A program made the translations under genes and the position numbers. This document shows positions 1 to 64,000 of a stretch of 64,000 bases of DNA, in pieces. Numbering within the stretch: position 1 is the first letter of the stretch; each line of letters opens with the position of its first letter. Source of the stretch: Cyanobium sp. NIES-981 (GTDB taxonomy: Bacteria > Cyanobacteriota > Cyanobacteriia > PCC-6307 > Cyanobiaceae); assembly GCF_900088535.1 (NCBI RefSeq), contig NZ_LT578417.1:1674001-1738000 (forward strand). The letters run 5' to 3'. The notes beneath the pieces were generated by a model. The model was not told where the DNA came from and searched no databases. It was given only the letters and a program-made list of their open reading frames with translations.

Positions 1-1766
1 GGGAAGCGGAAACCGAGGTTCGCCTTGTCGGGGACGAGACGGGAACTGCGGCTGTAAAGCACACCCTTCAGCAGGATCAGCACGGTGACGTGGATCGTGA
101 AGGCATGGATGTGGTGGACCATGAAGTCCGCCGTACCGAGGGGAATCGGAGCGGCAGCAACCTTGCCACCCACAGCCACCACGGCGCCGTTGAACACTTC
201 ACTGACGCCAGCGAGGGCGTTGGGAGCGGTGCTGCCGGCGGCTGCGGCGTGGAGACCCTGCACCCACTGGGCGAACACCGGCTTCAGCGCGATCGCCGAA
301 TCACTGAACATGTCCTGGGGACGCCCCAGGGCACGCATGGTGTCGTTGTGGATGTAAAGGCCGAAGCTGTGGAAGCCCAGCCAGATGCACACCCAGTTCA
401 GGTGGCTGATCAGCGCATCGCGGGCCTTGAGCACCCGATCGAGCACGTTGTCGATGTGCTTGGCCGGGTCATAGTCACGCACCATCGCGATGGCGGCGTG
501 GGCACCGGCACCCACGATCAGGAAGCCACCGATCCACATGTGGTGGGTGAAGAGTGACAACTGGGTGGGGTAATCAATCCCGATGTAGGGATAGGGCGGC
601 ATCGCATACATGTGATGCGCCACGATGATGGTCAGCGAGCCAAGCAGGGCCAGGTTCACGCCGAGCTGGGCGTGCCAGCTGGTGGTCATGAACTCGAACA
701 GGCCATCGTGGCCGTTGGGAGCGGGGAAGAGCAGGGGATCACCCTTCTGACCTTCCAGGATCTCCTTGAGGCTGTGGCCGATGCCCCAGTTGGTGCGGTA
801 CATGTGACCGGCCACAATGAACAGCACCGCGATCGCCAGGTGGTGATGCGCGATGTCGGTCATCCACAGGCTGCCGGTGACAGGATTCAGGCCACCCTTG
901 AAGGTGAGGAAATCGCTGTAGGCCGCCCAGTTGCCGGTGAAGAAAGCGGAGATGCCCGCGCCGAACCCAGGGAACAGCTGCGCCAGAACGTCCTGATTCA
1001 GGAATTCGTGGGGCAGTGGGATGTCGGCGTAGGAGGCGATGGTCTTGCCGTTGAGGGCCAGGGGCTGGCCGGCATCAATGGCATCCATCAGGGCCGTGGT
1101 GGGCAGGGACACGTGCAGGAGGTGCCCGGTCCAGGACAGGGAGCCCAGGCCCAGCAGGCCAGCCAGGTGGTGGTTGAGCATGGACTCAACGTTCTGGAAC
1201 CACTCCAGCTTCGGCGCGGCCTTGTGATAGTGGAAGACGCCGGCATTCAGCATCAGACCAGCCATCACCAGGGCACCGATGGCGGTGCAGAGGAGCTGGA
1301 ACTCGCTGGTGAAACCCCAGGCTCTCCAGACATGGAAGAGACCGGAGGTGATCTGAATGCCGTGGAACCCGGCACCCACATCACCATTGAGGATTTCCTG
1401 GCCGAAGATCGGCCAGACCACCTGGGCTGAAGGCTTGACGTGCAGAGGGTCGGCCAGCCAGCCGGTGTAGTTGGAGAAGCGGGCGCCATGGAAGAAGGCA
1501 CCGCTCAACCAGATGAAGATGACGGCCAGATGGCCGAAGTGAGCCGAAAAGATCTTGCGAGAAACCTCTTCGAGGTCGCTCGTGTGGCTGTCGAAGTCGT
1601 GAGCGTTGGCGTGGAGGTTCCAAACCCAGGTTGTGGTTTTGGGACCCTTGGCCAGGCTGCGATCGAAATGTCCGGGCTTTTCGAAAAGCTCGAACGTGGC
1701 CGGAACAGGGTTCCGGTCGACCATGGCCTTGGCCTTTTCCCCACGCTCTGGTGGGCTGATGGTCAT
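1..1766 (-). CDS. psaA: Photosystem I P700 apoprotein A1, C-terminus outside window
   Basis: Large core subunit of photosystem I, which with PsaB binds P700, the antenna chlorophylls and the primary electron acceptors in the thylakoid membrane. The reverse strand reads as PsaA from the usual N-terminus (MTISPPERG) for 588 codons. Visible signature stretches include [23 protein letters not shown] and many His residues in membrane helices that ligate chlorophyll. The frame runs off the window just after NLGFRFP, so the following FX-cluster cysteine loop lies outside. Full-length PsaA is about 750-770 residues. ATG is at 1764-1766. Identification is very secure; psaB is expected next downstream, outside the window. 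Confidence 0.98.
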
Positions 1767-2215
1767 CGAGACGTTCCTCGAGGGACGGGGTCGAGGTGGT
1801 GGTCCACCCCTGGAGACAACGGGAGCCGTCGAGACGGGAACCCGCTGTCAGTGGGCCCCATGACACAGGCCGCCCGAAGCCGGCAGGGTCATGGGCTCCA
1901 GCCTGAGACGGATGTCGCGGAATCCGCGAAACCGACTGCTGTGGCTGGGGCTTTGGGCCCCAGATAGGGGACCGCTGGCGGCACTATAAGGGCCAAATTG
2001 ATCCGCTCTGGGCGGCCAGTTACAAAGGTTCAATCCGTCGGCTTCCCAGGCCAGCACTGGGGTCTGACAAGGAGTAAGCGACAAGGGATTGCGGCAATTT
2101 CAAGGCACTTTGTTACATCATTCCCGCAGAAAGACACTTGCGGGTGACACCGGCATTCCAGCTGGCTTCACGCCAGCCAGCAGAATGCCCCCATCTGTGA
2201 GCGGAGCCGGAACGG
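1767..2215. other. Intergenic region between divergent psaA and lipoprotein gene
   Basis: A 449-nt gap between divergently transcribed genes. It holds the candidate psaA promoter (separate entry) and, nearer the lipoprotein gene, two perfect hairpins. One has arms CCCGCA (2123-2128) and TGCGGG (2139-2144); the other has GCTGGC (2161-2166) and GCCAGC (2172-2177). A single GTTACATC element lies at about 2112. No credible coding sequence was found, and no cobalamin riboswitch core was recognised despite the downstream cobalamin gene. Confidence 0.5.
1976..2035 (-). promoter_or_regulatory. Candidate psaA promoter with HLR1-like repeat
   Basis: On the reverse strand a TATAGT -10-like hexamer (complement of 1983-1988) lies about 217 nt upstream of the psaA start. 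On the forward strand, 2019-2035 holds two imperfect direct repeats, GTTACAAA and GTTCAATC. They resemble the HLR1 element bound by RpaB upstream of photosystem genes in cyanobacteria. There is no good -35 hexamer. The position suits a long psaA leader, but this is a pattern match only. Confidence 0.3.
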
Positions 2216-3613
2216 GTGAGGGCCACCATCCCCGGGGGACCGGGATTCAGGGCACGCCAAGGGCTTGGGAGCCCGGGCTGGCAAGGGCTCGTGGCCCTTG
2301 GGCTGGCCCTCCTGCTCGCCCTGCTCACGGCCGGATGTCAGCGTCTGGGGCAGCCCGGGCACGACGCTGCCGGGCCGCTGGCCTCGACCGCCCCGGGCGG
2401 ATCGCTGCAGGAAGTGCCTCCACCCGGGGGAGTGCGCCAGCTGCAGGGGGATCTGGCCGCCCATCACCCCCATGTGCGGATCGACTCCCCTGCGGACGGC
2501 AGCGTGCTGCCCGCCGTCCCATGGACCTTGGAACTGGCCGTTCAGGACTGGCCCCTGGCCGATGCAGGCAGCCTGGGTATGGGCCCCCATGTGGTGGTGC
2601 AGATCGACGAGCAGCCCCCCCTGCGCCTCAGCCAGGCCGGCCCTGCTGGAAACCCCACCGCTGGCGGGGGAAGCAGCTCGCTGTCCATCGAGCTGCCCCC
2701 CCTGGAACCGGGCAGTCACCGCGTGACGGCCTACGCCGCCCGCCCCTGGGGTGAGGCGGTGAAGGCCGCCGCGGCCTCCGATCAGATTCGCCTGGCACGG
2801 GTGGCTCCCAACCCGCTGAGCCAGCCGGCGGCCGGCACACCCCAGCTGATCCCGGTGAGTCCTGCGTTTCCCAGCCCCCACCAGCCGGTGCTGATCGACT
2901 GGCTGCTGCGGGATGCTCCCCTGCAGGGCCTGCGCCAGGGCGACGCCGGCTGGCGCCTGCGCATCACCGTGAACGGCGACAGTTTCCTGGTGGACGAGAA
3001 CACCCCGCTCTGGCTGGAGGGCTGGCGCAGGGGATCCAACACCGTGCTGCTGGAACTGGTGGATGGGCTGGGGGCCCCCCTCAATCCCCCCTTCAACAGC
3101 CTGGTGCGCGAGGTCTGGATCGATCCCCTCGAACCTGGCCCCGCCTGGGAAGCCGCAGCCCTGGCCCCCGATCAGGCCGCCCAGCTGCTGGGCAGGCAGC
3201 CGCCGCCGCCCGTCGAAGCTGCGGCCCCTCCTGGTGGCGGGGGCGCAGGCACGGCGTGGGAGCAGCCGGCCGCCCAGAGCGATCAACCGGCTGCGACGCC
3301 AGAGAGCCGGGGGGGAGGGGACAGGGAGTCGTCTCCGTCGTCTGCTGCTTCGCGCTCGCCCATGCCTGAGCCTGCGCCCGACGCGGTGGAAGCGGTGGAA
3401 GGCCCGGAGCAGGGACCCGTGGATGGCCCCGCCCGGCCGCCCCTGGATCCAACCGGGGTCGCCCAGGAGAACCCTCCGCCAGATCCGGTCGTAGAAGAGG
3501 CCGTCGAGGAGGTCAGCGAGGAACTCGTCGAGGCAGAGGGGGGGGAAGCGGCACCCCCGGCCGACACCCCCTCCCTGGGCGGGCTGGACCATTCGGCCCC
3601 GACCTCACCATGA
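2216..3613 (+). CDS. Proline-rich lipoprotein of unknown function
   Basis: The 465-residue product begins at GTG. A hydrophobic segment (about residues 24-40) is followed by a lipobox LTAGC with the lipidated Cys at residue 41, so it should be an exported, membrane-anchored lipoprotein. The body has two beta-rich modules that look like Ig-type units: one around residues 85-185 (PLEPGSHRVTAYAARPW) and one around 215-305 (PLWLEGWRRGSNTVLLEL). A low-complexity tail follows, rich in Pro, Glu and Ala (about 325-465). Its stop overlaps the start of the downstream cobalamin gene (ATGA at 3610-3613), so the two are translationally coupled. I recognise no catalytic motif; a structural or binding role in the envelope is inference. 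Confidence 0.8.
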   Translation: MRATIPGGPGFRARQGLGSPGWQGLVALGLALLLALLTAGCQRLGQPGHDAAGPLASTAPGGSLQEVPPPGGVRQLQGDLAAHHPHVRIDSPADGSVLPAVPWTLELAVQDWPLADAGSLGMGPHVVVQIDEQPPLRLSQAGPAGNPTAGGGSSSLSIELPPLEPGSHRVTAYAARPWGEAVKAAAASDQIRLARVAPNPLSQPAAGTPQLIPVSPAFPSPHQPVLIDWLLRDAPLQGLRQGDAGWRLRITVNGDSFLVDENTPLWLEGWRRGSNTVLLELVDGLGAPLNPPFNSLVREVWIDPLEPGPAWEAAALAPDQAAQLLGRQPPPPVEAAAPPGGGGAGTAWEQPAAQSDQPAATPESRGGGDRESSPSSAASRSPMPEPAPDAVEAVEGPEQGPVDGPARPPLDPTGVAQENPPPDPVVEEAVEEVSEELVEAEGGEAAPPADTPSLGGLDHSAPTSP

Positions 3614-5460
3614 GGGCAGCAGATCGGCCAGCACCATCCTCCCAGCCGCAACGGCGCCGGAGCGGGATCTGGGGGCTGAGCTTCAGTGCGGCCGGTGACG
3701 CACTGCTGCTGCGCTTGCATGCGGCGGGCGTGGCCAGCTGCTGCGTCAGCAGCACCGCCCGGCCCGATGCCCGCACCGCCCTCGAGCAGCACTGGGATGA
3801 GGCCCGGGCCTTTCTGGTGGTGGGCGCCTGCGGGCTGGTGAGCCGGCTGATCGCTCCCCTGCTGCGGGGGAAGCGGGAGGACCCCGCCGTGGTGGTGATC
3901 GATCCCCGCGGCCGCTTCGCCATCCCGCTGCTGGGCGCCCACGCCGCCGGCGGCGAAGCCCTGGCCCAGAGCGTTGCCGCCATCCTCGGGGGAGAGGTGG
4001 TGAGCACCGGCAGCAGCAGCGGCGAGGGCCGGCTCAGCCTCGATCAGTTCGGGGAGCGCTGGAGCTGGCGGCGCAGCAGCTCCGGGGACTGGACAGGGCT
4101 GATGCAGCGAGCCGCCAGGGCGCCCGCCGCACTGAAGCTGCGGCAGAACGCCGGTTGCCGCACCTGGCTGCGCCTCGACGCCAGCCAGGGACTGCCGGCG
4201 CTGGAGGGCGGCGCGGCCGACCCACCCGGCAGCCCGTCCGATCTGGTGATCACGGCCGAGCGCGGCCCTGGATGTCGCTGGCATCCTCCCTGCCTGTGGC
4301 TGGGCATCGGCTGCGAGCGCCACACCAGCCTGTCGCTGCTGGAACGGCTGGTGGACCGGCAACTGGAGCGCCTGAACCTGGCACCCGAAGCCATTGCGGG
4401 CCTGGCCAGCATCGACCGCAAGGCCGATGAGCCGGCCCTGCTCGCCCTGGCGAGCCAGCGGGGATGGTTCGTGCGCTGGCTGCCAGCCTCGGTGCTGGAC
4501 GGCATCGCCGTGCCCAACCCCTCCCGGGTGGTGCAGGCAGAGATGGGAACAGCCAGCGTGGCCGAGGCCGCCGCTCTGGCAGCCGCAGGCCCGGGCGCCA
4601 GGCTGCTGCTGCCGAAGACCATCGAACGCTCCGGCCTGTCCGGCCCGAAGGAATCGGGTGCCGCCACCCTGGCCATCGCCTCCGCCGCTGGGCAGTGGGC
4701 GCCCCAGCAGGGATGCCTGCATCTGGTGGGCAGTGGACCGGGACAGCTCGATCTCCTCACTGCCGATGCCCGCCGGGCCCTGGCGGAGAGCACGGTGTGG
4801 GTGGGATACGGCCTGTATCTCGATCTGCTGGAGCCGCTGCGCCGACCCGATCAGTGGCGGTGGGACGGGCAGCTGACCCAGGAACGGGAGCGCTGCCGCC
4901 TTGCCCTGGACCTGGCGAACCAGGGATTGAGCGTCGCTTTGGTGTCATCGGGCGACAGTGGCATCTACGCCATGGCGGGCCTGGCCCTCGAGCTGTGGCT
5001 TGAGCAACCCTCCGATGCCCGGCCCCGCTTTGCGGTGCATCCGGGCATCTCTGCGCTGCAACTGGCGGCAGCCCGCGCCGGAGCTCCCCTGATGCACGAC
5101 TTCTGCACCATCAGCCTCAGCGATCGGCTCACCCCATGGCCGGTGATCGAACGGCGTCTGCACGGGGCCGGAACGGGAGACTTCGTGGTGGCCCTGTACA
5201 ACCCACGCTCCCGCGGCCGGGACTGGCAGCTGGCCCGGGCCCGGGAGATTCTGCTGGGAAGCCGCCCGGGCTCCACCCCGGTGGTGCTGGCCCGCCAACT
5301 GGGGCGGGCTGAGGAAACAGTCCAGCTGTCCACGCTGGCGGATCTGCCGGTGGAGCAGGTGGACATGCTCACCCTGGTGCTGATCGGCAACAGCAGCAGC
5401 TATTGCAAAGACGGAAAGATGGTCACACCGAGGGGATACCCCGGCGCGGACCTGAGCTGA
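3610..5460 (+). CDS. cobJ: CbiG / CobJ fusion: cobalt-precorrin-5A hydrolase-like domain plus precorrin-3B C17-methyltransferase
   Basis: Corrin-ring enzyme of cobalamin (or pseudocobalamin) biosynthesis. The 616-residue protein has a CbiG-like part (about residues 20-345; [12 protein letters not shown] near 225 and [13 protein letters not shown] mark the C-terminal CbiG domain). An SAM-dependent methyltransferase of the CobJ/CbiH type follows from about residue 370 ([46 protein letters not shown]). CobJ methylates C17 with ring contraction, and CbiG opens the delta-lactone two steps later, so the fusion joins neighbouring steps. Such fusions are known in cyanobacteria. ATG overlaps the stop of the upstream lipoprotein gene, suggesting an operon. 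Confidence 0.93.
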
Positions 5461-5467
5461 TGCTGAA

Positions 5468-5541
5468 TCGGGATGACAGGATTCGAACCTGCGGCCCCTT
5501 CGTCCCGAACGAAGTGCGCTACCAAGCTGCGCTACATCCCG
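5468..5541 (-). tRNA. tRNA-Pro (CGG anticodon)
   Basis: The reverse complement folds as a 74-nt cloverleaf. The acceptor stem is CGGGATG / CATCCCG with discriminator A, there is a T arm with GGTTCGAATCC, and an anticodon stem CTTCG / CGAAG encloses loop TTCGGGA, giving anticodon CGG (Pro, codon CCG). The 3' CCA is not encoded. It lies between cobJ and lipA on the opposite strand. Confidence 0.96.
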
Positions 5542-5635
5542 ATGGGGGCACTTTACGGGATGGGGGGCCTCAGCCCGGGGGGTCCCCAACCTGAGCCAGC
5601 CTCGCCCCAGGGGCCCCTTTGTAGGGTATCGGGCC

Positions 5636-6538
5636 ATGATGACCGGGCCGCCAGGCCCCCTCGATCCAGTGCTGAAGCCCGACTGGCTGCGTGTCAAAGC
5701 TCCCCAGCGGGAAAGGATCGGCGCAGTCGCCGACCTGCTGGTGGATCTGAGGCTCAACACCGTCTGCCAGGAGGCGAGCTGCCCCAACATCGGCGAATGT
5801 TTCGCAGGGGGTACGGCGACATTCCTGATCATGGGGCCGGGCTGCACCCGTGCCTGCCCCTACTGCGACATCGATTTCGACAGGAGCGTGCGGGCTCTCG
5901 ACCCCACGGAGCCCGATCGGCTGGGAGAGGCCGTGGCCAGGCTGGGGCTCCTGCACGTAGTGATCACATCAGTCAACCGAGACGATCTCCCCGATGGCGG
6001 CGCTGGACAGTTCGTCGCCTGCATGGAAGCGGTGCGGCAGCGCGCCCCGGGCACCACGATCGAACTGCTGATTCCTGATTTCTGCGGCAACTGGGACGCC
6101 CTGGCCACCGTGATGGAGGCGGCACCGGATGTGCTCAATCACAACATCGAAACCGTACCCCGGCTGTACCGAAAAGCCAGGCCTCAGGGGATCTACGCGC
6201 GGTCCCTCGAGCTGCTGATGCGCGTTCACGAAGCATGGCCCCGTGCTTACACCAAATCCGGGATCATGGTGGGACTTGGGGAAGAGGATCACGAAGTTCA
6301 GGCCGTGATGGACGACCTGCGACGTCAGCATGTGGACATCATGACCATCGGCCAATATCTCTCACCGGGCCCCAGGCATCTTCCCGTGGATCGCTTTGTC
6401 ACCCCGGCACAGTTCGACGCCTACAAGGACTACGGCGAGAGACACCTGGGCTTTCTTCAGGTTGTCAGCAGCCCCCTGACTCGCAGCAGTTACCACGCCG
6501 GGGAGGTGCGGAGGCTGATGCAGCAGCATCCGCGCTGA
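5636..6538 (+). CDS. lipA: Lipoyl synthase
   Basis: Radical SAM enzyme that inserts two sulfurs into octanoyl groups on lipoyl-dependent proteins (pyruvate dehydrogenase E2, glycine cleavage H). Of 300 residues, the auxiliary 4Fe-4S cluster motif [12 protein letters not shown] lies near residue 44 and the radical SAM motif CTRACPYC near residue 66. [15 protein letters not shown] and [11 protein letters not shown] are LipA signatures, and the C-terminal [11 protein letters not shown] supplies the serine that ligates the auxiliary cluster (RSSYHA). Length is typical. It is convergent with glsF. The ATG ATG start gives a short N-terminus usual for cyanobacterial LipA. Confidence 0.97.
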
Positions 6539-6586
6539 TCCGGCACGCTGATCAGGAGCGTTGATCCGGAAGCGCTGATCCGGGAG
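6534..6586. repeat. 13-nt tandem repeat overlapping the lipA stop codon
   Basis: Four tandem units: GCTGATCCGGCAC (6534), GCTGATCAGGAGC (6547), GTTGATCCGGAAGC (6560) and GCTGATCCGGGAG (6574). The first unit contains the lipA TGA at 6536-6538. Because the period is mostly 13, TGA trinucleotides recur at 6549, 6562 and 6576 and cover all three reading frames. Confidence 0.8.
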
Positions 6587-6624
6587 GAGAGGCCGCCGTC
6601 CACGGCAGCCTCCGGGGGTCACCC

Positions 6625-9600
6625 TCAGGCCACCACCGCTTCCCGGTCCAACAGTCCCACGGTCTCCTTCTCGCTCGGCGGCACCAGCACCTTGAAGCGG
6701 GCCTTCCAGCTCGGCCAGTCGGCCAGGATGGCGGCGGCCCTGGCGCTGCCCGTGGCCTGCAGATGGGCTTCCAGCAGAGGACGGAGCAGGTCTTCCTGCT
6801 CCGGCGTGCTGAGGTCGCAGAGCGCCACGGTTTCCGGGTTGAGGCGATCGGCCAGGCCACCGGCTTCATCGAGCAGGAAGGCCACGCCACCGGTCATGCC
6901 GGCAGCTACATTGCGGCCGGTAGTGCCCAGCACGACCACCACGCCACCGGTCATGTATTCACAGCAGTGGTCACCGGCGCCCTCCACCACGGCACGGGCG
7001 CCGCTGTTGCGCACGGCGAAGCGCTCGCCGGCTCGACCCAGAGCGTACAGCTCACCACCCGTGGCCCCGTAGAGACAGGTGTTGCCGAGGATCACCTGGC
7101 TGCCAGGATCCCTGCTGCCGGGGGGTGGCACAACGGTGAGACGTCCACCGTTGATGCCCTTGCCCACATAGTCGTTGGCATCGCCGATCAGGCGCACGTT
7201 CATGCCCTGCAGCAGGAAGGCCCCGAAGCTCTGACCCGCCGCACCCGTGAAAGTGAGATCGAGCTGGCCCTGAAAGCCCCGGTTGCCATGGCGGGCTGCA
7301 ATCTCGCCGGCCAGGCGGGCTCCCACACTGCGATCGGTGTTCACGATGGCAAGGTGGCGCTCCACGGCACCGTGACCGTGGATGGCAGCCATCACAGCGG
7401 CATCGGCGAGCAGGGTGTCTTCCAGAATGGGACCGTTGCCATGGGCCCTGCTGTCATGGCGCAGCCAGGAGCGGTCGGCGGGATCCGCCACAGGATCGAT
7501 CAGGCAGGAGAGATCCAGGCTGCGGGTCTTGGTGAGGGGCACATCCCGCGGCTGCAGCAGTTCGGTGCGACCGATCAGGTCCTCCAGGCGCGCGACGCCC
7601 AGCACACTCAACAGCTGACGCACCTCCTCCGCCACGAAGAGGAAGAAGTTCACCACATGTTCGGGCAGCCCGGTGAAACGCTGGCGCAGGGCCTCCTTCT
7701 GGCTGGCGACCCCCACCGGGCAGTTGTTGGTGTGGCAGACGCGGGCCATGATGCAGCCCTCCGCGATCATCGCCACCGAGCCGAAACCGAACTCCTCGGC
7801 ACCGAGCAGGGCCGCGATGATCACATCCCAGCCGGTCTTGAGGCCACCATCGGCGCGGAGCAGCACCCGATCCCGCAGGCCATTGGTCAGCAGGGAACGG
7901 TGCACTTCGGTGAGCCCCAGCTCCCAGGGGGTGCCGGCGTGCTTGATCGAGCTGAGCGGCGAGGCACCGGTGCCGCCGTCATGGCCGGAGATCTGAATCA
8001 CATCGGCATTGGCCTTGGCCACGCCCGCCGCAATCGTGCCGATGCCGATCTCCGCCACCAGCTTCACGCTCACCTTGGCCGCGGGGTGCACCTGGTGCAG
8101 ATCGTGGATCAGCTGGGCCAGGTCTTCGATCGAATAGATGTCGTGGTGGGGAGGAGGGGAGATCAGGGCCACCCCGGCCTTGCTGTTGCGCAGCCAGGCG
8201 ATGTAGGGATCCACCTTGGGGCCGGGCAGCTGGCCGCCCTCACCGGGCTTGGCGCCCTGGGCCACCTTGATCTCCAGCTGCCGGCCGCTGCGCAGGTATT
8301 CGGGCGTCACCCCGAAGCGGCCGGAGGCGATCTGCTTGATCGCGGAGCAGGCGCTGTCGCCGTTGCGCAGGCCGCGGATCGTGGGCAGGGTGGCGGAGCG
8401 GCCCTCGGCGTCCACGTCGTCCAGCACGTGGAAGCGGGCGGGATCCTCGCCTCCCTCGCCGCTGTTGCTCTTGCCACCGATGCGGTTCATCGCCACCGCC
8501 AGCACCTCATGGGCCTCGCGCGAAAGCGCCCCCAGACTCATGCCACCGGTGCAGAAGCGGCTGCAGATGCTCTCCACGCTCTCCACCTGATCCAGGGGCA
8601 GCGGGTTGGCCGCGGGCCTCAGCTCCAGGAGATCGCGCAGGGCCGTCACCGGCCTGTTCTCCAGCAGGGTCTTGTAGGTGGCGAAGTGGTCGTACCCCGG
8701 CCCCGCCGCGACGGCGGCATGGAGGGCCTTGGCCATCTCGGGGCTGTTCAGGTGGAATTCGCCACCGGTGCGGTATTGCACGAAGCCCATGAACTCGAGC
8801 TTGGTGCGGTTGAGTTCCGGGAAGGCCTTGGCATGGAAGCTGAGCGTCTCGCTGGCCAGATCCCGCAGGCTCAGCCCCGCCACCCGGCTGGTGGTGCCGC
8901 GGAAGGCCAGATCGATCAGGTCGGCGCCGATGCCGATGGCCTCGAAGATCTGGGCCCCGTGGTAGCTGGCCAGCAGGGAAATCCCGATCTTGGAGAGGAT
9001 CTTGCGGAGGCCGTCCTCCAGGGCCTTGCGCACGTTGGCCTGCACCCGGGCTGGGGTGAGCTCGGGCAGCTTGCCCCGCTCGATCAGCTTCTGGGTCTTG
9101 GGATGGGCCAGCCAGTGGCGGGTGGTTTCCCAGGTGAGCCAGGGGCACACGGCACTGGCACCGAAACCGATCAGGCAGGCCAGGTGGTGGGTGCTCCAGC
9201 ACTGGGCGGTGTCCACCACCAGGGAGGTCTGCAGGCGCAGGCCCAGGGCCAGCAGGTGGTGATGCACCGCACCCACCGCCAGCAGGGGCGGAATGTAGGT
9301 GGTGGTGGGATTGATGCCGCGGTCGGAGAGCACCAGGATCTGGCTGCCGCCGCGCACGGCCGCCTCCGCCTCGCTGCGGAGCCGGTTGATCGCCCCCTCC
9401 AGAGCCGCCGGACCAGCCTCGATCGACAGCAGGGTGCTGAGGGTGGTGCTGGGGAGCCCTTGCTGCCCCACCGCCTCCAGCTCGGCCTCATTGAGCACGG
9501 GGCTGGACAGATGCAGCACGGCCGCCGAGGCCGGCTCCGGGCGCAGGGGTGATCCCCGCCGGCCCAGATGCATCTCCAGGCTCATCACCAGCTTCTCGCG

Positions 9601-11208
9601 CAGGGGATCGATCGGCGGGTTGGTGACCTGGGCGAACCGCTGCTTGAAGTAGTCGTACAGAAGATGGGGTTTGCTGGAGAGCACCGCCAGGGGAATGTCA
9701 TCGCCCATGCAGTAGGTGGGCTCCTTGGCGGCGCCGGCCATGTCCTCGATCACCAGATCCAGGTCTTCGGCAGTGAAGCCGAAGGCCGTCTGCTGCTTCA
9801 GGAGCTCCAGGTCGTCGAGCAGGCGCTGGCTCTGCCAGGGCTGGGCCGCCAGGGTGCGGCGGTGTTCGGCCAGCCAGGCTCCATAGGGGTGGCGGCTCGC
9901 CACCTCCTGCTTCACGTCCCAGTTGTGCAGCAGGCGGCAGTGCTCGAGGTCCACGGCGAGCATCTGCCCGGGGCCGAGCCGGCCCTTCTCGATGATGCTG
10001 CTCTCCACCAGGTCCACCACCCCGGTTTCCGAGCCCATCACCACGAAGCCGTCGCTGGTGATGCAGTAGCGCGCCGGCCTGAGGCCGTTGCGGTCGAGGG
10101 TGGCCCCCACGCTGCGGCCGTCGGCGAACACCAGCAGGGCCGGGCCGTCCCAGGGCTCTTGGGTGCAGGCGGAGTACTCGTAGAAGGCCTGGATCTCGGG
10201 CCTGTCGGCCAGTTCCGGCTGATCCCGGAAGGCCTCGGGCACCAGGGTGAGCAGGCTCTCGGTGATGGGGCGGCCGCTGCGCACCATCAGCTCGAGGGTG
10301 GCATCGAGGTTGGCGGAATCGCTGAAGGCGGGGTTCACCACCGGGCGAAGGTCAGCGGCAGCGTCGCCCCACACCGCCTCGAGATTCACTTCCGAGGCCC
10401 TGGCCCAGTTGATGTTGCCCAGCAGGGTGTTGATCTCGCCGTTGTGGCCGAGCAGGCGCATCGGCTGGGCGAGGGGCCAGCGGGGCAGGGTGTTGGTGCT
10501 GAAGCGGCGGTGGTACACCGCGAAACTCACCGCGAAGCGCGTGTCGCGCAGATCGGCATAGAACGCCGCCAGCACCGCCGAGCGCACCATGCCCTTGTAG
10601 ACCACGGTGCGGTGGCTGAGCGAGGCGAAGTAGAGGTCGCCGACGCCCGGCCCCCAGGCCTCGCGGGCACGGTCGCCGCAGCGGCGGCGCAGGCGGAACA
10701 GCAGGCTTTCGAGGGCATCGCCATCCACCTCGGCCGCCAGCAGCCACTGCTCGATCGCGGGGGCCGTGGAGCGCGCCATGGGCCCGAGCACGCTGGGATC
10801 CACCGGCACGGGGCGCCAGCCGAGGGAGCGCAGACCCAGCTGGGCCGCCTCGACGTCGCAGAAACGGCGGGCCTGCTCCCGGCGTTCGGCATCGGCGGGA
10901 AGGAACACCATGCCCAGACCGCGATGCTGCGACACGGAGTCCGCGGCGGCTGGCCACACCGCCTCGAGATAGCTCCAGGGGATGCCGCAGAGCACTCCGG
11001 CGCCGTCACCGGAGTCGGCGTCTCCTCCACAGCCGCCGCGGTGTTCCATGCAGTCGAGGCCGCGGAGGGCCTGCTGCAGCACCCAATGGCTGGTCTCGCC
11101 CTTCAGGGAGGCGAGGAATCCCACCCCACAGGCGTCCCGTTCACCCGCCACGGCCTCAGGAGCGGGGCTGTCGCAGTGGGGCCAAACGGTGCGGGTCGGT
11201 CGAGGCAT
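6625..11208 (-). CDS. glsF: Ferredoxin-dependent glutamate synthase
   Basis: Converts 2-oxoglutarate and glutamine to two glutamates with electrons from ferredoxin; central to ammonia assimilation (GS-GOGAT). I chose ATG at 11206-11208, giving 1527 residues starting MPRPTRTVW. A longer frame opens at 11322 but its extra N-terminus is low-complexity. The catalytic Cys of the amidotransferase domain is residue 27 (DACGVGFLAS), exposed after leader removal. The FMN-binding synthase domain follows (HDGGTGASPLSS), then the 3Fe-4S motif CIMARVCHTNNC. A glutamate-synthase C-terminal beta-helix completes the chain. No GltD-type small subunit is adjacent, which supports the ferredoxin type. Confidence 0.97.
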   Translation of the reverse strand: MPRPTRTVWPHCDSPAPEAVAGERDACGVGFLASLKGETSHWVLQQALRGLDCMEHRGGCGGDADSGDGAGVLCGIPWSYLEAVWPAAADSVSQHRGLGMVFLPADAERREQARRFCDVEAAQLGLRSLGWRPVPVDPSVLGPMARSTAPAIEQWLLAAEVDGDALESLLFRLRRRCGDRAREAWGPGVGDLYFASLSHRTVVYKGMVRSAVLAAFYADLRDTRFAVSFAVYHRRFSTNTLPRWPLAQPMRLLGHNGEINTLLGNINWARASEVNLEAVWGDAAADLRPVVNPAFSDSANLDATLELMVRSGRPITESLLTLVPEAFRDQPELADRPEIQAFYEYSACTQEPWDGPALLVFADGRSVGATLDRNGLRPARYCITSDGFVVMGSETGVVDLVESSIIEKGRLGPGQMLAVDLEHCRLLHNWDVKQEVASRHPYGAWLAEHRRTLAAQPWQSQRLLDDLELLKQQTAFGFTAEDLDLVIEDMAGAAKEPTYCMGDDIPLAVLSSKPHLLYDYFKQRFAQVTNPPIDPLREKLVMSLEMHLGRRGSPLRPEPASAAVLHLSSPVLNEAELEAVGQQGLPSTTLSTLLSIEAGPAALEGAINRLRSEAEAAVRGGSQILVLSDRGINPTTTYIPPLLAVGAVHHHLLALGLRLQTSLVVDTAQCWSTHHLACLIGFGASAVCPWLTWETTRHWLAHPKTQKLIERGKLPELTPARVQANVRKALEDGLRKILSKIGISLLASYHGAQIFEAIGIGADLIDLAFRGTTSRVAGLSLRDLASETLSFHAKAFPELNRTKLEFMGFVQYRTGGEFHLNSPEMAKALHAAVAAGPGYDHFATYKTLLENRPVTALRDLLELRPAANPLPLDQVESVESICSRFCTGGMSLGALSREAHEVLAVAMNRIGGKSNSGEGGEDPARFHVLDDVDAEGRSATLPTIRGLRNGDSACSAIKQIASGRFGVTPEYLRSGRQLEIKVAQGAKPGEGGQLPGPKVDPYIAWLRNSKAGVALISPPPHHDIYSIEDLAQLIHDLHQVHPAAKVSVKLVAEIGIGTIAAGVAKANADVIQISGHDGGTGASPLSSIKHAGTPWELGLTEVHRSLLTNGLRDRVLLRADGGLKTGWDVIIAALLGAEEFGFGSVAMIAEGCIMARVCHTNNCPVGVASQKEALRQRFTGLPEHVVNFFLFVAEEVRQLLSVLGVARLEDLIGRTELLQPRDVPLTKTRSLDLSCLIDPVADPADRSWLRHDSRAHGNGPILEDTLLADAAVMAAIHGHGAVERHLAIVNTDRSVGARLAGEIAARHGNRGFQGQLDLTFTGAAGQSFGAFLLQGMNVRLIGDANDYVGKGINGGRLTVVPPPGSRDPGSQVILGNTCLYGATGGELYALGRAGERFAVRNSGARAVVEGAGDHCCEYMTGGVVVVLGTTGRNVAAGMTGGVAFLLDEAGGLADRLNPETVALCDLSTPEQEDLLRPLLEAHLQATGSARAAAILADWPSWKARFKVLVPPSEKETVGLLDREAVVA

Positions 11209-11363
11209 AGCCCGGGATTCTGGAGTTGGTGTCGGCGGGCCCCCCAAGGCTGCAGGGTCCCGGCAGGGGGATGCAGCCGTTGAGCCTTCAGAAGCGCTGA
11301 AGCCGATCCTAGGGATGGGCATCCCCGTAGCAGGGCTAGCGTCAGCAGGATTGCACCGCTGGA

Positions 11364-13214
11364 ATGGGATCCGTCGGAGCGAGCTTTTCCATCCCTCCCC
11401 ACCCCGCCGCGGCGGTCGTGCGCTCCGGCCGCGTGGGCCGCACCGCCGACGGATGGCTTGTGCCCCGCCTGCTGGCCGGGGGCCTGCTGGCCGGTGTGCT
11501 CCTGCCTGCCGCCAGCGCGGCCGCTCCCAGACTGCCGCTGCCGCCGCCGCCGCCGGCGAAGGACGGCGGTGCCATGGCCGGGCCGCAGGCGGGCACTGAG
11601 CGCCGGGGCACCAGCATCAGCATCAACGGCCAGCAGCAGCAGGCCTCCTGGCTTTGGCTCGGACCGGCGGAAGGGCCGCCCAGGCAGCTCTGGCTCCCTC
11701 TGGAGGTGCTGGAGAACCAGCTGGGGATCAGCAGCCGCAGCCGCCCTGACGGCAGCCTGGATCTGGAATGGTTCGGGCAGCCCCTGCTGGTGCCCCCGGC
11801 CCTGCAGCGCAGCCTCGAGGACGAGGTGGCGGTGGACGCCATGCCCCTGCTCTCCGCCGTGGGCGTGCAGGTGCTGGCCCGTGGCGCCCAGCTCTCGCTC
11901 AGCCTGGCCACCGCGCCGGTGCTCCAGGTGCGCAGCGGCACCCAGCCCGGGGCGCGGCGGCTCGTGCTCGACCTGGGCCGCCCCGCTCTGGTGCGCAGCG
12001 CCGCTGGCCTGCTGCAGCTGGATGTGCAGGCGAGCCCGGCACAGGTGCAGGAACTCCAGACCCTGGGACTGGTGGTGCAGAGCGCCGGGCGGGGGCTGGC
12101 GGTGCGGCCCCGCCGTGGAGCGGTGAGCAAGGTGTTCACCCTCGGGGAGCCCAACCGCCTGGTGATCGACGTCCCCGCCGAGGGTGACACCGGGCCGGTC
12201 GCGCCGGCGCCGATCAGTCCGGAGGTGCAGGCCATGATCGGCCGCACGCTGCGCTGGGACCGGCTGGTCCGCGACGGGGTGCGAATCAATGCCGTGCGGA
12301 TCGATCCCCGCACCGCCCCCCTGCAGCTGCGGCCGCTGGTGCGGCCCGGCGCGATGGAGGGGCTCACCTCCCTGGTGCAGCTCGCGGGCCAGACCCGGGC
12401 CGTGGTGGCGATCAACGGCGGCTATTTCAACCGGGTGCGGCGCCTGCCCCTTGGCGCCCTCAAACTCGATGGCCGCTGGATGTCAGGCCCGATCCTCAAC
12501 CGGGGGGTGGCGGCATGGAACGGCAGGGAGCTGCCGAGCTTCGGGCGGCTGCGGCTGGAGGAGTGGGTGGTGGGACCCGACCGGGCGCGCCTGCCGATCG
12601 TGGTGGTGAACAGCGGTTATGTGCAGCGGGGCGTGAGCCGCTACACCGCGGACTGGGGGCCGTACTACCAGGCCCTGAGTGGCTCGGAGACCGGGCTTCT
12701 GCTCGGCGCCGACGGCGTGGTGAGCCGCAGCCTCGACAGCCCTGAGCTCGCCCAGGGTGTGCCGCTGCGCCCGGGCGAGACCCTGCTGGTGGGCCGCGGC
12801 GGCGTCGGACTGCCCTGGGCCCCTGGCCACCGACTGCAGCTCAGCAGCCGGCCCAGCGAGGCTCTGGGGGGCAAGAGCCAGGTGATCGGCGGTGGCCCCC
12901 TGCTGCTGCAGGGTGGGCGGTTCGCCCTCAATGGAGCTGCCGAGAATTTCAGCGCCAGCTTCCTGCGGCAGGGGGCGCCGCGCACGGTGCTGGGCAGCGA
13001 TGGCCGTGAGGTGTGGCTGATCACCCTCGAGGGCGGCAGCGGCAGCGGGCCCACCCTGGCCCAGACCGCCCAGCTGCTGCTGGGACTGGGCATGCGTGAT
13101 GCCCTCAACCTCGACGGCGGCAGCTCCACCGGCCTGGTCCTGGGGGGGAGCCATCAGGTCAAGGGACGTGGGGTGGCGGGATCCGTGCACAACGGCGTCG
13201 GCCTTGTGCCCTGA
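11364..13214 (+). CDS. Exported phosphodiester glycosidase (NAGPA) domain protein
   Basis: 616 residues. After a basic N-terminus there is a hydrophobic signal or anchor (about residues 31-52, LLAGGLLAGVLLPAASAAAP), then a Pro-rich linker and an N-terminal beta domain (about 75-270). The C-terminal half matches the phosphodiester glycosidase / DUF2233 fold (related to NAGPA), with AVVAINGGYFN near residue 350 and the terminal motif ALNLDGGSSTGLVLGG. Such proteins hydrolyse sugar-phosphodiester links in envelope or exopolysaccharide contexts; the substrate here is unknown. GTG at 11418 is an alternative start that would place the signal nearer the N-terminus. Its stop codon lies inside an 18-nt tandem repeat. 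Confidence 0.88.
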   Translation: MGSVGASFSIPPHPAAAVVRSGRVGRTADGWLVPRLLAGGLLAGVLLPAASAAAPRLPLPPPPPAKDGGAMAGPQAGTERRGTSISINGQQQQASWLWLGPAEGPPRQLWLPLEVLENQLGISSRSRPDGSLDLEWFGQPLLVPPALQRSLEDEVAVDAMPLLSAVGVQVLARGAQLSLSLATAPVLQVRSGTQPGARRLVLDLGRPALVRSAAGLLQLDVQASPAQVQELQTLGLVVQSAGRGLAVRPRRGAVSKVFTLGEPNRLVIDVPAEGDTGPVAPAPISPEVQAMIGRTLRWDRLVRDGVRINAVRIDPRTAPLQLRPLVRPGAMEGLTSLVQLAGQTRAVVAINGGYFNRVRRLPLGALKLDGRWMSGPILNRGVAAWNGRELPSFGRLRLEEWVVGPDRARLPIVVVNSGYVQRGVSRYTADWGPYYQALSGSETGLLLGADGVVSRSLDSPELAQGVPLRPGETLLVGRGGVGLPWAPGHRLQLSSRPSEALGGKSQVIGGGPLLLQGGRFALNGAAENFSASFLRQGAPRTVLGSDGREVWLITLEGGSGSGPTLAQTAQLLLGLGMRDALNLDGGSSTGLVLGGSHQVKGRGVAGSVHNGVGLVP

Positions 13215-13256
13215 GCCGGACGTGTGTCCTGAGCCGGCCTTGTGCCCTGGGCCGGC
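13203..13256. repeat. 18-nt tandem repeat spanning a stop codon
   Basis: Three consecutive 18-nt units: CTTGTGCCCTGAGCCGGA (13203), CGTGTGTCCTGAGCCGGC (13221) and CTTGTGCCCTGGGCCGGC (13239). Unit one holds the last codons and TGA of the upstream gene. Unit two repeats the TGA in the same frame; in unit three it has become TGG. Confidence 0.85.
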
Positions 13257-13331
13257 CGTGGCGCGGTGCCACCAGGCCGTTCTGCGGTGCGAAAGTGGGA
13301 CGCGAAGCTCCCATCCCCCTCCCCCAGCCCC

Positions 13332-13670
13332 ATGCCGAAGGGCCACAGTCTGCGCCTCTCCGCCAGTGCGGCGGCAGAGCTGGGCCGCCAGGCCGCCGTG
13401 GCGGGAACTCCCGGACTGGTCCACCTCGATCTGGTGGACGGGGGGTGCGAGCGCTGGACCATCCGGGTGCGGCCGGGCCATCTGGCGGGAGTGCCGGTCG
13501 CCCGCGCCGATGGCGTGACGCTCTACGCGCCGGCCGAACAGCTGGAGCTGCTCACCGGCCTGACCCTGGAGTACCGGGGCGATCTCAGCGGAGGTGGCTT
13601 TCTGGTGCTCCCAAGCGAGGGGGTCGTGAGCTGCGCCTGCGGCTCGGCCTTCAGCCGTCGCGGCGAGTAG
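13332..13670 (+). CDS. A-type iron-sulfur carrier protein (IscA/HesB-like)
   Basis: 112 residues from ATG at 13332; the longer open frame upstream covers the repeat region and is unlikely to be translated. The sequence ends with SCACGSAF, the conserved CxCGxSF-like element of A-type carriers, and an earlier Cys lies at GGCERW. These three cysteines are the expected Fe-S or iron ligands, though the first sits closer to the N-terminus than the typical spacing I expect. A-type proteins pass Fe-S clusters to apo-enzymes. It stands alone, just upstream of the str operon. Subfamily (IscA versus SufA) was not decided. Confidence 0.82.
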   Translation: MPKGHSLRLSASAAAELGRQAAVAGTPGLVHLDLVDGGCERWTIRVRPGHLAGVPVARADGVTLYAPAEQLELLTGLTLEYRGDLSGGGFLVLPSEGVVSCACGSAFSRRGE

Positions 13671-13757
13671 CGGCCCCGGGTGGGGCGGCAGGCGACCCAG
13701 TAAGGTGACGGATTGTCGAAATCGGTCGGACGTCCGACCTGTGTTCTCCGGCCCTCG

Positions 13758-14132
13758 ATGCCCACTATCCAGCAACTGATCCGCACAGAACGGCAACGTC
13801 TGACACGAAAGACGAAATCGCCGGCCCTGCGTTCCTGCCCCGAGCGCCGCGGGGTGTGCACCCGTGTGTACACCTCCACTCCCAAGAAGCCGAACTCAGC
13901 CCTGCGCAAGGTGGCGCGCGTGCGCCTCACCTCGGGCTTTGAGGTGACCGCCTATATCCCCGGCATCGGGCACAACCTCCAGGAGCACTCGGTTGTTCTG
14001 ATCAGGGGTGGTCGGGTCAAGGACCTGCCGGGTGTGCGCTACCACATCATCCGCGGCACGCTGGACACCGCTGGCGTCAAGGACCGCCGCCAGGCCCGCT
14101 CCAAGTACGGCGCCAAGACCCCGAAATCCTGA
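13758..14132 (+). CDS. rpsL: 30S ribosomal protein S12
   Basis: Decoding-centre protein of the small subunit. 124 residues from ATG at 13758 ([13 protein letters not shown]); the frame extends upstream but the standard N-terminus fixes the start. [25 protein letters not shown] and KDLPGVRYH are the canonical S12 blocks. Lys in KPNSALRK and the PGVRYH loop are the classic streptomycin-resistance positions and both look wild type. First gene of the conserved str operon rpsL-rpsG-fusA-tuf-rpsJ. Confidence 0.98.
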
Positions 14133-14221
14133 TCTGACCTCCAGGGCAGACGCCTGAATCCGGCCCCGGGCCGATTCCGCTCCCTGGATGACTCCGTCTC
14201 CCCAAGCACCTCGCAACTCCG

Positions 14222-14692
14222 ATGTCCCGCCGCAACGCTGCCGAAAAGCGCCCGATCCTTCCCGATCCCCAGTTCAACAGCCGTCTGGCCTCGATGATCG
14301 TGGCCAGGCTTATGAAGCACGGCAAGAAGTCCACCGCCCAGCGGATCCTGTCGGACGCCTTCAGCCTGATCAATGAGCGCACCGGCTCAGATCCCCTGGA
14401 GCTGTTCGAGACGGCCGTGCGCAACGCCACCCCCCTGGTGGAGGTGCGGGCACGGCGTGTGGGCGGCGCCACCTATCAGGTGCCGATGGAAGTGCGCCAG
14501 GAACGCGGTACCGCCATGGCCCTCCGCTGGCTGGTGAACTTCTCCAGGGCCCGCAACGGCCGGAGCATGGCCCAGAAACTGGCGGGTGAGCTGATGGATG
14601 CCGCCAACGAAGCCGGCAGTGCCGTGCGCAAGCGGGAAGAGACCCACAAGATGGCGGAGGCGAACAAGGCCTTCGCGCACTACCGCTACTGA
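14222..14692 (+). CDS. rpsG: 30S ribosomal protein S7
   Basis: Primary 16S-binding protein that nucleates the head of the small subunit. 156 residues, [16 protein letters not shown] at the start and [10 protein letters not shown] at the end, standard for S7. DLM-type signature blocks [19 protein letters not shown] and [12 protein letters not shown] are present. It lies 89 nt after rpsL and 88 nt before fusA in the str operon. In enterobacteria S7 represses this operon by binding the rpsL-rpsG spacer; I saw no obvious equivalent structure there. Confidence 0.98.
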
Positions 14693-14756
14693 TCCCTGGC
14701 GCGCCCCCGTGGCGCGATCAGCCCATCGCTGATCAGTACAGTATCGACTGTTTTTT
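14687..14756 (+). promoter_or_regulatory. Inverted repeat and T-run between rpsG and fusA
   Basis: TACTGATC (14687-14694, containing the rpsG stop) is exactly complementary to GATCAGTA (14731-14738). A second small hairpin ACAGT / ACTGT (14738-14751) is followed by six T (14751-14756). The layout resembles a weak terminator or attenuator inside the str operon. Stems are short, so function is uncertain. Confidence 0.35.
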
Positions 14757-14780
14757 GTAGACCTTTCGGAGACATCCCCC

Positions 14781-16856
14781 GTGGCTCGCGCCTTTCCACT
14801 GGAACGCGTCAGAAATATCGGCATCGCAGCCCACATCGACGCTGGCAAAACCACCACCACCGAGCGGATCCTCTTCTATTCCGGGGTGGTGCACAAGATC
14901 GGCGAGGTGCACGACGGTGCTGCCGTGACCGACTGGATGGCCCAGGAACGCGAGCGGGGTATCACGATCACGGCGGCGGCCATCTCCACGAGCTGGAAGG
15001 ATCACCGCATCAACATCATTGATACCCCTGGACACGTCGACTTCACCATCGAAGTGGAGCGCTCCATGCGGGTGCTCGATGGCGTGATCGCCGTCTTCTG
15101 CGCTGTGGGCGGTGTCCAGCCCCAGTCGGAGACGGTCTGGCGGCAGGCTGACCGGTACAAGGTGCCGCGGATGGTGTTCGTCAACAAGATGGACCGTACC
15201 GGGGCCGACTTCCTCAAGGTCTACGGGCAGATCAAGGACCGTCTCAAGGCCAACGCCGCACCGATTCAGCTGCCGATCGGCGCCGAGGGCGAGCTGAGCG
15301 GCATCATCGATCTGGTGAAGAACCGGGCCTTCATCTACAAGGATGAACTCGGCAAGGACATCGAGGAAACCGATGTTCCGGCTTCGATGGCCGATGAGGT
15401 GGCCGAATGGCGCAACAAGCTGATGGAGTCGGTGGCTGAAACCGACGAGGATCTTGTGGAAGTGTTCCTCGAAACCGGCGAACTCAGCGAAGAGCAGCTG
15501 CGCAACGGCATTCGCGAAGGGGTGCTCAAGCATGGCCTGGTGCCCATGCTGTGCGGCTCGGCCTTCAAGAACAAAGGGGTGCAGCTGCTCCTCGACGCCG
15601 TGGTGGACTATCTGCCCGCCCCGGTGGACGTGCCCCCGATCCAGGGTCTCCTGTCCGACGGCAGCGAAGCCCTGCGCCCGGCGGACGACAGTGCCCCCTT
15701 CAGCGCCCTGGCCTTCAAGGTGATGGCCGATCCGTTCGGCAAGCTCACCTTCGTGCGGATCTACTCCGGTGTGCTGCAGAAGGGCAGCTACGTGCTCAAC
15801 TCCACCAAGGACAAGAAGGAGCGCATCTCGCGGCTGATCGTGCTCAAGGCCGACGACCGGGAAGAGGTCGACGAACTGCGCGCTGGCGACCTTGGCGCTG
15901 TCCTGGGCCTGAAGGACACCACCACCGGTGACACCCTCTGCGTGGAGAGTGACCCGATCATCCTGGAGTCGCTGTACATCCCTGAGCCAGTGATCTCGGT
16001 GGCTGTGGAGCCCAAGACCAAGGGCGACATGGACAAACTCTCCAAAGCCCTGCAGTCCCTGTCCGAGGAAGATCCCACCTTCCGCGTCTCCACCGATCCG
16101 GAAACCAACCAGACGGTGATCGCCGGCATGGGCGAGCTCCACCTCGAGATCCTGGTGGACCGCATGCTGCGCGAATTCAAGGTGGAGGCCAACATCGGTG
16201 CTCCCCAGGTGTCCTACCGCGAAACCATCCGCGCCAGCGCGAAGGGCGAAGGTAAATTTGCCCGCCAGACCGGCGGTAAGGGCCAGTACGGCCATGTGGT
16301 GATCGAAATGGAACCCGGCGAACCGGGTTCAGGGTTCGAATTCGTCAACAAGATTGTTGGCGGTGTCGTGCCCAAGGAATACATCGGTCCGGCAGAAGCC
16401 GGCATGAAGGAAACCTGCGAATCGGGCGTGATCGCGGGTTATCCCATGATCGATGTCCGTGTCACCATGGTCGACGGCTCGTACCACGACGTCGACTCCT
16501 CGGAGATGGCGTTCAAGATCGCCGGCTCCATGGCCTTCAAGGACGGGGTCAAGAAGTGCAATCCTGTGCTCCTTGAACCGATGATGAAGGTGGAGGTCGA
16601 GATCCCCGAGGATTTCCTCGGTTCGGTGATCGGCGACCTCTCGTCCCGCCGCGGCCAGGTCGAAGGACAATCCATCGATGATGGGCAGTCCAAGGTCCAG
16701 GCCAAGGTGCCCCTGGCCGAGATGTTCGGCTATGCCACCCAGCTCCGATCCATGACCCAGGGTCGGGGTATCTTCTCGATGGAATTCAGCCACTACGAGG
16801 AAGTACCTCGCAACGTGGCCGAGGCCATCATCTCCAAGAATCAGGGCAAGTCCTGA
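14781..16856 (+). CDS. fusA: Elongation factor G
   Basis: Translational GTPase that drives ribosomal translocation and, with RRF, recycling. 691 residues from GTG at 14781 ([14 protein letters not shown]). G motifs visible: [10 protein letters not shown] (P loop), RGITITAAA (switch I), DTPGHVDF (G3), NKMDRTGAD (G4). Domain IV carries the YGHVVIEM and [10 protein letters not shown] blocks. Length and order are normal. It sits in the str operon 42 nt upstream of tuf. Only one copy is in this window; cyanobacteria often carry extra EF-G-like paralogues elsewhere. Confidence 0.98.
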
Positions 16857-16898
16857 TCCTCAACCATACCCACCTAATCCCCCCGATTCTTTCCTCCC

Positions 16899-18098
16899 AT
16901 GGCTCGCGAGAAGTTCCAAAGGAACAAGCCCCACGTCAACATCGGCACGATCGGCCACGTTGACCACGGCAAGACCACCCTCACCGCCGCCATCACCAAC
17001 GTGCTGGCCAAGAAGGGTTTCGCCAAGGCCCAGGCCTACGACCAGATCGACGGTGCTCCTGAGGAGCGTGAGCGCGGCATCACCATCAACACGGCCCACG
17101 TCGAGTACGAGACCGACAACCGCCACTACGCCCACGTGGACTGCCCCGGCCACGCGGACTACGTGAAGAACATGATCACCGGTGCCGCCCAGATGGACGG
17201 CGCCATCCTCGTGGTGGCCGCCACCGACGGCCCGATGGCCCAGACCAAGGAGCACATCCTGCTGGCCAAGCAGGTGGGTGTGCCCGCGCTGGTGGTCGCC
17301 CTCAACAAGTGCGACATGGTGGATGACGAGGAAATCCTCGAGCTGGTGGAACTCGAAGTGCGTGAGCTGCTCAGCAGCTACGACTTCCCCGGCGACGACA
17401 TCCCCGTGGTGAAGGTGTCCGGCCTCAAGGCCCTCGAGGGTGACGCCGAGTGGGAAGCCAAGATCGGTGAGCTGATGGATGCCGTGGACGCCTCCATCCC
17501 CGAGCCCGAGCGGGAAGTGGATAAGCCCTTCCTGATGGCCGTCGAAGACGTGTTCTCGATCACGGGCCGCGGCACCGTGGCCACCGGCCGTATCGAGCGC
17601 GGCAAGGTGAAGGTGGGCGAGGAGATCGAGATCGTCGGCATCAAGGACACCCGCAAGAGCACCGTCACCGGTGTGGAGATGTTCCGCAAGCTGCTGGACG
17701 AGGGCATGGCCGGCGACAACGTGGGTCTGCTCCTGCGTGGCATCCAGAAGGAGGACATCGAGCGCGGCATGGTGCTGGTGAAGCCCGGCTCCATCACCCC
17801 GCACACCAAGTTCGAAGGCGAGGTGTACGTGCTGAAGAAGGAAGAGGGCGGCCGCCACACCCCCTTCTTCGCCGGCTACCGGCCCCAGTTCTACATCCGC
17901 ACCACGGACGTGACTGGCCAGATCACCGCCTTCACCGCCGACGACGGCTCCAACGTGGAGATGGTGATGCCCGGCGACCGCATCAAGATGACCGGCGAGC
18001 TGATCTGCCCGGTGGCCATCGAGCAGGGCATGCGCTTCGCCATCCGCGAGGGCGGCCGCACCATCGGCGCCGGCGTGGTCTCTAAGATCATCGCCTGA
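16899..18098 (+). CDS. tuf: Elongation factor Tu
   Basis: GTPase that delivers aminoacyl-tRNA to the ribosome. 399 residues; [10 protein letters not shown] (P loop), [12 protein letters not shown] (switch I), DCPGHADY (G3), NKCDMVDD (G4) and the C-terminal [11 protein letters not shown]-type ending (here [10 protein letters not shown]). [16 protein letters not shown] is the conserved tRNA-contacting barrel. Codon use is strongly biased to C-ending codons, as expected for a very highly expressed gene. Followed by a 190-nt spacer with strong hairpins before rpsJ. Confidence 0.99.
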
Positions 18099-18120
18099 TC
18101 GTCTCCTAAGGTCGGGTGCG

Positions 18121-18184
18121 GGAGGTCTTCCTCCACCCCCTCCTTGGGCAGCCCTGCCACCTGGATCGGGTGGCGGGGCTGCCC
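18121..18184 (+). promoter_or_regulatory. Two hairpins in the tuf-rpsJ spacer
   Basis: GGAGG (18121-18125) pairs with CCTCC (18130-18134) over a 4-nt loop. Downstream, GGGCAGCCCTGCCACC (18146-18161) pairs with GGTGGCGGGGCTGCCC (18169-18184) over a 7-nt loop, 16 base pairs with a single G-U wobble. No T-run follows, so a canonical intrinsic terminator is unlikely; an RNA-processing, stability or attenuation site between tuf and rpsJ is plausible. Confidence 0.6.
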
Positions 18185-18288
18185 ACCCGATGGTTCCAGA
18201 ACCTAGACAACCCGGGTTGCCGCTCTTGGGAGCTGCACAGGCCCCCCACTCGTCGTTTCCACGCCAAGCCGGCGTCCACGCCCTCCCC

Positions 18289-18609
18289 ATGTCCACTGCC
18301 ATCGCCCAGCAGAAGATCCGCATCCGCCTGAAGGCGTTCGATCGCCGCATGCTGGATCTCTCCTGCGAAAAAATCATCGAGACCGCCGACCACACCGCCG
18401 CCACGGCCATCGGACCGATTCCGCTGCCCACCAAGCGCAAGATCTACTGCGTGCTGCGCTCGCCTCACGTGGACAAGGACTCGCGGGAGCACTTCGAAAC
18501 CCGCACCCATCGCCGCATCATCGACATCTACAGCCCTTCCGGCAAGACGATCGATGCCCTGATGAAGCTGGACCTGCCCAGCGGCGTCGACATCGAAGTC
18601 AAGCTCTGA
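18289..18609 (+). CDS. rpsJ: 30S ribosomal protein S10
   Basis: Head protein of the small subunit, also NusE in transcription antitermination. 106 residues from ATG at 18289 ([20 protein letters not shown]); the open frame continues upstream through the tuf spacer, but the standard N-terminus sets the start. [19 protein letters not shown] and [16 protein letters not shown] are diagnostic. Its place at the end of the str operon is the usual cyanobacterial arrangement. Confidence 0.98.
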
Positions 18610-18707
18610 CCCCCCCCGGGCGCTGATCGTTCTGATCCATCGGGGTGCCCGTGGGCGCGGCCTGCTGGCCCAGTTCCTAGGATGGTCGAGCAACTCCTCA
18701 GCAAGCC

Positions 18708-19355
18708 ATGGGTGAACTGGCCGTCAGGGAGCTGCCTCTCTTCCCTCTGCCTGATGTGGTGCTCTTCCCCCAGGAAGTGCTGCCGCTGCACATCTTCGAG
18801 CCCCGCTACCGGATGCTGCTGCAGACGGTGATGGCCGAGGACCGGCGCTTCGGCGTGGTGCGCTGGGATCCCAAGGCCCAGACCATGGCCAGCATCGGCT
18901 GCTGTGCGGAGATCATCCACTGCCAGACCCAGGACGACGATCGCAGCAACATCGTCACGATGGGGCAGCAGCGTTTCCGGGTGCTCGACATCGTGCGGGA
19001 GGCCCCTTACCGGGTGGGCCTGGTGAGCTGGATCGAGGACGCCGTGCCCGAGTCCCCCGAGGACCTGGAAACCCTGGCCGTCTCGGTGAACCAGGCCCTC
19101 CACGATGTTGTGGAGCTGACCGCCAAGCTGGTCGGCAAGCCCGCCACCCTGCCGAACGACCTGCCCGACCTGCCGCGGGAGCTCTCCTTCTGGATCGCCT
19201 CCCACCTGGGTGGACCCGTCGCCGATCACCAGCAGGCTCTGCTGGAACTCACCGACACCGCCGCTCGGCTGCAACAGGAATTCGACCTGCTCGACCAGAC
19301 CCGACGTCAGCTGGCCGCCCGCACCGTCCTGAAGGACACCTTCCAACCCCAGTAA
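18708..19355 (+). CDS. LON peptidase substrate-binding domain protein
   Basis: 215 residues matching the stand-alone N-terminal (substrate-binding) domain of Lon, without ATPase or peptidase parts: LPLFPLPDVVLFPQEVLPLHIFEPRYR near the N-terminus, then RFGVVRWDP and ITM-type QQRFRVLD blocks. Such free LON-domain proteins are common next to ribosomal genes in cyanobacteria; their partner is unknown and a substrate-recruiting role is inference. Good ATG at 18708, about 100 nt after rpsJ. Confidence 0.88.
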   Translation: MGELAVRELPLFPLPDVVLFPQEVLPLHIFEPRYRMLLQTVMAEDRRFGVVRWDPKAQTMASIGCCAEIIHCQTQDDDRSNIVTMGQQRFRVLDIVREAPYRVGLVSWIEDAVPESPEDLETLAVSVNQALHDVVELTAKLVGKPATLPNDLPDLPRELSFWIASHLGGPVADHQQALLELTDTAARLQQEFDLLDQTRRQLAARTVLKDTFQPQ

Positions 19356-19380
19356 CGCCTCCTCCCGTCCAGACACGCCC

Positions 19381-20343
19381 ATGCCCCCATTCAGCTGGCC
19401 TCTGGCTGCAGCCCTGGCTGTAGCCGGCGGATCAGCGGCAGCCCTGTGGTTGCGACGCAATCGCCGCTACCGGGACTCGGCCAGCGTGGCCGCCGCCTAC
19501 GACCGCTGGACCCAGGATGCCCTGTTGGAGAGGCTCTGGGGTGAGCACATCCACCTCGGCCACTATGGCGATCCACCCGCCAGGGCAGGCCGCCGCGACT
19601 TCCGCCGGGCCAAGGAGGACTTTGTGCACGAGCTCGTGCGCTGGAGCGGGCTCGAGCGGCTGCCACGCGGCAGCAAGGTGCTCGATGTGGGCTGCGGCAT
19701 CGGCGGCAGTGCACGGATTCTGGCGCGTGACTACGGCTTCGATGTGCTCGGCATCAGCATCAGCCCCGTCCAGATCGCCCGGGCCCGGGAACTCACACCA
19801 GCCGATCTGGCCAGCCACTGCCGCTTCGCCGTCATGGACGCCATGGCCCTGGAGGTGGGGGACGGCAGTTTCGATGCCGTCTGGAGCGTGGAGGCCTGTC
19901 CCCACATGCCCGACAAGCAGGGGTATGCCGATGAACTGTTGCGATGCCTGCGGCCGGGCGGGCTGCTGGCCGTGGCCGACTGGAACCGGCGCGATCCACG
20001 GGACGGCGCCATGTCCGCCAGGGAGCGCTGGGTGATGCGCCAGCTCCTGGAGCAGTGGGCCCACCCCGAGTTCGCCAGCATCCGCTCGCTGGAGGCCAAC
20101 TTCAACGACAGTCGCTGGGCCGGCGGCCTGGCCGTGGAGACGGCGGACTGGACGCGGGCCACCCTGCCCTCCTGGCTGGATTCGATCCTGGAAGGGGTGC
20201 GCAGGCCCGGAGCGATCCTCGGCCTTGGCCCCGCGGCCGTGCTGCAGGGGCTGAGGGAGACCCCCACCATCCTGCTGATGCACTGGGCCTTCGCCACCGG
20301 CCTGATGCAGTTCGGAGTGTTCCGGGGCCGCAAGCCGGCCTGA
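19381..20343 (+). CDS. MPBQ/MSBQ methyltransferase-like protein (tocopherol / plastoquinone pathway)
   Basis: 320 residues with an N-terminal membrane helix (about 5-25) and a class I SAM methyltransferase core: VLDVGCGIGGSARIL near residue 100 is the SAM site. GEHIHLGHYGDPP, VWSVEACPHMPDK and VVADWN-type (here AVADWNRRDPRDG) stretches are shared with cyanobacterial 2-methyl-6-phytylbenzoquinol methyltransferase (Sll0418 type), including the membrane anchor. That enzyme methylates the head group of tocopherol precursors in membranes. The gene is 25 nt after the LON-domain gene and probably co-transcribed. A role on another prenyl-quinone cannot be excluded. Confidence 0.82.
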   Translation: MPPFSWPLAAALAVAGGSAAALWLRRNRRYRDSASVAAAYDRWTQDALLERLWGEHIHLGHYGDPPARAGRRDFRRAKEDFVHELVRWSGLERLPRGSKVLDVGCGIGGSARILARDYGFDVLGISISPVQIARARELTPADLASHCRFAVMDAMALEVGDGSFDAVWSVEACPHMPDKQGYADELLRCLRPGGLLAVADWNRRDPRDGAMSARERWVMRQLLEQWAHPEFASIRSLEANFNDSRWAGGLAVETADWTRATLPSWLDSILEGVRRPGAILGLGPAAVLQGLRETPTILLMHWAFATGLMQFGVFRGRKPA

Positions 20344-20364
20344 CTCCACAGAGCCGGAGAGGGA

Positions 20365-21198
20365 TCAGCCGGCGCCCTGGTGGCTGATCGGGTAGGCCCC
20401 GAACAGGGCGAGGTGTTCGCACAGGGGAGCCAGATCCCCCAGGGCTCCCTCCAGCACCTCGGGCGCATCCGGAAGCTCCAGATCCACGAAGAAGATGTAC
20501 TCGCCCATTTCCCGCTTGGATGGGCGCGATTCGATCCGGCTCATGTTCAGACCACGCCGGGCGAAGCAGCCCAGCGCCTCAAGCAGGGCGCCCGGCTGGT
20601 TCGAATGCAGCGAGAAGGCCAGGCTGGCCAGGGTGCCGGTGTGGGCGCGAATGCCGCGGCGCAGCAGCAGAAAGCGGGTGCAGTTGCCCGCTACATCGTT
20701 CACCGGATAGGCCAGCACCGTGAGGCCATGCTCCTCGGCGGCCTGGCGTGAGGCGATGGCGGCACGGAAACGGCTGCCCGCCACCATGCGGGCCGCATCC
20801 GCCGTGGAGCTGGTGGGCAGCTGCAGGGCCTTCGGCAGGTTGTCGGCCAGCCACTGGCTGCACTGGGCGAGAGCCTGGGGATGGGACAGCACCTCGCTGA
20901 TGCCCGCGATCGGGCCGGATCCCACCAACGCATGGCGCACCGGCAGCACCAGGGCCCGGGCCACCGCGAGGTCGGGGTGCTCCCAGAGGGCATCGAGGCA
21001 GGTGGTGACGCCCCCCTCCACGGAGTTTTCCACCGGCACCACGGCCGCATCGCAATCCCCCTGGGCCAGGGCCTGCACCACGGCACGGATCCCCAGCTGC
21101 GGCACCAGCTCCGCATCGGCCAGGCCCTCCAGCGCGATCAGCTGCTGGGCAGCCTGCTCCCCGTAGGTACCGGCCGGACCGAGAAAGGCAACGCGCAT
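20365..21198 (-). CDS. pheA: Prephenate dehydratase
   Basis: Converts prephenate to phenylpyruvate in phenylalanine synthesis. 277 residues: the catalytic PDT domain (MRVAFLGPAGTYGEQAA, VPVENSVEGGV, and the catalytic NCTRFLLL with Thr-Arg-Phe) is followed by an ACT domain (about 195-270) with the ESRPSKREMGEY feedback-binding motif. Mono-functional, with no chorismate mutase domain, as usual in cyanobacteria. Regulation by Phe through the ACT domain is known for the family. Convergent with the methyltransferase gene (21 nt apart) and divergent from the DUF1997 gene. Confidence 0.96.
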   Translation of the reverse strand: MRVAFLGPAGTYGEQAAQQLIALEGLADAELVPQLGIRAVVQALAQGDCDAAVVPVENSVEGGVTTCLDALWEHPDLAVARALVLPVRHALVGSGPIAGISEVLSHPQALAQCSQWLADNLPKALQLPTSSTADAARMVAGSRFRAAIASRQAAEEHGLTVLAYPVNDVAGNCTRFLLLRRGIRAHTGTLASLAFSLHSNQPGALLEALGCFARRGLNMSRIESRPSKREMGEYIFFVDLELPDAPEVLEGALGDLAPLCEHLALFGAYPISHQGAG

Positions 21199-21266
21199 CA
21201 GAACCTTCTACAGAACTGGAGCCCCAGGGGCGACCGATAGGATCATGCCGCGCCGGCCCTCAGGCG

Positions 21267-21779
21267 ATGCCCCTGGCCTTCCGTGCCAGTCAGCAACTGC
21301 AACTTGGCGTTTGCCACCAGAAGGACAGGTTGGTCAGGTATCTGGCCGAAGAGGAGCGCGTGGTCAAGGCCCTGCTGGATCCCTCCCAGCTCGAGCGGCT
21401 GGCGCCGGGCCGCTACCGCTACGCCGTGAGCCATCTTGAGGTGTTTCAGCTGAAGATCCAGCCGGTGGTCGAGCTGCACACCCGCCTCGAGCCGGGCAGG
21501 CTGGAGCTCGAGGCCAGTGATTGCCAGCTGGAAGGGCTAGGCCTGGTGGACGATTTTCAGCTGCAGCTGGGCTCCTGGCTGGTGGCCGGCGATGAGGGGC
21601 TGGAAGGGGAGGCGAACCTCGCCGTGAGCGTGAGCCAGCCACCCCTGCTGCGCCTGATCCCCCCCCGGGTGCTCGAGGCCACCGGACGCTCGGTGCTGGC
21701 GGGGATCCTGCGGAGCATCAAGGGGCGGGTGGGCCAGCAGCTGGTGGCCGACTTCGAGTGCTGGTGCCAGGAGCACTGA
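21267..21779 (+). CDS. DUF1997 family protein
   Basis: 170 residues, conserved in cyanobacteria and plastids; no enzymatic motif. [15 protein letters not shown] opens a mostly beta-strand protein ([36 protein letters not shown]) resembling small lipid- or SRPBCC-like folds, which is an inference from strand pattern. Its 3' end overlaps the convergent rnhB by 62 nt. ATG at 21267 is preceded by GCGATGC, and the spacer to divergent pheA is only 68 nt, so promoters must be shared or overlap. Confidence 0.83.
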
Positions 21780-22374
21780 GCAGCCTGCGGAGGAAGCTGC
21801 GGCGGTGCAGCGCCGTCGGGCCAAGCGCATGCAGGGCGGCGCGGTGCTGGGCGGTGCCGTAGCCGGCATGACGCTCGAGGCCATAGCCCGGGAAACGGGC
21901 GGCCAGGGCCTGGATCAGCTGGTCCCGGGCCTGCTTGGCCAACACGCTGGCGGCTGCGATGGCGGCGTTGCGGCTGTCACCCCGCACCAGCGTGGCCTGG
22001 TCACCCGGCCAACCCCGCAGGGGCAGCACACCGTCAACCAGGAGCAGGGCAGGGGGCCGGGGCAGCTTGGCCAGGGCCCGGAGCATGGCCCGCTCGGTGG
22101 CCAGGCGTATGCCGAGGCGGTCGATCTCGGCAGCGGAGGCCTGGCCCAGAGCCCAGGCCTGAGCGGCCTGGTGGATCCGCGGCACGAGGGCCGCCCGGCG
22201 GCTGGGGCTGAGCTTCTTGCTGTCGGTCAACCCCTGGGCGGACAGCGCGGCGGCCGCATCTGCCCCGAGCACCACGGCTGCCGCGAACACCGGGCCGAAC
22301 AGGCAGCCCCGGCCGACCTCGTCCACGCCGGCACAGGAGGCCGGATCCCGGCCCAGCCAGGGGTCATCGGCCAA
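21718..22374 (-). CDS. rnhB: Ribonuclease HII
   Basis: Removes ribonucleotides misincorporated in DNA and RNA-DNA hybrids. 218 residues; acidic active-site motifs [15 protein letters not shown] (Asp-Glu-Gly), LLVDGVLPL and the [10 protein letters not shown] block with downstream Asp/His are visible. ATG at 22374 lies 5 nt beyond the rne stop codon, so rne and rnhB are an operon linking two RNA-cleaving enzymes. The C-terminal 20 or so residues are low-complexity Pro/Arg/Ser, in the part overlapping the convergent DUF1997 gene. Confidence 0.95.
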
Positions 22375-22379
22375 GGAGT

Positions 22380-24431
22380 TCAGACGGCCGCAGACGAACG
22401 GCGCCGACGGCGGCGGGGTTCCCCGTCCTCCGGCAGGGCTTGGCTGCTGACGGCAGTGGCGGCGCTCGCCGCGGGAACCGGTGCTGCCACGGGCTCATCC
22501 CGCCGGGTCGGCACCGAGACCGTGACCACCGTCTCGGTGCTGAGCTGAGCCGGCAGCGGGGTGATGTCCACCGGCGCGGGGGCAGGGGAGGCTGATCTGC
22601 CCCGGCGTGCCGTGCGCGTCGGGGTGCCGGCAGCCTCGCCGCGGCTGACACCATTCGCCAGGCTCGCGGCCGCGGTGAGCGGGGATTCCGCCGCGGCCTG
22701 GGGCGCCTCGCCGCTGCCTTCGGCCACCGCCTGCCCTTGACTGCCGCCGCGACCACCTCGGCCCCGGCGCCGGCGCGAGCCGCTGCTGGCCAGCTCCTGC
22801 CGTGCTTCCTCGCGCACAGCCTCGGGGTCCACCCCGGGCCGCACGACCCGCACCACGGCGGTGTCGGAGGCAGGAGGAGCCTCCAGCAGGAGGACCGGAC
22901 TCAGACCCAGCCAGCCATAGACCGCTTCCTGGTCCGCATCCATCGGCACCGTGAGCACCTCAGGCTCAGGGCGGCGGGGAGCGTCCTGGCTGGGCCGGGC
23001 CCCGTCCTCCTGATCCTGGTCCAGCAGCGGCGCCACGGGAACGAACACGGCGGAGTCCCCGGATTCCACCGAGGATCTGCCGCCCCGTCCCCCGCGCCGG
23101 CGCCTGGAGCCGCCGGACTCGGCCGCGGCGGAGGGTGCGGCGACCTCGGCACGGGCCGCGGCCGCTGAACGCACCAGGCCACCCGCACTGGCCAGGGGCT
23201 GAAGGCTGTCCCGCCCGGGGAGCACCGCCACGTGGCCAAGCCCCCCGCAACTGGGACAGGCGCGGCCGAAGAGTTCGTAGATGTTCTGCCCCTGCCGCTT
23301 GCGGGTCAGCTCCACCAGGCCCAGTTCCGTGAGCTGGGCGATCTGGGGACGGGCCGCGTCGTCGCGCACGGCCTGGGTGAAATGCTCCAGCACCTGGAGC
23401 TGATCCCGGCGCGATTCCATGTCGATGAAATCGATCACCACCACACCGCCGATGTTGCGGAGCTTGAGTTGGCGGGCGATCTCGACGGCGGCCTCGCAGT
23501 TGGTCCACAGCACCGTCTCGCGGGCGTTCGCCGAGCGGGTGAACGACCCCGAGTTGACGTCGATCACGGTGAGCGCCTCCGTGGGCTCGATGATCACGTA
23601 GCCGCCCGAGGGCAGATCCACCCGGGGCTTGAGGGCATCGTGAATCGCGGCGCTGACCTTGTAGGCCTCGAGGATGTCGGTGGGGGCGTCATGGGCCTCC
23701 ACCAGCACGTTGCCGTGGTCGGCGCCGAGGAAGGCCTTCGCCCGCGACACCCCTTCCGGACTGTCGACCACGACCCGCACCAGATCCTGGCTGTAGAGAT
23801 CGCGGAGGATGCGGTGGATGAAGTCCTCGTCCCGGTTGAGCAGCACCGGCGGGGAAGCCGTCTCGGCCGCGGCCTGGATGGCCTCCCATTGGCGCAGCAG
23901 CGACTCGAGATCCTCGATCAGCAGGTCCTCACCCACCCCCTCGGCCTCGGTGCGCACCAGCAGCCCCGCCCCGGGAGGCTTGATCAGCACACCCAGGGCC
24001 CGCAGGCGGTTGCGCTCATTGTCGCCATTCACCCGGCGGGAGATCGTGACACCCTGGCCATGGGGCTGCAGCACCAGATACCGCCCCGGCAGGGCCAGGT
24101 TGCCGGTGAGACGCGGACCCTTGGTGCCGGTGGGCTCCTTCATCACCTGCACCAGCACCTTCTGCCTCGGTTCGAGCAGTTCGGTGATGCCGGCTGCTCC
24201 CTTGCGCAGCCTTAAGGGGCCGAGATCTGTGATGTGGATGAACCCGTTCTTCTCGCTCTCGCCGATATTGACGAAGGCCGCATCGATGCCCGGCAGCACG
24301 TTCTCGACGGTGCCGAGGTAGACATCACCGATCTGGTAGCGGCCCTGGGCCACGATCAACTCATCAACACGTTCGTCGTTGAGCACTGCAGCGATCCGCA
24401 GTTGCTCGGCTATGACGATCTGCTGGGGCAT
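22380..24431 (-). CDS. rne: Ribonuclease E/G family
   Basis: Endoribonuclease for mRNA decay and rRNA/tRNA processing. 683 residues: N-terminal S1 domain ([21 protein letters not shown]), RNase H-like and DNase I-like catalytic region ([21 protein letters not shown] with the catalytic Asp residues), then the Zn-link CPSCGGLGH near residue 400. A long, poorly conserved Arg/Gly/Ser-rich tail ends with [13 protein letters not shown]. The terminal RRRRRRSSA matches the short motif reported in cyanobacterial RNase E to recruit polynucleotide phosphorylase. Preceded by a 353-nt structured leader and followed by rnhB. Confidence 0.97.
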
Positions 24432-24784
24432 GGGGTAAGAGGTGGCCCCGCGTGGGACCCTGCCAGAGGATGAAGCAGACCGGGAGGCCGAAAGCTGGCC
24501 TGCCGGAAGGCGATGGAAAGAATGTCGTGATCGGAACAGGCCAGGCCGTTTCCGGGAGTGCTGCTCGCAATGCTGCTGGAATCTGACCGCGCATCGAGCC
24601 GCGGAGTGCTTTCAGGACGCAGGGAACTGGAAAGCGCTGTGGGCGATTTCCAGAGCGGGGAACTCTGGAGCAGAGGGGCCAACGGAGGTGGCTGCCGGCT
24701 GCGGTCTGCGCTGGAAAAGCTCTGTGCGCTGCGAAAACGCCGCGGAAGCTTGCAGGCAAACGGCCTGATCGCCTTGGCTGAAAA
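24432..24784 (-). promoter_or_regulatory. Structured leader region upstream of rne
   Basis: 353 nt separate the radical SAM gene stop from the rne ATG and contain no convincing gene. Visible dyads: CCGG-AGGCC / GGCCT-CCGG (24480-24506, one mismatch), CTGGAAA / TTTCCAG (24627-24633, 24647-24653) and CCAGAG / CTCTGG (24650-24655, 24663-24668). The last two share 24650-24653 and cannot form together. rne autoregulates through its 5' leader in other bacteria, so this is a candidate regulatory leader; promoter position is not resolved. Confidence 0.4.
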
Positions 24785-27493
24785 TTAGCATGCGTCGTCC
24801 GTGCCCCGGTCAGGCTCGCGCAGGGTGAGGGCCAGCCGCTGCCTCGCGCCGCACACGAGGGGAACGTCCAGCACCTCGCCCAGCCAGTGGGCCAGCTGCT
24901 CGGGCCTGATGCTGCGGCCGCTCGCATCGATGGCCGCCTCCAGCTCCAGCTCCACCGGGCCGTCCTGCGGACGGTCGCCAGGGCACGCCGGCCGCTGACG
25001 CAGGCGGCGAAGGGCCGGGCGGCACTCGCGGCTGCGGGGACGGCCCTTCTTGTCGCGGTCATGCCAGGGGAGGGAGTCGGCCGCCAGCAGCGAGGCGATC
25101 GCCTGGGGCCAGCTCTCGACGCAGGGCACGAGTGCTCCCGGCGCCGGGCGCAGCTCCAGGCGCCAGTGGGCCGCCTCCAGTTCCTGGGAGAGGCTGGGGC
25201 CGAAGCTGGGAACGGCCGCCACCGAAAGCAGCTGAAATTCAGCCGGCACCTGCTCCTGCAGCCGGTGCCGAGCCTCGGCGGGATCCAGCACCTCGGTGAA
25301 CTCCAGATCCATCCATTCCCCGAGACCCTCCACCCCCAGGGGCAGGGGCAGCGCCAGCTGCAGCCGTGGCAGGGGGTGGAAACCGCCGGTGAAGCTCACC
25401 GGCAGCCCCGAGCGGCGCAGCGCCCGCTCCAGCAGGCGCAGGGTGTCCAAGTGGCTGATCAAGGCCAGGGAGCCGGTTTTGGCGAAGCCGAGGCGCAGCC
25501 GCTGCACCCGCTCACTGCCGGGGGGCCTCTGGGGCAGCTGGGCCGGCACCACAGGGGCGGGGATCACCACGTTGTGGCCCAGCTCGGGGCCGCAGACGCC
25601 ACAGCTGCTGCATCCGTCGAAGGAGCAGTCGGGCACCACCGTCGCCACCAGGGCCCGCTGCAGATCCTCGGCCAGCCAGAGCTTGTCGACCCCGGAATCA
25701 ACGTGATCCCAGGGCAGGCTCTGGCGGCAGAAACCGGCGAGATCGTCGGCGCTGAGGGCTTCAGCCGCACTCCAGGCGCCCATCTCCAGGGCCCGGTACC
25801 GGCCCCCCAGCCCGGCCGCCTCGATCGCCCCGGTCCAGGCGGTGTAGGTGCGGTCGGCCGACTCGAACCAGGCATCGAGGCCCGCACCGGCGCGCCAGGC
25901 GGCCTCGATCACCGGCGCCAGGCGGCGGTCGCCCCGGCCCACGAAGTCCTCCACGGCGGAGAGGCGCACGTCGGTGAAGTTCGTCTTGATGCCGCGCAGC
26001 TGGCGCAGGGCCTGCCGCAGCAGCCCCTGGCGCCGTCGCAACTCCTCGGTGGACACGCTGTGCCACTGGAACGGCGTGTGGGGCTTGGGGGTGAAGTTGC
26101 TGATGGTGAGATTCAGCTCCAGCCGCCCCAGATCGCGGCACTGCTCCTGCAGCCGGCGGCAGGTGTCGGCGATGCCCAGCACATCGGCATCGGTTTCTCC
26201 GGGCAGGCCCACCATGAAGTAGAGCTTCACCTTGCGGTAGCCGCTCTCCATCGCCGTGCGGATGCCGCGCAGCAGGTCGGCATCGGTGAGGCCCTTGTTC
26301 ACGATGTCGCGCAGCCGCTGGGTGCCGGCCTCCGGCGCGAAGGTGAGCCCGGCCCTGCGGGTGCCGCCGAGGATGTGGGCGATGTCCGCATCGAAGCGGT
26401 CCACCCGCTGGCTCGGCAGGGTGAGGCTCACGTTCCGGTCGGCGAGGCGGTTGCGCAGCTCCACGCCCACCGCCGGCAGGGCCAGGTAGTCGGAGCAGCT
26501 CAGGGAGAGGAGGGAGAAATCGGCATAGCCGGTGCGGCGCATCCCCTCCTCCACCGCCTCGATCACCGCCTCCGGCTCCACGTCCCGGGCCGGACGGGTG
26601 AGCATGCCGGGCTGGCAGAAGCGGCAGCCGCGGGTGCAGCCCCGCCGGATCTCCACCGTGAGCCGGTCGTGCACCGTCTCGATATGGGGCACCAGCCCCA
26701 TGGCGTAGTGGGGCATGGGCGTGGCGGTGCGGCGCTGGATGCGGCGCGGCAGGCCTGGCTCCAGCGGCTCGATCGTGACCCCATCGGCACCCGGGCCATA
26801 GAGGGCGGGCACGTAGACCCCCGGCACCTGGGCCAGATCCCGCAGGGTGTCGCGGCGGCTGAGGCCGGCGGCCTTGGCCTCGGCCACCACCAGGCCGATT
26901 TCGGGCAGCAGCTCCTCGCCATCGCCCAGGGCGATGAAGTCGAAGAAGGCCGCGAAGGGCTCGGGGTTGCTGGTGGCGGTGGGGCCGCCGGCGAAGATCA
27001 GCGGCGGCGCCTCGGGGTGGGCCAGCGGCAGATCACCGCGCCGGTCGGCCCGCAGGGACAACCGGGCCAGATCCAGCATCTCCAGGATGTTGGTGCCGCC
27101 GAGCTCGTAGCTGAGGCTGAAGCCGAGGATGTCGAAGGCCGCCAGCGGACGCCGGCTCTCCACGGCGAACAGAGGCAGCGCGCGCTCCCGCAGCCGGGCG
27201 GCCAGATCGGGGGCCGGCAGGTAGGCGCGGTCGCAGAGCTGGCCGGGCAGGGCGTTGAGGATCGAATAGAGGAGGACGTGGCCGAGATTGCTGGCCCCCA
27301 CCTCGTAGACCTCGGGGTAGGTGAGGGCCCAGCGCACGGCGGCGGCCTGCCAGTCGCGCGGCTCCACGCCCAGCTCATTGCCGAGGTAGCGGGCGGGCTT
27401 GCTGATCGTGAGGTCGATCAGGGCCCCGAAGTCGATGGGGGCAGCGGGGGTGGGGGCAGCGGCGCTGACCGCGGGGGAAGCAGCGAGGGTCAC
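24785..27493 (-). CDS. B12-binding-type radical SAM protein fused to DUF2344 module
   Basis: About 900 residues. I prefer GTG at 27491-27493 (VTLAASPAV), because the longer ATG frame at 27592 crosses the start of divergent dapL. N-terminal radical SAM part of the TIGR03960 type with the cluster motif RGCTRGCRFCQPG. A second cysteine patch CSFDGCSSCGVCG precedes a C-terminal DUF2344 / TIGR03936 module (about the last 240 residues; LGFAKTGSLALISHLDTLRLLERA). The reaction is not established. In other bacteria the two modules are separate adjacent genes beside RNase G/E genes, as here, so a link to RNA or tRNA metabolism is an inference from context. Confidence 0.87.
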   Translation of the reverse strand: MTLAASPAVSAAAPTPAAPIDFGALIDLTISKPARYLGNELGVEPRDWQAAAVRWALTYPEVYEVGASNLGHVLLYSILNALPGQLCDRAYLPAPDLAARLRERALPLFAVESRRPLAAFDILGFSLSYELGGTNILEMLDLARLSLRADRRGDLPLAHPEAPPLIFAGGPTATSNPEPFAAFFDFIALGDGEELLPEIGLVVAEAKAAGLSRRDTLRDLAQVPGVYVPALYGPGADGVTIEPLEPGLPRRIQRRTATPMPHYAMGLVPHIETVHDRLTVEIRRGCTRGCRFCQPGMLTRPARDVEPEAVIEAVEEGMRRTGYADFSLLSLSCSDYLALPAVGVELRNRLADRNVSLTLPSQRVDRFDADIAHILGGTRRAGLTFAPEAGTQRLRDIVNKGLTDADLLRGIRTAMESGYRKVKLYFMVGLPGETDADVLGIADTCRRLQEQCRDLGRLELNLTISNFTPKPHTPFQWHSVSTEELRRRQGLLRQALRQLRGIKTNFTDVRLSAVEDFVGRGDRRLAPVIEAAWRAGAGLDAWFESADRTYTAWTGAIEAAGLGGRYRALEMGAWSAAEALSADDLAGFCRQSLPWDHVDSGVDKLWLAEDLQRALVATVVPDCSFDGCSSCGVCGPELGHNVVIPAPVVPAQLPQRPPGSERVQRLRLGFAKTGSLALISHLDTLRLLERALRRSGLPVSFTGGFHPLPRLQLALPLPLGVEGLGEWMDLEFTEVLDPAEARHRLQEQVPAEFQLLSVAAVPSFGPSLSQELEAAHWRLELRPAPGALVPCVESWPQAIASLLAADSLPWHDRDKKGRPRSRECRPALRRLRQRPACPGDRPQDGPVELELEAAIDASGRSIRPEQLAHWLGEVLDVPLVCGARQRLALTLREPDRGTDDAC

Positions 27494-27572
27494 GGCGGGG
27501 CGGCAGGCCTGCGTTGATGGTATGCAGCCCCTGCCGTAGCAGGATGCCGCCAGAGATTCGATCAGCAACCCT

Positions 27573-28799
27573 GTGGTGCAGGTCAACGGCAACTACCTCA
27601 AGCTCAAGGCGGGCTATCTGTTCCCCGAGATCGCCCGGCGGGTGAAGGCCTTCAGCGAGGCCAACCCCGAAGCCCAGATCATCCGGCTGGGCATCGGCGA
27701 TGTGACCGAGCCCCTGCCGGAGGCGTGCCGCACCGCCATGAAGGCGGCCATCGATGCGATGGGCACCCGCGAGGGCTTCCACGGCTATGGCCCCGAGCAG
27801 GGCTATCTGTGGCTGCGCGAGGCGATCGCGAAGCACGACTTCCAGGCCCGCGGCTGCCAGATCACCGCCGAGGAGATCTTCGTGTCGGATGGATCGAAGT
27901 GCGACAGCGCCAACATCCTCGACATCCTGGGGGAGGGCAACCGCATCGCCGTGACCGATCCGGTGTACCCGGTGTATGTGGACAGCAACGTGATGGCGGG
28001 CCGCACCGGCGACGCCGATGGGGCCGGCCGCTACGGCGGCCTCACCTACCTGCCGATCACGGCCGGGAACGGCTTCACCGCCCAGATCCCCACCAACAAG
28101 GTGGATCTGATCTATCTCTGCTTCCCCAACAACCCCACCGGCGCGGTGGCCACCAGGGAGCAGCTGCAGGCCTGGGTGGACTACGCCCGCGCCAACGATG
28201 CCCTGATCCTGTTCGATGCCGCCTACGAGGCCTTCATCCAGGATCCGAGCCTGCCCCACTCGATCTACGAGATCGAGGGGGCCCGGGAGTGCGCGATCGA
28301 GTTCCGCTCCTTCTCCAAGAACGCCGGTTTCACCGGCACCCGCTGCGCCCTCACCGTGGTGCCCCGCGGCCTGATGGGCACGGCGGCGGACGGCCAGCAG
28401 GTGGAGTTGTGGACCCTGTGGAACCGCCGGCAGAGCACCAAGTTCAACGGCGTGAGCTACATCGTGCAGCGGGGCGCCGAAGCGGTGTATTCCCCGGAAG
28501 GCCAGGCCCAGGTGCAGGGGCTGATCCGCTTCTACATGGAGAATGCCGCGATCATCCGCCGCGAGCTGGGCGCCGCCGGTCTCCAGGTGTACGGCGGCGA
28601 GCAGGCCCCCTACGTGTGGGTGAAGACCCCCGAGGGGGTGGATTCCTGGGGGTTCTTCGATCTGCTGCTGGGCCAGGCCCATGTGGTGGGCACCCCCGGC
28701 AGCGGCTTCGGCGCCGCCGGGGAGGGCTACTTCCGCCTTTCGGCCTTCAACAGCCGCGGGAACGTCGAGGAGGCGATGCGGCGCATCCGGGCGCTCTGA
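27573..28799 (+). CDS. dapL: LL-diaminopimelate aminotransferase
   Basis: PLP enzyme converting tetrahydrodipicolinate directly to LL-diaminopimelate, the lysine and peptidoglycan route used by cyanobacteria and plants. 408 residues from GTG at 27573 ([19 protein letters not shown]), the usual N-terminus. [13 protein letters not shown], the PLP-contact [10 protein letters not shown] and the Schiff-base lysine in [13 protein letters not shown] are visible. Starts are divergent from the radical SAM gene with about 79 nt between chosen starts. clpS and a CPBP protein follow on the same strand. Confidence 0.96.
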
Positions 28800-28893
28800 G
28801 GGGCCCCGCTCCCTCCGCTCCAGCGCAGCCGCGCCCACCCGTCCCCCACCCATCGCACGCTTCTTGAATCACGCCTTAAATAAGGAAGTCGTC

Positions 28894-29235
28894 ATGACAG
28901 CTGCCGCCATGACCACAGTGCCCCAGGCCACCCAGACCCCCAGCCGTGAGAGCGGTGCGGCGGTGATGGAGAAGGCACCCGAACGGGTGCGCAAACCCTC
29001 GCCCCGCTACAAGGTGCTGCTCCACAACGACCCCGTGAACTCGATGGAGTACGTGGTCACCACCCTGCGCCAGGTGGTGCCGTCCCTGAGTGAACAGGAT
29101 GCGATCGCGGTGATGCTGGAAGCCCACAACACCGGCGTGGGCCTGGTGATCGTGTGCGATCTGGAGCCGGCGGAGTTCTACTGCGAAACCCTCAAGGCCA
29201 AGGGCCTCACCAGCAGCCTCGAACCCGAGACCTGA
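28894..29235 (+). CDS. clpS: ATP-dependent Clp protease adaptor ClpS
   Basis: Adaptor that hands N-degron proteins to the Clp protease. 113 residues; the first 40 are a flexible extension, then the ClpS core: YKVLLHNDPVNSMEYVV (substrate-pocket loop, HND motif), SEQDAIAVMLEAHNTGVGLV and CDLEPAEFYCETLKAKGL. ATG at 28894 has a strong AAGGAAG ribosome-binding site (28882-28888). The stop TGA overlaps the start of the next gene by one base (TGATG), so the two are translationally coupled. Confidence 0.95.
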   Translation: MTAAAMTTVPQATQTPSRESGAAVMEKAPERVRKPSPRYKVLLHNDPVNSMEYVVTTLRQVVPSLSEQDAIAVMLEAHNTGVGLVIVCDLEPAEFYCETLKAKGLTSSLEPET

Positions 29236-30065
29236 TGGGGCAGCTCGCGCCGGCAGACAGCGCCGGCACACCGCGCTGGTGGAGCACGCTCCTGTATGTC
29301 CCTCTCCTCTACCTGGCGGGGGTTCTGCTCTCCCGCCCGCTGGGATGGCTGATGCCGGCATGGCGGCCTGACCAGGTGGACCTGGCGGGGGCGGTGATCG
29401 CCTTCGCCCTTCTCCTGGCCACCCTGCCGGTCCGCCTGCGCAGGGTGTGGGGGGTGGACCGTCCCTGGCGGCGTCTGGGCCTGGCGGTGCCGCCGGCCCG
29501 CGCCGTCCGCACCGCTCTGGTGGGTCTGGTGCGTGCCTTCGGCCTGCTGGCGTTCGTGAGCGCCGGGCTGCTGCTCAGCCGGCAGGCCCACTGGCCCGGC
29601 CAGCTGCCGGACCCCGGACGCTGGGCCAACGCCCTGCTGCTCGGCGGCGGGGTGGGCCTGGCCGAGGAGATCCTGTTCCGCGGCTGGCTGTGGGGGGAGC
29701 TGGAGCTGCTGGTCAGCCGGCGGCGGGCCCTGATCGGGCAGGCCGGTGTGTTCGCCCTGGTGCACCCCTGGTCACGGGAGCCGGGACTGCTGGCCCTCAG
29801 CCTCCTGGGCGGCCTCATGCTGCTGGGGATCGGCCTGGCCCGGGAAAGGGGGGAGGGAGGCGGCTCCCTGTGGGGATGCGCCGGGCTGCACGGGGGCCTG
29901 GTGGGGGGCTGGTTTCTGCTGCAGAGCGGCCTGCTGGAGGTGTCGCCCAGCGCGGCGGGCTGGTGGGCGGGCCCGGGCGGAGCGGCGATCAATCCGCTGG
30001 GAGGACTGCTCGGCTGGATCGGTCTGGCCATCCTGTTGATGAGCCGCCGGCGCAAAGACCCATGA
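29235..30065 (+). CDS. CPBP family intramembrane protease-like protein
   Basis: 276 residues, about 7-8 hydrophobic segments. The CPBP/ABI motifs are present: AEEILFRGW (EExxxR, near residue 142) and FALVHPW (FxxxH, near 173); the third motif region reads HGGLVGG (near 218) without the usual Asn/Asp. CPBP proteins include CAAX-type prenyl proteases and membrane chaperone-like members; function in cyanobacteria is mostly unknown. It overlaps clpS by one base, so it is made with the N-degron adaptor; whether the two act together is speculative. Confidence 0.85.
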   Translation: MGQLAPADSAGTPRWWSTLLYVPLLYLAGVLLSRPLGWLMPAWRPDQVDLAGAVIAFALLLATLPVRLRRVWGVDRPWRRLGLAVPPARAVRTALVGLVRAFGLLAFVSAGLLLSRQAHWPGQLPDPGRWANALLLGGGVGLAEEILFRGWLWGELELLVSRRRALIGQAGVFALVHPWSREPGLLALSLLGGLMLLGIGLARERGEGGGSLWGCAGLHGGLVGGWFLLQSGLLEVSPSAAGWWAGPGGAAINPLGGLLGWIGLAILLMSRRRKDP

Positions 30066-30388
30066 GCGCTCCTGACCCTCTGGCTGCGCTACCACCTCGC
30101 GATGGCTGAGCTCAGCGAAGCCTGGGTGGGTGGAGCGCGTTCGCTCTCGGAATCAAGCCCCTCGCGGCGCGCACCCAGGGCCCACAGACTGGGTTGCATT
30201 GCTCCGCTCAGATTCTCAGCTTGGGTTGAGAGCTTGGATTCTCAGCCTGAAGAGGAAAAGCCCAGAACAGCACGCTCAGGTGCTCTCCCGGGCGTCTGCG
30301 CGTCGCCTGCAGGCGCCTGGGGTGCCCCATCGGTTCACCCAGCCGATCTGATGGCGGCTGAGCGAAGCGGGAGCCTCGGGTCCTGGCC
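30066..30388. other. Gene-free interval with short repeats
   Basis: 323 nt between convergent genes. The short open frame starting at 30102 has atypical composition (Ser/Arg-rich, no homology I recognise) and is probably not a gene. GATTCTCAGC occurs twice (about 30211 and 30237), and a related AGCGAAGC-containing phrase occurs at both ends. A GGTCCT / AGGACC hairpin (30379-30396) straddles the end of the radical SAM gene. It may be decayed sequence; nothing functional is identified. Confidence 0.4.
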
Positions 30389-31969
30389 TCAGGACCTGGC
30401 CGTGGCCAGGGCGCGGCGGCCCTCCACCGGCGCCCGCAGCGCCTCCTCCAGGGGGGCCAGACCGTAGTCGCGTTCCAGCAGATCCATCACCGTGCGGCCG
30501 AAGTCAGCGGGATTGCGGTCAAAGGCCTCCAGGCAGATCCTGCCGAAGGTGCTTCCCATCGGCTCGGGGTTCCAGAGCGTCTTGCGCGCCGCCCAGGGCA
30601 TCATGCTCATCGGGTTGTAGCCCGGCTTGATCATGCCCTGCTCGAAGCCGTACTGCTCCAGATGGGTGTGGGGTTGCAGGCCGATGAAGAAGATGGCCGG
30701 TTCCACCTTGTCGGCACCGAAGATCGCCTCGAGAGCGCGGTGGTAGGCCACGGTCTGGCGGATGGTTTCGGGCCGCTCGTCGATCACGTTGAAGGAGTAG
30801 TTCACCGACACCTGGTCCTGGAAGCCGGCCCGGGCCAGCAGGCGGCAGTTCTCCAGCACCGTGCGCAGGTTGTACCCCATGCGCATCTTGCGCACGAGCT
30901 CCTGGCTGCCGGAGGTGATGCCGATCTCGAAGTAGCTCATGCCGGTGGCCACCATCAGTTCCGCCAGCTCGGCGTCGAGGTTGTCGGCCCGGATGTAGGC
31001 CGCCCAGCGGATGTCGGTCCAGCCCTCGGCCTGGATCGCCCGCAGCAGCGCCTTGGCATCCTCGATGTAGCGGCGGGCCGGGATGAACTGGGCATCGGTG
31101 AACCAGAAGCCCCGCACGCCCCGGGCGTAGAGCTGCCGCATCTCGGCGATCACCTCCTCCACGGGATTCACCCGCACGGCCTTGCCCTCCACCACGGTGT
31201 AGACGCAGTAGCAGCAGTTGTGGGGGCAGCCGCGTTTGGTCTGCACGCCCACGTAGAAATCGCCGCCGTCGAGGTACCAGGCGAGCTGGGGCCAGATCGA
31301 GGCGATGTAGTCGTAGTTGCAGGCGGTTTTCTCCATGCCGCCGGGCTGTTCGTGGATCAGCCCCGGGCGGGGCGCCTCACCGGCCAGGAAACAGCGTTCG
31401 GCCGCGATCGATTCGCCGCGGATCAGCTTCTCGAGCAGCGGTTCGCCCTCCCCCACCGACACCACCGTGCCGCGGGGCAGCCTGCGGCCGAGCTGCTCGT
31501 AGAACACGCTCACGGCGCCGCCACCGATCACGGCCCGGGCCTCGGGATGGTGGCGCCGGGCCCGGCGCACCCCCTGGCGCACCAGCCGCAGATTGCGCCA
31601 GAGCTCCCCGTAGAAGGAGCGCATCAGGCCCAGGCCTCCCAGGGCTCCCCTCAGCCGCTTGAGCGGATTGCGGGCATAGAACACCTCGAAGGAATGCTGC
31701 AGGGGGTTGCCGCTGCGCCCGTCCACCGGGGCATAGATCTGGATGTCGCGCCAGGAGAACACCAGCAGGGTGGGCTGGAACGCCTCCACCTCCCGGGCCA
31801 GGCAGAGCTCCACATCGAGAAGGGGCACAGCCGCCAGATCGAGGATGCGCTGGGGCATCCCGGGGAACTGCTTGTGCAGGTGATCGGCCAGGTAGATGGG
31901 GCCGATGGGAAAGATGGGATTGCAGGGAAGCCGGACGAGCAGCACCCTGGGGTCGGTGGGGGATGCCAC
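30389..31969 (-). CDS. Photosystem II high-light acclimation radical SAM protein
   Basis: 526 residues. N-terminal B12-binding-like segment ([22 protein letters not shown]) without an obvious cobalamin DxHxxG motif, then a radical SAM domain with [12 protein letters not shown] (CxxxCxxC, near residue 249) and [13 protein letters not shown]. It matches the cyanobacterial family annotated as photosystem II high-light acclimation radical SAM protein; the name comes from family annotation and its reaction is unknown. It starts 33 nt after cofG on the same strand, next to divergent psbA, supporting a light-linked role. Confidence 0.82.
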
Positions 31970-32002
31970 GGCCGTGTGGTTCGTGATGCCTGTGACGGGA
32001 CC

Positions 32003-32992
32003 CTAACCATCCAGCGGGAGCCGCTGGGCTGCGGCCTCCACCGCGGTCCGCAGGGTCGCCGGCAGCCAGGGGATCCAGCGCGGATGCACGCAGAGCCGCG
32101 GGCGCAGCTCCCAGCCGGCGGAACCCAGCAACTCCGCCAGGGCGGCGGGGCCGGGCTGGGGGTAGGCGGGATTGATCACGTCCTCCGTGTCCAGACCGCC
32201 GAGATCGTCGATTCCTGCGGCGATGGCGTCGAGCAGCAGGTCCCGGGGCCAGAGGTTCGGCGGCAGCTGCAGGTGCACCTCGGCCGGGAGGATCTGCCTG
32301 GCTTCGGCGATCAGTTCGAGCAGGGGGGCGGCTTCAGCAGCCCCCAGGGGCGCCGCTGCCTCACCATCCGGACGGAACGGCTGCAGGATCACCTCCTGGA
32401 GATGGCCCCAGGTGGCGTGCAACAGCGCCAGCAGCTCGAGGGCTTCGTGCCGGTCGGCGCGGGTTTCCCCCACCCCCAGCAGCAGCCCGGTGGTGAAGGG
32501 GATCCCCAGCCGGCCGGCCTGCTCCAGCTGCTGCAGGCGCACCTCCAACACCTTGCTGGGGGCCTGGCGGTGCAGGGCCGCATAGGCCGGCCCCAGCCCC
32601 TCCAGCATGAGACCCATGGAGGGATTCAGCCGGCCCAGCTGCGCCATCTCCCGGAGGCCCAGGGGGCCGGCATTCGTGTGCGGCAGCCGCCCGCCCCGCA
32701 GGGCCAGACGGCTGAGGCGCATCAGGCCGGCGAACCACGACGGGCGCTGTGGGGAATGCGGGGCCACCTCACCGCTGAGGAGCAGCACCTCCGCCGCCTG
32801 CGGCCGGCGGGCCAGCTGCTCGGATGCCGCGGCATCGTCGAGCAGGGGCATCGGGCTGGGAGTGGGGCCGGTGGCAACGGGCAAGGGTTCCCGGAAGCTG
32901 CAATAGGCGCAGCGGTTGAAGCAGGCGCGGGTGGGCACCAGCGTGACGCTCGGACTCCAGGTGATGACACGGCCTCGGGACTTCATGGGCAT
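32003..32992 (-). CDS. cofG: 7,8-didemethyl-8-hydroxy-5-deazariboflavin (F0) synthase subunit 1
   Basis: Radical SAM half of F0 synthase; with CofH it builds the deazaflavin chromophore, which serves as antenna of DNA photolyases and precursor of F420. 329 residues with [12 protein letters not shown] (CxxxCxxC near residue 24), [24 protein letters not shown] and [14 protein letters not shown], all CofG-like. cofH is not in this window. Start is either of two nearby ATG (32992 or 32986). Promoter must lie in the 225-nt spacer shared with psbA. Confidence 0.92.
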
Positions 32993-33066
32993 CGCCGCTC
33001 TGCAGGCCAGGCCGCCCGCCGGGCCAGGGCCTTCCCCCGGAAACCCTTCACCACCTGCAACCCCTC

Positions 33067-33103
33067 TTCACAAACCCCGCAATGTTGTGTTACATTCATT
33101 GGT
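33067..33103 (+). promoter_or_regulatory. Candidate psbA promoter
   Basis: TTCACA (33067-33072, one mismatch to the -35 consensus) and an extended -10 TGT-TACATT (33088-33096) are separated by 18 nt, about 120 nt before the psbA ATG. GTTACATT within it also resembles half of an HLR1 light-response element, which would place a regulator directly over the -10. Pattern match only. Confidence 0.4.
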
Positions 33104-33217
33104 GACGGGATTCCGTCCGCGGCCGCCGACCTAGCCCCAGAGCCCTCGCGGGATCTGTGCTTCACCGGCAGTGCCGCCCTACTTACCCGCTCTTCGGAGC
33201 ACCATTCTCCTGTTCTC

Positions 33218-34297
33218 ATGACCACCACTCTCCAGCAGCGCTCCGGCGCCAACAGCTGGCAGCAGTTCTGCGAGTGGGTCACCTCCACCAACAACCGCCT
33301 CTACGTGGGCTGGTTCGGTGTGCTGATGATCCCCACCCTGCTGGCTGCCACCATCTGCTACATCGTGGCGTTCATCGCTGCGCCCCCCGTCGACATCGAC
33401 GGCATCCGTGAGCCCGTGGCCGGTTCGCTGATCTACGGCAACAACATCATCTCCGGTGCTGTTGTGCCCTCCAGCAACGCCATCGGCCTGCACTTCTACC
33501 CCATCTGGGAAGCCGCCAGCCTCGACGAGTGGCTGTACAACGGCGGTCCTTACCAGCTGGTGGTGTTCCACTTCCTCATCGGCATCTTCTGCTACATGGG
33601 TCGTGAGTGGGAACTCTCCTACCGCCTGGGCATGCGCCCCTGGATCTGCGTCGCCTACAGCGCCCCCGTGGCTGCTGCCAGCGCCGTGTTCCTGGTGTAC
33701 CCCTTCGGTCAGGGCTCCTTCTCCGACGGCATGCCCCTCGGCATCAGCGGCACCTTCAACTTCATGCTGGTGTTCCAGGCTGAGCACAACATCCTGATGC
33801 ACCCCTTCCACATGCTGGGTGTGGCCGGTGTGTTCGGTGGCTCCCTTTTCTCCGCCATGCACGGTTCGCTGGTGACCTCCTCCCTGGTGCGTGAGACCAC
33901 CGAGAGCGAGAGCCAGAACTACGGCTACAAGTTCGGCCAAGAGGAAGAGACCTACAACATCGTGGCTGCCCACGGTTACTTCGGTCGCCTGATCTTCCAG
34001 TACGCCAGCTTCAACAACAGCCGCAGCCTGCACTTCTTCCTGGCTGCCTGGCCTGTGGTCGGCATCTGGTTCACCGCCCTGGGCGTGAGCACGATGGCCT
34101 TCAACCTGAACGGTTTCAACTTCAACCAGTCGATCCTCGACGGCCAGGGCCGTGTGGTGAACACCTGGGCCGATGTGCTGAACCGCGCCAACCTGGGTAT
34201 GGAAGTGATGCACGAGCGCAACGCTCACAACTTCCCGCTCGACCTGGCGGCTGCCGAAGCCACCCCTGTGGCGCTGACCGCTCCGGCGATCGGCTGA
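33218..34297 (+). CDS. psbA: Photosystem II D1 protein, Glu130 (D1:2-type)
   Basis: Reaction-centre core of photosystem II. 359 residues from ATG at 33218. Redox and metal ligands are all in place: Tyr161 (YZ), Asp170, Glu189, His190, His198 (P680 ligand), His215, Ser264 (QB), His272, His332, Glu333, His337, Asp342 and Ala344, with a 15-residue C-terminal extension removed by CtpA. Position 130 is Glu (YMGREWELS), the high-light D1:2 form rather than the low-light Gln130 form; position 147 is Tyr. Fast-turnover protein; ftsH for its repair lies at 37 kb. The open frame continues far upstream antisense to cofG, but that part is not coding. Confidence 0.99.
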
Positions 34298-34306
34298 GGC
34301 TGAAGC

Positions 34307-34329
34307 GATCGCCTCTGCTGGAGGCGATC
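34307..34329 (+). other. HIP1-containing hairpin after psbA
   Basis: GATCGCCTC (34307-34315) and GAGGCGATC (34321-34329) are perfect complements around a TGCTG loop; the left arm is part of the HIP1 octamer GCGATCGC. It sits just before the psbA terminator and may protect the mRNA 3' end. Confidence 0.55.
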
Positions 34330-34349
34330 ACCCCAACGGAATCCCGCCG

Positions 34350-34376
34350 GCCCCCCTCCTCGAGGGGGGCTTTTTC
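34350..34376 (+). terminator. Intrinsic terminator of psbA
   Basis: Perfect 9-bp stem GCCCCCCTC / GAGGGGGGC (34350-34358, 34362-34370), 3-nt loop, followed by TTTTT. Textbook intrinsic terminator 53 nt after the psbA stop. Confidence 0.92.
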
Positions 34377-34512
34377 ATGTCATGGCCCGGTCATGGCCCG
34401 GCGGATGGCGTCCATGGGCGGCCCGGTCACACAGTCAGGTGGGGATCCCGGACAGGGACAGCCTTCCTCCCTAGGGTTCCGGGAACCAGCACTGCTCTGC
34501 GCCCAAGGCCGC

Positions 34513-35385
34513 ATGTTCGCCTCGATCACCCTGTTCACGATCATGCTGGCTCTGGGGATGGGCCTGAAACTGGAGGCCCTTGGCCGGATCCGCCAGCGCC
34601 CTGGCCTGTTCCTGAGGGTGCTGCCCGCCTCCTGCCTCCTGGTGCCCCTCCTGGCTCTGGCAGTGCTGCATCTGCCTGTGGGCCAGGGGCTGGCACCCTC
34701 GGCCCGGATCGGCCTGGCCCTGATGGCGGTGTGTCCCAGCGCCCCCCTTACCCTGCGCAAGGCCGGCAAGAAGGGCGGCGACCGGGAACTGGCGGCGGTG
34801 CTCCAGGTGGGCGCGGCGATCTCCGCCATCGTGTCCGTGCCGCTGATGGCGGATGTGTACCGTGCCGCCTACAGCACCACCTCCTGGGACATCGGACCTG
34901 TGGAGGTGGCGCTGCAGGTGGGACGCACCCAGGTGTTGCCGCTCGTGCTGGGGATGGGCATTCAGGGCTGGAAGCCCGGGCTGGCCGATCGGATCGAATC
35001 TCCCCTCAACCGGGTGGCCAACGGCCTGCTCCTGCTGCTGATCGCCGCTGTGCTGTTCAAGGCGGGACCGAAGCTGCTGCCGTTCATGGCCGCCAATGCC
35101 ATGGGCCTGGTGCTGATGGTGCTGATGGTGGGGCTCTGCCTTGGCCTTGGTTACGCCCTCGCCGGGCCCAACCGGCTCGAGCGCATCACCGTGGCCCTGG
35201 TGACCTCCATGCGCAATCCCGGCATGGCTCTGATGTTCGCCACCACCTACGCCCGGGATCTGCCCGGCGTGTCGGTGGCCGTGCTCACCTACGTGCTGGT
35301 GACCGTGCTGCTCTCGATCCCCTTCCTGCAGTCCCTCAACCGGCTGGAGGTGCTGAAGACGGGGGGCGACACCCTGACCGCCTGA
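34513..35385 (+). CDS. Bile acid:sodium symporter-type membrane transporter
   Basis: 290 residues from ATG at 34513; a longer frame from 34393 adds a hydrophilic tail that does not fit, since the first transmembrane helix begins at [16 protein letters not shown]. About nine to ten membrane segments; [14 protein letters not shown] and [18 protein letters not shown] resemble the crossover helices of the SBF/BASS fold. BASS proteins carry bile acids, pyruvate, pantothenate or other organic anions with Na+; the substrate here cannot be read from sequence. It lies between the psbA terminator and aroC, 71 nt before the latter. Confidence 0.82.
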
Positions 35386-35456
35386 GCGCAGCCAGCACCT
35401 CTGGGCGCCTCGGCGGCAGAGCCCAACCCCTACGCTCGCTGCAACGTGGAACAGCC

Positions 35457-36545
35457 ATGGGCAGCAGCTTCGGCCAGCTCTTTCGCATCAGCACCTTCGG
35501 GGAATCCCATGGCGGCGGGGTAGGGGTGATCGTGGACGGCTGCCCCCCGCGCCTGGCGGTGGATCCGGAGCTGATCCAGCGGGATCTGGACCGGCGCAGA
35601 CCCGGCCAGAGCCGGATCACCACACCACGCCAGGAGGAGGACCGCGTCGAGATCCTCAGCGGCCTGCTGGATGGCCAGACCCTGGGTACGCCGATCGCGA
35701 TGCTGGTGCGCAACAAGGACCAGCGGCCCGGCGACTACAGGGAGATGGCCGTGGCATTCCGCCCCTCCCATGCCGATGCCACCTACCAGGCCAAGTACGG
35801 CATCCAGGCCCGCAGCGGCGGCGGACGGGCCTCGGCCCGCGAGACGATCGGGCGCGTGGCGGCCGGTGCCATCGCCAAGCAACTGCTGGCCAGAGCGAAC
35901 GGCACGGAGGTTCTGGCCTGGGTGAAGCGCATCCACACGATCGAAGCGGACATCGATCCGGCGGGCGTGAGCCTGGAGGATGTGGAGGGCACCATCGTGC
36001 GTTGTCCGGATCCGGCGGCGGCCGAAGCCATGATCAGCCGCATCGAGGCCATCGGCCGGGAAGGGGATTCCTGCGGCGGCGTGATCGAATGCGTGGTGCG
36101 CAACCCGCCCGTGGGGCTGGGCATGCCCGTGTTCGACAAGCTGGAGGCCGATCTGGCCAAGGCGGTGATGTCACTGCCGGCCACGAAAGGATTCGAGATC
36201 GGCTCCGGCTTCGGCGGCACCCTGCTGAAGGGGAGCGAGCACAATGACGCCTTCCTGCCCAGCCGCGAAGGCCGGCTGCGCACCGCCACCAACAACTCCG
36301 GCGGCATCCAGGGGGGCATCAGCAATGGAGAGGCGATCGTGATCCGGGTGGCGTTCAAACCCACGGCCACCATCCGCAAGGAGCAGCAGACCATCGACGC
36401 CAGCGGTGCCGCCACCACCCTGGCGGCCAAGGGCCGCCACGATCCCTGCGTGCTGCCGCGGGCGGTGCCGATGGTGGAGGCCATGGTGGCGCTGGTGCTG
36501 GCCGATCACCTGCTGCGCCAGCAGGGTCAGTGCAGCCTCTGGTGA
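35457..36545 (+). CDS. aroC: Chorismate synthase
   Basis: Last shikimate-pathway step, 5-enolpyruvylshikimate-3-phosphate to chorismate, with reduced FMN. 362 residues from ATG at 35457. The signature motifs [36 protein letters not shown] and [22 protein letters not shown] (first parts [10 protein letters not shown]) are all present, including the catalytic His of GESHG. Normal length. Its 3' end overlaps the convergent eda gene by 19 nt. Feeds pheA at 20-21 kb. Confidence 0.97.
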
Positions 36546-37141
36546 AGAGGAGAGCCCGGCGGCGCTGACGCCGGCGGGGAGGGAGGCAGCCGGCCGAGGA
36601 GCGAGCGGAGGCACTCCACCCCACCCGGACCGTCGAGACCGCCACCGAGCGCCACCGCTTCCACGCCGGCGTCCAGCCAGGGGAGCACGTCCGCCGGTCG
36701 CAGGCCGCCGGCGGCGATGCAGAAGGGAAGGTCGCCCAGGGGGGCACGCAGCTGGCGCCAGTAGTGCGGTCCGAGCGCGGACGCCGGAAACAGCTTCACG
36801 GCTGGACATCCCAGGGCCCTGGCCTGCTGCACCTCGGAAGGGGTGTAGACCCCGGGAACCAGGGCCAGACCGGAGCGGCGGGCCTCACACCAGAGCTCTG
36901 GGCTGAGCACGGGCGACATGGCAAAGCTGAGACCCGCCTCCTGCACCATCTGCAGGGCAGGGAGGCTGCAGACCGAGGCAGCCCCCAAGCGGAGTTGTGG
37001 GAAAACGTGCCGCAGCTCCAGGCACTGGGCAACCCAGCGGGGATGGTTCTGCCAGGCGATCTCCACGTGCCTGAGACCCAGCGCCGCCAGGGCTGTGAGG
37101 CGAGGCACCAGCTCCAGAGGCTGCTCAGCGCGCAGCACCAC
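36527..37141 (-). CDS. eda: 2-keto-3-deoxy-6-phosphogluconate aldolase (KDPG/KHG aldolase)
   Basis: Class I aldolase of the Entner-Doudoroff pathway (or KHG aldolase). Schiff-base lysine in AVKLFPAS, catalytic Glu in RHVEIAW, phosphate-loop GGLRPADVL. Listed from GTG at 37141 ([10 protein letters not shown]), giving 204 residues, but this start cuts the first beta strand. The same frame upstream reads [18 protein letters not shown], matching the expected N-terminal helix and strand, yet it has no ATG, GTG or TTG before the ftsH stop. The true start may be a non-standard codon between 37141 and 37207. It is 66 nt or less after ftsH on the same strand. Confidence 0.85.
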
Positions 37142-37206
37142 CAGCAGGGGCTGGTGGTGCAGGGCCTGGATCAGAGGTGGGAAGGGGTCGCTCAGGCCGC
37201 TGTCGC

Positions 37207-39051
<1,845 letters not shown>

Positions 39052-39123
39052 GGCCTCGCCTCAGCTGAGAAAGAAGTAACGGAATGTTAACCGGCGCGGT
39101 CCCCCAGGGGAGCGCCGGGTGCT

Positions 39124-40284
39124 TCAGGCCGCGGCCCGCAGCACCTCCACCACACTACGGAAAGCGAACCACTCGGGGATCTCCTCGCCGCCCCGCAGCA
39201 TCTGGCGGAACTGGGTGCCGCTCAGCTTCCTCACGTGCAGACCGCGGGCCTCGGCATGCTCGGCCGTGACGTAGCCCTCCTCCTCGGTGTAGACGAGGTT
39301 GAGGGAGGGCACCGTCTCCATGCCCAGCTCGGCGGCGTTGTCCCGGGCAAAGTCCTGGGCCTGGTAGGGGCCGTAGAAGTCGCTGCCGGTGAGGCTCGAC
39401 TTGCAGCCGGCCATGTCGCGGCCGATGATGAAGTGGGTGCAGCCGTAGTTCTTGCGGATGATCATGTGCTGCAGGGCCTCCCTCGGGCCGGCCATGTGCA
39501 TCGAATAGGGCAGGTAGGCCCAGCGGATGCGGGGGTTGTTCACCTCGGCCGCCAGCCGCTCGTAGGTCTGGAAGCGCACGGCGCCGGCGATGTCATCGTC
39601 CTGGGTGGGACCGCAGGTGGGGTGGACCAGCACCACGGCCCCCTCGCTCACGTTGGACGCCTCAAGAGCCCGGGTGAAGAGCTCGTAGTGGGCCCGGTGG
39701 ATGGGGTTGCGGCACTGGAACGCCACCACGCTCTGCCCCTCCGGCAGGGTGGCGCGCACCTCTGCGGGGGTCTTGCAGGGGAACACCCGCTGGGGCAGGG
39801 ACAGGCCCTGCACCTGGCCGCCGAGGTAGATGCGTCCTCGCTCGCCGCAGATCATGCGCACGGCGGGATGCTCGATCGAAGTGGTGCCGTAACAGCCCTG
39901 GGCCTCGCGGGCCTTGTCGGGCTCCCACCTGCTCTCCACCGTGAGCACGGCCAGATCCTGCCCCCTGTAGGTGAGCAGCAGACGATCGCCGATGGCAATG
40001 GTGTCGTCCTCGGTGTCGAAGACGATCGGCAGGCCGAACAGGAGGCCGCTGGTGGTGCGGTGCCCGGCCACCACGGCGTCGTAGTCCTCCTGATGCATGA
40101 AGCCACGCAGAGGGGAGAAGCCGCCCACCACCAGGAGCTCCACGTCACAGGCGTTGCGATCGCTGCACTCCACGGCACGGCCGGCAGTGGCACGCACGGC
40201 CTCGCGCTCTGAATCCGCCACCATCAGATCCACCAGCGTGCCGCCGTGGGGGGCGATCAGACCGGCCATGGTGGTGGTGGACAT
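39124..40284 (-). CDS. sat: ATP sulfurylase (sulfate adenylyltransferase)
   Basis: Activates sulfate to APS with ATP, the first step of sulfate assimilation. 386 residues; the nucleotide-binding FQCRNPIHRAHYE (Q-R-N-P-x-H-x-x-H pattern) and IIGRDMAGCKS, plus YLPYSMHMAGPREALQHMI, are diagnostic. Single-domain form, with no APS-kinase domain. ATG at 40284; ATG ATG-like alternatives a few codons in (MAGLIAPHGG) are also possible. Located between psbO and ftsH, all on the reverse strand. Confidence 0.96.
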   Translation of the reverse strand: MSTTTMAGLIAPHGGTLVDLMVADSEREAVRATAGRAVECSDRNACDVELLVVGGFSPLRGFMHQEDYDAVVAGHRTTSGLLFGLPIVFDTEDDTIAIGDRLLLTYRGQDLAVLTVESRWEPDKAREAQGCYGTTSIEHPAVRMICGERGRIYLGGQVQGLSLPQRVFPCKTPAEVRATLPEGQSVVAFQCRNPIHRAHYELFTRALEASNVSEGAVVLVHPTCGPTQDDDIAGAVRFQTYERLAAEVNNPRIRWAYLPYSMHMAGPREALQHMIIRKNYGCTHFIIGRDMAGCKSSLTGSDFYGPYQAQDFARDNAAELGMETVPSLNLVYTEEEGYVTAEHAEARGLHVRKLSGTQFRQMLRGGEEIPEWFAFRSVVEVLRAAA

Positions 40285-40350
40285 GGAAACTCCCTGCGTT
40301 GATCAGGCTGGGATTCTCCCAGATCGCACCACACAGCGAGCGAAGCCATG

Positions 40351-40379
40351 AAAAAGAGGGGGCCGGGCACGGCCCCCTC
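40351..40379 (-). terminator. Intrinsic terminator of psbO
   Basis: On the reverse strand GAGGGGGCCG pairs perfectly with CGGCCCCCTC (complement of 40370-40379 and 40356-40365) over a 4-nt loop, followed by TTTTT (40351-40355). Lies 35 nt past the psbO stop and before sat, so sat must use its own promoter. Confidence 0.9.
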
Positions 40380-40413
40380 GGGGAGAACACGGGGCAGGGA
40401 GCGCCGCTGAGGC

Positions 40414-41226
40414 TCAGGCTTTCTCCAGCCGTCCGTAGAGCTGGCCCGTGATCTTGACGTCGAGGGCCTGCTTGGTGCCCATGTCGGTATCGGAGGGCTG
40501 AACGGCCGTGAACACCCCGGCGAATTCACCGGTGCTGGCATCCACCTTGGTGATGGAGAGCTCCATGGCGCCCTTGCCGTCCACGTAGCGCTTCACGGTT
40601 TCGCCGGCGAAGTCGTCACCGGCGGGCACCAGCCCAACGGCCGAGCTGTAGCCGGTGGTGAGGCCCCGGGCCTTGGGATCGAGGAAGTTGGAGGTGCGGT
40701 AGCTGGGCACCCGGTAGGTGCCCTTGAAATCGGTGCTGGTGCTGATGGCGGCACCGTCCGCCTTCGCTTCGAGCTCCTTGCTGGAGAAGACGAACGGCAC
40801 TTCCTCGCCTCCCGGCAGCAGCACGGTGATCAGCTGGAAATCGAGCCCGCCCTGCTCCTTGAAGCTGAGGTCATCGCCTTCCACGCGCAGATCGCCGTAG
40901 ACCTGATCCAGGCTGGTGGTGAAGCGGGTGAGAATCTTGCCGGCCACGAACTGGGCCTCCTGGCGCTTGTTGGCGGGCTCACCCTTCACGAACACCTCGC
41001 TGGGATGCATGCAGATCTCGCGAAGGCTGTATGCGCCGGAGCCCTCGAGGGCGATCGAGCCGCGGGCGGAATCCGGCAGGGTGGGGCAGTCGTTGGCCAG
41101 ACCCGTGTTGTGGATGTCTTCGTAGGTGAGGTTGGCGCGATCCACGGCCTTGGCCCCACCGCTGCAGGCGGTCACCAGGGTCAGACACAGCGCCAGCGCA
41201 AGGGCCAGCAGAGGACGAAAACGCAT
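40414..41226 (-). CDS. psbO: Photosystem II manganese-stabilizing protein PsbO
   Basis: Lumenal extrinsic subunit that stabilises the Mn4CaO5 cluster. 270 residues with a signal sequence ending LTLVTAC; Cys21 fits a lipobox, as in several cyanobacterial PsbO precursors. Mature signatures: LTYEDIHNTGLANDCPTL, REICMHPSEVFVKGEP (the two Cys form the conserved disulfide), GGLDFQLITVLLPGGE-type strand and a C-terminal AVQPSDTDMGTK. Transcription ends at the hairpin at 40351-40379. Confidence 0.98.
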   Translation of the reverse strand: MRFRPLLALALALCLTLVTACSGGAKAVDRANLTYEDIHNTGLANDCPTLPDSARGSIALEGSGAYSLREICMHPSEVFVKGEPANKRQEAQFVAGKILTRFTTSLDQVYGDLRVEGDDLSFKEQGGLDFQLITVLLPGGEEVPFVFSSKELEAKADGAAISTSTDFKGTYRVPSYRTSNFLDPKARGLTTGYSSAVGLVPAGDDFAGETVKRYVDGKGAMELSITKVDASTGEFAGVFTAVQPSDTDMGTKQALDVKITGQLYGRLEKA

Positions 41227-41376
41227 GGGGAGAACGCCGCAGGGAGGGGGCTAGTACTGGGCTGGGGCGGATCCTACCGGTGGCATTCCTGGATTCCCCG
41301 TACGATGTCGCGGCTCTCAACAACCTGTATGCGAGAGCGATCGCCCTGCAGGGGGCGCTGCAATCACGACCTGGAT

Positions 41377-41733
41377 ATGCCCCTCTCCGACGACCAGCAA
41401 CAGCGGCTCGACGCCGTGCTGAACCAGGCCGCCGACCTGGCCGGCGAACTCAGCGGCCAGCCCGAACAGCTGCTCGACCTGCTGCGCCAGGTGGAGCAGC
41501 TGCACCGCACCATCCAGGACGGCCCTTTCCGCAGCAGTCTCCCCGCCGACCGCAACCACCTGTTCAGCCTGCTGAGGCGGATGGAGCAGAGCGGAGGCTG
41601 GCCTTACATCCCCCGGCTGCAGCTGCGCACCTTCATGGACCTGCTGCAGCGGGACACGGGCTGCGAGCCGGCTGTGCCGTGCCAGGAGCCCGACCATGCC
41701 GACGACGGCCCGGATCAGCCGCTGGCAGCCTGA
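41377..41733 (+). CDS. Small conserved helical protein, unknown function
   Basis: 118 residues from ATG at 41377, within a longer open frame whose upstream part is antisense to psbO. Predominantly charged and helical: DDQQQRLDAVLNQAADLAG, LLDLLRQVEQLHRTIQDGPF, NHLFSLLRRMEQSGGWPYIPRLQLRTFM. The C-terminal 20 residues are acidic and variable. I recognise it only as resembling small hypothetical proteins of cyanobacteria. It overlaps the end of convergent coaBC by 19 nt. A HIP1 octamer lies just upstream (about 41337). Confidence 0.7.
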   Translation: MPLSDDQQQRLDAVLNQAADLAGELSGQPEQLLDLLRQVEQLHRTIQDGPFRSSLPADRNHLFSLLRRMEQSGGWPYIPRLQLRTFMDLLQRDTGCEPAVPCQEPDHADDGPDQPLAA

Positions 41734-43022
41734 GCCGGATCGCCGGGGCTCCGCCCCGGCCCGCCCCTGGTGGGGTGCAGGGCCGTGAGCAGCTGGTGGG
41801 CGATCGCCAGCTTGTGGGCCTGGGCCAGCGCGCTCACCTGATCGCCGGGTCCGAGCAGCCAGCCCCCATTCGAGAGGCCGCCGAAGCCGCAGCCCGGACG
41901 GTCGATCGGGTTGGCGAACAGCAGGTCGCAGCCCTTGCGGGCCAGCTTTGCCCGGGCCAGGGGCAGCACATCACCGGACTGGGCGGCGAAGCCGAGGATG
42001 CGCTGGCCGGCAGGGCGCCGTTCCACCAGCTGGGCGAGCAGATCGGGAACCGCCTCCCAGCCCTGGGAAAGCGCCCTTTCGAGGTCAAGCTTCTGCAACT
42101 TGGTGGCCGTTGGCCGGGCCCTGCGGTGATCGGCCACGGCGGCCGCCATGGCCACCGCATCTGCCCGCGGCTGACGCTCCAGCAGCGCCGCCTGCATCTC
42201 CGCGGCGGTCTGCACGGGGCTGCAGGCGAGCCCCTCGAGCCATCCCGGCGGCACGCTGAGCGGACCGTGGACCAGATCCACCCGGGCACCCCGCAACCGG
42301 GCGGCCTGGGCCAGCAGCACGCCCATCCGACCTGTGCTGGGGTTGGTGAGGCAGCGGGCCGGATCGAGGGGCTCACGGGTGGGGCCGGCACTCACCAGCA
42401 GCCGCAGCCCCTGCCAGTCGCGCTGGTTTCCCACCAGCGCGAGCGACTCCAACGCCAGCAGCACCAGGTCGGGGTCGGCCATCCGCCCCGCCCCCTGGCG
42501 ATCGCAGGCCAGCAGGCCAGCCGTCGGCGCCAGGGCGAGCACGGAGGGCAGGCGGCTGAACACCTTCCAGTTGCGCTGCACCGGGAGTGAGTCCCACATG
42601 CTGGTGTTCATGGCGGCCGCCGCCAGCACGGGCGCCTCACAGGCCAGCAATGTGCTGGCGAGCAGCGTGTCGCCGAGGCCATGCACCCAGCGCGCCAGGG
42701 TGGTGGCCGTGAGGGGAGCCAGCAGCACCAGCTCGGCCCACTCGGCCAGGGCGATGTGCAGGGGGCGGGGTTCCCGATGGCTCCACTGGTCGGCGTCCAG
42801 ATGGCAGGGGTTGCGGCTCAGGCAGGCCAGGGCCTCAGGGCTGACCAGCCGCGCGGCACTTGGGGTGAGCACACAGCGCACCTCCGCGCCCTGTTGCACC
42901 AGGGCACTCACCAGCAGCGGCAGTTTCACCGCGGCGATGCTGCCGCTGATGCCCACCAGGATGCGGCGGCCTGCGAGCGGCGCAGCCGGCGCCGCCGCCG
43001 CCCCATCAGCCCGGAACGCCAT
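41715..43022 (-). CDS. coaBC: Bifunctional phosphopantothenoylcysteine decarboxylase / phosphopantothenate-cysteine ligase
   Basis: Two consecutive coenzyme A steps. 435 residues: the N-terminal CoaC flavoprotein domain (RILVGISGSIAAVKLP; substrate-recognition AAAMNTSMWDS near residue 138; catalytic His in the WSHREPRPLHI region). The C-terminal CoaB ligase follows (VSAGPTREPLDPARCLTN, GARVDLVHGP, MAAAVADHR, KLQKLDLERAL). Start ATG at 43022 overlaps the stop of the DUF2555 gene by one base, implying co-translation. Confidence 0.95.
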   Translation of the reverse strand: MAFRADGAAAAPAAPLAGRRILVGISGSIAAVKLPLLVSALVQQGAEVRCVLTPSAARLVSPEALACLSRNPCHLDADQWSHREPRPLHIALAEWAELVLLAPLTATTLARWVHGLGDTLLASTLLACEAPVLAAAAMNTSMWDSLPVQRNWKVFSRLPSVLALAPTAGLLACDRQGAGRMADPDLVLLALESLALVGNQRDWQGLRLLVSAGPTREPLDPARCLTNPSTGRMGVLLAQAARLRGARVDLVHGPLSVPPGWLEGLACSPVQTAAEMQAALLERQPRADAVAMAAAVADHRRARPTATKLQKLDLERALSQGWEAVPDLLAQLVERRPAGQRILGFAAQSGDVLPLARAKLARKGCDLLFANPIDRPGCGFGGLSNGGWLLGPGDQVSALAQAHKLAIAHQLLTALHPTRGGPGRSPGDPAQAASG

Positions 43023-43240
43023 CAGTCCTCATCGAAGGGCTCCTGATCCACCAGGTGCACGTACGGCCGAGCCAGCTCGGGCCGGTGGATGGCCAGGGCC
43101 CGCATCAGATGCCAGTCACTCAGGCCGTCGAAGGGCGTGGGGTAGTCATCCTCTTCCAGCCGCTGGGCCAGGGAGGCGGCCATGGCCTCGTCGAAGGCCG
43201 CGAGCCGTTCCGGGGTGATGGACTCTGACGGTGAGGCCAT
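43022..43240 (-). CDS. DUF2555 family small protein
   Basis: 72 residues, cyanobacteria-specific family. Key stretch: LAQRLEEDDYPTPFDGLSDWHLMRALAIHRPEL. Acidic C-terminus HLVDQEPFDED. No catalytic motif. Its stop codon overlaps the coaBC start codon by one base, so the pair are an operon; whether it influences CoA synthesis is unknown. ATG at 43240. Confidence 0.82.
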   Translation of the reverse strand: MASPSESITPERLAAFDEAMAASLAQRLEEDDYPTPFDGLSDWHLMRALAIHRPELARPYVHLVDQEPFDED

Positions 43241-43330
43241 GGCGGCAGGGGAACGCAGGGGGTCGGGATCAGGGCCGTGCTGACAGCGGGCTGACAGGCG
43301 CAGGCTCCATGGCGATAATGGCCCGCTGTA

Positions 43331-43403
43331 GGGGAATTAGCTCAGCTGGTAGAGCGCTGCGATCGCACCGCAGAGGTCAGGGGTTCGAGTCCCCTATTCT
43401 CCA
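43331..43403 (+). tRNA. tRNA-Ala (CGC anticodon)
   Basis: 73-nt cloverleaf. Acceptor GGGGAAT / ATTCTCC includes the G3-U70 wobble that identifies alanine tRNAs; discriminator A. Anticodon stem CTGCG / CGCAG with loop ATCGCAC gives CGC. T arm GGGGTTCGAGTCCCC. No encoded CCA. The anticodon arm overlaps a HIP1 octamer (GCGATCGC). Confidence 0.97.
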
Positions 43404-43438
43404 CTTCCCGCACCGGCGGCCCACCCTGCCGCCCTGAC

Positions 43439-43554
43439 CCGATGCTCCGGATCTGATGCTCCGGACCTGATGCCCCCGCTGATGACCCAGACGTGACGGA
43501 GTGCGCCTGATCCTGATGGAGTGGACCTGATGGAGTCGACCTGATGGAGTGGAC
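43439..43554. repeat. 14-nt tandem repeats leading into the PCP_red mini-gene
   Basis: Degenerate 14-nt array. CCGATGCTCCGGAT (43439) and CTGATGCTCCGGAC (43453) are near-identical neighbours, with CTGATGCCCCCGCT following. After a diverged stretch come CTGATGGAGTGGAC (43513), CTGATGGAGTCGAC (43527) and CTGATGGAGTGGAC (43541). The last unit holds the ATG (43544) and first codons of the small downstream gene; the earlier ATGs fall in the other two frames. Confidence 0.8.
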
Positions 43555-43705
43555 CAGCGAGGCCGAGAACCGGCTCAAGGAAGTGCCATTCTTCGTGCGG
43601 CCGGCCGTGCGGCGCCGTATCGAAGCGATGGCCGCCGAGGCTGGCGTGCAGCCGATCGACGAGGCCTTCTACGCCATGGCCCGTGAGCGGTTCGGCCAGA
43701 AATGA
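43544..43705 (+). CDS. PCP_red domain mini-protein (ChlB C-terminal domain-like)
   Basis: 53 residues from ATG at 43544 (MEWTSEAENRLKEVP...), ending RFGQK and TGA. The pattern Trp-x(3)-Ala-x(2)-Arg-Leu-x(2)-Val-Pro-Phe-Phe-Val-Arg, then Arg-Arg-Arg-Ile-Glu and IDEAFY, matches the PCP_red domain otherwise found at the C-terminus of the ChlB subunit of dark-operative protochlorophyllide reductase. Stand-alone versions exist in cyanobacteria; function unknown, possibly an assembly or nucleic-acid/protein-binding module. No strong ribosome-binding site; the start lies in a tandem repeat. Too short for most gene finders. Confidence 0.78.
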   Translation: MEWTSEAENRLKEVPFFVRPAVRRRIEAMAAEAGVQPIDEAFYAMARERFGQK

Positions 43706-43758
43706 GCGCCCGGGAACCGGCGATGCAGTAAAAGGTACGGCACATCCGTCCCCCATCC

Positions 43759-43956
43759 ATGTCGCAGTCGAAGCGCGAACAGGTGGTGAGTCACCTCCGC
43801 TACATCCGTCAGGAACTCCGTGAGATGCATCAGGGCGTCATGGAGGACGGCCTGCTGCCGGAAGCCGGAGAGGTGCGCGGCGTGATGGCCCAGATGGAGG
43901 CGCTGCTCGAACTGCTGGAGGGCAAGTCATCCCGCAAGAAGGACAGCGACAGCTGA
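43759..43956 (+). CDS. Small helical protein, unknown function
   Basis: 65 residues from ATG at 43759; entirely charged helix (REQVVSHLRYIRQELREMHQ, VRGVMAQMEALLELLEG) and a basic-acidic tail SSRKKDSDS. Two helices suggest a coiled-coil hairpin. 53 nt after the PCP_red mini-gene in the same direction, so possibly co-transcribed, with an intrinsic terminator about 120 nt later. Family not recognised. Confidence 0.72.
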   Translation: MSQSKREQVVSHLRYIRQELREMHQGVMEDGLLPEAGEVRGVMAQMEALLELLEGKSSRKKDSDS

Positions 43957-44339
43957 GTCCAGCCTTGAACCGCTGCCCCGGGGGGTCAAGGGGTGGGATG
44001 GACGCTCTGGCAAACGACCCACACCCCTTGATGACCCGGCAATCCGTCGCTTTCTTAACAGCGTCCCCATCACCCGGCCCGGGCCCCAGGCCCCGGGCTT
44101 TTTCATTGGAATCCCCTATCAGTAGCGCCGAAGGGATGTCAAGGCTCCAGAGATGGTGTAGACCATGGCTGGCAGGACTGGGCCGGGTGATGGGGATCGC
44201 CAGTTCCGAGGTCCTGCCACTTCTTCCTTCCTGTCAGTGTCCCGCGTCGGTCGAGCCCGGCAGCCGGCTTCGGTGGTTCGGGAAGCTGGCACCGCGAAGC
44301 CCAGGCCATGGTCCAGCAGCCCTCTAACGGCGCCTCCCG
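43957..44339. other. 383-nt interval without a confident gene
   Basis: Contains the terminator listed below, then about 235 nt with no convincing gene before ycf20. An exact 17-nt inverted repeat links the terminator region (44064-44080) to 44180-44196, enclosing about 100 nt. A small RNA is possible but no known family was recognised. The overlapping 44165 forward frame is antisense-like in composition and unlikely to be coding. Confidence 0.45.
44077..44103 (+). terminator. Intrinsic terminator after the small-protein gene
   Basis: GCCCGGG (44077-44083) and CCCGGGC (44092-44098) form a 7-bp stem over an 8-nt loop, followed by TTTTT (44099-44103). Confidence 0.82.
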
Positions 44340-44693
44340 GTGACCAACCCGCAACCGCGGTCACTCCAGCAGACACGCTTTCAGCAGAGCGTGGCCCAGG
44401 CCCCCCTGCGCCTGCAGCGCTGGGCCAGGAACCCCTGGCGGCGTCTGTCGCTGCAGTTGATCGTGCTGCTGCTGAGCTTCTCGATCGGCGGGGTGGTGGC
44501 CTCCATCGCAGGCCAGCTCTCCCAGATCGATCCCGTGGGTGCGCTGGTGTGCGTGCTGGTGATCGAGCTGGCCATCCGCGCCCGCGGGCCCCTGCTGCGG
44601 AGCACCAGCCACACCCTCGGCCTGAACCTGCTGGACATGGCCAGGATCGGCCTGCTCTACGGCCTGCTGCTGGACGGCTTCAAGCTGCTGTGA
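44340..44693 (+). CDS. DUF565 / Ycf20-like membrane protein
   Basis: 117 residues from GTG at 44340. Two to three hydrophobic segments ([52 protein letters not shown]) with the family feature [14 protein letters not shown]. Ycf20-type proteins occur in plastids and cyanobacteria; in plants and algae homologues are linked to non-photochemical quenching or light acclimation, not shown in cyanobacteria. Overlaps the convergent pyrB by 14 nt. Confidence 0.85.
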
Positions 44694-45720
44694 GCCCGGG
44701 AGCCGCCGCCGCCTCGGCGGCCAGCAGGTAGAGCAAGGCCATCCGCACCGGAATGCCGTTGCGCACCTGCTCCTCGACAAGGCAGACGGAAGGGTCGTCG
44801 AGCAGGGCGGAAGCCATTTCCACGCCCCGGTTCACGGGCCCGGGATGGAGCACGGGCACAGGCTTGCCGCAACGCTTCAGACGCTGGTGGCTGAGGCCAT
44901 AGGCCCGGTGGTAGGCCTCGAGACTGGTGAGCAGGTGCTCACGCATCCGTTCCTTCTGGAGTCGCAGGGTCATCACCGCATCGGCCCCCTCCAGCGCCGT
45001 GTCCAGATCCCTCTCCAGGGTGACCCTGCCGCGCTGCGGCACCGGATCGCCGGCCTGGCCAGGGGGTGGGGCCTCCACGAAGGAGGCGAAGGCCTCCGGC
45101 AGCAGCGTGGGCGGACCGCACAGCACCACCTCGGCGCCGCAGGCGGTGAGCGCCCACAGGTTGGAGCGGGCGACCCGGGAATGGAGCACATCCCCCACGA
45201 TCACGATGCGCCTGCCCCGCAGCACCTCGGGGGTCGGCGCCTCGGCCGAGAAATGGCGGGCCAGGGTGAACAGATCGAGCAGGCCCTGGCTGGGATGGCT
45301 GTGCAGGCCATCGCCGGCGTTGAGCACCGCGACCCGTTCGCCACTGCGATCCAGCTCCTCCGCCAGCAGCTGGGGAACACCGGCACAGCGGTGCCGCACC
45401 ACCAGCACATCCGCCCCCATGGCCACATAGGTGCGCGCCGTATCCAGCAGGCTCTCGCCCTTGCTGAGGGAACTGGATGAGGGTGAAAAACTCTGCACGT
45501 CGGCGGAGAGGCGACGGGCCGCCAGCTCGAAGCTGCTGCGGGTGCGGGTGCTCGGCTCGAAGAACAGGCTGGTCATAAACCTGCCCTGCAGGGCGGGCAG
45601 CTTGCGGACCCCGCTGAAGGGCATGGCCCGGAAGCGCTGGGCCAGCTCCAGCACCTTGGCGAGGTCGTCGCACGAGAACGTCGCCAGATCGATCACATGG
45701 CGATGACCCCAGCTGCTCAA
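44680..45720 (-). CDS. pyrB: Aspartate carbamoyltransferase catalytic subunit
   Basis: Second step of pyrimidine synthesis: carbamoyl phosphate + aspartate to carbamoyl aspartate. 346 residues; carbamoyl-phosphate motif [18 protein letters not shown] near residue 55, [25 protein letters not shown] and [10 protein letters not shown] are all present. No regulatory PyrI in the window. Codes on the strand opposite ycf20, with 27 nt to the next glycosylase gene on the same strand. Confidence 0.96.
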
Positions 45721-45747
45721 GACCCGGGAAGCGCAATCCTCCTCAAC

Positions 45748-46413
45748 CTAGAGGCCGGGCCCGGCATGCCCCGCCGCAGGCGACAGGCGCGGCCGCCGGT
45801 CCCCCCGCGCCCGACGGCTCACGCTGGGGCTTTGCCGGAGGTACCAGCGCCAGGGGAGATCCTGGCCCTGGCTGATGCCGATCCGGGTGGTCTGGGTATG
45901 GGGGGGATCCTCCCCCGGCGGCCAGCGGCGCGGGGCGATCCACAGCCCGGAAGCGGGGGCGACCGGCAGACCGTCATGACGCCGGTCCAGGCCGAAGCGC
46001 CGGGCCAGCAGGGCCGGGCCCGCCGCCGTGCGCGCCGGCTCAGCGGGGAGCTGCAGGGCCCTGAGCAGCACCCCGTTGGCCCAGTCGCAGCGCCCCGTCA
46101 CCACGTTCACGCAATGGTGGATGCCATAGGTGAGGTACACATAGAAGTGCCCCGGCTCCCCGAACAGGGTGGCGTTGCTGGGGGAACGGCGGCGATGGCC
46201 GTGGCAGGCGGGCTCGTCCTGGGAGTAGGCCTCGGTTTCCACGATCATCCCCTCCAGCTGGCGGCCATCGTCCCAGCGGCGGATCAGCCAGCAGCCCAGC
46301 AGATCGGGGGCCACCTGTTCCGCGGGCCGTGCAAAGAACGCCGCAGCCGGCAGACTGGGCACGGGCGCGCCACCATCGTGGGGTTGAAGGCCCGCAGCCC
46401 ACTGATCCCCCAT
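45748..46413 (-). CDS. mpg: 3-methyladenine DNA glycosylase (AAG/MPG family)
   Basis: Excises alkylated and deaminated purines. 221 residues when started at ATG 46413 (MGDQWAAGL); an earlier ATG at 46428 overlaps the divergent small membrane-protein gene, so the shorter start is preferred. AAG-fold features: [19 protein letters not shown], the catalytic [16 protein letters not shown] (Glu within ETEAY), [26 protein letters not shown] and LLRALQ. It is in the pyrB direction, 27 nt upstream of pyrB. Confidence 0.9.
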
Positions 46414-46426
46414 CCCTCTCCCCAGC

Positions 46427-46564
46427 ATGGAATCCTCCGGTTTCACCCTCGCCAGCGTGCTGCTGGCCGGCAGCGGCCTGTTCTGCCTGGCCACGCTGTT
46501 CTTCGGCACCAAGGGCGGGTACTACGACACGGAGGCCTACGACGGCAACGGCACAGCCCACTGA
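46427..46564 (+). CDS. 45-residue single-span membrane protein, possibly NdhP-like
   Basis: Reads [17 protein letters not shown]..., one membrane helix (about 6-26), then [21 protein letters not shown], a soluble tail. The short length, single span and conserved FGTKGGxYDT-type tail resemble small subunits of the cyanobacterial NDH-1 complex (NdhP), but I recall this only loosely; PSII/PSI small subunits are alternatives. It is divergent from mpg with starts almost touching (13 nt). Its stop starts a 15-nt tandem repeat. Too short for the usual ORF cutoff. Confidence 0.72.
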
Positions 46565-46605
46565 TGCAGTGGAGACTGATGCAGTGCAGGCTGATGCCTT
46601 GCCCT
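46561..46605. repeat. 15-nt tandem repeat beginning at a stop codon
   Basis: CTGATGCAGTGGAGA (46561), CTGATGCAGTGCAGG (46576) and CTGATGCCTTGCCCT (46591), the third diverged. The TGA of the 45-residue gene is at 46562 and recurs in the same frame in each unit. Confidence 0.78.
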
Positions 46606-46639
46606 GGGAGAAAGGCCTCGAGGGATTCAGCCGCGAAGT

Positions 46640-46930
46640 TCAGCTGCTGAGCCGTTCAGCCTCGGGGCAGTCCTCCGCCGTGGGCAGCTCGGCCATGTCG
46701 CTGCGGTTCACATAGGCAAGCCGGGTGCTCACGGCACCGATCGAATCGAGCCGCACACTCTCCTCCCAGCTGTGGGTTTCGTCGTCCTCTTCGGCGTCGT
46801 AGTGGAGCGTCACGAGGTCGCCCTCGATTTCCGTGATCAGCGCCTCTTCGATCCAGCGCTGCTGATCCCGCAGAAACACCCACACGGGCCGCTTCTCGGC
46901 ACAGAACTGATAGAGCTTGCGGTGCAGCAT
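46640..46930 (-). CDS. Small conserved protein, DUF6679-like
   Basis: 96 residues: MLHRKLYQFCAEKRPVWVFLRD opens a beta-rich domain with RWIEEALITEIEGDLVTLHYDAE and acidic EEDDETHSWEESVRLDSIGAV. It matches a small cyanobacterial protein family I associate with DUF6679; the label is from memory. No cysteine or catalytic motif pattern stands out. Convergent with the repeat region downstream of the 45-residue gene. Confidence 0.75.
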   Translation of the reverse strand: MLHRKLYQFCAEKRPVWVFLRDQQRWIEEALITEIEGDLVTLHYDAEEDDETHSWEESVRLDSIGAVSTRLAYVNRSDMAELPTAEDCPEAERLSS

Positions 46931-47019
46931 GGGCCCAACGGCGCAGCGCGCGGCCTGATCCTAGGCAGACCTGGCGGACTTGCCGCTGTTCACCACGACC
47001 CAACCCGCCCCCATCCCCT

Positions 47020-47835
47020 GTGACCAGCCAGACCCCGTCACCATCGGCGACCGCCCCCTCCAGCGCGGAACGCCGCACGGAGGACATCCGCCTGCAGCTG
47101 CGCAGCTGGCCTGAGGTGGAGGCCTACCTGGAGCGCTGTCGGGGCGTGATCGTGCCCCTGGGCTCCACGGAGCAGCACGGCCCCACCGGCGCCATCGGCA
47201 CCGATGCGCTCACCGCCGAAGCCGTGGCCCTGGAGGTGGGGCGCCGCAGCGGGGTGCTGGTGACACCGGCGCAGGCCTTCGGCATGGCGGAACACCATCT
47301 GGGCTTCGCCGGCACGGTGAGCCTGCAGCCCAGCACCCTGATGGCGGTGCTGCACGACGTGGTGCTCTCCCTGGCCGGCCATGGCTTCGAGCGCATCTTC
47401 GTGATCAATGGCCACGGCGGCAACATCGCCACCAGCAAGGCCGCCTTTGCCCAGGCCTACGCCACGGCGGCCAGCCGCGGCCTGCCCCGGGCCGCCGAGC
47501 TGCGCTGCCGCCTCGCCAACTGGTTCATGGCGCCAGCGGTGCTGCAGAAGGCGCGCGAGCTCTACGGCAACCGGGAAGGGCACCATGCCACCCCCAGCGA
47601 GATCGCCCTCACCCTGCATCTGGAACCCAGCCTGGCCGGCAAGCAGAGGCCCCTGCCGGAGCCGGCGCCGGCTGGCCCGATCCACGGCCCGGCCGACTTC
47701 CGCCGCCGCCACCCCGACGGCCGCATGGGCTCGGACCCCTTCCTGGCCCGGGCCGAGCACGGCGCCACCTTCCTCGACCTCGCCGCCTCGGCGCTGTGCA
47801 CCGATCTGGAGCGCTTCCTCAACGCCGAGAGCTAG
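47020..47835 (+). CDS. Creatininase family amidohydrolase
   Basis: 271 residues from GTG at 47020. Metal-binding motif [17 protein letters not shown] and EHHLGF, plus the glycine loop [13 protein letters not shown], are those of the creatininase family (cyclic-amide hydrolases such as creatininase, and the MftE-type peptidase of mycofactocin). No mycofactocin genes lie nearby. Related members act on formamides and pyrimidine or flavin intermediates, so the substrate is not defined. 30 nt before gatC, likely co-transcribed. Confidence 0.9.
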
Positions 47836-47864
47836 CTTCATGGCCCAGAGCCCAACCGTGCCCC

Positions 47865-48158
47865 ATGAGCAAGATCTCGGCCGAGGACGTGCGCAAGGTG
47901 GCCCATCTGGCCAGGCTGGCGCTGCCTGAGGAGAAGATCGCCACCTATACCGGCCAGCTGGAGCGCATCCTCGAGTATGTGGCCCATCTCGAGGCCGTGG
48001 ACACCGAGGGGGTGCCTCCGACGACCCGCGCCGTCGAGGTGACGAACGTGACCCGGGAGGATGAGGTGGTGACCACCGGGGTGCGGGAGGAACTGCTGGA
48101 TCTGGCCCCTCAGCGCGAGGGGGATTTCTTCCGGGTGCCGCAGATCCTGGCGGGCTGA
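47865..48158 (+). CDS. gatC: Aspartyl/glutamyl-tRNA amidotransferase subunit C
   Basis: Small linker subunit of GatCAB, which converts Glu-tRNA(Gln) (and Asp-tRNA(Asn)) to the amidated form. 97 residues from ATG at 47865. [28 protein letters not shown] and the C-terminal [12 protein letters not shown] are diagnostic. gatA and gatB are elsewhere. The gene immediately follows the creatininase-like gene. Confidence 0.94.
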
Positions 48159-48189
48159 GACCGAAGCGCATCGAGGCCGAGCGCTGAGC

Positions 48190-49212
48190 TCAGCGCACGG
48201 GCGAGACCGCCGTGCGGTGCAGCACCTCGAGCACCCGACGGCGGGCATGGCGGGTGGGCATCAGCGCTGCCAGGGGGCGGAGCTTGCTGCGCCGCTTGCT
48301 GTGGCTGCGCACACCGAGCAGGATGTCGTAGAGGAAGTTGAGCCCATCGGCGCGGCTTTCGAACAGGCCCAGGCGCTGGGGGGAACCCTTGCTGTCCAGA
48401 ATGTGCTTGGTGGCGTGATAGGCGGGGCGGTACTCGAACCACGGGATCGACGGCCAGAGATGGTGGATCAGGTGATAGTTCTGACCCATGATCAGCCAGT
48501 TCATCAGCCTGCTGGGGTAGACCCGGGCGTTGTGCCAGCGGTTGCGTGACTGAAACGGCCGGTGGGGCAGATAGTCGAAGAAGAGACCCAGGGTGACGCC
48601 CACCATCAGGGCCGGGGCGAACCAGCAATTGAAGATGAAGGGGAGAAATCCGTATTTGGCCGCAGCCACCACAATGGCCACGAAGATGCCGCGCGCCAGG
48701 CCCCACTCCAGCAGCTCGTAGCGCCGCCAGAGACGGCGGCGGAAGAAGAAGACTTCGTGGTAGAAAAACCGCGGAGCGATCAACCACAGCGGCCCGAACG
48801 TGCTCACGATGTGGTCGGGGTCGTGCTTCGGATCGTTCACATGGGCGTGGTGCTGAAGATGCACCCGGGTGAACACCGGGAAGCTGAAGCCGAGCAGCAG
48901 CGCCGCCCCGTGACCCATCACCGCATTCCAGAAGCGGTTCGGGTGGGCGGCGTTGTGGCAGGCGTCATGGATCACCGTGCCCTCCAGATGCAGGGCCAGA
49001 AAGCCCGTGATCAGCAGCACCGGCAGCGGCCAGCCCCCCACGAACCAGCCCCAGATGGTGAGACCGGCCAGGGCGAAGCCGCCCAGGAACAGGCCCACGG
49101 TGGGGTTCCAGGCGGAGGGAGCATCCAGAAAGTGCCTGGGCACCGCGCTCGACGGCGAGTGGCGCGGGGCGGGAACGGCCAGGGGGCGCTCAACAGCCGG
49201 GGCCTGGGTCAT
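48190..49212 (-). CDS. crtR: Beta-carotene hydroxylase CrtR
   Basis: Membrane di-iron hydroxylase that makes zeaxanthin from beta-carotene. 340 residues from ATG at 49212 (MTQAPAVERP); a TTG at 49239 could extend it nine codons. The His boxes are VIHDACHNAAH, RVHLQHHAHVNDP and YHLIHHLWPSIPW. The fold is the fatty-acid-desaturase type, distinct from plant-bacterial CrtZ. Four to five membrane segments. tRNA-Leu lies upstream on the same strand. Confidence 0.95.
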   Translation of the reverse strand: MTQAPAVERPLAVPAPRHSPSSAVPRHFLDAPSAWNPTVGLFLGGFALAGLTIWGWFVGGWPLPVLLITGFLALHLEGTVIHDACHNAAHPNRFWNAVMGHGAALLLGFSFPVFTRVHLQHHAHVNDPKHDPDHIVSTFGPLWLIAPRFFYHEVFFFRRRLWRRYELLEWGLARGIFVAIVVAAAKYGFLPFIFNCWFAPALMVGVTLGLFFDYLPHRPFQSRNRWHNARVYPSRLMNWLIMGQNYHLIHHLWPSIPWFEYRPAYHATKHILDSKGSPQRLGLFESRADGLNFLYDILLGVRSHSKRRSKLRPLAALMPTRHARRRVLEVLHRTAVSPVR

Positions 49213-49266
49213 GGACGACGACGCGCTGTTGAGCGACAAGTTGCCTGCAACTTAAGAAAAGGTCGA

Positions 49267-49348
49267 TGCCCACCGGGGGACTTGAACCCCCACGACCGCA
49301 GCCACTGGAACCTAAACCCAGCGCGTCTACCAATTCCGCCAGGTGGGC
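49267..49348 (-). tRNA. tRNA-Leu (TAG anticodon)
   Basis: 82-nt tRNA with the long variable arm of a class II tRNA. Acceptor GCCCACC / GGTGGGC, discriminator A; anticodon stem CTGGG / TCCAG with loop TTTAGGT gives TAG (Leu, codon CUA). T arm with GGTTCAAGTCC. CCA not encoded. Confidence 0.95.
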
Positions 49349-49427
49349 AGGGCCGGACTCTAGGCAAACCCGCTGCGGAGGCCAGTCCCCGGGCTGGACC
49401 CAGAATGGAGTCCGCTGCTCTGCACCC

Positions 49428-50018
49428 ATGCTCGCGACCCTGGGGGGAGACCTGGCCCTGGTGGTGGGGCTTGCCGTGCTGCTGCTTCCCGTCGTGGCCG
49501 CGGAGCTGAGCCGGCCGCGCGACTCGGCCTGGGGCGCCGTTGTGCTGTTGCTGGGCCTGGTGCTCGTCACCAGTTCCGAGCGCCTCACCGGCGCGCCGAT
49601 GCTCGGGGTGCTGTGCGGAGGCCTGCTGATCGGCCGGCTGGGTCTCGAGGTGGGCCAGAGCCGCTGGCGGGCCCTCACCCCGGAGGAGCAGCAGCGGCTG
49701 TGGTCCCGGGAACGCTGGCAGGCCAGCCTGGGCGAGCTGGGGGCCAGCCTGGGCCGGCTGCTGGAGCTGGCCGCAGGGTCGGTGGCAGGGGTGCTGGGCT
49801 GGCTGCGGCAGCGGCGCCAACCCCGCCCCACCACCAAGCGCTGGGTGCGTCAGGAGCCTGCGACCGGGGATGGGGCAGAGGCTCCCGCCCCGCCGGTGGT
49901 GGTGGCGTCGCTGGATGACGTCGAGGTTCTGCTCGAGACCGCCCAGACGCCGGAGAGCGGCGCCAGCAGCTGCGAGGCGCCGTCATCCACGGCGGATGAC
50001 GGCGGCGAAACGGGATAA
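49428..50018 (+). CDS. Ycf66 family protein
   Basis: 196 residues from ATG at 49428. Three hydrophobic stretches fill the first 70 residues (LALVVGLAVLLLPVVAAEL, AVVLLLGLVLVTSS, GVLCGGLLIGRLGLE), then a charged QSRWRALTPEEQQRLWSRERWQ linker and an amphipathic tail. This matches the Ycf66 family found in plastids and cyanobacteria; function unknown. It is 25 nt before ileS. The last 60 residues are low-complexity, rich in Ala, Ser and Asp. Confidence 0.85.
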   Translation: MLATLGGDLALVVGLAVLLLPVVAAELSRPRDSAWGAVVLLLGLVLVTSSERLTGAPMLGVLCGGLLIGRLGLEVGQSRWRALTPEEQQRLWSRERWQASLGELGASLGRLLELAAGSVAGVLGWLRQRRQPRPTTKRWVRQEPATGDGAEAPAPPVVVASLDDVEVLLETAQTPESGASSCEAPSSTADDGGETG

Positions 50019-50042
50019 TCCCCCTTTCCTGCCCGAGGCGCC

Positions 50043-53009
<2,967 letters not shown>

Positions 53010-53021
53010 ACCGGATTCAGC

Positions 53022-53651
53022 TCAGGCGTCTCCACTGGCCCGGAGGCGCGGCAGCAGCAGGCCCGAACGCGCCCGGTAGGCCTCGAACTCCGGATACCTG
53101 GACAGGGAGGCATCCTTCCTGAGCATGTTGGGCAGGAAGACCCCCAGACCAAAGCCGGCCAGCACGAGGTAGGGGAGCCAGTGCATCGCCAGCAGGGCGA
53201 AGGAGAGATAGATCAGCAGCTCGCCCAGGTAGTTGGTGTTGCGGCTGCGGGCGAAGAAACCCTCGGTGATCAGGCCCTGCCGGACCTGCAGCGTGAAGTG
53301 CTTCTGGGCATCACTGCCGAAGTGCAGAAACACCCCGAGGATGTTGCAGGCGATCGCCGCGGCCACCAGGGGCAGGGGAGGCACCATCCCGCTGCGGATC
53401 AGCAGGAACGGCGCCAGCCAGTACAGCCCCAGCGTCAGGAAGCCCACCACCGCCATCGGCCAGGCGATCGGTTGCTGCCACTGGCGGTCAGGGAAGATGG
53501 CGTCCTTGAGAAGCCAGATCAGGCCGTAGGTGCCGTGCAGGGCCAGGTACACCCACGGGCCCAGCGTGGCATTGCCGTAGGCCACCATCAGACCGGCCAC
53601 CATGAGCGGGGTGGAGCCCTTGTGGAGGTTGATGACGTGGCGAAGCTGCAT
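53022..53651 (-). CDS. DUF1295 / ICMT-like membrane protein
   Basis: 209 residues, five or so membrane helices. FFARSRNTNYLGELLIYLSF and the C-terminal KDASLSRYPEFEAYRARSGLLLP resemble the isoprenylcysteine carboxyl-methyltransferase / steroid 5-alpha-reductase-like group that includes DUF1295 proteins. Such proteins use SAM or NADPH on lipid substrates, but the activity here is unassigned. Convergent with ileS (12 nt). Starts ATG at 53651. Confidence 0.75.
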   Translation of the reverse strand: MQLRHVINLHKGSTPLMVAGLMVAYGNATLGPWVYLALHGTYGLIWLLKDAIFPDRQWQQPIAWPMAVVGFLTLGLYWLAPFLLIRSGMVPPLPLVAAAIACNILGVFLHFGSDAQKHFTLQVRQGLITEGFFARSRNTNYLGELLIYLSFALLAMHWLPYLVLAGFGLGVFLPNMLRKDASLSRYPEFEAYRARSGLLLPRLRASGDA

Positions 53652-53690
53652 CGCGGCTTTTGGCGACCACGCTAGGCAGGCCTGCGGCCG

Positions 53691-53996
53691 CTACAGCCAG
53701 GTCTGGGGCTCCAGGAAGGTCTCCGGGGGCTGGGGACCGGCCAGCAGGGTTTCCGCCGCCGGATCCAGGGGGCCCGCCAGCAGCTCGGCTGCCTCGAGCC
53801 CGGCCCCCGGCGGCAGGACGGACTGGTCCGGATCGAACGCGGTGGGATGGGTCGTGCTGCAGGAGAAGCCGCGGAAGATCAGCAGCTCCAGCGGCTCGCC
53901 GTCGATCCGTCCCCGCAGGCGGAGCACCCGATCGGGGCGCTGGCGGCTCAGCTCCTCCAGCTGGCTCAGAAAATTCGAGGGCGGCTCAGAACTCAC
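53691..53996 (-). CDS. Conserved small protein, unknown function
   Basis: 101 residues if started at GTG 53996 (VSSEPPSNFLSQLEEL), which overlaps the stop of the upstream gene by 11 nt; upstream frame is not conserved-looking. Core RVLRLRGRIDGEPLELLIFRGFSCSTTHPTAFDPD appears to be a compact beta domain found in cyanobacteria and plastids (recalled as DUF7734-like, uncertain). The tail is Pro/Leu-rich. It is translated with the DUF3177 protein. Confidence 0.7.
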   Translation of the reverse strand: MSSEPPSNFLSQLEELSRQRPDRVLRLRGRIDGEPLELLIFRGFSCSTTHPTAFDPDQSVLPPGAGLEAAELLAGPLDPAAETLLAGPQPPETFLEPQTWL

Positions 53997-54609
53997 CGGC
54001 CACCCTCCCCTGCCGCGGCAGGCGCACCAGCAGCCACTGCAGCAGACCCACGGCGTAGGCCACCAGGGCCAGGTAGCCCACGAAGGCGGCCACGGCGGGG
54101 GTCCACTGGCCGCCGAACACGAAGCCGAAGACGGCGGCGACATGGCGGTGCAGCTCCGCCGGCGCCTGGATCCAGACCGCGCAGCGGGGCGAGGCCAGCC
54201 GGGCCGCATCCATGCAGCCCAGCGCCGTGGCGCTGAAGAGCGCGCCGAGCGGAGCCCAGAAGGTGATGGCCCAGCGCCAGATGCGCACCGTGAGGGGCAG
54301 GGGGCGCCACGGCGGCAGATCGGCCAGCTCCTCGTTGAGATCCACCCAGAACCACAGACTCACCACCAGCAGCAACTGGGCGATCACCGCCACCACCAGC
54401 CCGGCCGGCCGGCGGTCGGTGAGCAGCAGCACGGTGATCAGCAACAGGCTGGCCACCTTCCAGTAGATCCCCAGCAACCGCACCAGGGCCCGCTCCCGCC
54501 GCAGCGCGGCCCAGAGGAGCAGCACCAGCGGCAGACCGACGCTGAACAGCACGGCCAGGCGGTGATCAAGCCACACCAGGGAGCGGTACAGCGAATCCGG
54601 CACAGGCAT
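53986..54609 (-). CDS. DUF3177 family membrane protein
   Basis: 207 residues from ATG at 54609; an ATG six codons earlier at 54627 is a second option. Open frame continues much further upstream, across the divergent FIST gene, but is not coding there. Core motif RSLVWLDHRLAVLFSVGLPLVLL near the N-terminus, then about five membrane helices, and PWRPLPLTVRIWRWAITFWAPLGALF. It matches DUF3177 of cyanobacteria. No function known. Its last 11 nt overlap the following small gene. Confidence 0.82.
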   Translation of the reverse strand: MPVPDSLYRSLVWLDHRLAVLFSVGLPLVLLLWAALRRERALVRLLGIYWKVASLLLITVLLLTDRRPAGLVVAVIAQLLLVVSLWFWVDLNEELADLPPWRPLPLTVRIWRWAITFWAPLGALFSATALGCMDAARLASPRCAVWIQAPAELHRHVAAVFGFVFGGQWTPAVAAFVGYLALVAYAVGLLQWLLVRLPRQGRVAGEF

Positions 54610-54663
54610 GGTTCGGTAAGGCGCCATTATCCGCACCCCCTGGCGGCGATAGGGTCCTCCCCT

Positions 54664-55944
54664 ATGGCTGCCTTTCCCCTGCCCCGCTGGTTGGCCCAAC
54701 GTCTGGGGGGGCCATCGGATCCGGCCTGGTGCCGCACGGCGCTGGCCACCGAGCCCTCCCTGGAAGGATCGTTGCAGGCGCTGAGCCGCCAGTTGCGGGG
54801 CGTCGGCACGGCTGATCTGGCCCTGGTGTTCGTGTCGGCCACCTACGCCAGCGACCTGCCCCGGCTGCTGCCGCTGCTGCGCGAACGCTTCCGGGCCCGC
54901 CACTGGATCGGCTGCCTGGGTGGCGGCGTGGTGGGCACGCCAGCAGGCCGGGAGAGCCGCGAGCTGGAACAGGAGCCCGGGGTGAGCCTCACCCTGCTCC
55001 ACCTGCCCGGGGCCATCCTCACGCCGTTCGCGATCGAGAACGGGCCCCTGCCGGACCTCGATGGCCCTGCCGAACCCTGGTTGTCACTGCTGGGCGAGCC
55101 GGATCCGGCCACCGACGCCTCGATGCTGCTGCTGATCGATCCCGGCTTCCCGGCCATCAACGACCTGATCAGCGGCCTGGACTACGCCTGCCCCACCGCC
55201 GTGAAGGTGGGGGGAATCGCGGGGCAGCACAGCGCCCGCCACGGATCCCTGCTCTTCGACGACCGCGTGTGCAGCGGCGCCGTGGGCTGCCTGATCGGCG
55301 GCGCCTGGGGGCTGGATCCGGTGGTGGCCCAGGGTTGCAGGCCGATCGGGCCGGTGTTCGAGGTGGAGCAGGCCCAGCGCAACGTGGTGCTGGAGGTGAG
55401 CCAGAACAACCGGCGCAACAGCCCGGTGGCGGCGCTGCAGGAGATCCTCACCGGCCTCAGCGCCGAGGAGCGCGACCTGGTGAAGCATTCCCTGTTTCTC
55501 GGCGTGGGGCGCAACAGCTTCAGCCTGGAGGGGCGCAACAGCGGGGAGCCTCCGGCATTCCTGGTGCGCAACCTGATCGGCGTCGATCCCCGCAACGGCG
55601 CGGTTGCGGTGGCCGAACGGATGCGGATCGGCCAGCAGGTGCAGTTCCAGCTGCGCGATGCCACCGCCTCCCGCCAGGAACTGCGCCAGCTGCTGCGGCG
55701 CCAGCACAGCCGGGAACCCGAACCGCTGGCGGCACTGCTGTTCGCCTGTCTCGGGCGCGGCCAGGGGCTGTACGGGGAGCCTGACGGCGACGTGAGCCTC
55801 TGCCGGGAGTGTTTCGGCGACCTGCCGGTGGGTGGAGCCTTCTGCAACGGCGAGATCGGGCCGATCGCCGGCAGCACCCAGCTGCACGGCTACACCGCCA
55901 GCTGGGGGTTCGTGGTGCCCCGACAGGGAGCGACCAGCGCCTGA
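54664..55944 (+). CDS. FIST N- and C-domain signal/ligand-binding protein
   Basis: 426 residues from ATG at 54664. FIST N-domain features ([39 protein letters not shown]) and the FIST C-domain ([70 protein letters not shown]) are visible. FIST domains are thought to bind small ligands and are often attached to sensor kinases; here they stand alone. The stop TGA overlaps the trmB start by one base (TGATG). Confidence 0.88.
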
Positions 55945-56687
55945 TGGTGCGGCAGCACGTCAATCCCCTCAGCCGCTTCTACCAGCAGCCCCGGCCGCTG
56001 CCGCCTCCGGCTGATCTGTTCCCCCGGCCGGAGTTGCCGATCCACCTGGACATCGGCTGCGCCCGGGGCCGTTTCCTGCTGGCCCTCGCGCCCTTGGAAC
56101 CCCAGCGCAACTACCTGGGGCTGGAGATCCGCAGGCCCCTGGTGGAGGCCGCGGAGGCGGAGCGCCGGGCGCTGGGACTCGACCATCTCCACTTCCTGTT
56201 CTGCAATGCCAACGTGAGCCTCGAGCCGTGGCTGGAGGGCTTGCCGCCGGGTCTGCTGGAGCGCGTGAGCATCCAGTTCCCCGACCCCTGGTTCAAGAGC
56301 CGCCACCACAAGCGACGGGTGCTGCAGCCCGCCCTGCTGCGGGGGATCGCCGGCGGGCTCGCCCCCGGACGCCAGCTGTTCATCCAGAGCGATGTGCTGG
56401 CGGTGATCACGCCGATGGTGGAGCTGATCGAGGCCAGCGGCTGCTTCACAAGGCCGCCGGAGGACAGCCGGCCCTGGCGCCGAAGCAATCCTCTGCCGGT
56501 GCCGACGGAGCGGGAACGGCATGTGCAGGCCCAGGGACTGCCGGTCTATCGCGTGCTCTATCTCCGCAACGCGCAGGAGATGCCGCCGCTGCTGGAGCTG
56601 GAGCAGGTGCTGGAGGCCGGCGCGGGCGTCCCTGCCGGGGAGGCGCCCATAATCCCGCCAGAGCCGAGCCATCGCCACCGTGGGTGA
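55944..56687 (+). CDS. trmB: tRNA (guanine-N7-)-methyltransferase
   Basis: Forms m7G46 in the tRNA variable loop. 247 residues from ATG at 55944. SAM site [30 protein letters not shown], and the catalytic [19 protein letters not shown] block are characteristic. C-terminal [12 protein letters not shown]. Overlaps the FIST gene by one base upstream and the ictB gene by eight bases downstream, indicating tight translational coupling. Confidence 0.95.
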
Positions 56688-58017
56688 ATCCTCCAGCCCA
56701 GTGCCCGCCCCCCTGCTGCTGCGATGGCAGGGGTGGCTGGCCGAGGGGGGAGGGCCGCTGGCGGAGCGCTTGCTGCCCATCGCAGGACTCACCCTCTGCG
56801 TCCTGATGGCGGGTCTGCCGGTGCTGAGCCGCACTGGCCTCTCCCTGCTGATCCTGGCCAGCGGAATGCTGTGGCTGCTGCTGGTGCTGCGGCGCCCCGC
56901 CGCCGGAGTCGGCCCCATCCACGCCTGGATCCTGGCCATCCTGGCGGTGTCGCTGCTCGCCACAGGCTTCTCTCCGGTGCCGGTGGCCGCCGCCAAGGGC
57001 CTGCTCAAACTGGTGAGCTACCTGGGGGTCTACGCCCTGATGCAGGAGCTGCTCCATCAGGCTCCGCTCTGGTGGGATCGGATCGTGGCGGCCCTGCTGG
57101 GCGGCCAGCTGCTCACCAGCGTGATCGGGATCCGGCAGCTCTACGGCGACACCGGCGAACTGGCCCGCTGGGCCGACCCCAACTCCGTGAGTGACGGCAC
57201 GGTGCGGATCTACGGCACGCTGGGCAATCCCAACCTGCTGGGGGGCTACCTGTTGCCGATCCTGCCGCTGGCCCTGGTGGCCCTGCTGCGCTGGCCGGGC
57301 TGGCCGCCACGGCTGTACGCCCTCAGTGCTCTCATCCTCGGCACAGCGGCCCTGGTGCTCACCTACAGCCGCGGCGCCTGGATGGGCCTGGTGGCCCAGG
57401 TGGCGGTGGTGCTGCTGCTGCTGGCGATGCGCCTCACCCGCTCCTGGCCACGGTTGTGGCGGCGGCTGGTGCCCCTGCTGCTGCTGCTCCTGGCCAGCGC
57501 CCTGCTGGCGGTGCTGGTGACCCAGGTGGAACCGCTGCGGGTGCGGGTGATGAGCCTGGTGGCCGGCCGTCAGGACAGCTCCAACAACTTCCGGATCAAC
57601 GTGTGGCTGGCGGCGCTGGACATGATCCAGAGCCGGCCCTGGCTGGGGATCGGGCCTGGGAACGATGCCTTCAACCGCATCTATCCCCTGTTCCAGCAGC
57701 CCAAGTTCAATGCCCTCAGCGCCTACTCGATCCCCCTGGAGCTGGCGGTGGAGGCCGGCATCCCCGGTCTGCTGGTGGGGGTGGGTCTGGTGATCGCCGC
57801 CATCCGCCAGGCGCTCAGCGCGTGGTGGGAAGGCGGCTCCTGGGCCCTGCCGGCCCTGGCCGCCCTGGCCGTGATCGCGGGCCTGGGGGTGCAGGGCCTC
57901 ACCGACACCATCTTCTTCCGGCCGGAAGTGCAGCTGAGTGCCTGGTTCAGCCTGGCCAGCCTCGCTGCCGCCGGGCGCCAGAGCTCCGCAGACCAGACGA
58001 TGCCGCCACAGCCCTGA
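56680..58017 (+). CDS. IctB/O-antigen ligase-type membrane protein
   Basis: 445 residues from GTG at 56680, inside the end of trmB. About 10-11 transmembrane helices; the C-terminal [29 protein letters not shown] is the Wzy/WaaL ligase loop signature and [14 protein letters not shown] an upstream membrane loop. It belongs to the family annotated as IctB, once proposed as a bicarbonate transporter in Synechococcus but related to O-antigen ligase/polymerase proteins. Bicarbonate transport is therefore doubtful; a role in surface glycans is equally plausible. Confidence 0.84.
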
Positions 58018-58021
58018 ACCG

Positions 58022-58999
58022 ATGGCCGCGCCCATCCCGGTGATCGCGGGCTTCGACGCCGGCCAGACCCACACCACCTGCCGGCTGGCCCTCTGCCCGC
58101 CCGGCGGCGGCTGCATCCAGCTGGCGGAAGGGGAAGGTCCCGGTGTCCGCCATCTGCAGGCCCCAGGCGGGCCGGCAGCGTTTCACGAGGCCCTGAGCGC
58201 CAGCCTGGCCGTGGCGCTCGCGGCCTGCCCCGCTGCCGTGGCGGCGACGGGACTCAGCGCGGCCGCCATCGGCGCCAGCGGCATCGAAGTGGGCAGTGCC
58301 GTGCAGGAGCAGGGCCGCCGGCTGGCCGCCGAGATCCTCGCTCTGCCGCTGGAACGGGTGGAGGTGACCGGGGACGAGCGCACCGCCCTGCGCGGGGCGA
58401 TGGGGGAGGCCGCCGAGGGGCTGGTGCTGATCAGCGGCACCGGCACCATCGCCGTGGGGCGCAACCGCCACGGGCGGGAGCATCGCTGCGCTGGCTGGGG
58501 ATGGCTGCTGGATGGCGCGGGCTCGGCGATGGACATCGGCCGCGATGGGCTCACCGCTTCCCTGGCCATGGCAGACGGCCGGGAGCCGGAGACCGCCCTG
58601 CGGCATCAGCTCTGGAGCGCCCTGGGCCTCGACCCGGCGGCGGCCGGGAGCCCGCAGGCCATCAAGGCCCTGGTGGTGCAACCGGACTTCGGCCCCGCCG
58701 GCTTTGCGGCGCTGGCCCCGGTCGTGGCGGCGGCGGCGGCGGCCGGTGACGCCGCCGCGCTGGCCATCGTGCAGCGCCAGGCGGGAGCCCTGGCGGCGAT
58801 GGCCGCCACCATCGCCCGGGAGCTGCAGCTGGAGCCGGCGACCATCTGGCCGATGGGCGGCGTGCTGGAGCACCTGGCCGTGGTGCGGCAGCACCTGGCG
58901 CTGGCTCTGCGCGCCACCCTGCCCACGGCGGCCCTGCGGGCAGCGGCAGGGGATGCCTGCGCCGGGGCTCTGGCCCTCGCCGCCGAGCGCCTCCCCTGA
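58022..58999 (+). CDS. BadF/BadG-type sugar kinase (N-acetylglucosamine kinase-like)
   Basis: 325 residues from ATG at 58022. ASKHA-fold phosphate loops: GFDAGQTHTTCRLAL (P1) near residue 10, then LVLISGTGTIAVGRN near residue 138, and the GAGSAMDIGRDGL adenosine region. These fit the BadF/BcrA ATPase group that includes N-acetylglucosamine kinases; sugar specificity is not shown. It starts 4 nt after ictB. Ala-rich composition is a high-GC feature of this genome. Confidence 0.85.
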   Translation: MAAPIPVIAGFDAGQTHTTCRLALCPPGGGCIQLAEGEGPGVRHLQAPGGPAAFHEALSASLAVALAACPAAVAATGLSAAAIGASGIEVGSAVQEQGRRLAAEILALPLERVEVTGDERTALRGAMGEAAEGLVLISGTGTIAVGRNRHGREHRCAGWGWLLDGAGSAMDIGRDGLTASLAMADGREPETALRHQLWSALGLDPAAAGSPQAIKALVVQPDFGPAGFAALAPVVAAAAAAGDAAALAIVQRQAGALAAMAATIARELQLEPATIWPMGGVLEHLAVVRQHLALALRATLPTAALRAAAGDACAGALALAAERLP

Positions 59000-59021
59000 A
59001 GCGTCCCGCACGACACCACGC

Positions 59022-59699
59022 TCAGGTCTTCGGCAGCAGAGCCCCGCCCAGCAGAGCCCCCTCCAGTGGGGCGTCCTGCAACTGGGTATCGCGCAGATCA
59101 CAGCCCTGCAGATCCGCCTGGCGCAGATCGGCGCCGGTGAGATCGGCACCGTAGAGGCAGCAACCCTGCAGGTTGGCGCCATGCAGATTGGCGCCCCGGA
59201 GCAGGGCAAAGGTGAGATCAGCCCCCCGGAAATCGGCGGCGCCCAGGTCGGTGAGCTGGTCGAGACCGGAGCGGAAATCCGCTTCCACCAGGCGGGCCTG
59301 GCGCCAGTCGCTGCCGGCCGCCACCACCCCCCGCAGGCAGCAGCGGTGCAGGAAGGCCCCGCTGAGGCAGGCTCCCTGCAGGCGGGCGCCGGAGAGGTCC
59401 GCGTCCTGCCAGAAGGAGTGGGCCGCCTGCAGGGCGGACAGGTCGGCTCCCCAGAGCAGGGCCCGCTGGAAGCAGCAGCCTTCCACCTGGGCCCCCCGGA
59501 GCCGGGCACGGCCGAAGCGGGCCTCCTTGAAGCAGCTGCCCCCCAGGTTGCAGTGGGAGAGGTCGAGGTCCTGGGCGTCGAGTTCCCCCAGACGCAGACC
59601 CCGGAACTGGCGCTCCCCGGCCGCCAGGGCGGCCCGCAGCTGGGCCAGGGTGGCCGGCGGCCCTCCGGCCCGCGGGTGCTCCGCCATCTCCTCTGCCAT
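59022..59699 (-). CDS. Pentapeptide-repeat protein
   Basis: 225 residues from ATG at 59699, one nt after the arsR-like stop; an earlier start at 59723 would overlap it. At least 20 A(D/N)LxX-type pentapeptides from about residue 40 (LDLSHCNLGG, ANLHGANLQGCCLYGADLTGADL) predict a right-handed quadrilateral beta-helix. Unusual for the number of Cys (CC doublets) on one face. Function unknown; some family members mimic DNA or act in thylakoids. Co-directional with the ArsR-type regulator, in operon-like spacing. Confidence 0.88.
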   Translation of the reverse strand: MAEEMAEHPRAGGPPATLAQLRAALAAGERQFRGLRLGELDAQDLDLSHCNLGGSCFKEARFGRARLRGAQVEGCCFQRALLWGADLSALQAAHSFWQDADLSGARLQGACLSGAFLHRCCLRGVVAAGSDWRQARLVEADFRSGLDQLTDLGAADFRGADLTFALLRGANLHGANLQGCCLYGADLTGADLRQADLQGCDLRDTQLQDAPLEGALLGGALLPKT

Positions 59700-59700
59700 C

Positions 59701-60045
59701 TCAGAGGATGGCCGCGAGGGCATCGAGCTGCTGGCGGCGCGCCGCCAGCAGGAGCTTCTGGGCCTGGGCGATCAACGCGAACACGGCCGGATCAATCACT
59801 GCATAGAACACGAGGGCTCCTTCCGGACGGCGCTGCACCACGCCCGCGATGGTGAGGAGCTTGAGATGCTTCGAGACCAGCGCCTGGCTGAGCCCGGTCT
59901 TCTCGACCACGGCCGTCACGTTGAGGGGGCCGGGCCGCAGGGCCTCCAGCACCGCCAGGCGGTTGGGCTCGGAGAACACCTTGAAGTAGTCGGCCAGATG
60001 GTCCACGGCCTGGCCCTCCCCGGCCCGAGCGACGCGCTGGCTCAA
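59701..60045 (-). CDS. ArsR-family transcriptional regulator, cysteine-free
   Basis: 114 residues from TTG at 60045. Winged-helix HTH: FKVFSEPNRLAVLEALRPG, recognition helix LSQALVSKHLKLLTIAGVVQRR and wing EGALVFYAV. There is no cysteine in the protein and no ELCVCDL-type metal site, so it does not sense metals or persulfide in the usual ArsR way. It is divergent from acsF-ho-hemN, the arrangement of a local regulator. Regulatory target is inferred from this layout. Confidence 0.88.
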   Translation of the reverse strand: MSQRVARAGEGQAVDHLADYFKVFSEPNRLAVLEALRPGPLNVTAVVEKTGLSQALVSKHLKLLTIAGVVQRRPEGALVFYAVIDPAVFALIAQAQKLLLAARRQQLDALAAIL

Positions 60046-60110
60046 TGTACGACAACTTCACATGTTCATGGCATCGCGTCATCACGCTGTCGTTATACAG
60101 TGACGTCGCC
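60046..60110. promoter_or_regulatory. Divergent promoter region of arsR and acsF operon
   Basis: Arms TGTACGACA (60046-60054) and TGTCGTTATACA (60088-60099) form an imperfect inverted repeat about 40 nt apart. TTATAC (60093-60098) is a possible -10 for the acsF operon and lies inside the second arm. A palindromic core ACATGT lies at about 60060. Candidate operator for the ArsR-type regulator; not proven. Confidence 0.4.
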
Positions 60111-60176
60111 ATGGCAAGGCCGAGGGCCCGCTCCTCCCGCCCGGCCCTGGCCTCGCCGCCCGCTTCCACCACGGCC

Positions 60177-61205
60177 ATGACCGTCGCCAGCACCACTGCA
60201 GCAGGCCCGGCTCCCCATCTGCAGGAAAACCTGCTGACGCCGCGCTTTTACACCACAGACATCGCCAGAGCCGCCCGCACCGATCTCGACGCCCAGAGGG
60301 CCGCCTTCGAGGCGATGCTCACCGAGATGGAGGCCGACTACAACCGCGATCACTTCGATCGCAAGGCCCCGCTCGCGCGGCTGTCCGCCCTCAGCGCCGA
60401 GGAGAAGGAGGCCTACGAGAGCTACCTGGTGCGCTCCTGCGTGTCGGAATTTTCCGGTTTCCTGCTGTTCAAGGAGCTCTCCCGCCAGCTGCAGAGGGCC
60501 CACCGGCCGGAGCTGGGCCGTCTGTTCAACCTGATGGCCCGCGACGAAGCCCGCCATGCCGGCTTTCTGAACCGGGCCCTGGTGGCCGAGGGCATCGACA
60601 TCGATCTGCCCGCCCTCAGCGGCAGGCGCCCGATCACGTGGTTCCCGCTCAACTGGGTGCTCTACTCGGTATATCTCTCCGAGAAGATCGGCTACTGGCG
60701 CTACATCCTGATTGACCGGCACCTGAAGGCCCATCCAGACCATGCCTTCGCGCCGCTGTTTGATTTCTTCGAGCCCTGGTGCCAGGACGAGAACCGCCAC
60801 GGCGACATCTTCAACCTGCTGATCCGCTGCTGGCCGGAGCTGCGCGGCGGTGTGCGGGGACGCCTGCTGAGCCGATTCTTTCTCTGGAGCGTCTTTCTCA
60901 CCCACAGCCTCACCGTCTGCGAGCGGGGTGACTTCTACCGGCTGCTGGGCATGGATCCCGATCACTTCGATGCCGAGGTGATGCGGCAGACCAACCGCAC
61001 GGCCCGCCGCGCCTTCCCCGTGGTGTTCCAGCTGGAGGGCAGCGCCTATCTGGCCCTGCGCGATCAGCTGGTGGCCACGTTCCGGCAGCTCCGCGCCAGC
61101 CGGGGACAGCCCCTGCGCCGGCTGGGGCTGCAGGGGCGTTTCGCCCTGCTGCTGCTGCGCCAGTTCCTGCAACCGATGGTGCCCTCCACTCCGGCTGCCG
61201 CCTGA
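60177..61205 (+). CDS. acsF: Mg-protoporphyrin IX monomethyl ester (oxidative) cyclase
   Basis: Di-iron oxygenase that forms the isocyclic ring of chlorophyll. 342 residues from ATG at 60177 (MTVASTTAAGP); ATG at 60111 would add 22 residues rich in Ala and Arg. NLLTPRFYTTDIARAA and EADYNRDHF open the core, and the metal-binding MARDEARHAGF and CQDENRHGDIF (E..ExxH pairs) are intact. It leads an acsF-ho-hemN set matching the microaerobic (chlAII type) operon of other cyanobacteria, so it may be the low-oxygen isoform; a second acsF may exist elsewhere. Confidence 0.95.
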   Translation: MTVASTTAAGPAPHLQENLLTPRFYTTDIARAARTDLDAQRAAFEAMLTEMEADYNRDHFDRKAPLARLSALSAEEKEAYESYLVRSCVSEFSGFLLFKELSRQLQRAHRPELGRLFNLMARDEARHAGFLNRALVAEGIDIDLPALSGRRPITWFPLNWVLYSVYLSEKIGYWRYILIDRHLKAHPDHAFAPLFDFFEPWCQDENRHGDIFNLLIRCWPELRGGVRGRLLSRFFLWSVFLTHSLTVCERGDFYRLLGMDPDHFDAEVMRQTNRTARRAFPVVFQLEGSAYLALRDQLVATFRQLRASRGQPLRRLGLQGRFALLLLRQFLQPMVPSTPAAA

Positions 61206-61249
61206 GCAGTCCCCCGGCCATCCCCTCCACCCCGTCGCCCATCGCCGCC

Positions 61250-62011
61250 ATGCCCCTCACCCGTCCCGCCGCCGATCCCAGCGCCATGGCCGACCCCGGC
61301 ATCCCCGAGCCCGGCATCCCCGAGCGCCCCATCTCCAACCACGCCATTCCCGGCGGGGATCGGGGGGCACGAACGCTGGGGCCCCGGCTGCGCAGACTGC
61401 ACGCCCGCATCGGCAGGGCCCACCACCACGCCGAGGGCATGCGCTTCTCGAGGGCCCTGCTGGCGGGCCAGGCCGACCCCCGGCAACTGGCCGCTCTGCT
61501 GCGCGCCCTGGCACCGGCCTACGCCCTGCTGGAGCAGGAGGCCCCGCCCCTGGCGGCCTCGCTCGGCGCCACGGCCCTGCCCTGGGCGGATCTGGCCCGC
61601 ACCCCGGCCCTGCGCCACGACCTCGCCCAGCTGGCGGTGCTGCCGGCCACCCCGCCCTCGGCGGCGGCGGCCATCTGGCTCGAGCAGCTGCGGGGGCTGG
61701 CCCGCCAGGCCCCGCACCGGCTGATGGCCCACGTCTACGTGCGCTACGGCGGCGACCTCTCCGGCGGTCAGCAGCTGGCCCAGCAGGCCGCGGCCATCCT
61801 GGCGCGCCACCAGCTGAGCACCCCCACGTTCTGGGCCTTCGCCCGTGGGATCCCGGCCCTGAAGCAGGCGCTGCATGACGGCATCGAGCAGCTGGTGCTG
61901 ACGGAGCCGCAGGAGGAGGAGTTGCTGGACGAGGCCGAACAGGCCTTCGTCACCACCCAGCGGTTGCTGGCGGAACTGGCCGACCTCCTGCCGGAGCCGC
62001 CACCGGCCTGA
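61250..62011 (+). CDS. ho: Heme oxygenase
   Basis: Opens heme to biliverdin IX-alpha, precursor of phycobilins. 253 residues from ATG at 61250, or 241 from ATG at 61286. Heme-ligand region GRAHHHAEGMRFSRALLAG and the distal RYGGDLSGGQQLAQQ (LSGGQ-like) are diagnostic. N-terminal 40 residues are a Pro/Gly-rich extension with a duplicated CCCGGCATCCCCGAG unit (PGIPE twice). Sits 44 nt after acsF and 70 nt before hemN; by context the low-oxygen isozyme (ho2 type). Confidence 0.94.
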   Translation: MPLTRPAADPSAMADPGIPEPGIPERPISNHAIPGGDRGARTLGPRLRRLHARIGRAHHHAEGMRFSRALLAGQADPRQLAALLRALAPAYALLEQEAPPLAASLGATALPWADLARTPALRHDLAQLAVLPATPPSAAAAIWLEQLRGLARQAPHRLMAHVYVRYGGDLSGGQQLAQQAAAILARHQLSTPTFWAFARGIPALKQALHDGIEQLVLTEPQEEELLDEAEQAFVTTQRLLAELADLLPEPPPA

Positions 62012-62081
62012 CGGCTGCCCATCCCCCCTCTCACCAGGGCCTGTCCCCCATCCCCCCCCGTCCTTCCACGCCACCGGCTCC

Positions 62082-63440
62082 ATGGCCCCTGTTGCCTCTC
62101 CCCTCAGCCCCCTCGACCTGCTGCTCAAGTACGACCAGCCCGTGCCGCGCTACACGAGCTACCCCACGGCGGCGGCCTTCAGCGCGGACGTGGGCGCCAG
62201 GGAGCTCGGGGAGCAGCTGGCCGCGCCCACCACGGCCCCGCTCTCGCTCTATGTGCACGTGCCGTTCTGCCGCCATGCCTGCTGGTACTGCGGCTGCAAC
62301 AAGATCACCACCCAGCTGGGCTCGAAGGTGGTGGAGCCCTACCTGGCCTCGCTGGAGCGGGAGCTGGAGCTGATCGCCGCGGCAATGCCGCAACGGCGGC
62401 GTCTGGCCCAGCTGCACTGGGGCGGCGGCACCCCCAACTACCTCAACGCCGAGGAAACCAACCGGCTCTGGGAGCTGATCGCCCGCCACTTCGACCTCGC
62501 CGCCGACCTGGAGGCCTCGATCGAGGTGAACCCCGAATTCCTCAGCCGCGATGGGGTGCTGCAGCTGCGGCAGCTGGGCTTCAACCGCCTCAGCTTCGGC
62601 ATCCAGGACGCGGATCCGGTGGTGCAGAAGGCGGTGAACCGGGTGGTGCCGGTGGAGCAGCTGCGGCGGGTGATGGGCTGGCTGCGGGAGGCCGACTTCG
62701 CCAGCGTGAATGTGGACCTGATCTGCGGGCTGCCCCTGCAGACCCCGGAGCGTTTCCGCCGCACCCTGGAGCTGGTGGAGGAGCTGCGTCCGGATCGGGT
62801 GTCGCTGTTCTCCTTCGCCTACCTGCCGCAGCAGCTGCCGCTGCAGCGCCGGATCGCCGCCAGCGATCTGCCCAGCCAGCATGCGCGGATCACCATGCTC
62901 GAAACCGCCCAGGCCCTGCTCTGCAGCAGGGGCTATGAGGCCATCGGCATGGACCACTACGCCCTGGCCGGCGACAGCCTGGCTGCCGCGACCCGGGAGG
63001 ACAGGCTGCACCGCAACTTCCAGGGCTACACCACGGGCGGCGAGCTGGAGCTGCTGGGGGTGGGGCCCACGGCGATCAGCCAGTTTCCCCACCTGTTCTG
63101 CCAGAACCAGCGCGACCTCAAGGCCTGGGCGGCGGAGCTGGCGCAGGGCCGCCTGCCGGTGGAACGGGGCCTGGTGGTGCGCGATCCGGCGGTGCTGGAG
63201 CGGCGGGAGCTGATCCGCCAGGTGATGTGCAGCTTCGCCGTGGAGCTGGACCTGGGGCGGTTCGCTCCGGAGTGGGGGAGGCTGCAGGAGCTGGCCGCCG
63301 ATGGCCTGGTGCAGCTGCAGAGCCGGGGGGACCGCGGCGTGGTGCAGGTGACCCGGCAGGGGCGCTGGCTGATCCGCACGGTGGCCGCCGTGTTCGATCC
63401 GGAGCAGCGCCGCCGGGCGAGCGGATCGCGCCTGATCTGA
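62082..63440 (+). CDS. hemN: Oxygen-independent coproporphyrinogen III oxidase
   Basis: Radical SAM oxidative decarboxylation of coproporphyrinogen III without oxygen. 452 residues from ATG at 62082. PRYTSYPTA opening, radical SAM cluster motif CRHACWYCGCNK (CxxxCxxC), QLHWGGGTPNYL, and INVDL-type NVDLICGLP. The N-terminal PRYTSYPTAxxF is the true-HemN hallmark that separates it from HemW. Its oxygen-independence fits the low-oxygen logic of this operon. C-terminal tail carries the HemN extension. Confidence 0.96.
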   Translation: MAPVASPLSPLDLLLKYDQPVPRYTSYPTAAAFSADVGARELGEQLAAPTTAPLSLYVHVPFCRHACWYCGCNKITTQLGSKVVEPYLASLERELELIAAAMPQRRRLAQLHWGGGTPNYLNAEETNRLWELIARHFDLAADLEASIEVNPEFLSRDGVLQLRQLGFNRLSFGIQDADPVVQKAVNRVVPVEQLRRVMGWLREADFASVNVDLICGLPLQTPERFRRTLELVEELRPDRVSLFSFAYLPQQLPLQRRIAASDLPSQHARITMLETAQALLCSRGYEAIGMDHYALAGDSLAAATREDRLHRNFQGYTTGGELELLGVGPTAISQFPHLFCQNQRDLKAWAAELAQGRLPVERGLVVRDPAVLERRELIRQVMCSFAVELDLGRFAPEWGRLQELAADGLVQLQSRGDRGVVQVTRQGRWLIRTVAAVFDPEQRRRASGSRLI

Positions 63441-63477
63441 GGGCCCTTCCTAGCCTTCAGGCCAGGGAGATCCCTCC

Positions 63478-64000
63478 ATGCTGCTCTCCGCGTCCCGCCC
63501 GATCGCCAGCCTCAGCCCCGAGGAGGCGCTGGCGGCACTGCAGAGCCGGCCGGAGGGACTCGCGGCCACCGAAGCCAGGCGCCGGCTGGAGCAGTTCGGG
63601 GCCAACCGGCTGCCTCCCCAGCGCCGGCGCCCCCTGATCCTGCGCTTCACCGATCAGCTGCGGCACTTCATGGCCCTGCTGCTGTGGGCCGCCGGGGGCA
63701 TGGCCTTCCTGGCCCGCACGCCGGAGCTGGGCTGGGCCATTTGGAGCGTGGTGCTCATCAATGCACTCTTCAGCTTCTGGCAGGAGTTCCAGGCCGAGCG
63801 CACCCTGGCGGCGCTCACCGAGGTACTGCCGCGCCAGGTGCGGGTCTGCCGGGACGGCACGGTGCAGTCGCTCCCGGTGGAGGAGCTGGTGCCCGGCGAT
63901 CTGGTGGACCTGGAAGAGGGGGATCAGGTGCCGGCGGACTGCCGGGTGCTGACGGCGGCGGCGCTGTATCTCAATGTGGCCGTGCTCACGGGGGAATCCC
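63478..64000 (+). CDS. Cation-transporting P-type ATPase, C-terminus outside window
   Basis: Begins at ATG 63478 with a good AGGGAGA site (63464-63470) and is open to the window end (174 codons). N-terminal cation-ATPase domain (SLSPEEALAALQSRPEGL, TEARRRLEQFGANRLP), first membrane helices, then an actuator-domain start EELVPGDLVDLEEGDQVPADCRVL and the incomplete LTGES motif at the very end. Resembles the P2/Ca2+- or Na+/K+-like group. The DKTGT site and ion-binding helices are beyond the window. 37 nt after hemN; co-transcription unknown. Confidence 0.88.
   Translation, partial: MLLSASRPIASLSPEEALAALQSRPEGLAATEARRRLEQFGANRLPPQRRRPLILRFTDQLRHFMALLLWAAGGMAFLARTPELGWAIWSVVLINALFSFWQEFQAERTLAALTEVLPRQVRVCRDGTVQSLPVEELVPGDLVDLEEGDQVPADCRVLTAAALYLNVAVLTGES

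Follow-up and report, generated by a model that had tools for sequence, protein, structure and literature searches.

A 14-nt tandem array at the start of a stand-alone PCP_red gene in Cyanobium sp. NIES-981 and its probable origin from the gene start

Small tandem duplications, which appear as minisatellite-like arrays, originate by replication slippage between short direct repeats, and in repeat-based contingency loci such as the lic genes several ATGs lie near the repeat. A locus reminiscent of both is present in Cyanobium sp. NIES-981 within the 64,000-nt stretch of DNA analysed here (the window), where 14-nt units run into the start of a stand-alone PCP_red gene. It resembles minisatellite-like arrays in its head-to-tail 14-nt units, in the coexistence of fresh and decayed copies and in the 4-nt direct repeat that occurs at unit spacing in a single-copy relative, but differs in that the unit spans a start codon, so that a ribosome-binding element and short open reading frames (ORFs) are copied too. 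With contingency loci it shares repeats near a start and ATGs in three frames; here, however, the extra copies are located upstream of the real start, ATG 43544, so that a change in copy number leaves the frame of the gene unaffected, and the hallmark of a phase-variable locus, i.e. a reading frame that changes with copy number, is missing.

Two further systems invite comparison. According to PMC4679880, TAACTGA heptamer direct repeats of Beggiatoaceae, cyanobacteria and other groups often lie close to start codons, and on that account the likeness extends to the intergenic position, the nearness to start codons, the stops brought into frames and the lineage-specific places. By the same description, however, TAACTGA repeats form many sets over a genome, whereas here there is a single locus, apparently derived from its own gene start, with another unit of another length; its unit CTGATGGAGTGGAC, present only here in the genome (≤1 mismatch), does not belong to the heptamer class. 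Translational coupling at TGATG overlaps, as treated in PMC6728339, offers a parallel in that the fresh units are joined by TGATG, but the upstream ORFs have only four codons here, are not genes and are not conserved. On the leader of the PCP_red gene itself, a search of the open-licence PMC literature found nothing.

The array and the gene behind it

The gene occupies 43544-43705 on the forward strand and comprises 53 codons. It belongs to PF08369 with 58.5 bits against a gathering cut-off of 32.5, profile positions 1-45 of 45 being covered, and the PDB matches of its protein are Asr4154 (2l09) and chains of light-independent protochlorophyllide reductase subunit B (ChlB/BchB-type). Against the closest relative found (G001, which matches the PCP_red gene at 79% and the 45-aa ORF downstream of it at 98%), dN is 0.11 and dS 0.35, values as would be expected of a gene under purifying selection.

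For comparison, 80 stand-alone PCP_red loci were assembled, i.e. 13 from the genus (window included), 23 more from a search of 201 family genomes and 44 from GTDB contigs, with one genome per species compared and the window's genome designated G000. A recognizable core is present in 79 of these, and 69 are distinct after removal of L063, in which the core motif was not found, and of 10 near-duplicates; de-duplication meant identical sequence from -40 to +120, so that close strains may count more than once, and the 69 are the loci obtained as sequence, not every family match. Left out of the set were L014-L028 (mostly ChlB and own-genome pattern matches) and L096 (a 40% match). Some records are peculiar in their own right. 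Stand-alone PCP_red copies in two relatives of one genus (G093 C1:1645412-1645567 and G136 C50:264-419) contain one in-frame stop each (TAA and TAG, respectively), possibly through decay or sequencing error; contig C26 of G151 has two stand-alone PCP_red genes (1141-1296 and 2234-2392) about 1 kb apart; and L068, titled as a Bifidobacterium breve MAG, has a picocyanobacterial tRNA-Ala and PCP_red locus, the record probably being mislabelled or contaminated.

At the start of the gene, the unit CTGATGGAGTGGAC is repeated three times head-to-tail on the forward strand, at 43513-43526, 43527-43540 and 43541-43554, with 0, 1 and 0 mismatches. Tandem Repeats Finder (TRF) places this fresh array at 43512-43555 with a period of 14, 3.1 copies and a score of 81, a score reached by none of 1000 dinucleotide shuffles of 43405-43705 (largest 67) and by none of 20 shuffles of the whole window (largest 71); the head-to-tail copies at 43513-43554 are thus beyond chance, and the 14-mer has these three as its only sites (≤1 mismatch) in the whole single-contig 3.02-Mb genome. 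In the first fresh unit, ATG 43516 reads M-E-W-T-stop; in the second, CTGATGGAGTCGAC, ATG 43530 reads M-E-S-T-stop and an SD-like GGAG lies at 43532-43535; the third, with the gene start ATG GAG TGG AC(C), is the copy at what appears to be the ancestral place. Being spaced by 14 nt, the ATGs at 43516, 43530 and 43544 each fall into a different frame, and the 53-codon ORF is that of 43544 alone. The triple unit with its ATGs in three frames, of which the last alone opens the gene, had been described in an initial annotation of this DNA, and both points are borne out by the mismatch counts, the TRF score with its shuffles and the ORF at 43544-43705.

Absent from that annotation were the older units 5' of the three fresh copies. 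A run at 43436-43473 has the same period of 14, the unit GACCTGATGCTCCG and a TRF score of 62, which was reached by 2 of 1000 regional shuffles; with boundaries drawn by eye, it holds two older units, CCGATGCTCCGGAT and CTGATGCTCCGGAC, at 43439-43466. On the same strand there follow two CTGATG units in a degraded state, 12 and 14 nt long (43467-43492, by eye, with ATGs at 43470 and 43482) and, at 43493-43512, the diverged unit GTGACGGAGTGCGC (43493-43506, matching the fresh unit at 10 of 14 positions) with a 6-nt remnant CTGATC, these boundaries also being drawn by eye; at the diverged unit TRF reports 43494-43531 with a period of 20 and a score of 55. By eye, 43439-43554 is legible almost throughout as a single 14-nt array in decay.

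Further upstream, at 43331-43404 on the forward strand, lies a tRNA-Ala gene (anticodon CGC; ARAGORN, Rfam RF00005). In 58 of the 69 distinct loci it is the nearest tRNA upstream on the same strand, with distances ranging from 4 to 1348 nt, and in 37 of the 69 it is found within 100 nt, the window's being at 139 nt; the stretch compared contains no upstream same-strand tRNA in the other 11. A promoter-like site precedes the tRNA at 43291-43319, but across loci the signal is weak, a -10-like site being present in the corresponding position in only 21 of 57. The PCP_red gene may be co-transcribed with tRNA-Ala, and with a gap that can be as short as 4 nt, 3' processing of the tRNA may release its mRNA.

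Age of the start codon and origin of the array

A central question is whether the repeat made the start of the gene or the start seeded the repeat. The initial annotation had favoured the former, with the repeat supplying the start codon and perhaps creating a new 5' end for the gene, and the last unit does hold the start codon. Yet the position homologous to 43544 carries a start codon in 64 of the 69 distinct loci, window included (53 ATG, 8 GTG and 3 TTG). A tryptophan at residue 3 is found in 66 of the 69 loci by fixed offset, and a start-x-Trp beginning in 67 when L093, L094 and L095 are added (one-residue offset, by eye); the last two loci, L003 and L010, have an ATG four codons upstream instead. 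Some relatives, e.g. L033, L060, L078 and L079, contain an additional in-frame ATG two to four codons upstream, so that their exact start is less certain. In none of the other 68 distinct loci is the start region copied in tandem (200 nt upstream, ≤3 mismatches); besides the window's two copies, the scan gave only three matches, each isolated and with 3 mismatches, at -146, -168 and -188. With start-x-Trp beginnings in relatives that have no array, a start created by the repeat is hardly credible, and on balance the PCP_red start codon is ancestral and older than the array.

The comparison of upstream regions across picocyanobacteria thus upholds the start at 43544 but speaks against the repeat as its origin (0 of 68 other loci with an array). 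The initial annotation had itself raised the alternative of a conserved start inside the coding part, and the 64 loci that start at the homologous position argue otherwise. A wrong start annotation was also considered and rejected: from the preceding stop codon to 43544 no ATG, GTG or TTG occurs in frame, and relatives retain the homologous start. Position 43544 is therefore the most likely beginning of the gene.

Where the unit comes from is suggested by G001, whose start region reads ...TTGACCTG ATGCAGTGGACC... as a single copy preceded by GACCTG; from GACC to GACC around this single copy the distance is 14 nt, the same as the array period. The fresh units are identical to the 11 bases with which the gene's coding sequence opens, and several array-free relatives (e.g. 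L032, L038 and L041) have these bases as well. Because the start is kept in array-free relatives and is single-copy in G001, with its GACC words 14 nt apart, we consider it very probable, judging from these comparisons, that the start seeded the repeat and that the array is an ordinary small tandem duplication of an older gene start in the lineage of this genome.

In such a scenario, slippage in the G000 lineage from one GACC word to the next, 14 nt away, would have duplicated the last three leader bases together with the first eleven coding bases of the old gene. Copies would have accumulated upstream, with the 3'-most copy holding the real start in the gene's frame, so that the protein would remain unchanged and expansion would be tolerated, presumably as a neutral change. 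Older copies would have decayed, leaving a leader that is mostly degraded array, and the by-products would be an SD-like GGAG 8 nt before the real ATG and four-codon ORFs ending in a TGA that overlaps the next ATG. The polarity of this process rests on parsimony, since one genome per species was compared, and gain before the split of G000 and G001 with subsequent loss in G001 is possible; outside the start, alignment between the two leaders is poor. The PCP_red start does not account for a similar array 3 kb away, at 46560, and this weighs against the duplication reading.

Related arrays and possible stop-restart in the leader

Short tandem arrays as such are a common background feature of this genome: 52 arrays with a period of 10-30 and a score of at least 60 occur in 464 kb (the window and 20 sampled stretches), many of them inside long open frames. 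Duplication at the boundary of a coding sequence leaves the protein intact, because what is added comes to lie beyond the coding part, 5' of a start or 3' of a stop. Among nine arrays inspected, a 17-nt pair covers the stop of a 280-codon frame (L139) and a 19-nt pair ends 2 nt before a 223-codon ATG-first frame (L151), both being open frames and not annotated genes. The array at 46560-46597 has a 15-nt unit, ACTGATGCAGTGCAG, in 2.5 copies and starts where a 45-aa ORF ends (stop codon 46562-46564); its first unit resembles the PCP_red-start unit at 12 of 14 positions. All 13 genus genomes retain this ORF, 46427-46564, which matches no Pfam or NCBIfam model, and the array itself is absent from the 12 other genus genomes. 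Comparable in position are CTGATG arrays that start from the stops of 418-, 459- and 285-codon open frames in L111 (G007), L125 (G011) and L117 (G012), respectively, which mirrors the start-codon case.

If such arrays belonged together, the leader could be one member of a dispersed CTGATG repeat family inserted at gene edges and would not have grown from the PCP_red start. CTGATG triples (spacing 9-30 nt) are indeed present in every genus genome (13 of 13), and of 201 family genomes 18 have TGATG triples spaced by 14 nt; several of nine inspected loci in relatives are tandem arrays outside long frames, with the stop codon of an open frame in the first CTGATG (L111, L125) or the second (L117), and the related 15-nt array 3 kb away likewise starts at a stop codon. 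On the other hand, two sequences that recur across species make up 15 of the 32 listed genus triples, the commoner of the two being without a stop by eye, and units differ between loci apart from the CTGATG core for which they were searched. Within this genome, the window has three arrays with the core (the one at 46560 and two of the leader), and the sole CTGATG triple in the rest (same spacing) is a sequence shared by 11 of 13 genus genomes, an open frame by eye. No CTGATG triple was found in 400 kb outside the window, where 548 similarly abundant hexamers average 0.21; a control with the reversed hexamer was given no weight, as this hexamer is much rarer in the genome (93 versus 333 occurrences in 400 kb), which makes the comparison unfair. 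Moreover, the fresh units match the gene's own first 11 coding bases, and no near-identical array (≤1 mismatch) exists elsewhere in the genome. A dispersed family is therefore not the better reading, even though CTGATG-core arrays occur in relatives, and we regard it as very improbable; in this genome CTGATG arrays are a local matter. A weak group-wide tendency to form them is possible, given that other genus members have them elsewhere, starting from stop codons in L111, L117 and L125.

A different question is whether the array has acquired a function. With a unit length of 3n+2 and a TG in front of ATG, the frame opened by either upstream ATG of the fresh units has four codons and closes at a TGA whose A is also the first base of the next ATG. 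The resulting TGATG overlaps at 43528-43532 and 43542-43546 are the overlapping stop and start on which termination-reinitiation coupling depends; the overlap ascribed to each unit by the initial annotation is real in the fresh units, and restart is geometrically possible. Ribosomes might thus load at an upstream ATG, translate four codons, stop at TGA and restart, so that the array would raise or tune PCP_red translation with copy number setting the level. Both ATG 43516 and ATG 43530 end in overlaps that lead to 43544, GGAG lies 8 nt before both ATG 43530 and ATG 43544, and if GTG is counted besides ATG and restart is allowed from -4 to +6 nt, the gene can be reached from 9 of 9 leader starts, a count that has no shuffle baseline. 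With ATG only, however, this holds for 2 of 6 leader ATGs, which is equalled or bettered by 322 of 2000 shuffled leaders. The chain is not clearly more ordered than chance, an exact TGATG ladder of at least two links occurring in 306 of 5000 shuffled leaders, it is not conserved (0 of 68 other loci), and the leader folds like its own shuffles (z 0.22). For overlapping gene pairs, PMC6728339 gives measured coupling in E. coli and an archaeon, but also a low share of such pairs in cyanobacteria and one E. coli pair without coupling. A survey of leader ORFs (PMC4833913) has no distance peak in cyanobacteria, though it does not treat overlaps. A relay of this kind is possible from the arrangement of codons, which bears no clear sign of selection, but that it operates as a functional device seems unlikely.

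Possible consequences for translation

The copied GGAG (43532-43535), which comes from the start and second codons of the neighbouring copy and sits 8 nt before ATG 43544, gives the leader a Shine-Dalgarno (SD)-like element. For anti-SD pairing of the 43544 leader the calculation yields -5.9 kcal/mol, compared with -1.5 for G001 and a median value of -2.4, which places the leader at rank 10 of 69, with the 16S tail taken as the bases adjoining the 16S core in this genome, which may not be the mature 3' end; with an assumed tail the rank is 14 of 68 under a different de-duplication. Of the 69 loci, 8 have an SD-like 4-mer whose end lies 4-11 nt ahead of the start, and of the 13 genus members 2 do. 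The fold of the start region, computed for the window and four relatives, is on average no more stable than that of shuffles, with L006 about equal. In PMC6847405, SD-facilitated genes are reported to have higher protein abundance in two cyanobacteria, with protein per transcript raised in one only, so that a modest gain in translation from the copied SD-like element is plausible. Any effect of the array on translation would probably be slight. A more far-reaching proposal, i.e. that duplication of the start region provided in one step both an SD element and a self-consistent chain of four-codon ORFs, with copy number acting as a frame-safe tunable translation enhancer of a tRNA-linked gene, is speculative and, in our judgement, rather improbable.

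Overall, the locus would represent a clean case in which tandem duplication across a start codon alters the leader and leaves the protein untouched, and it corrects the tempting reading of a repeat as the maker of the start that it contains. If the gained ribosome-binding element matters, such duplication would also offer a simple route from a weak to a better Shine-Dalgarno context.
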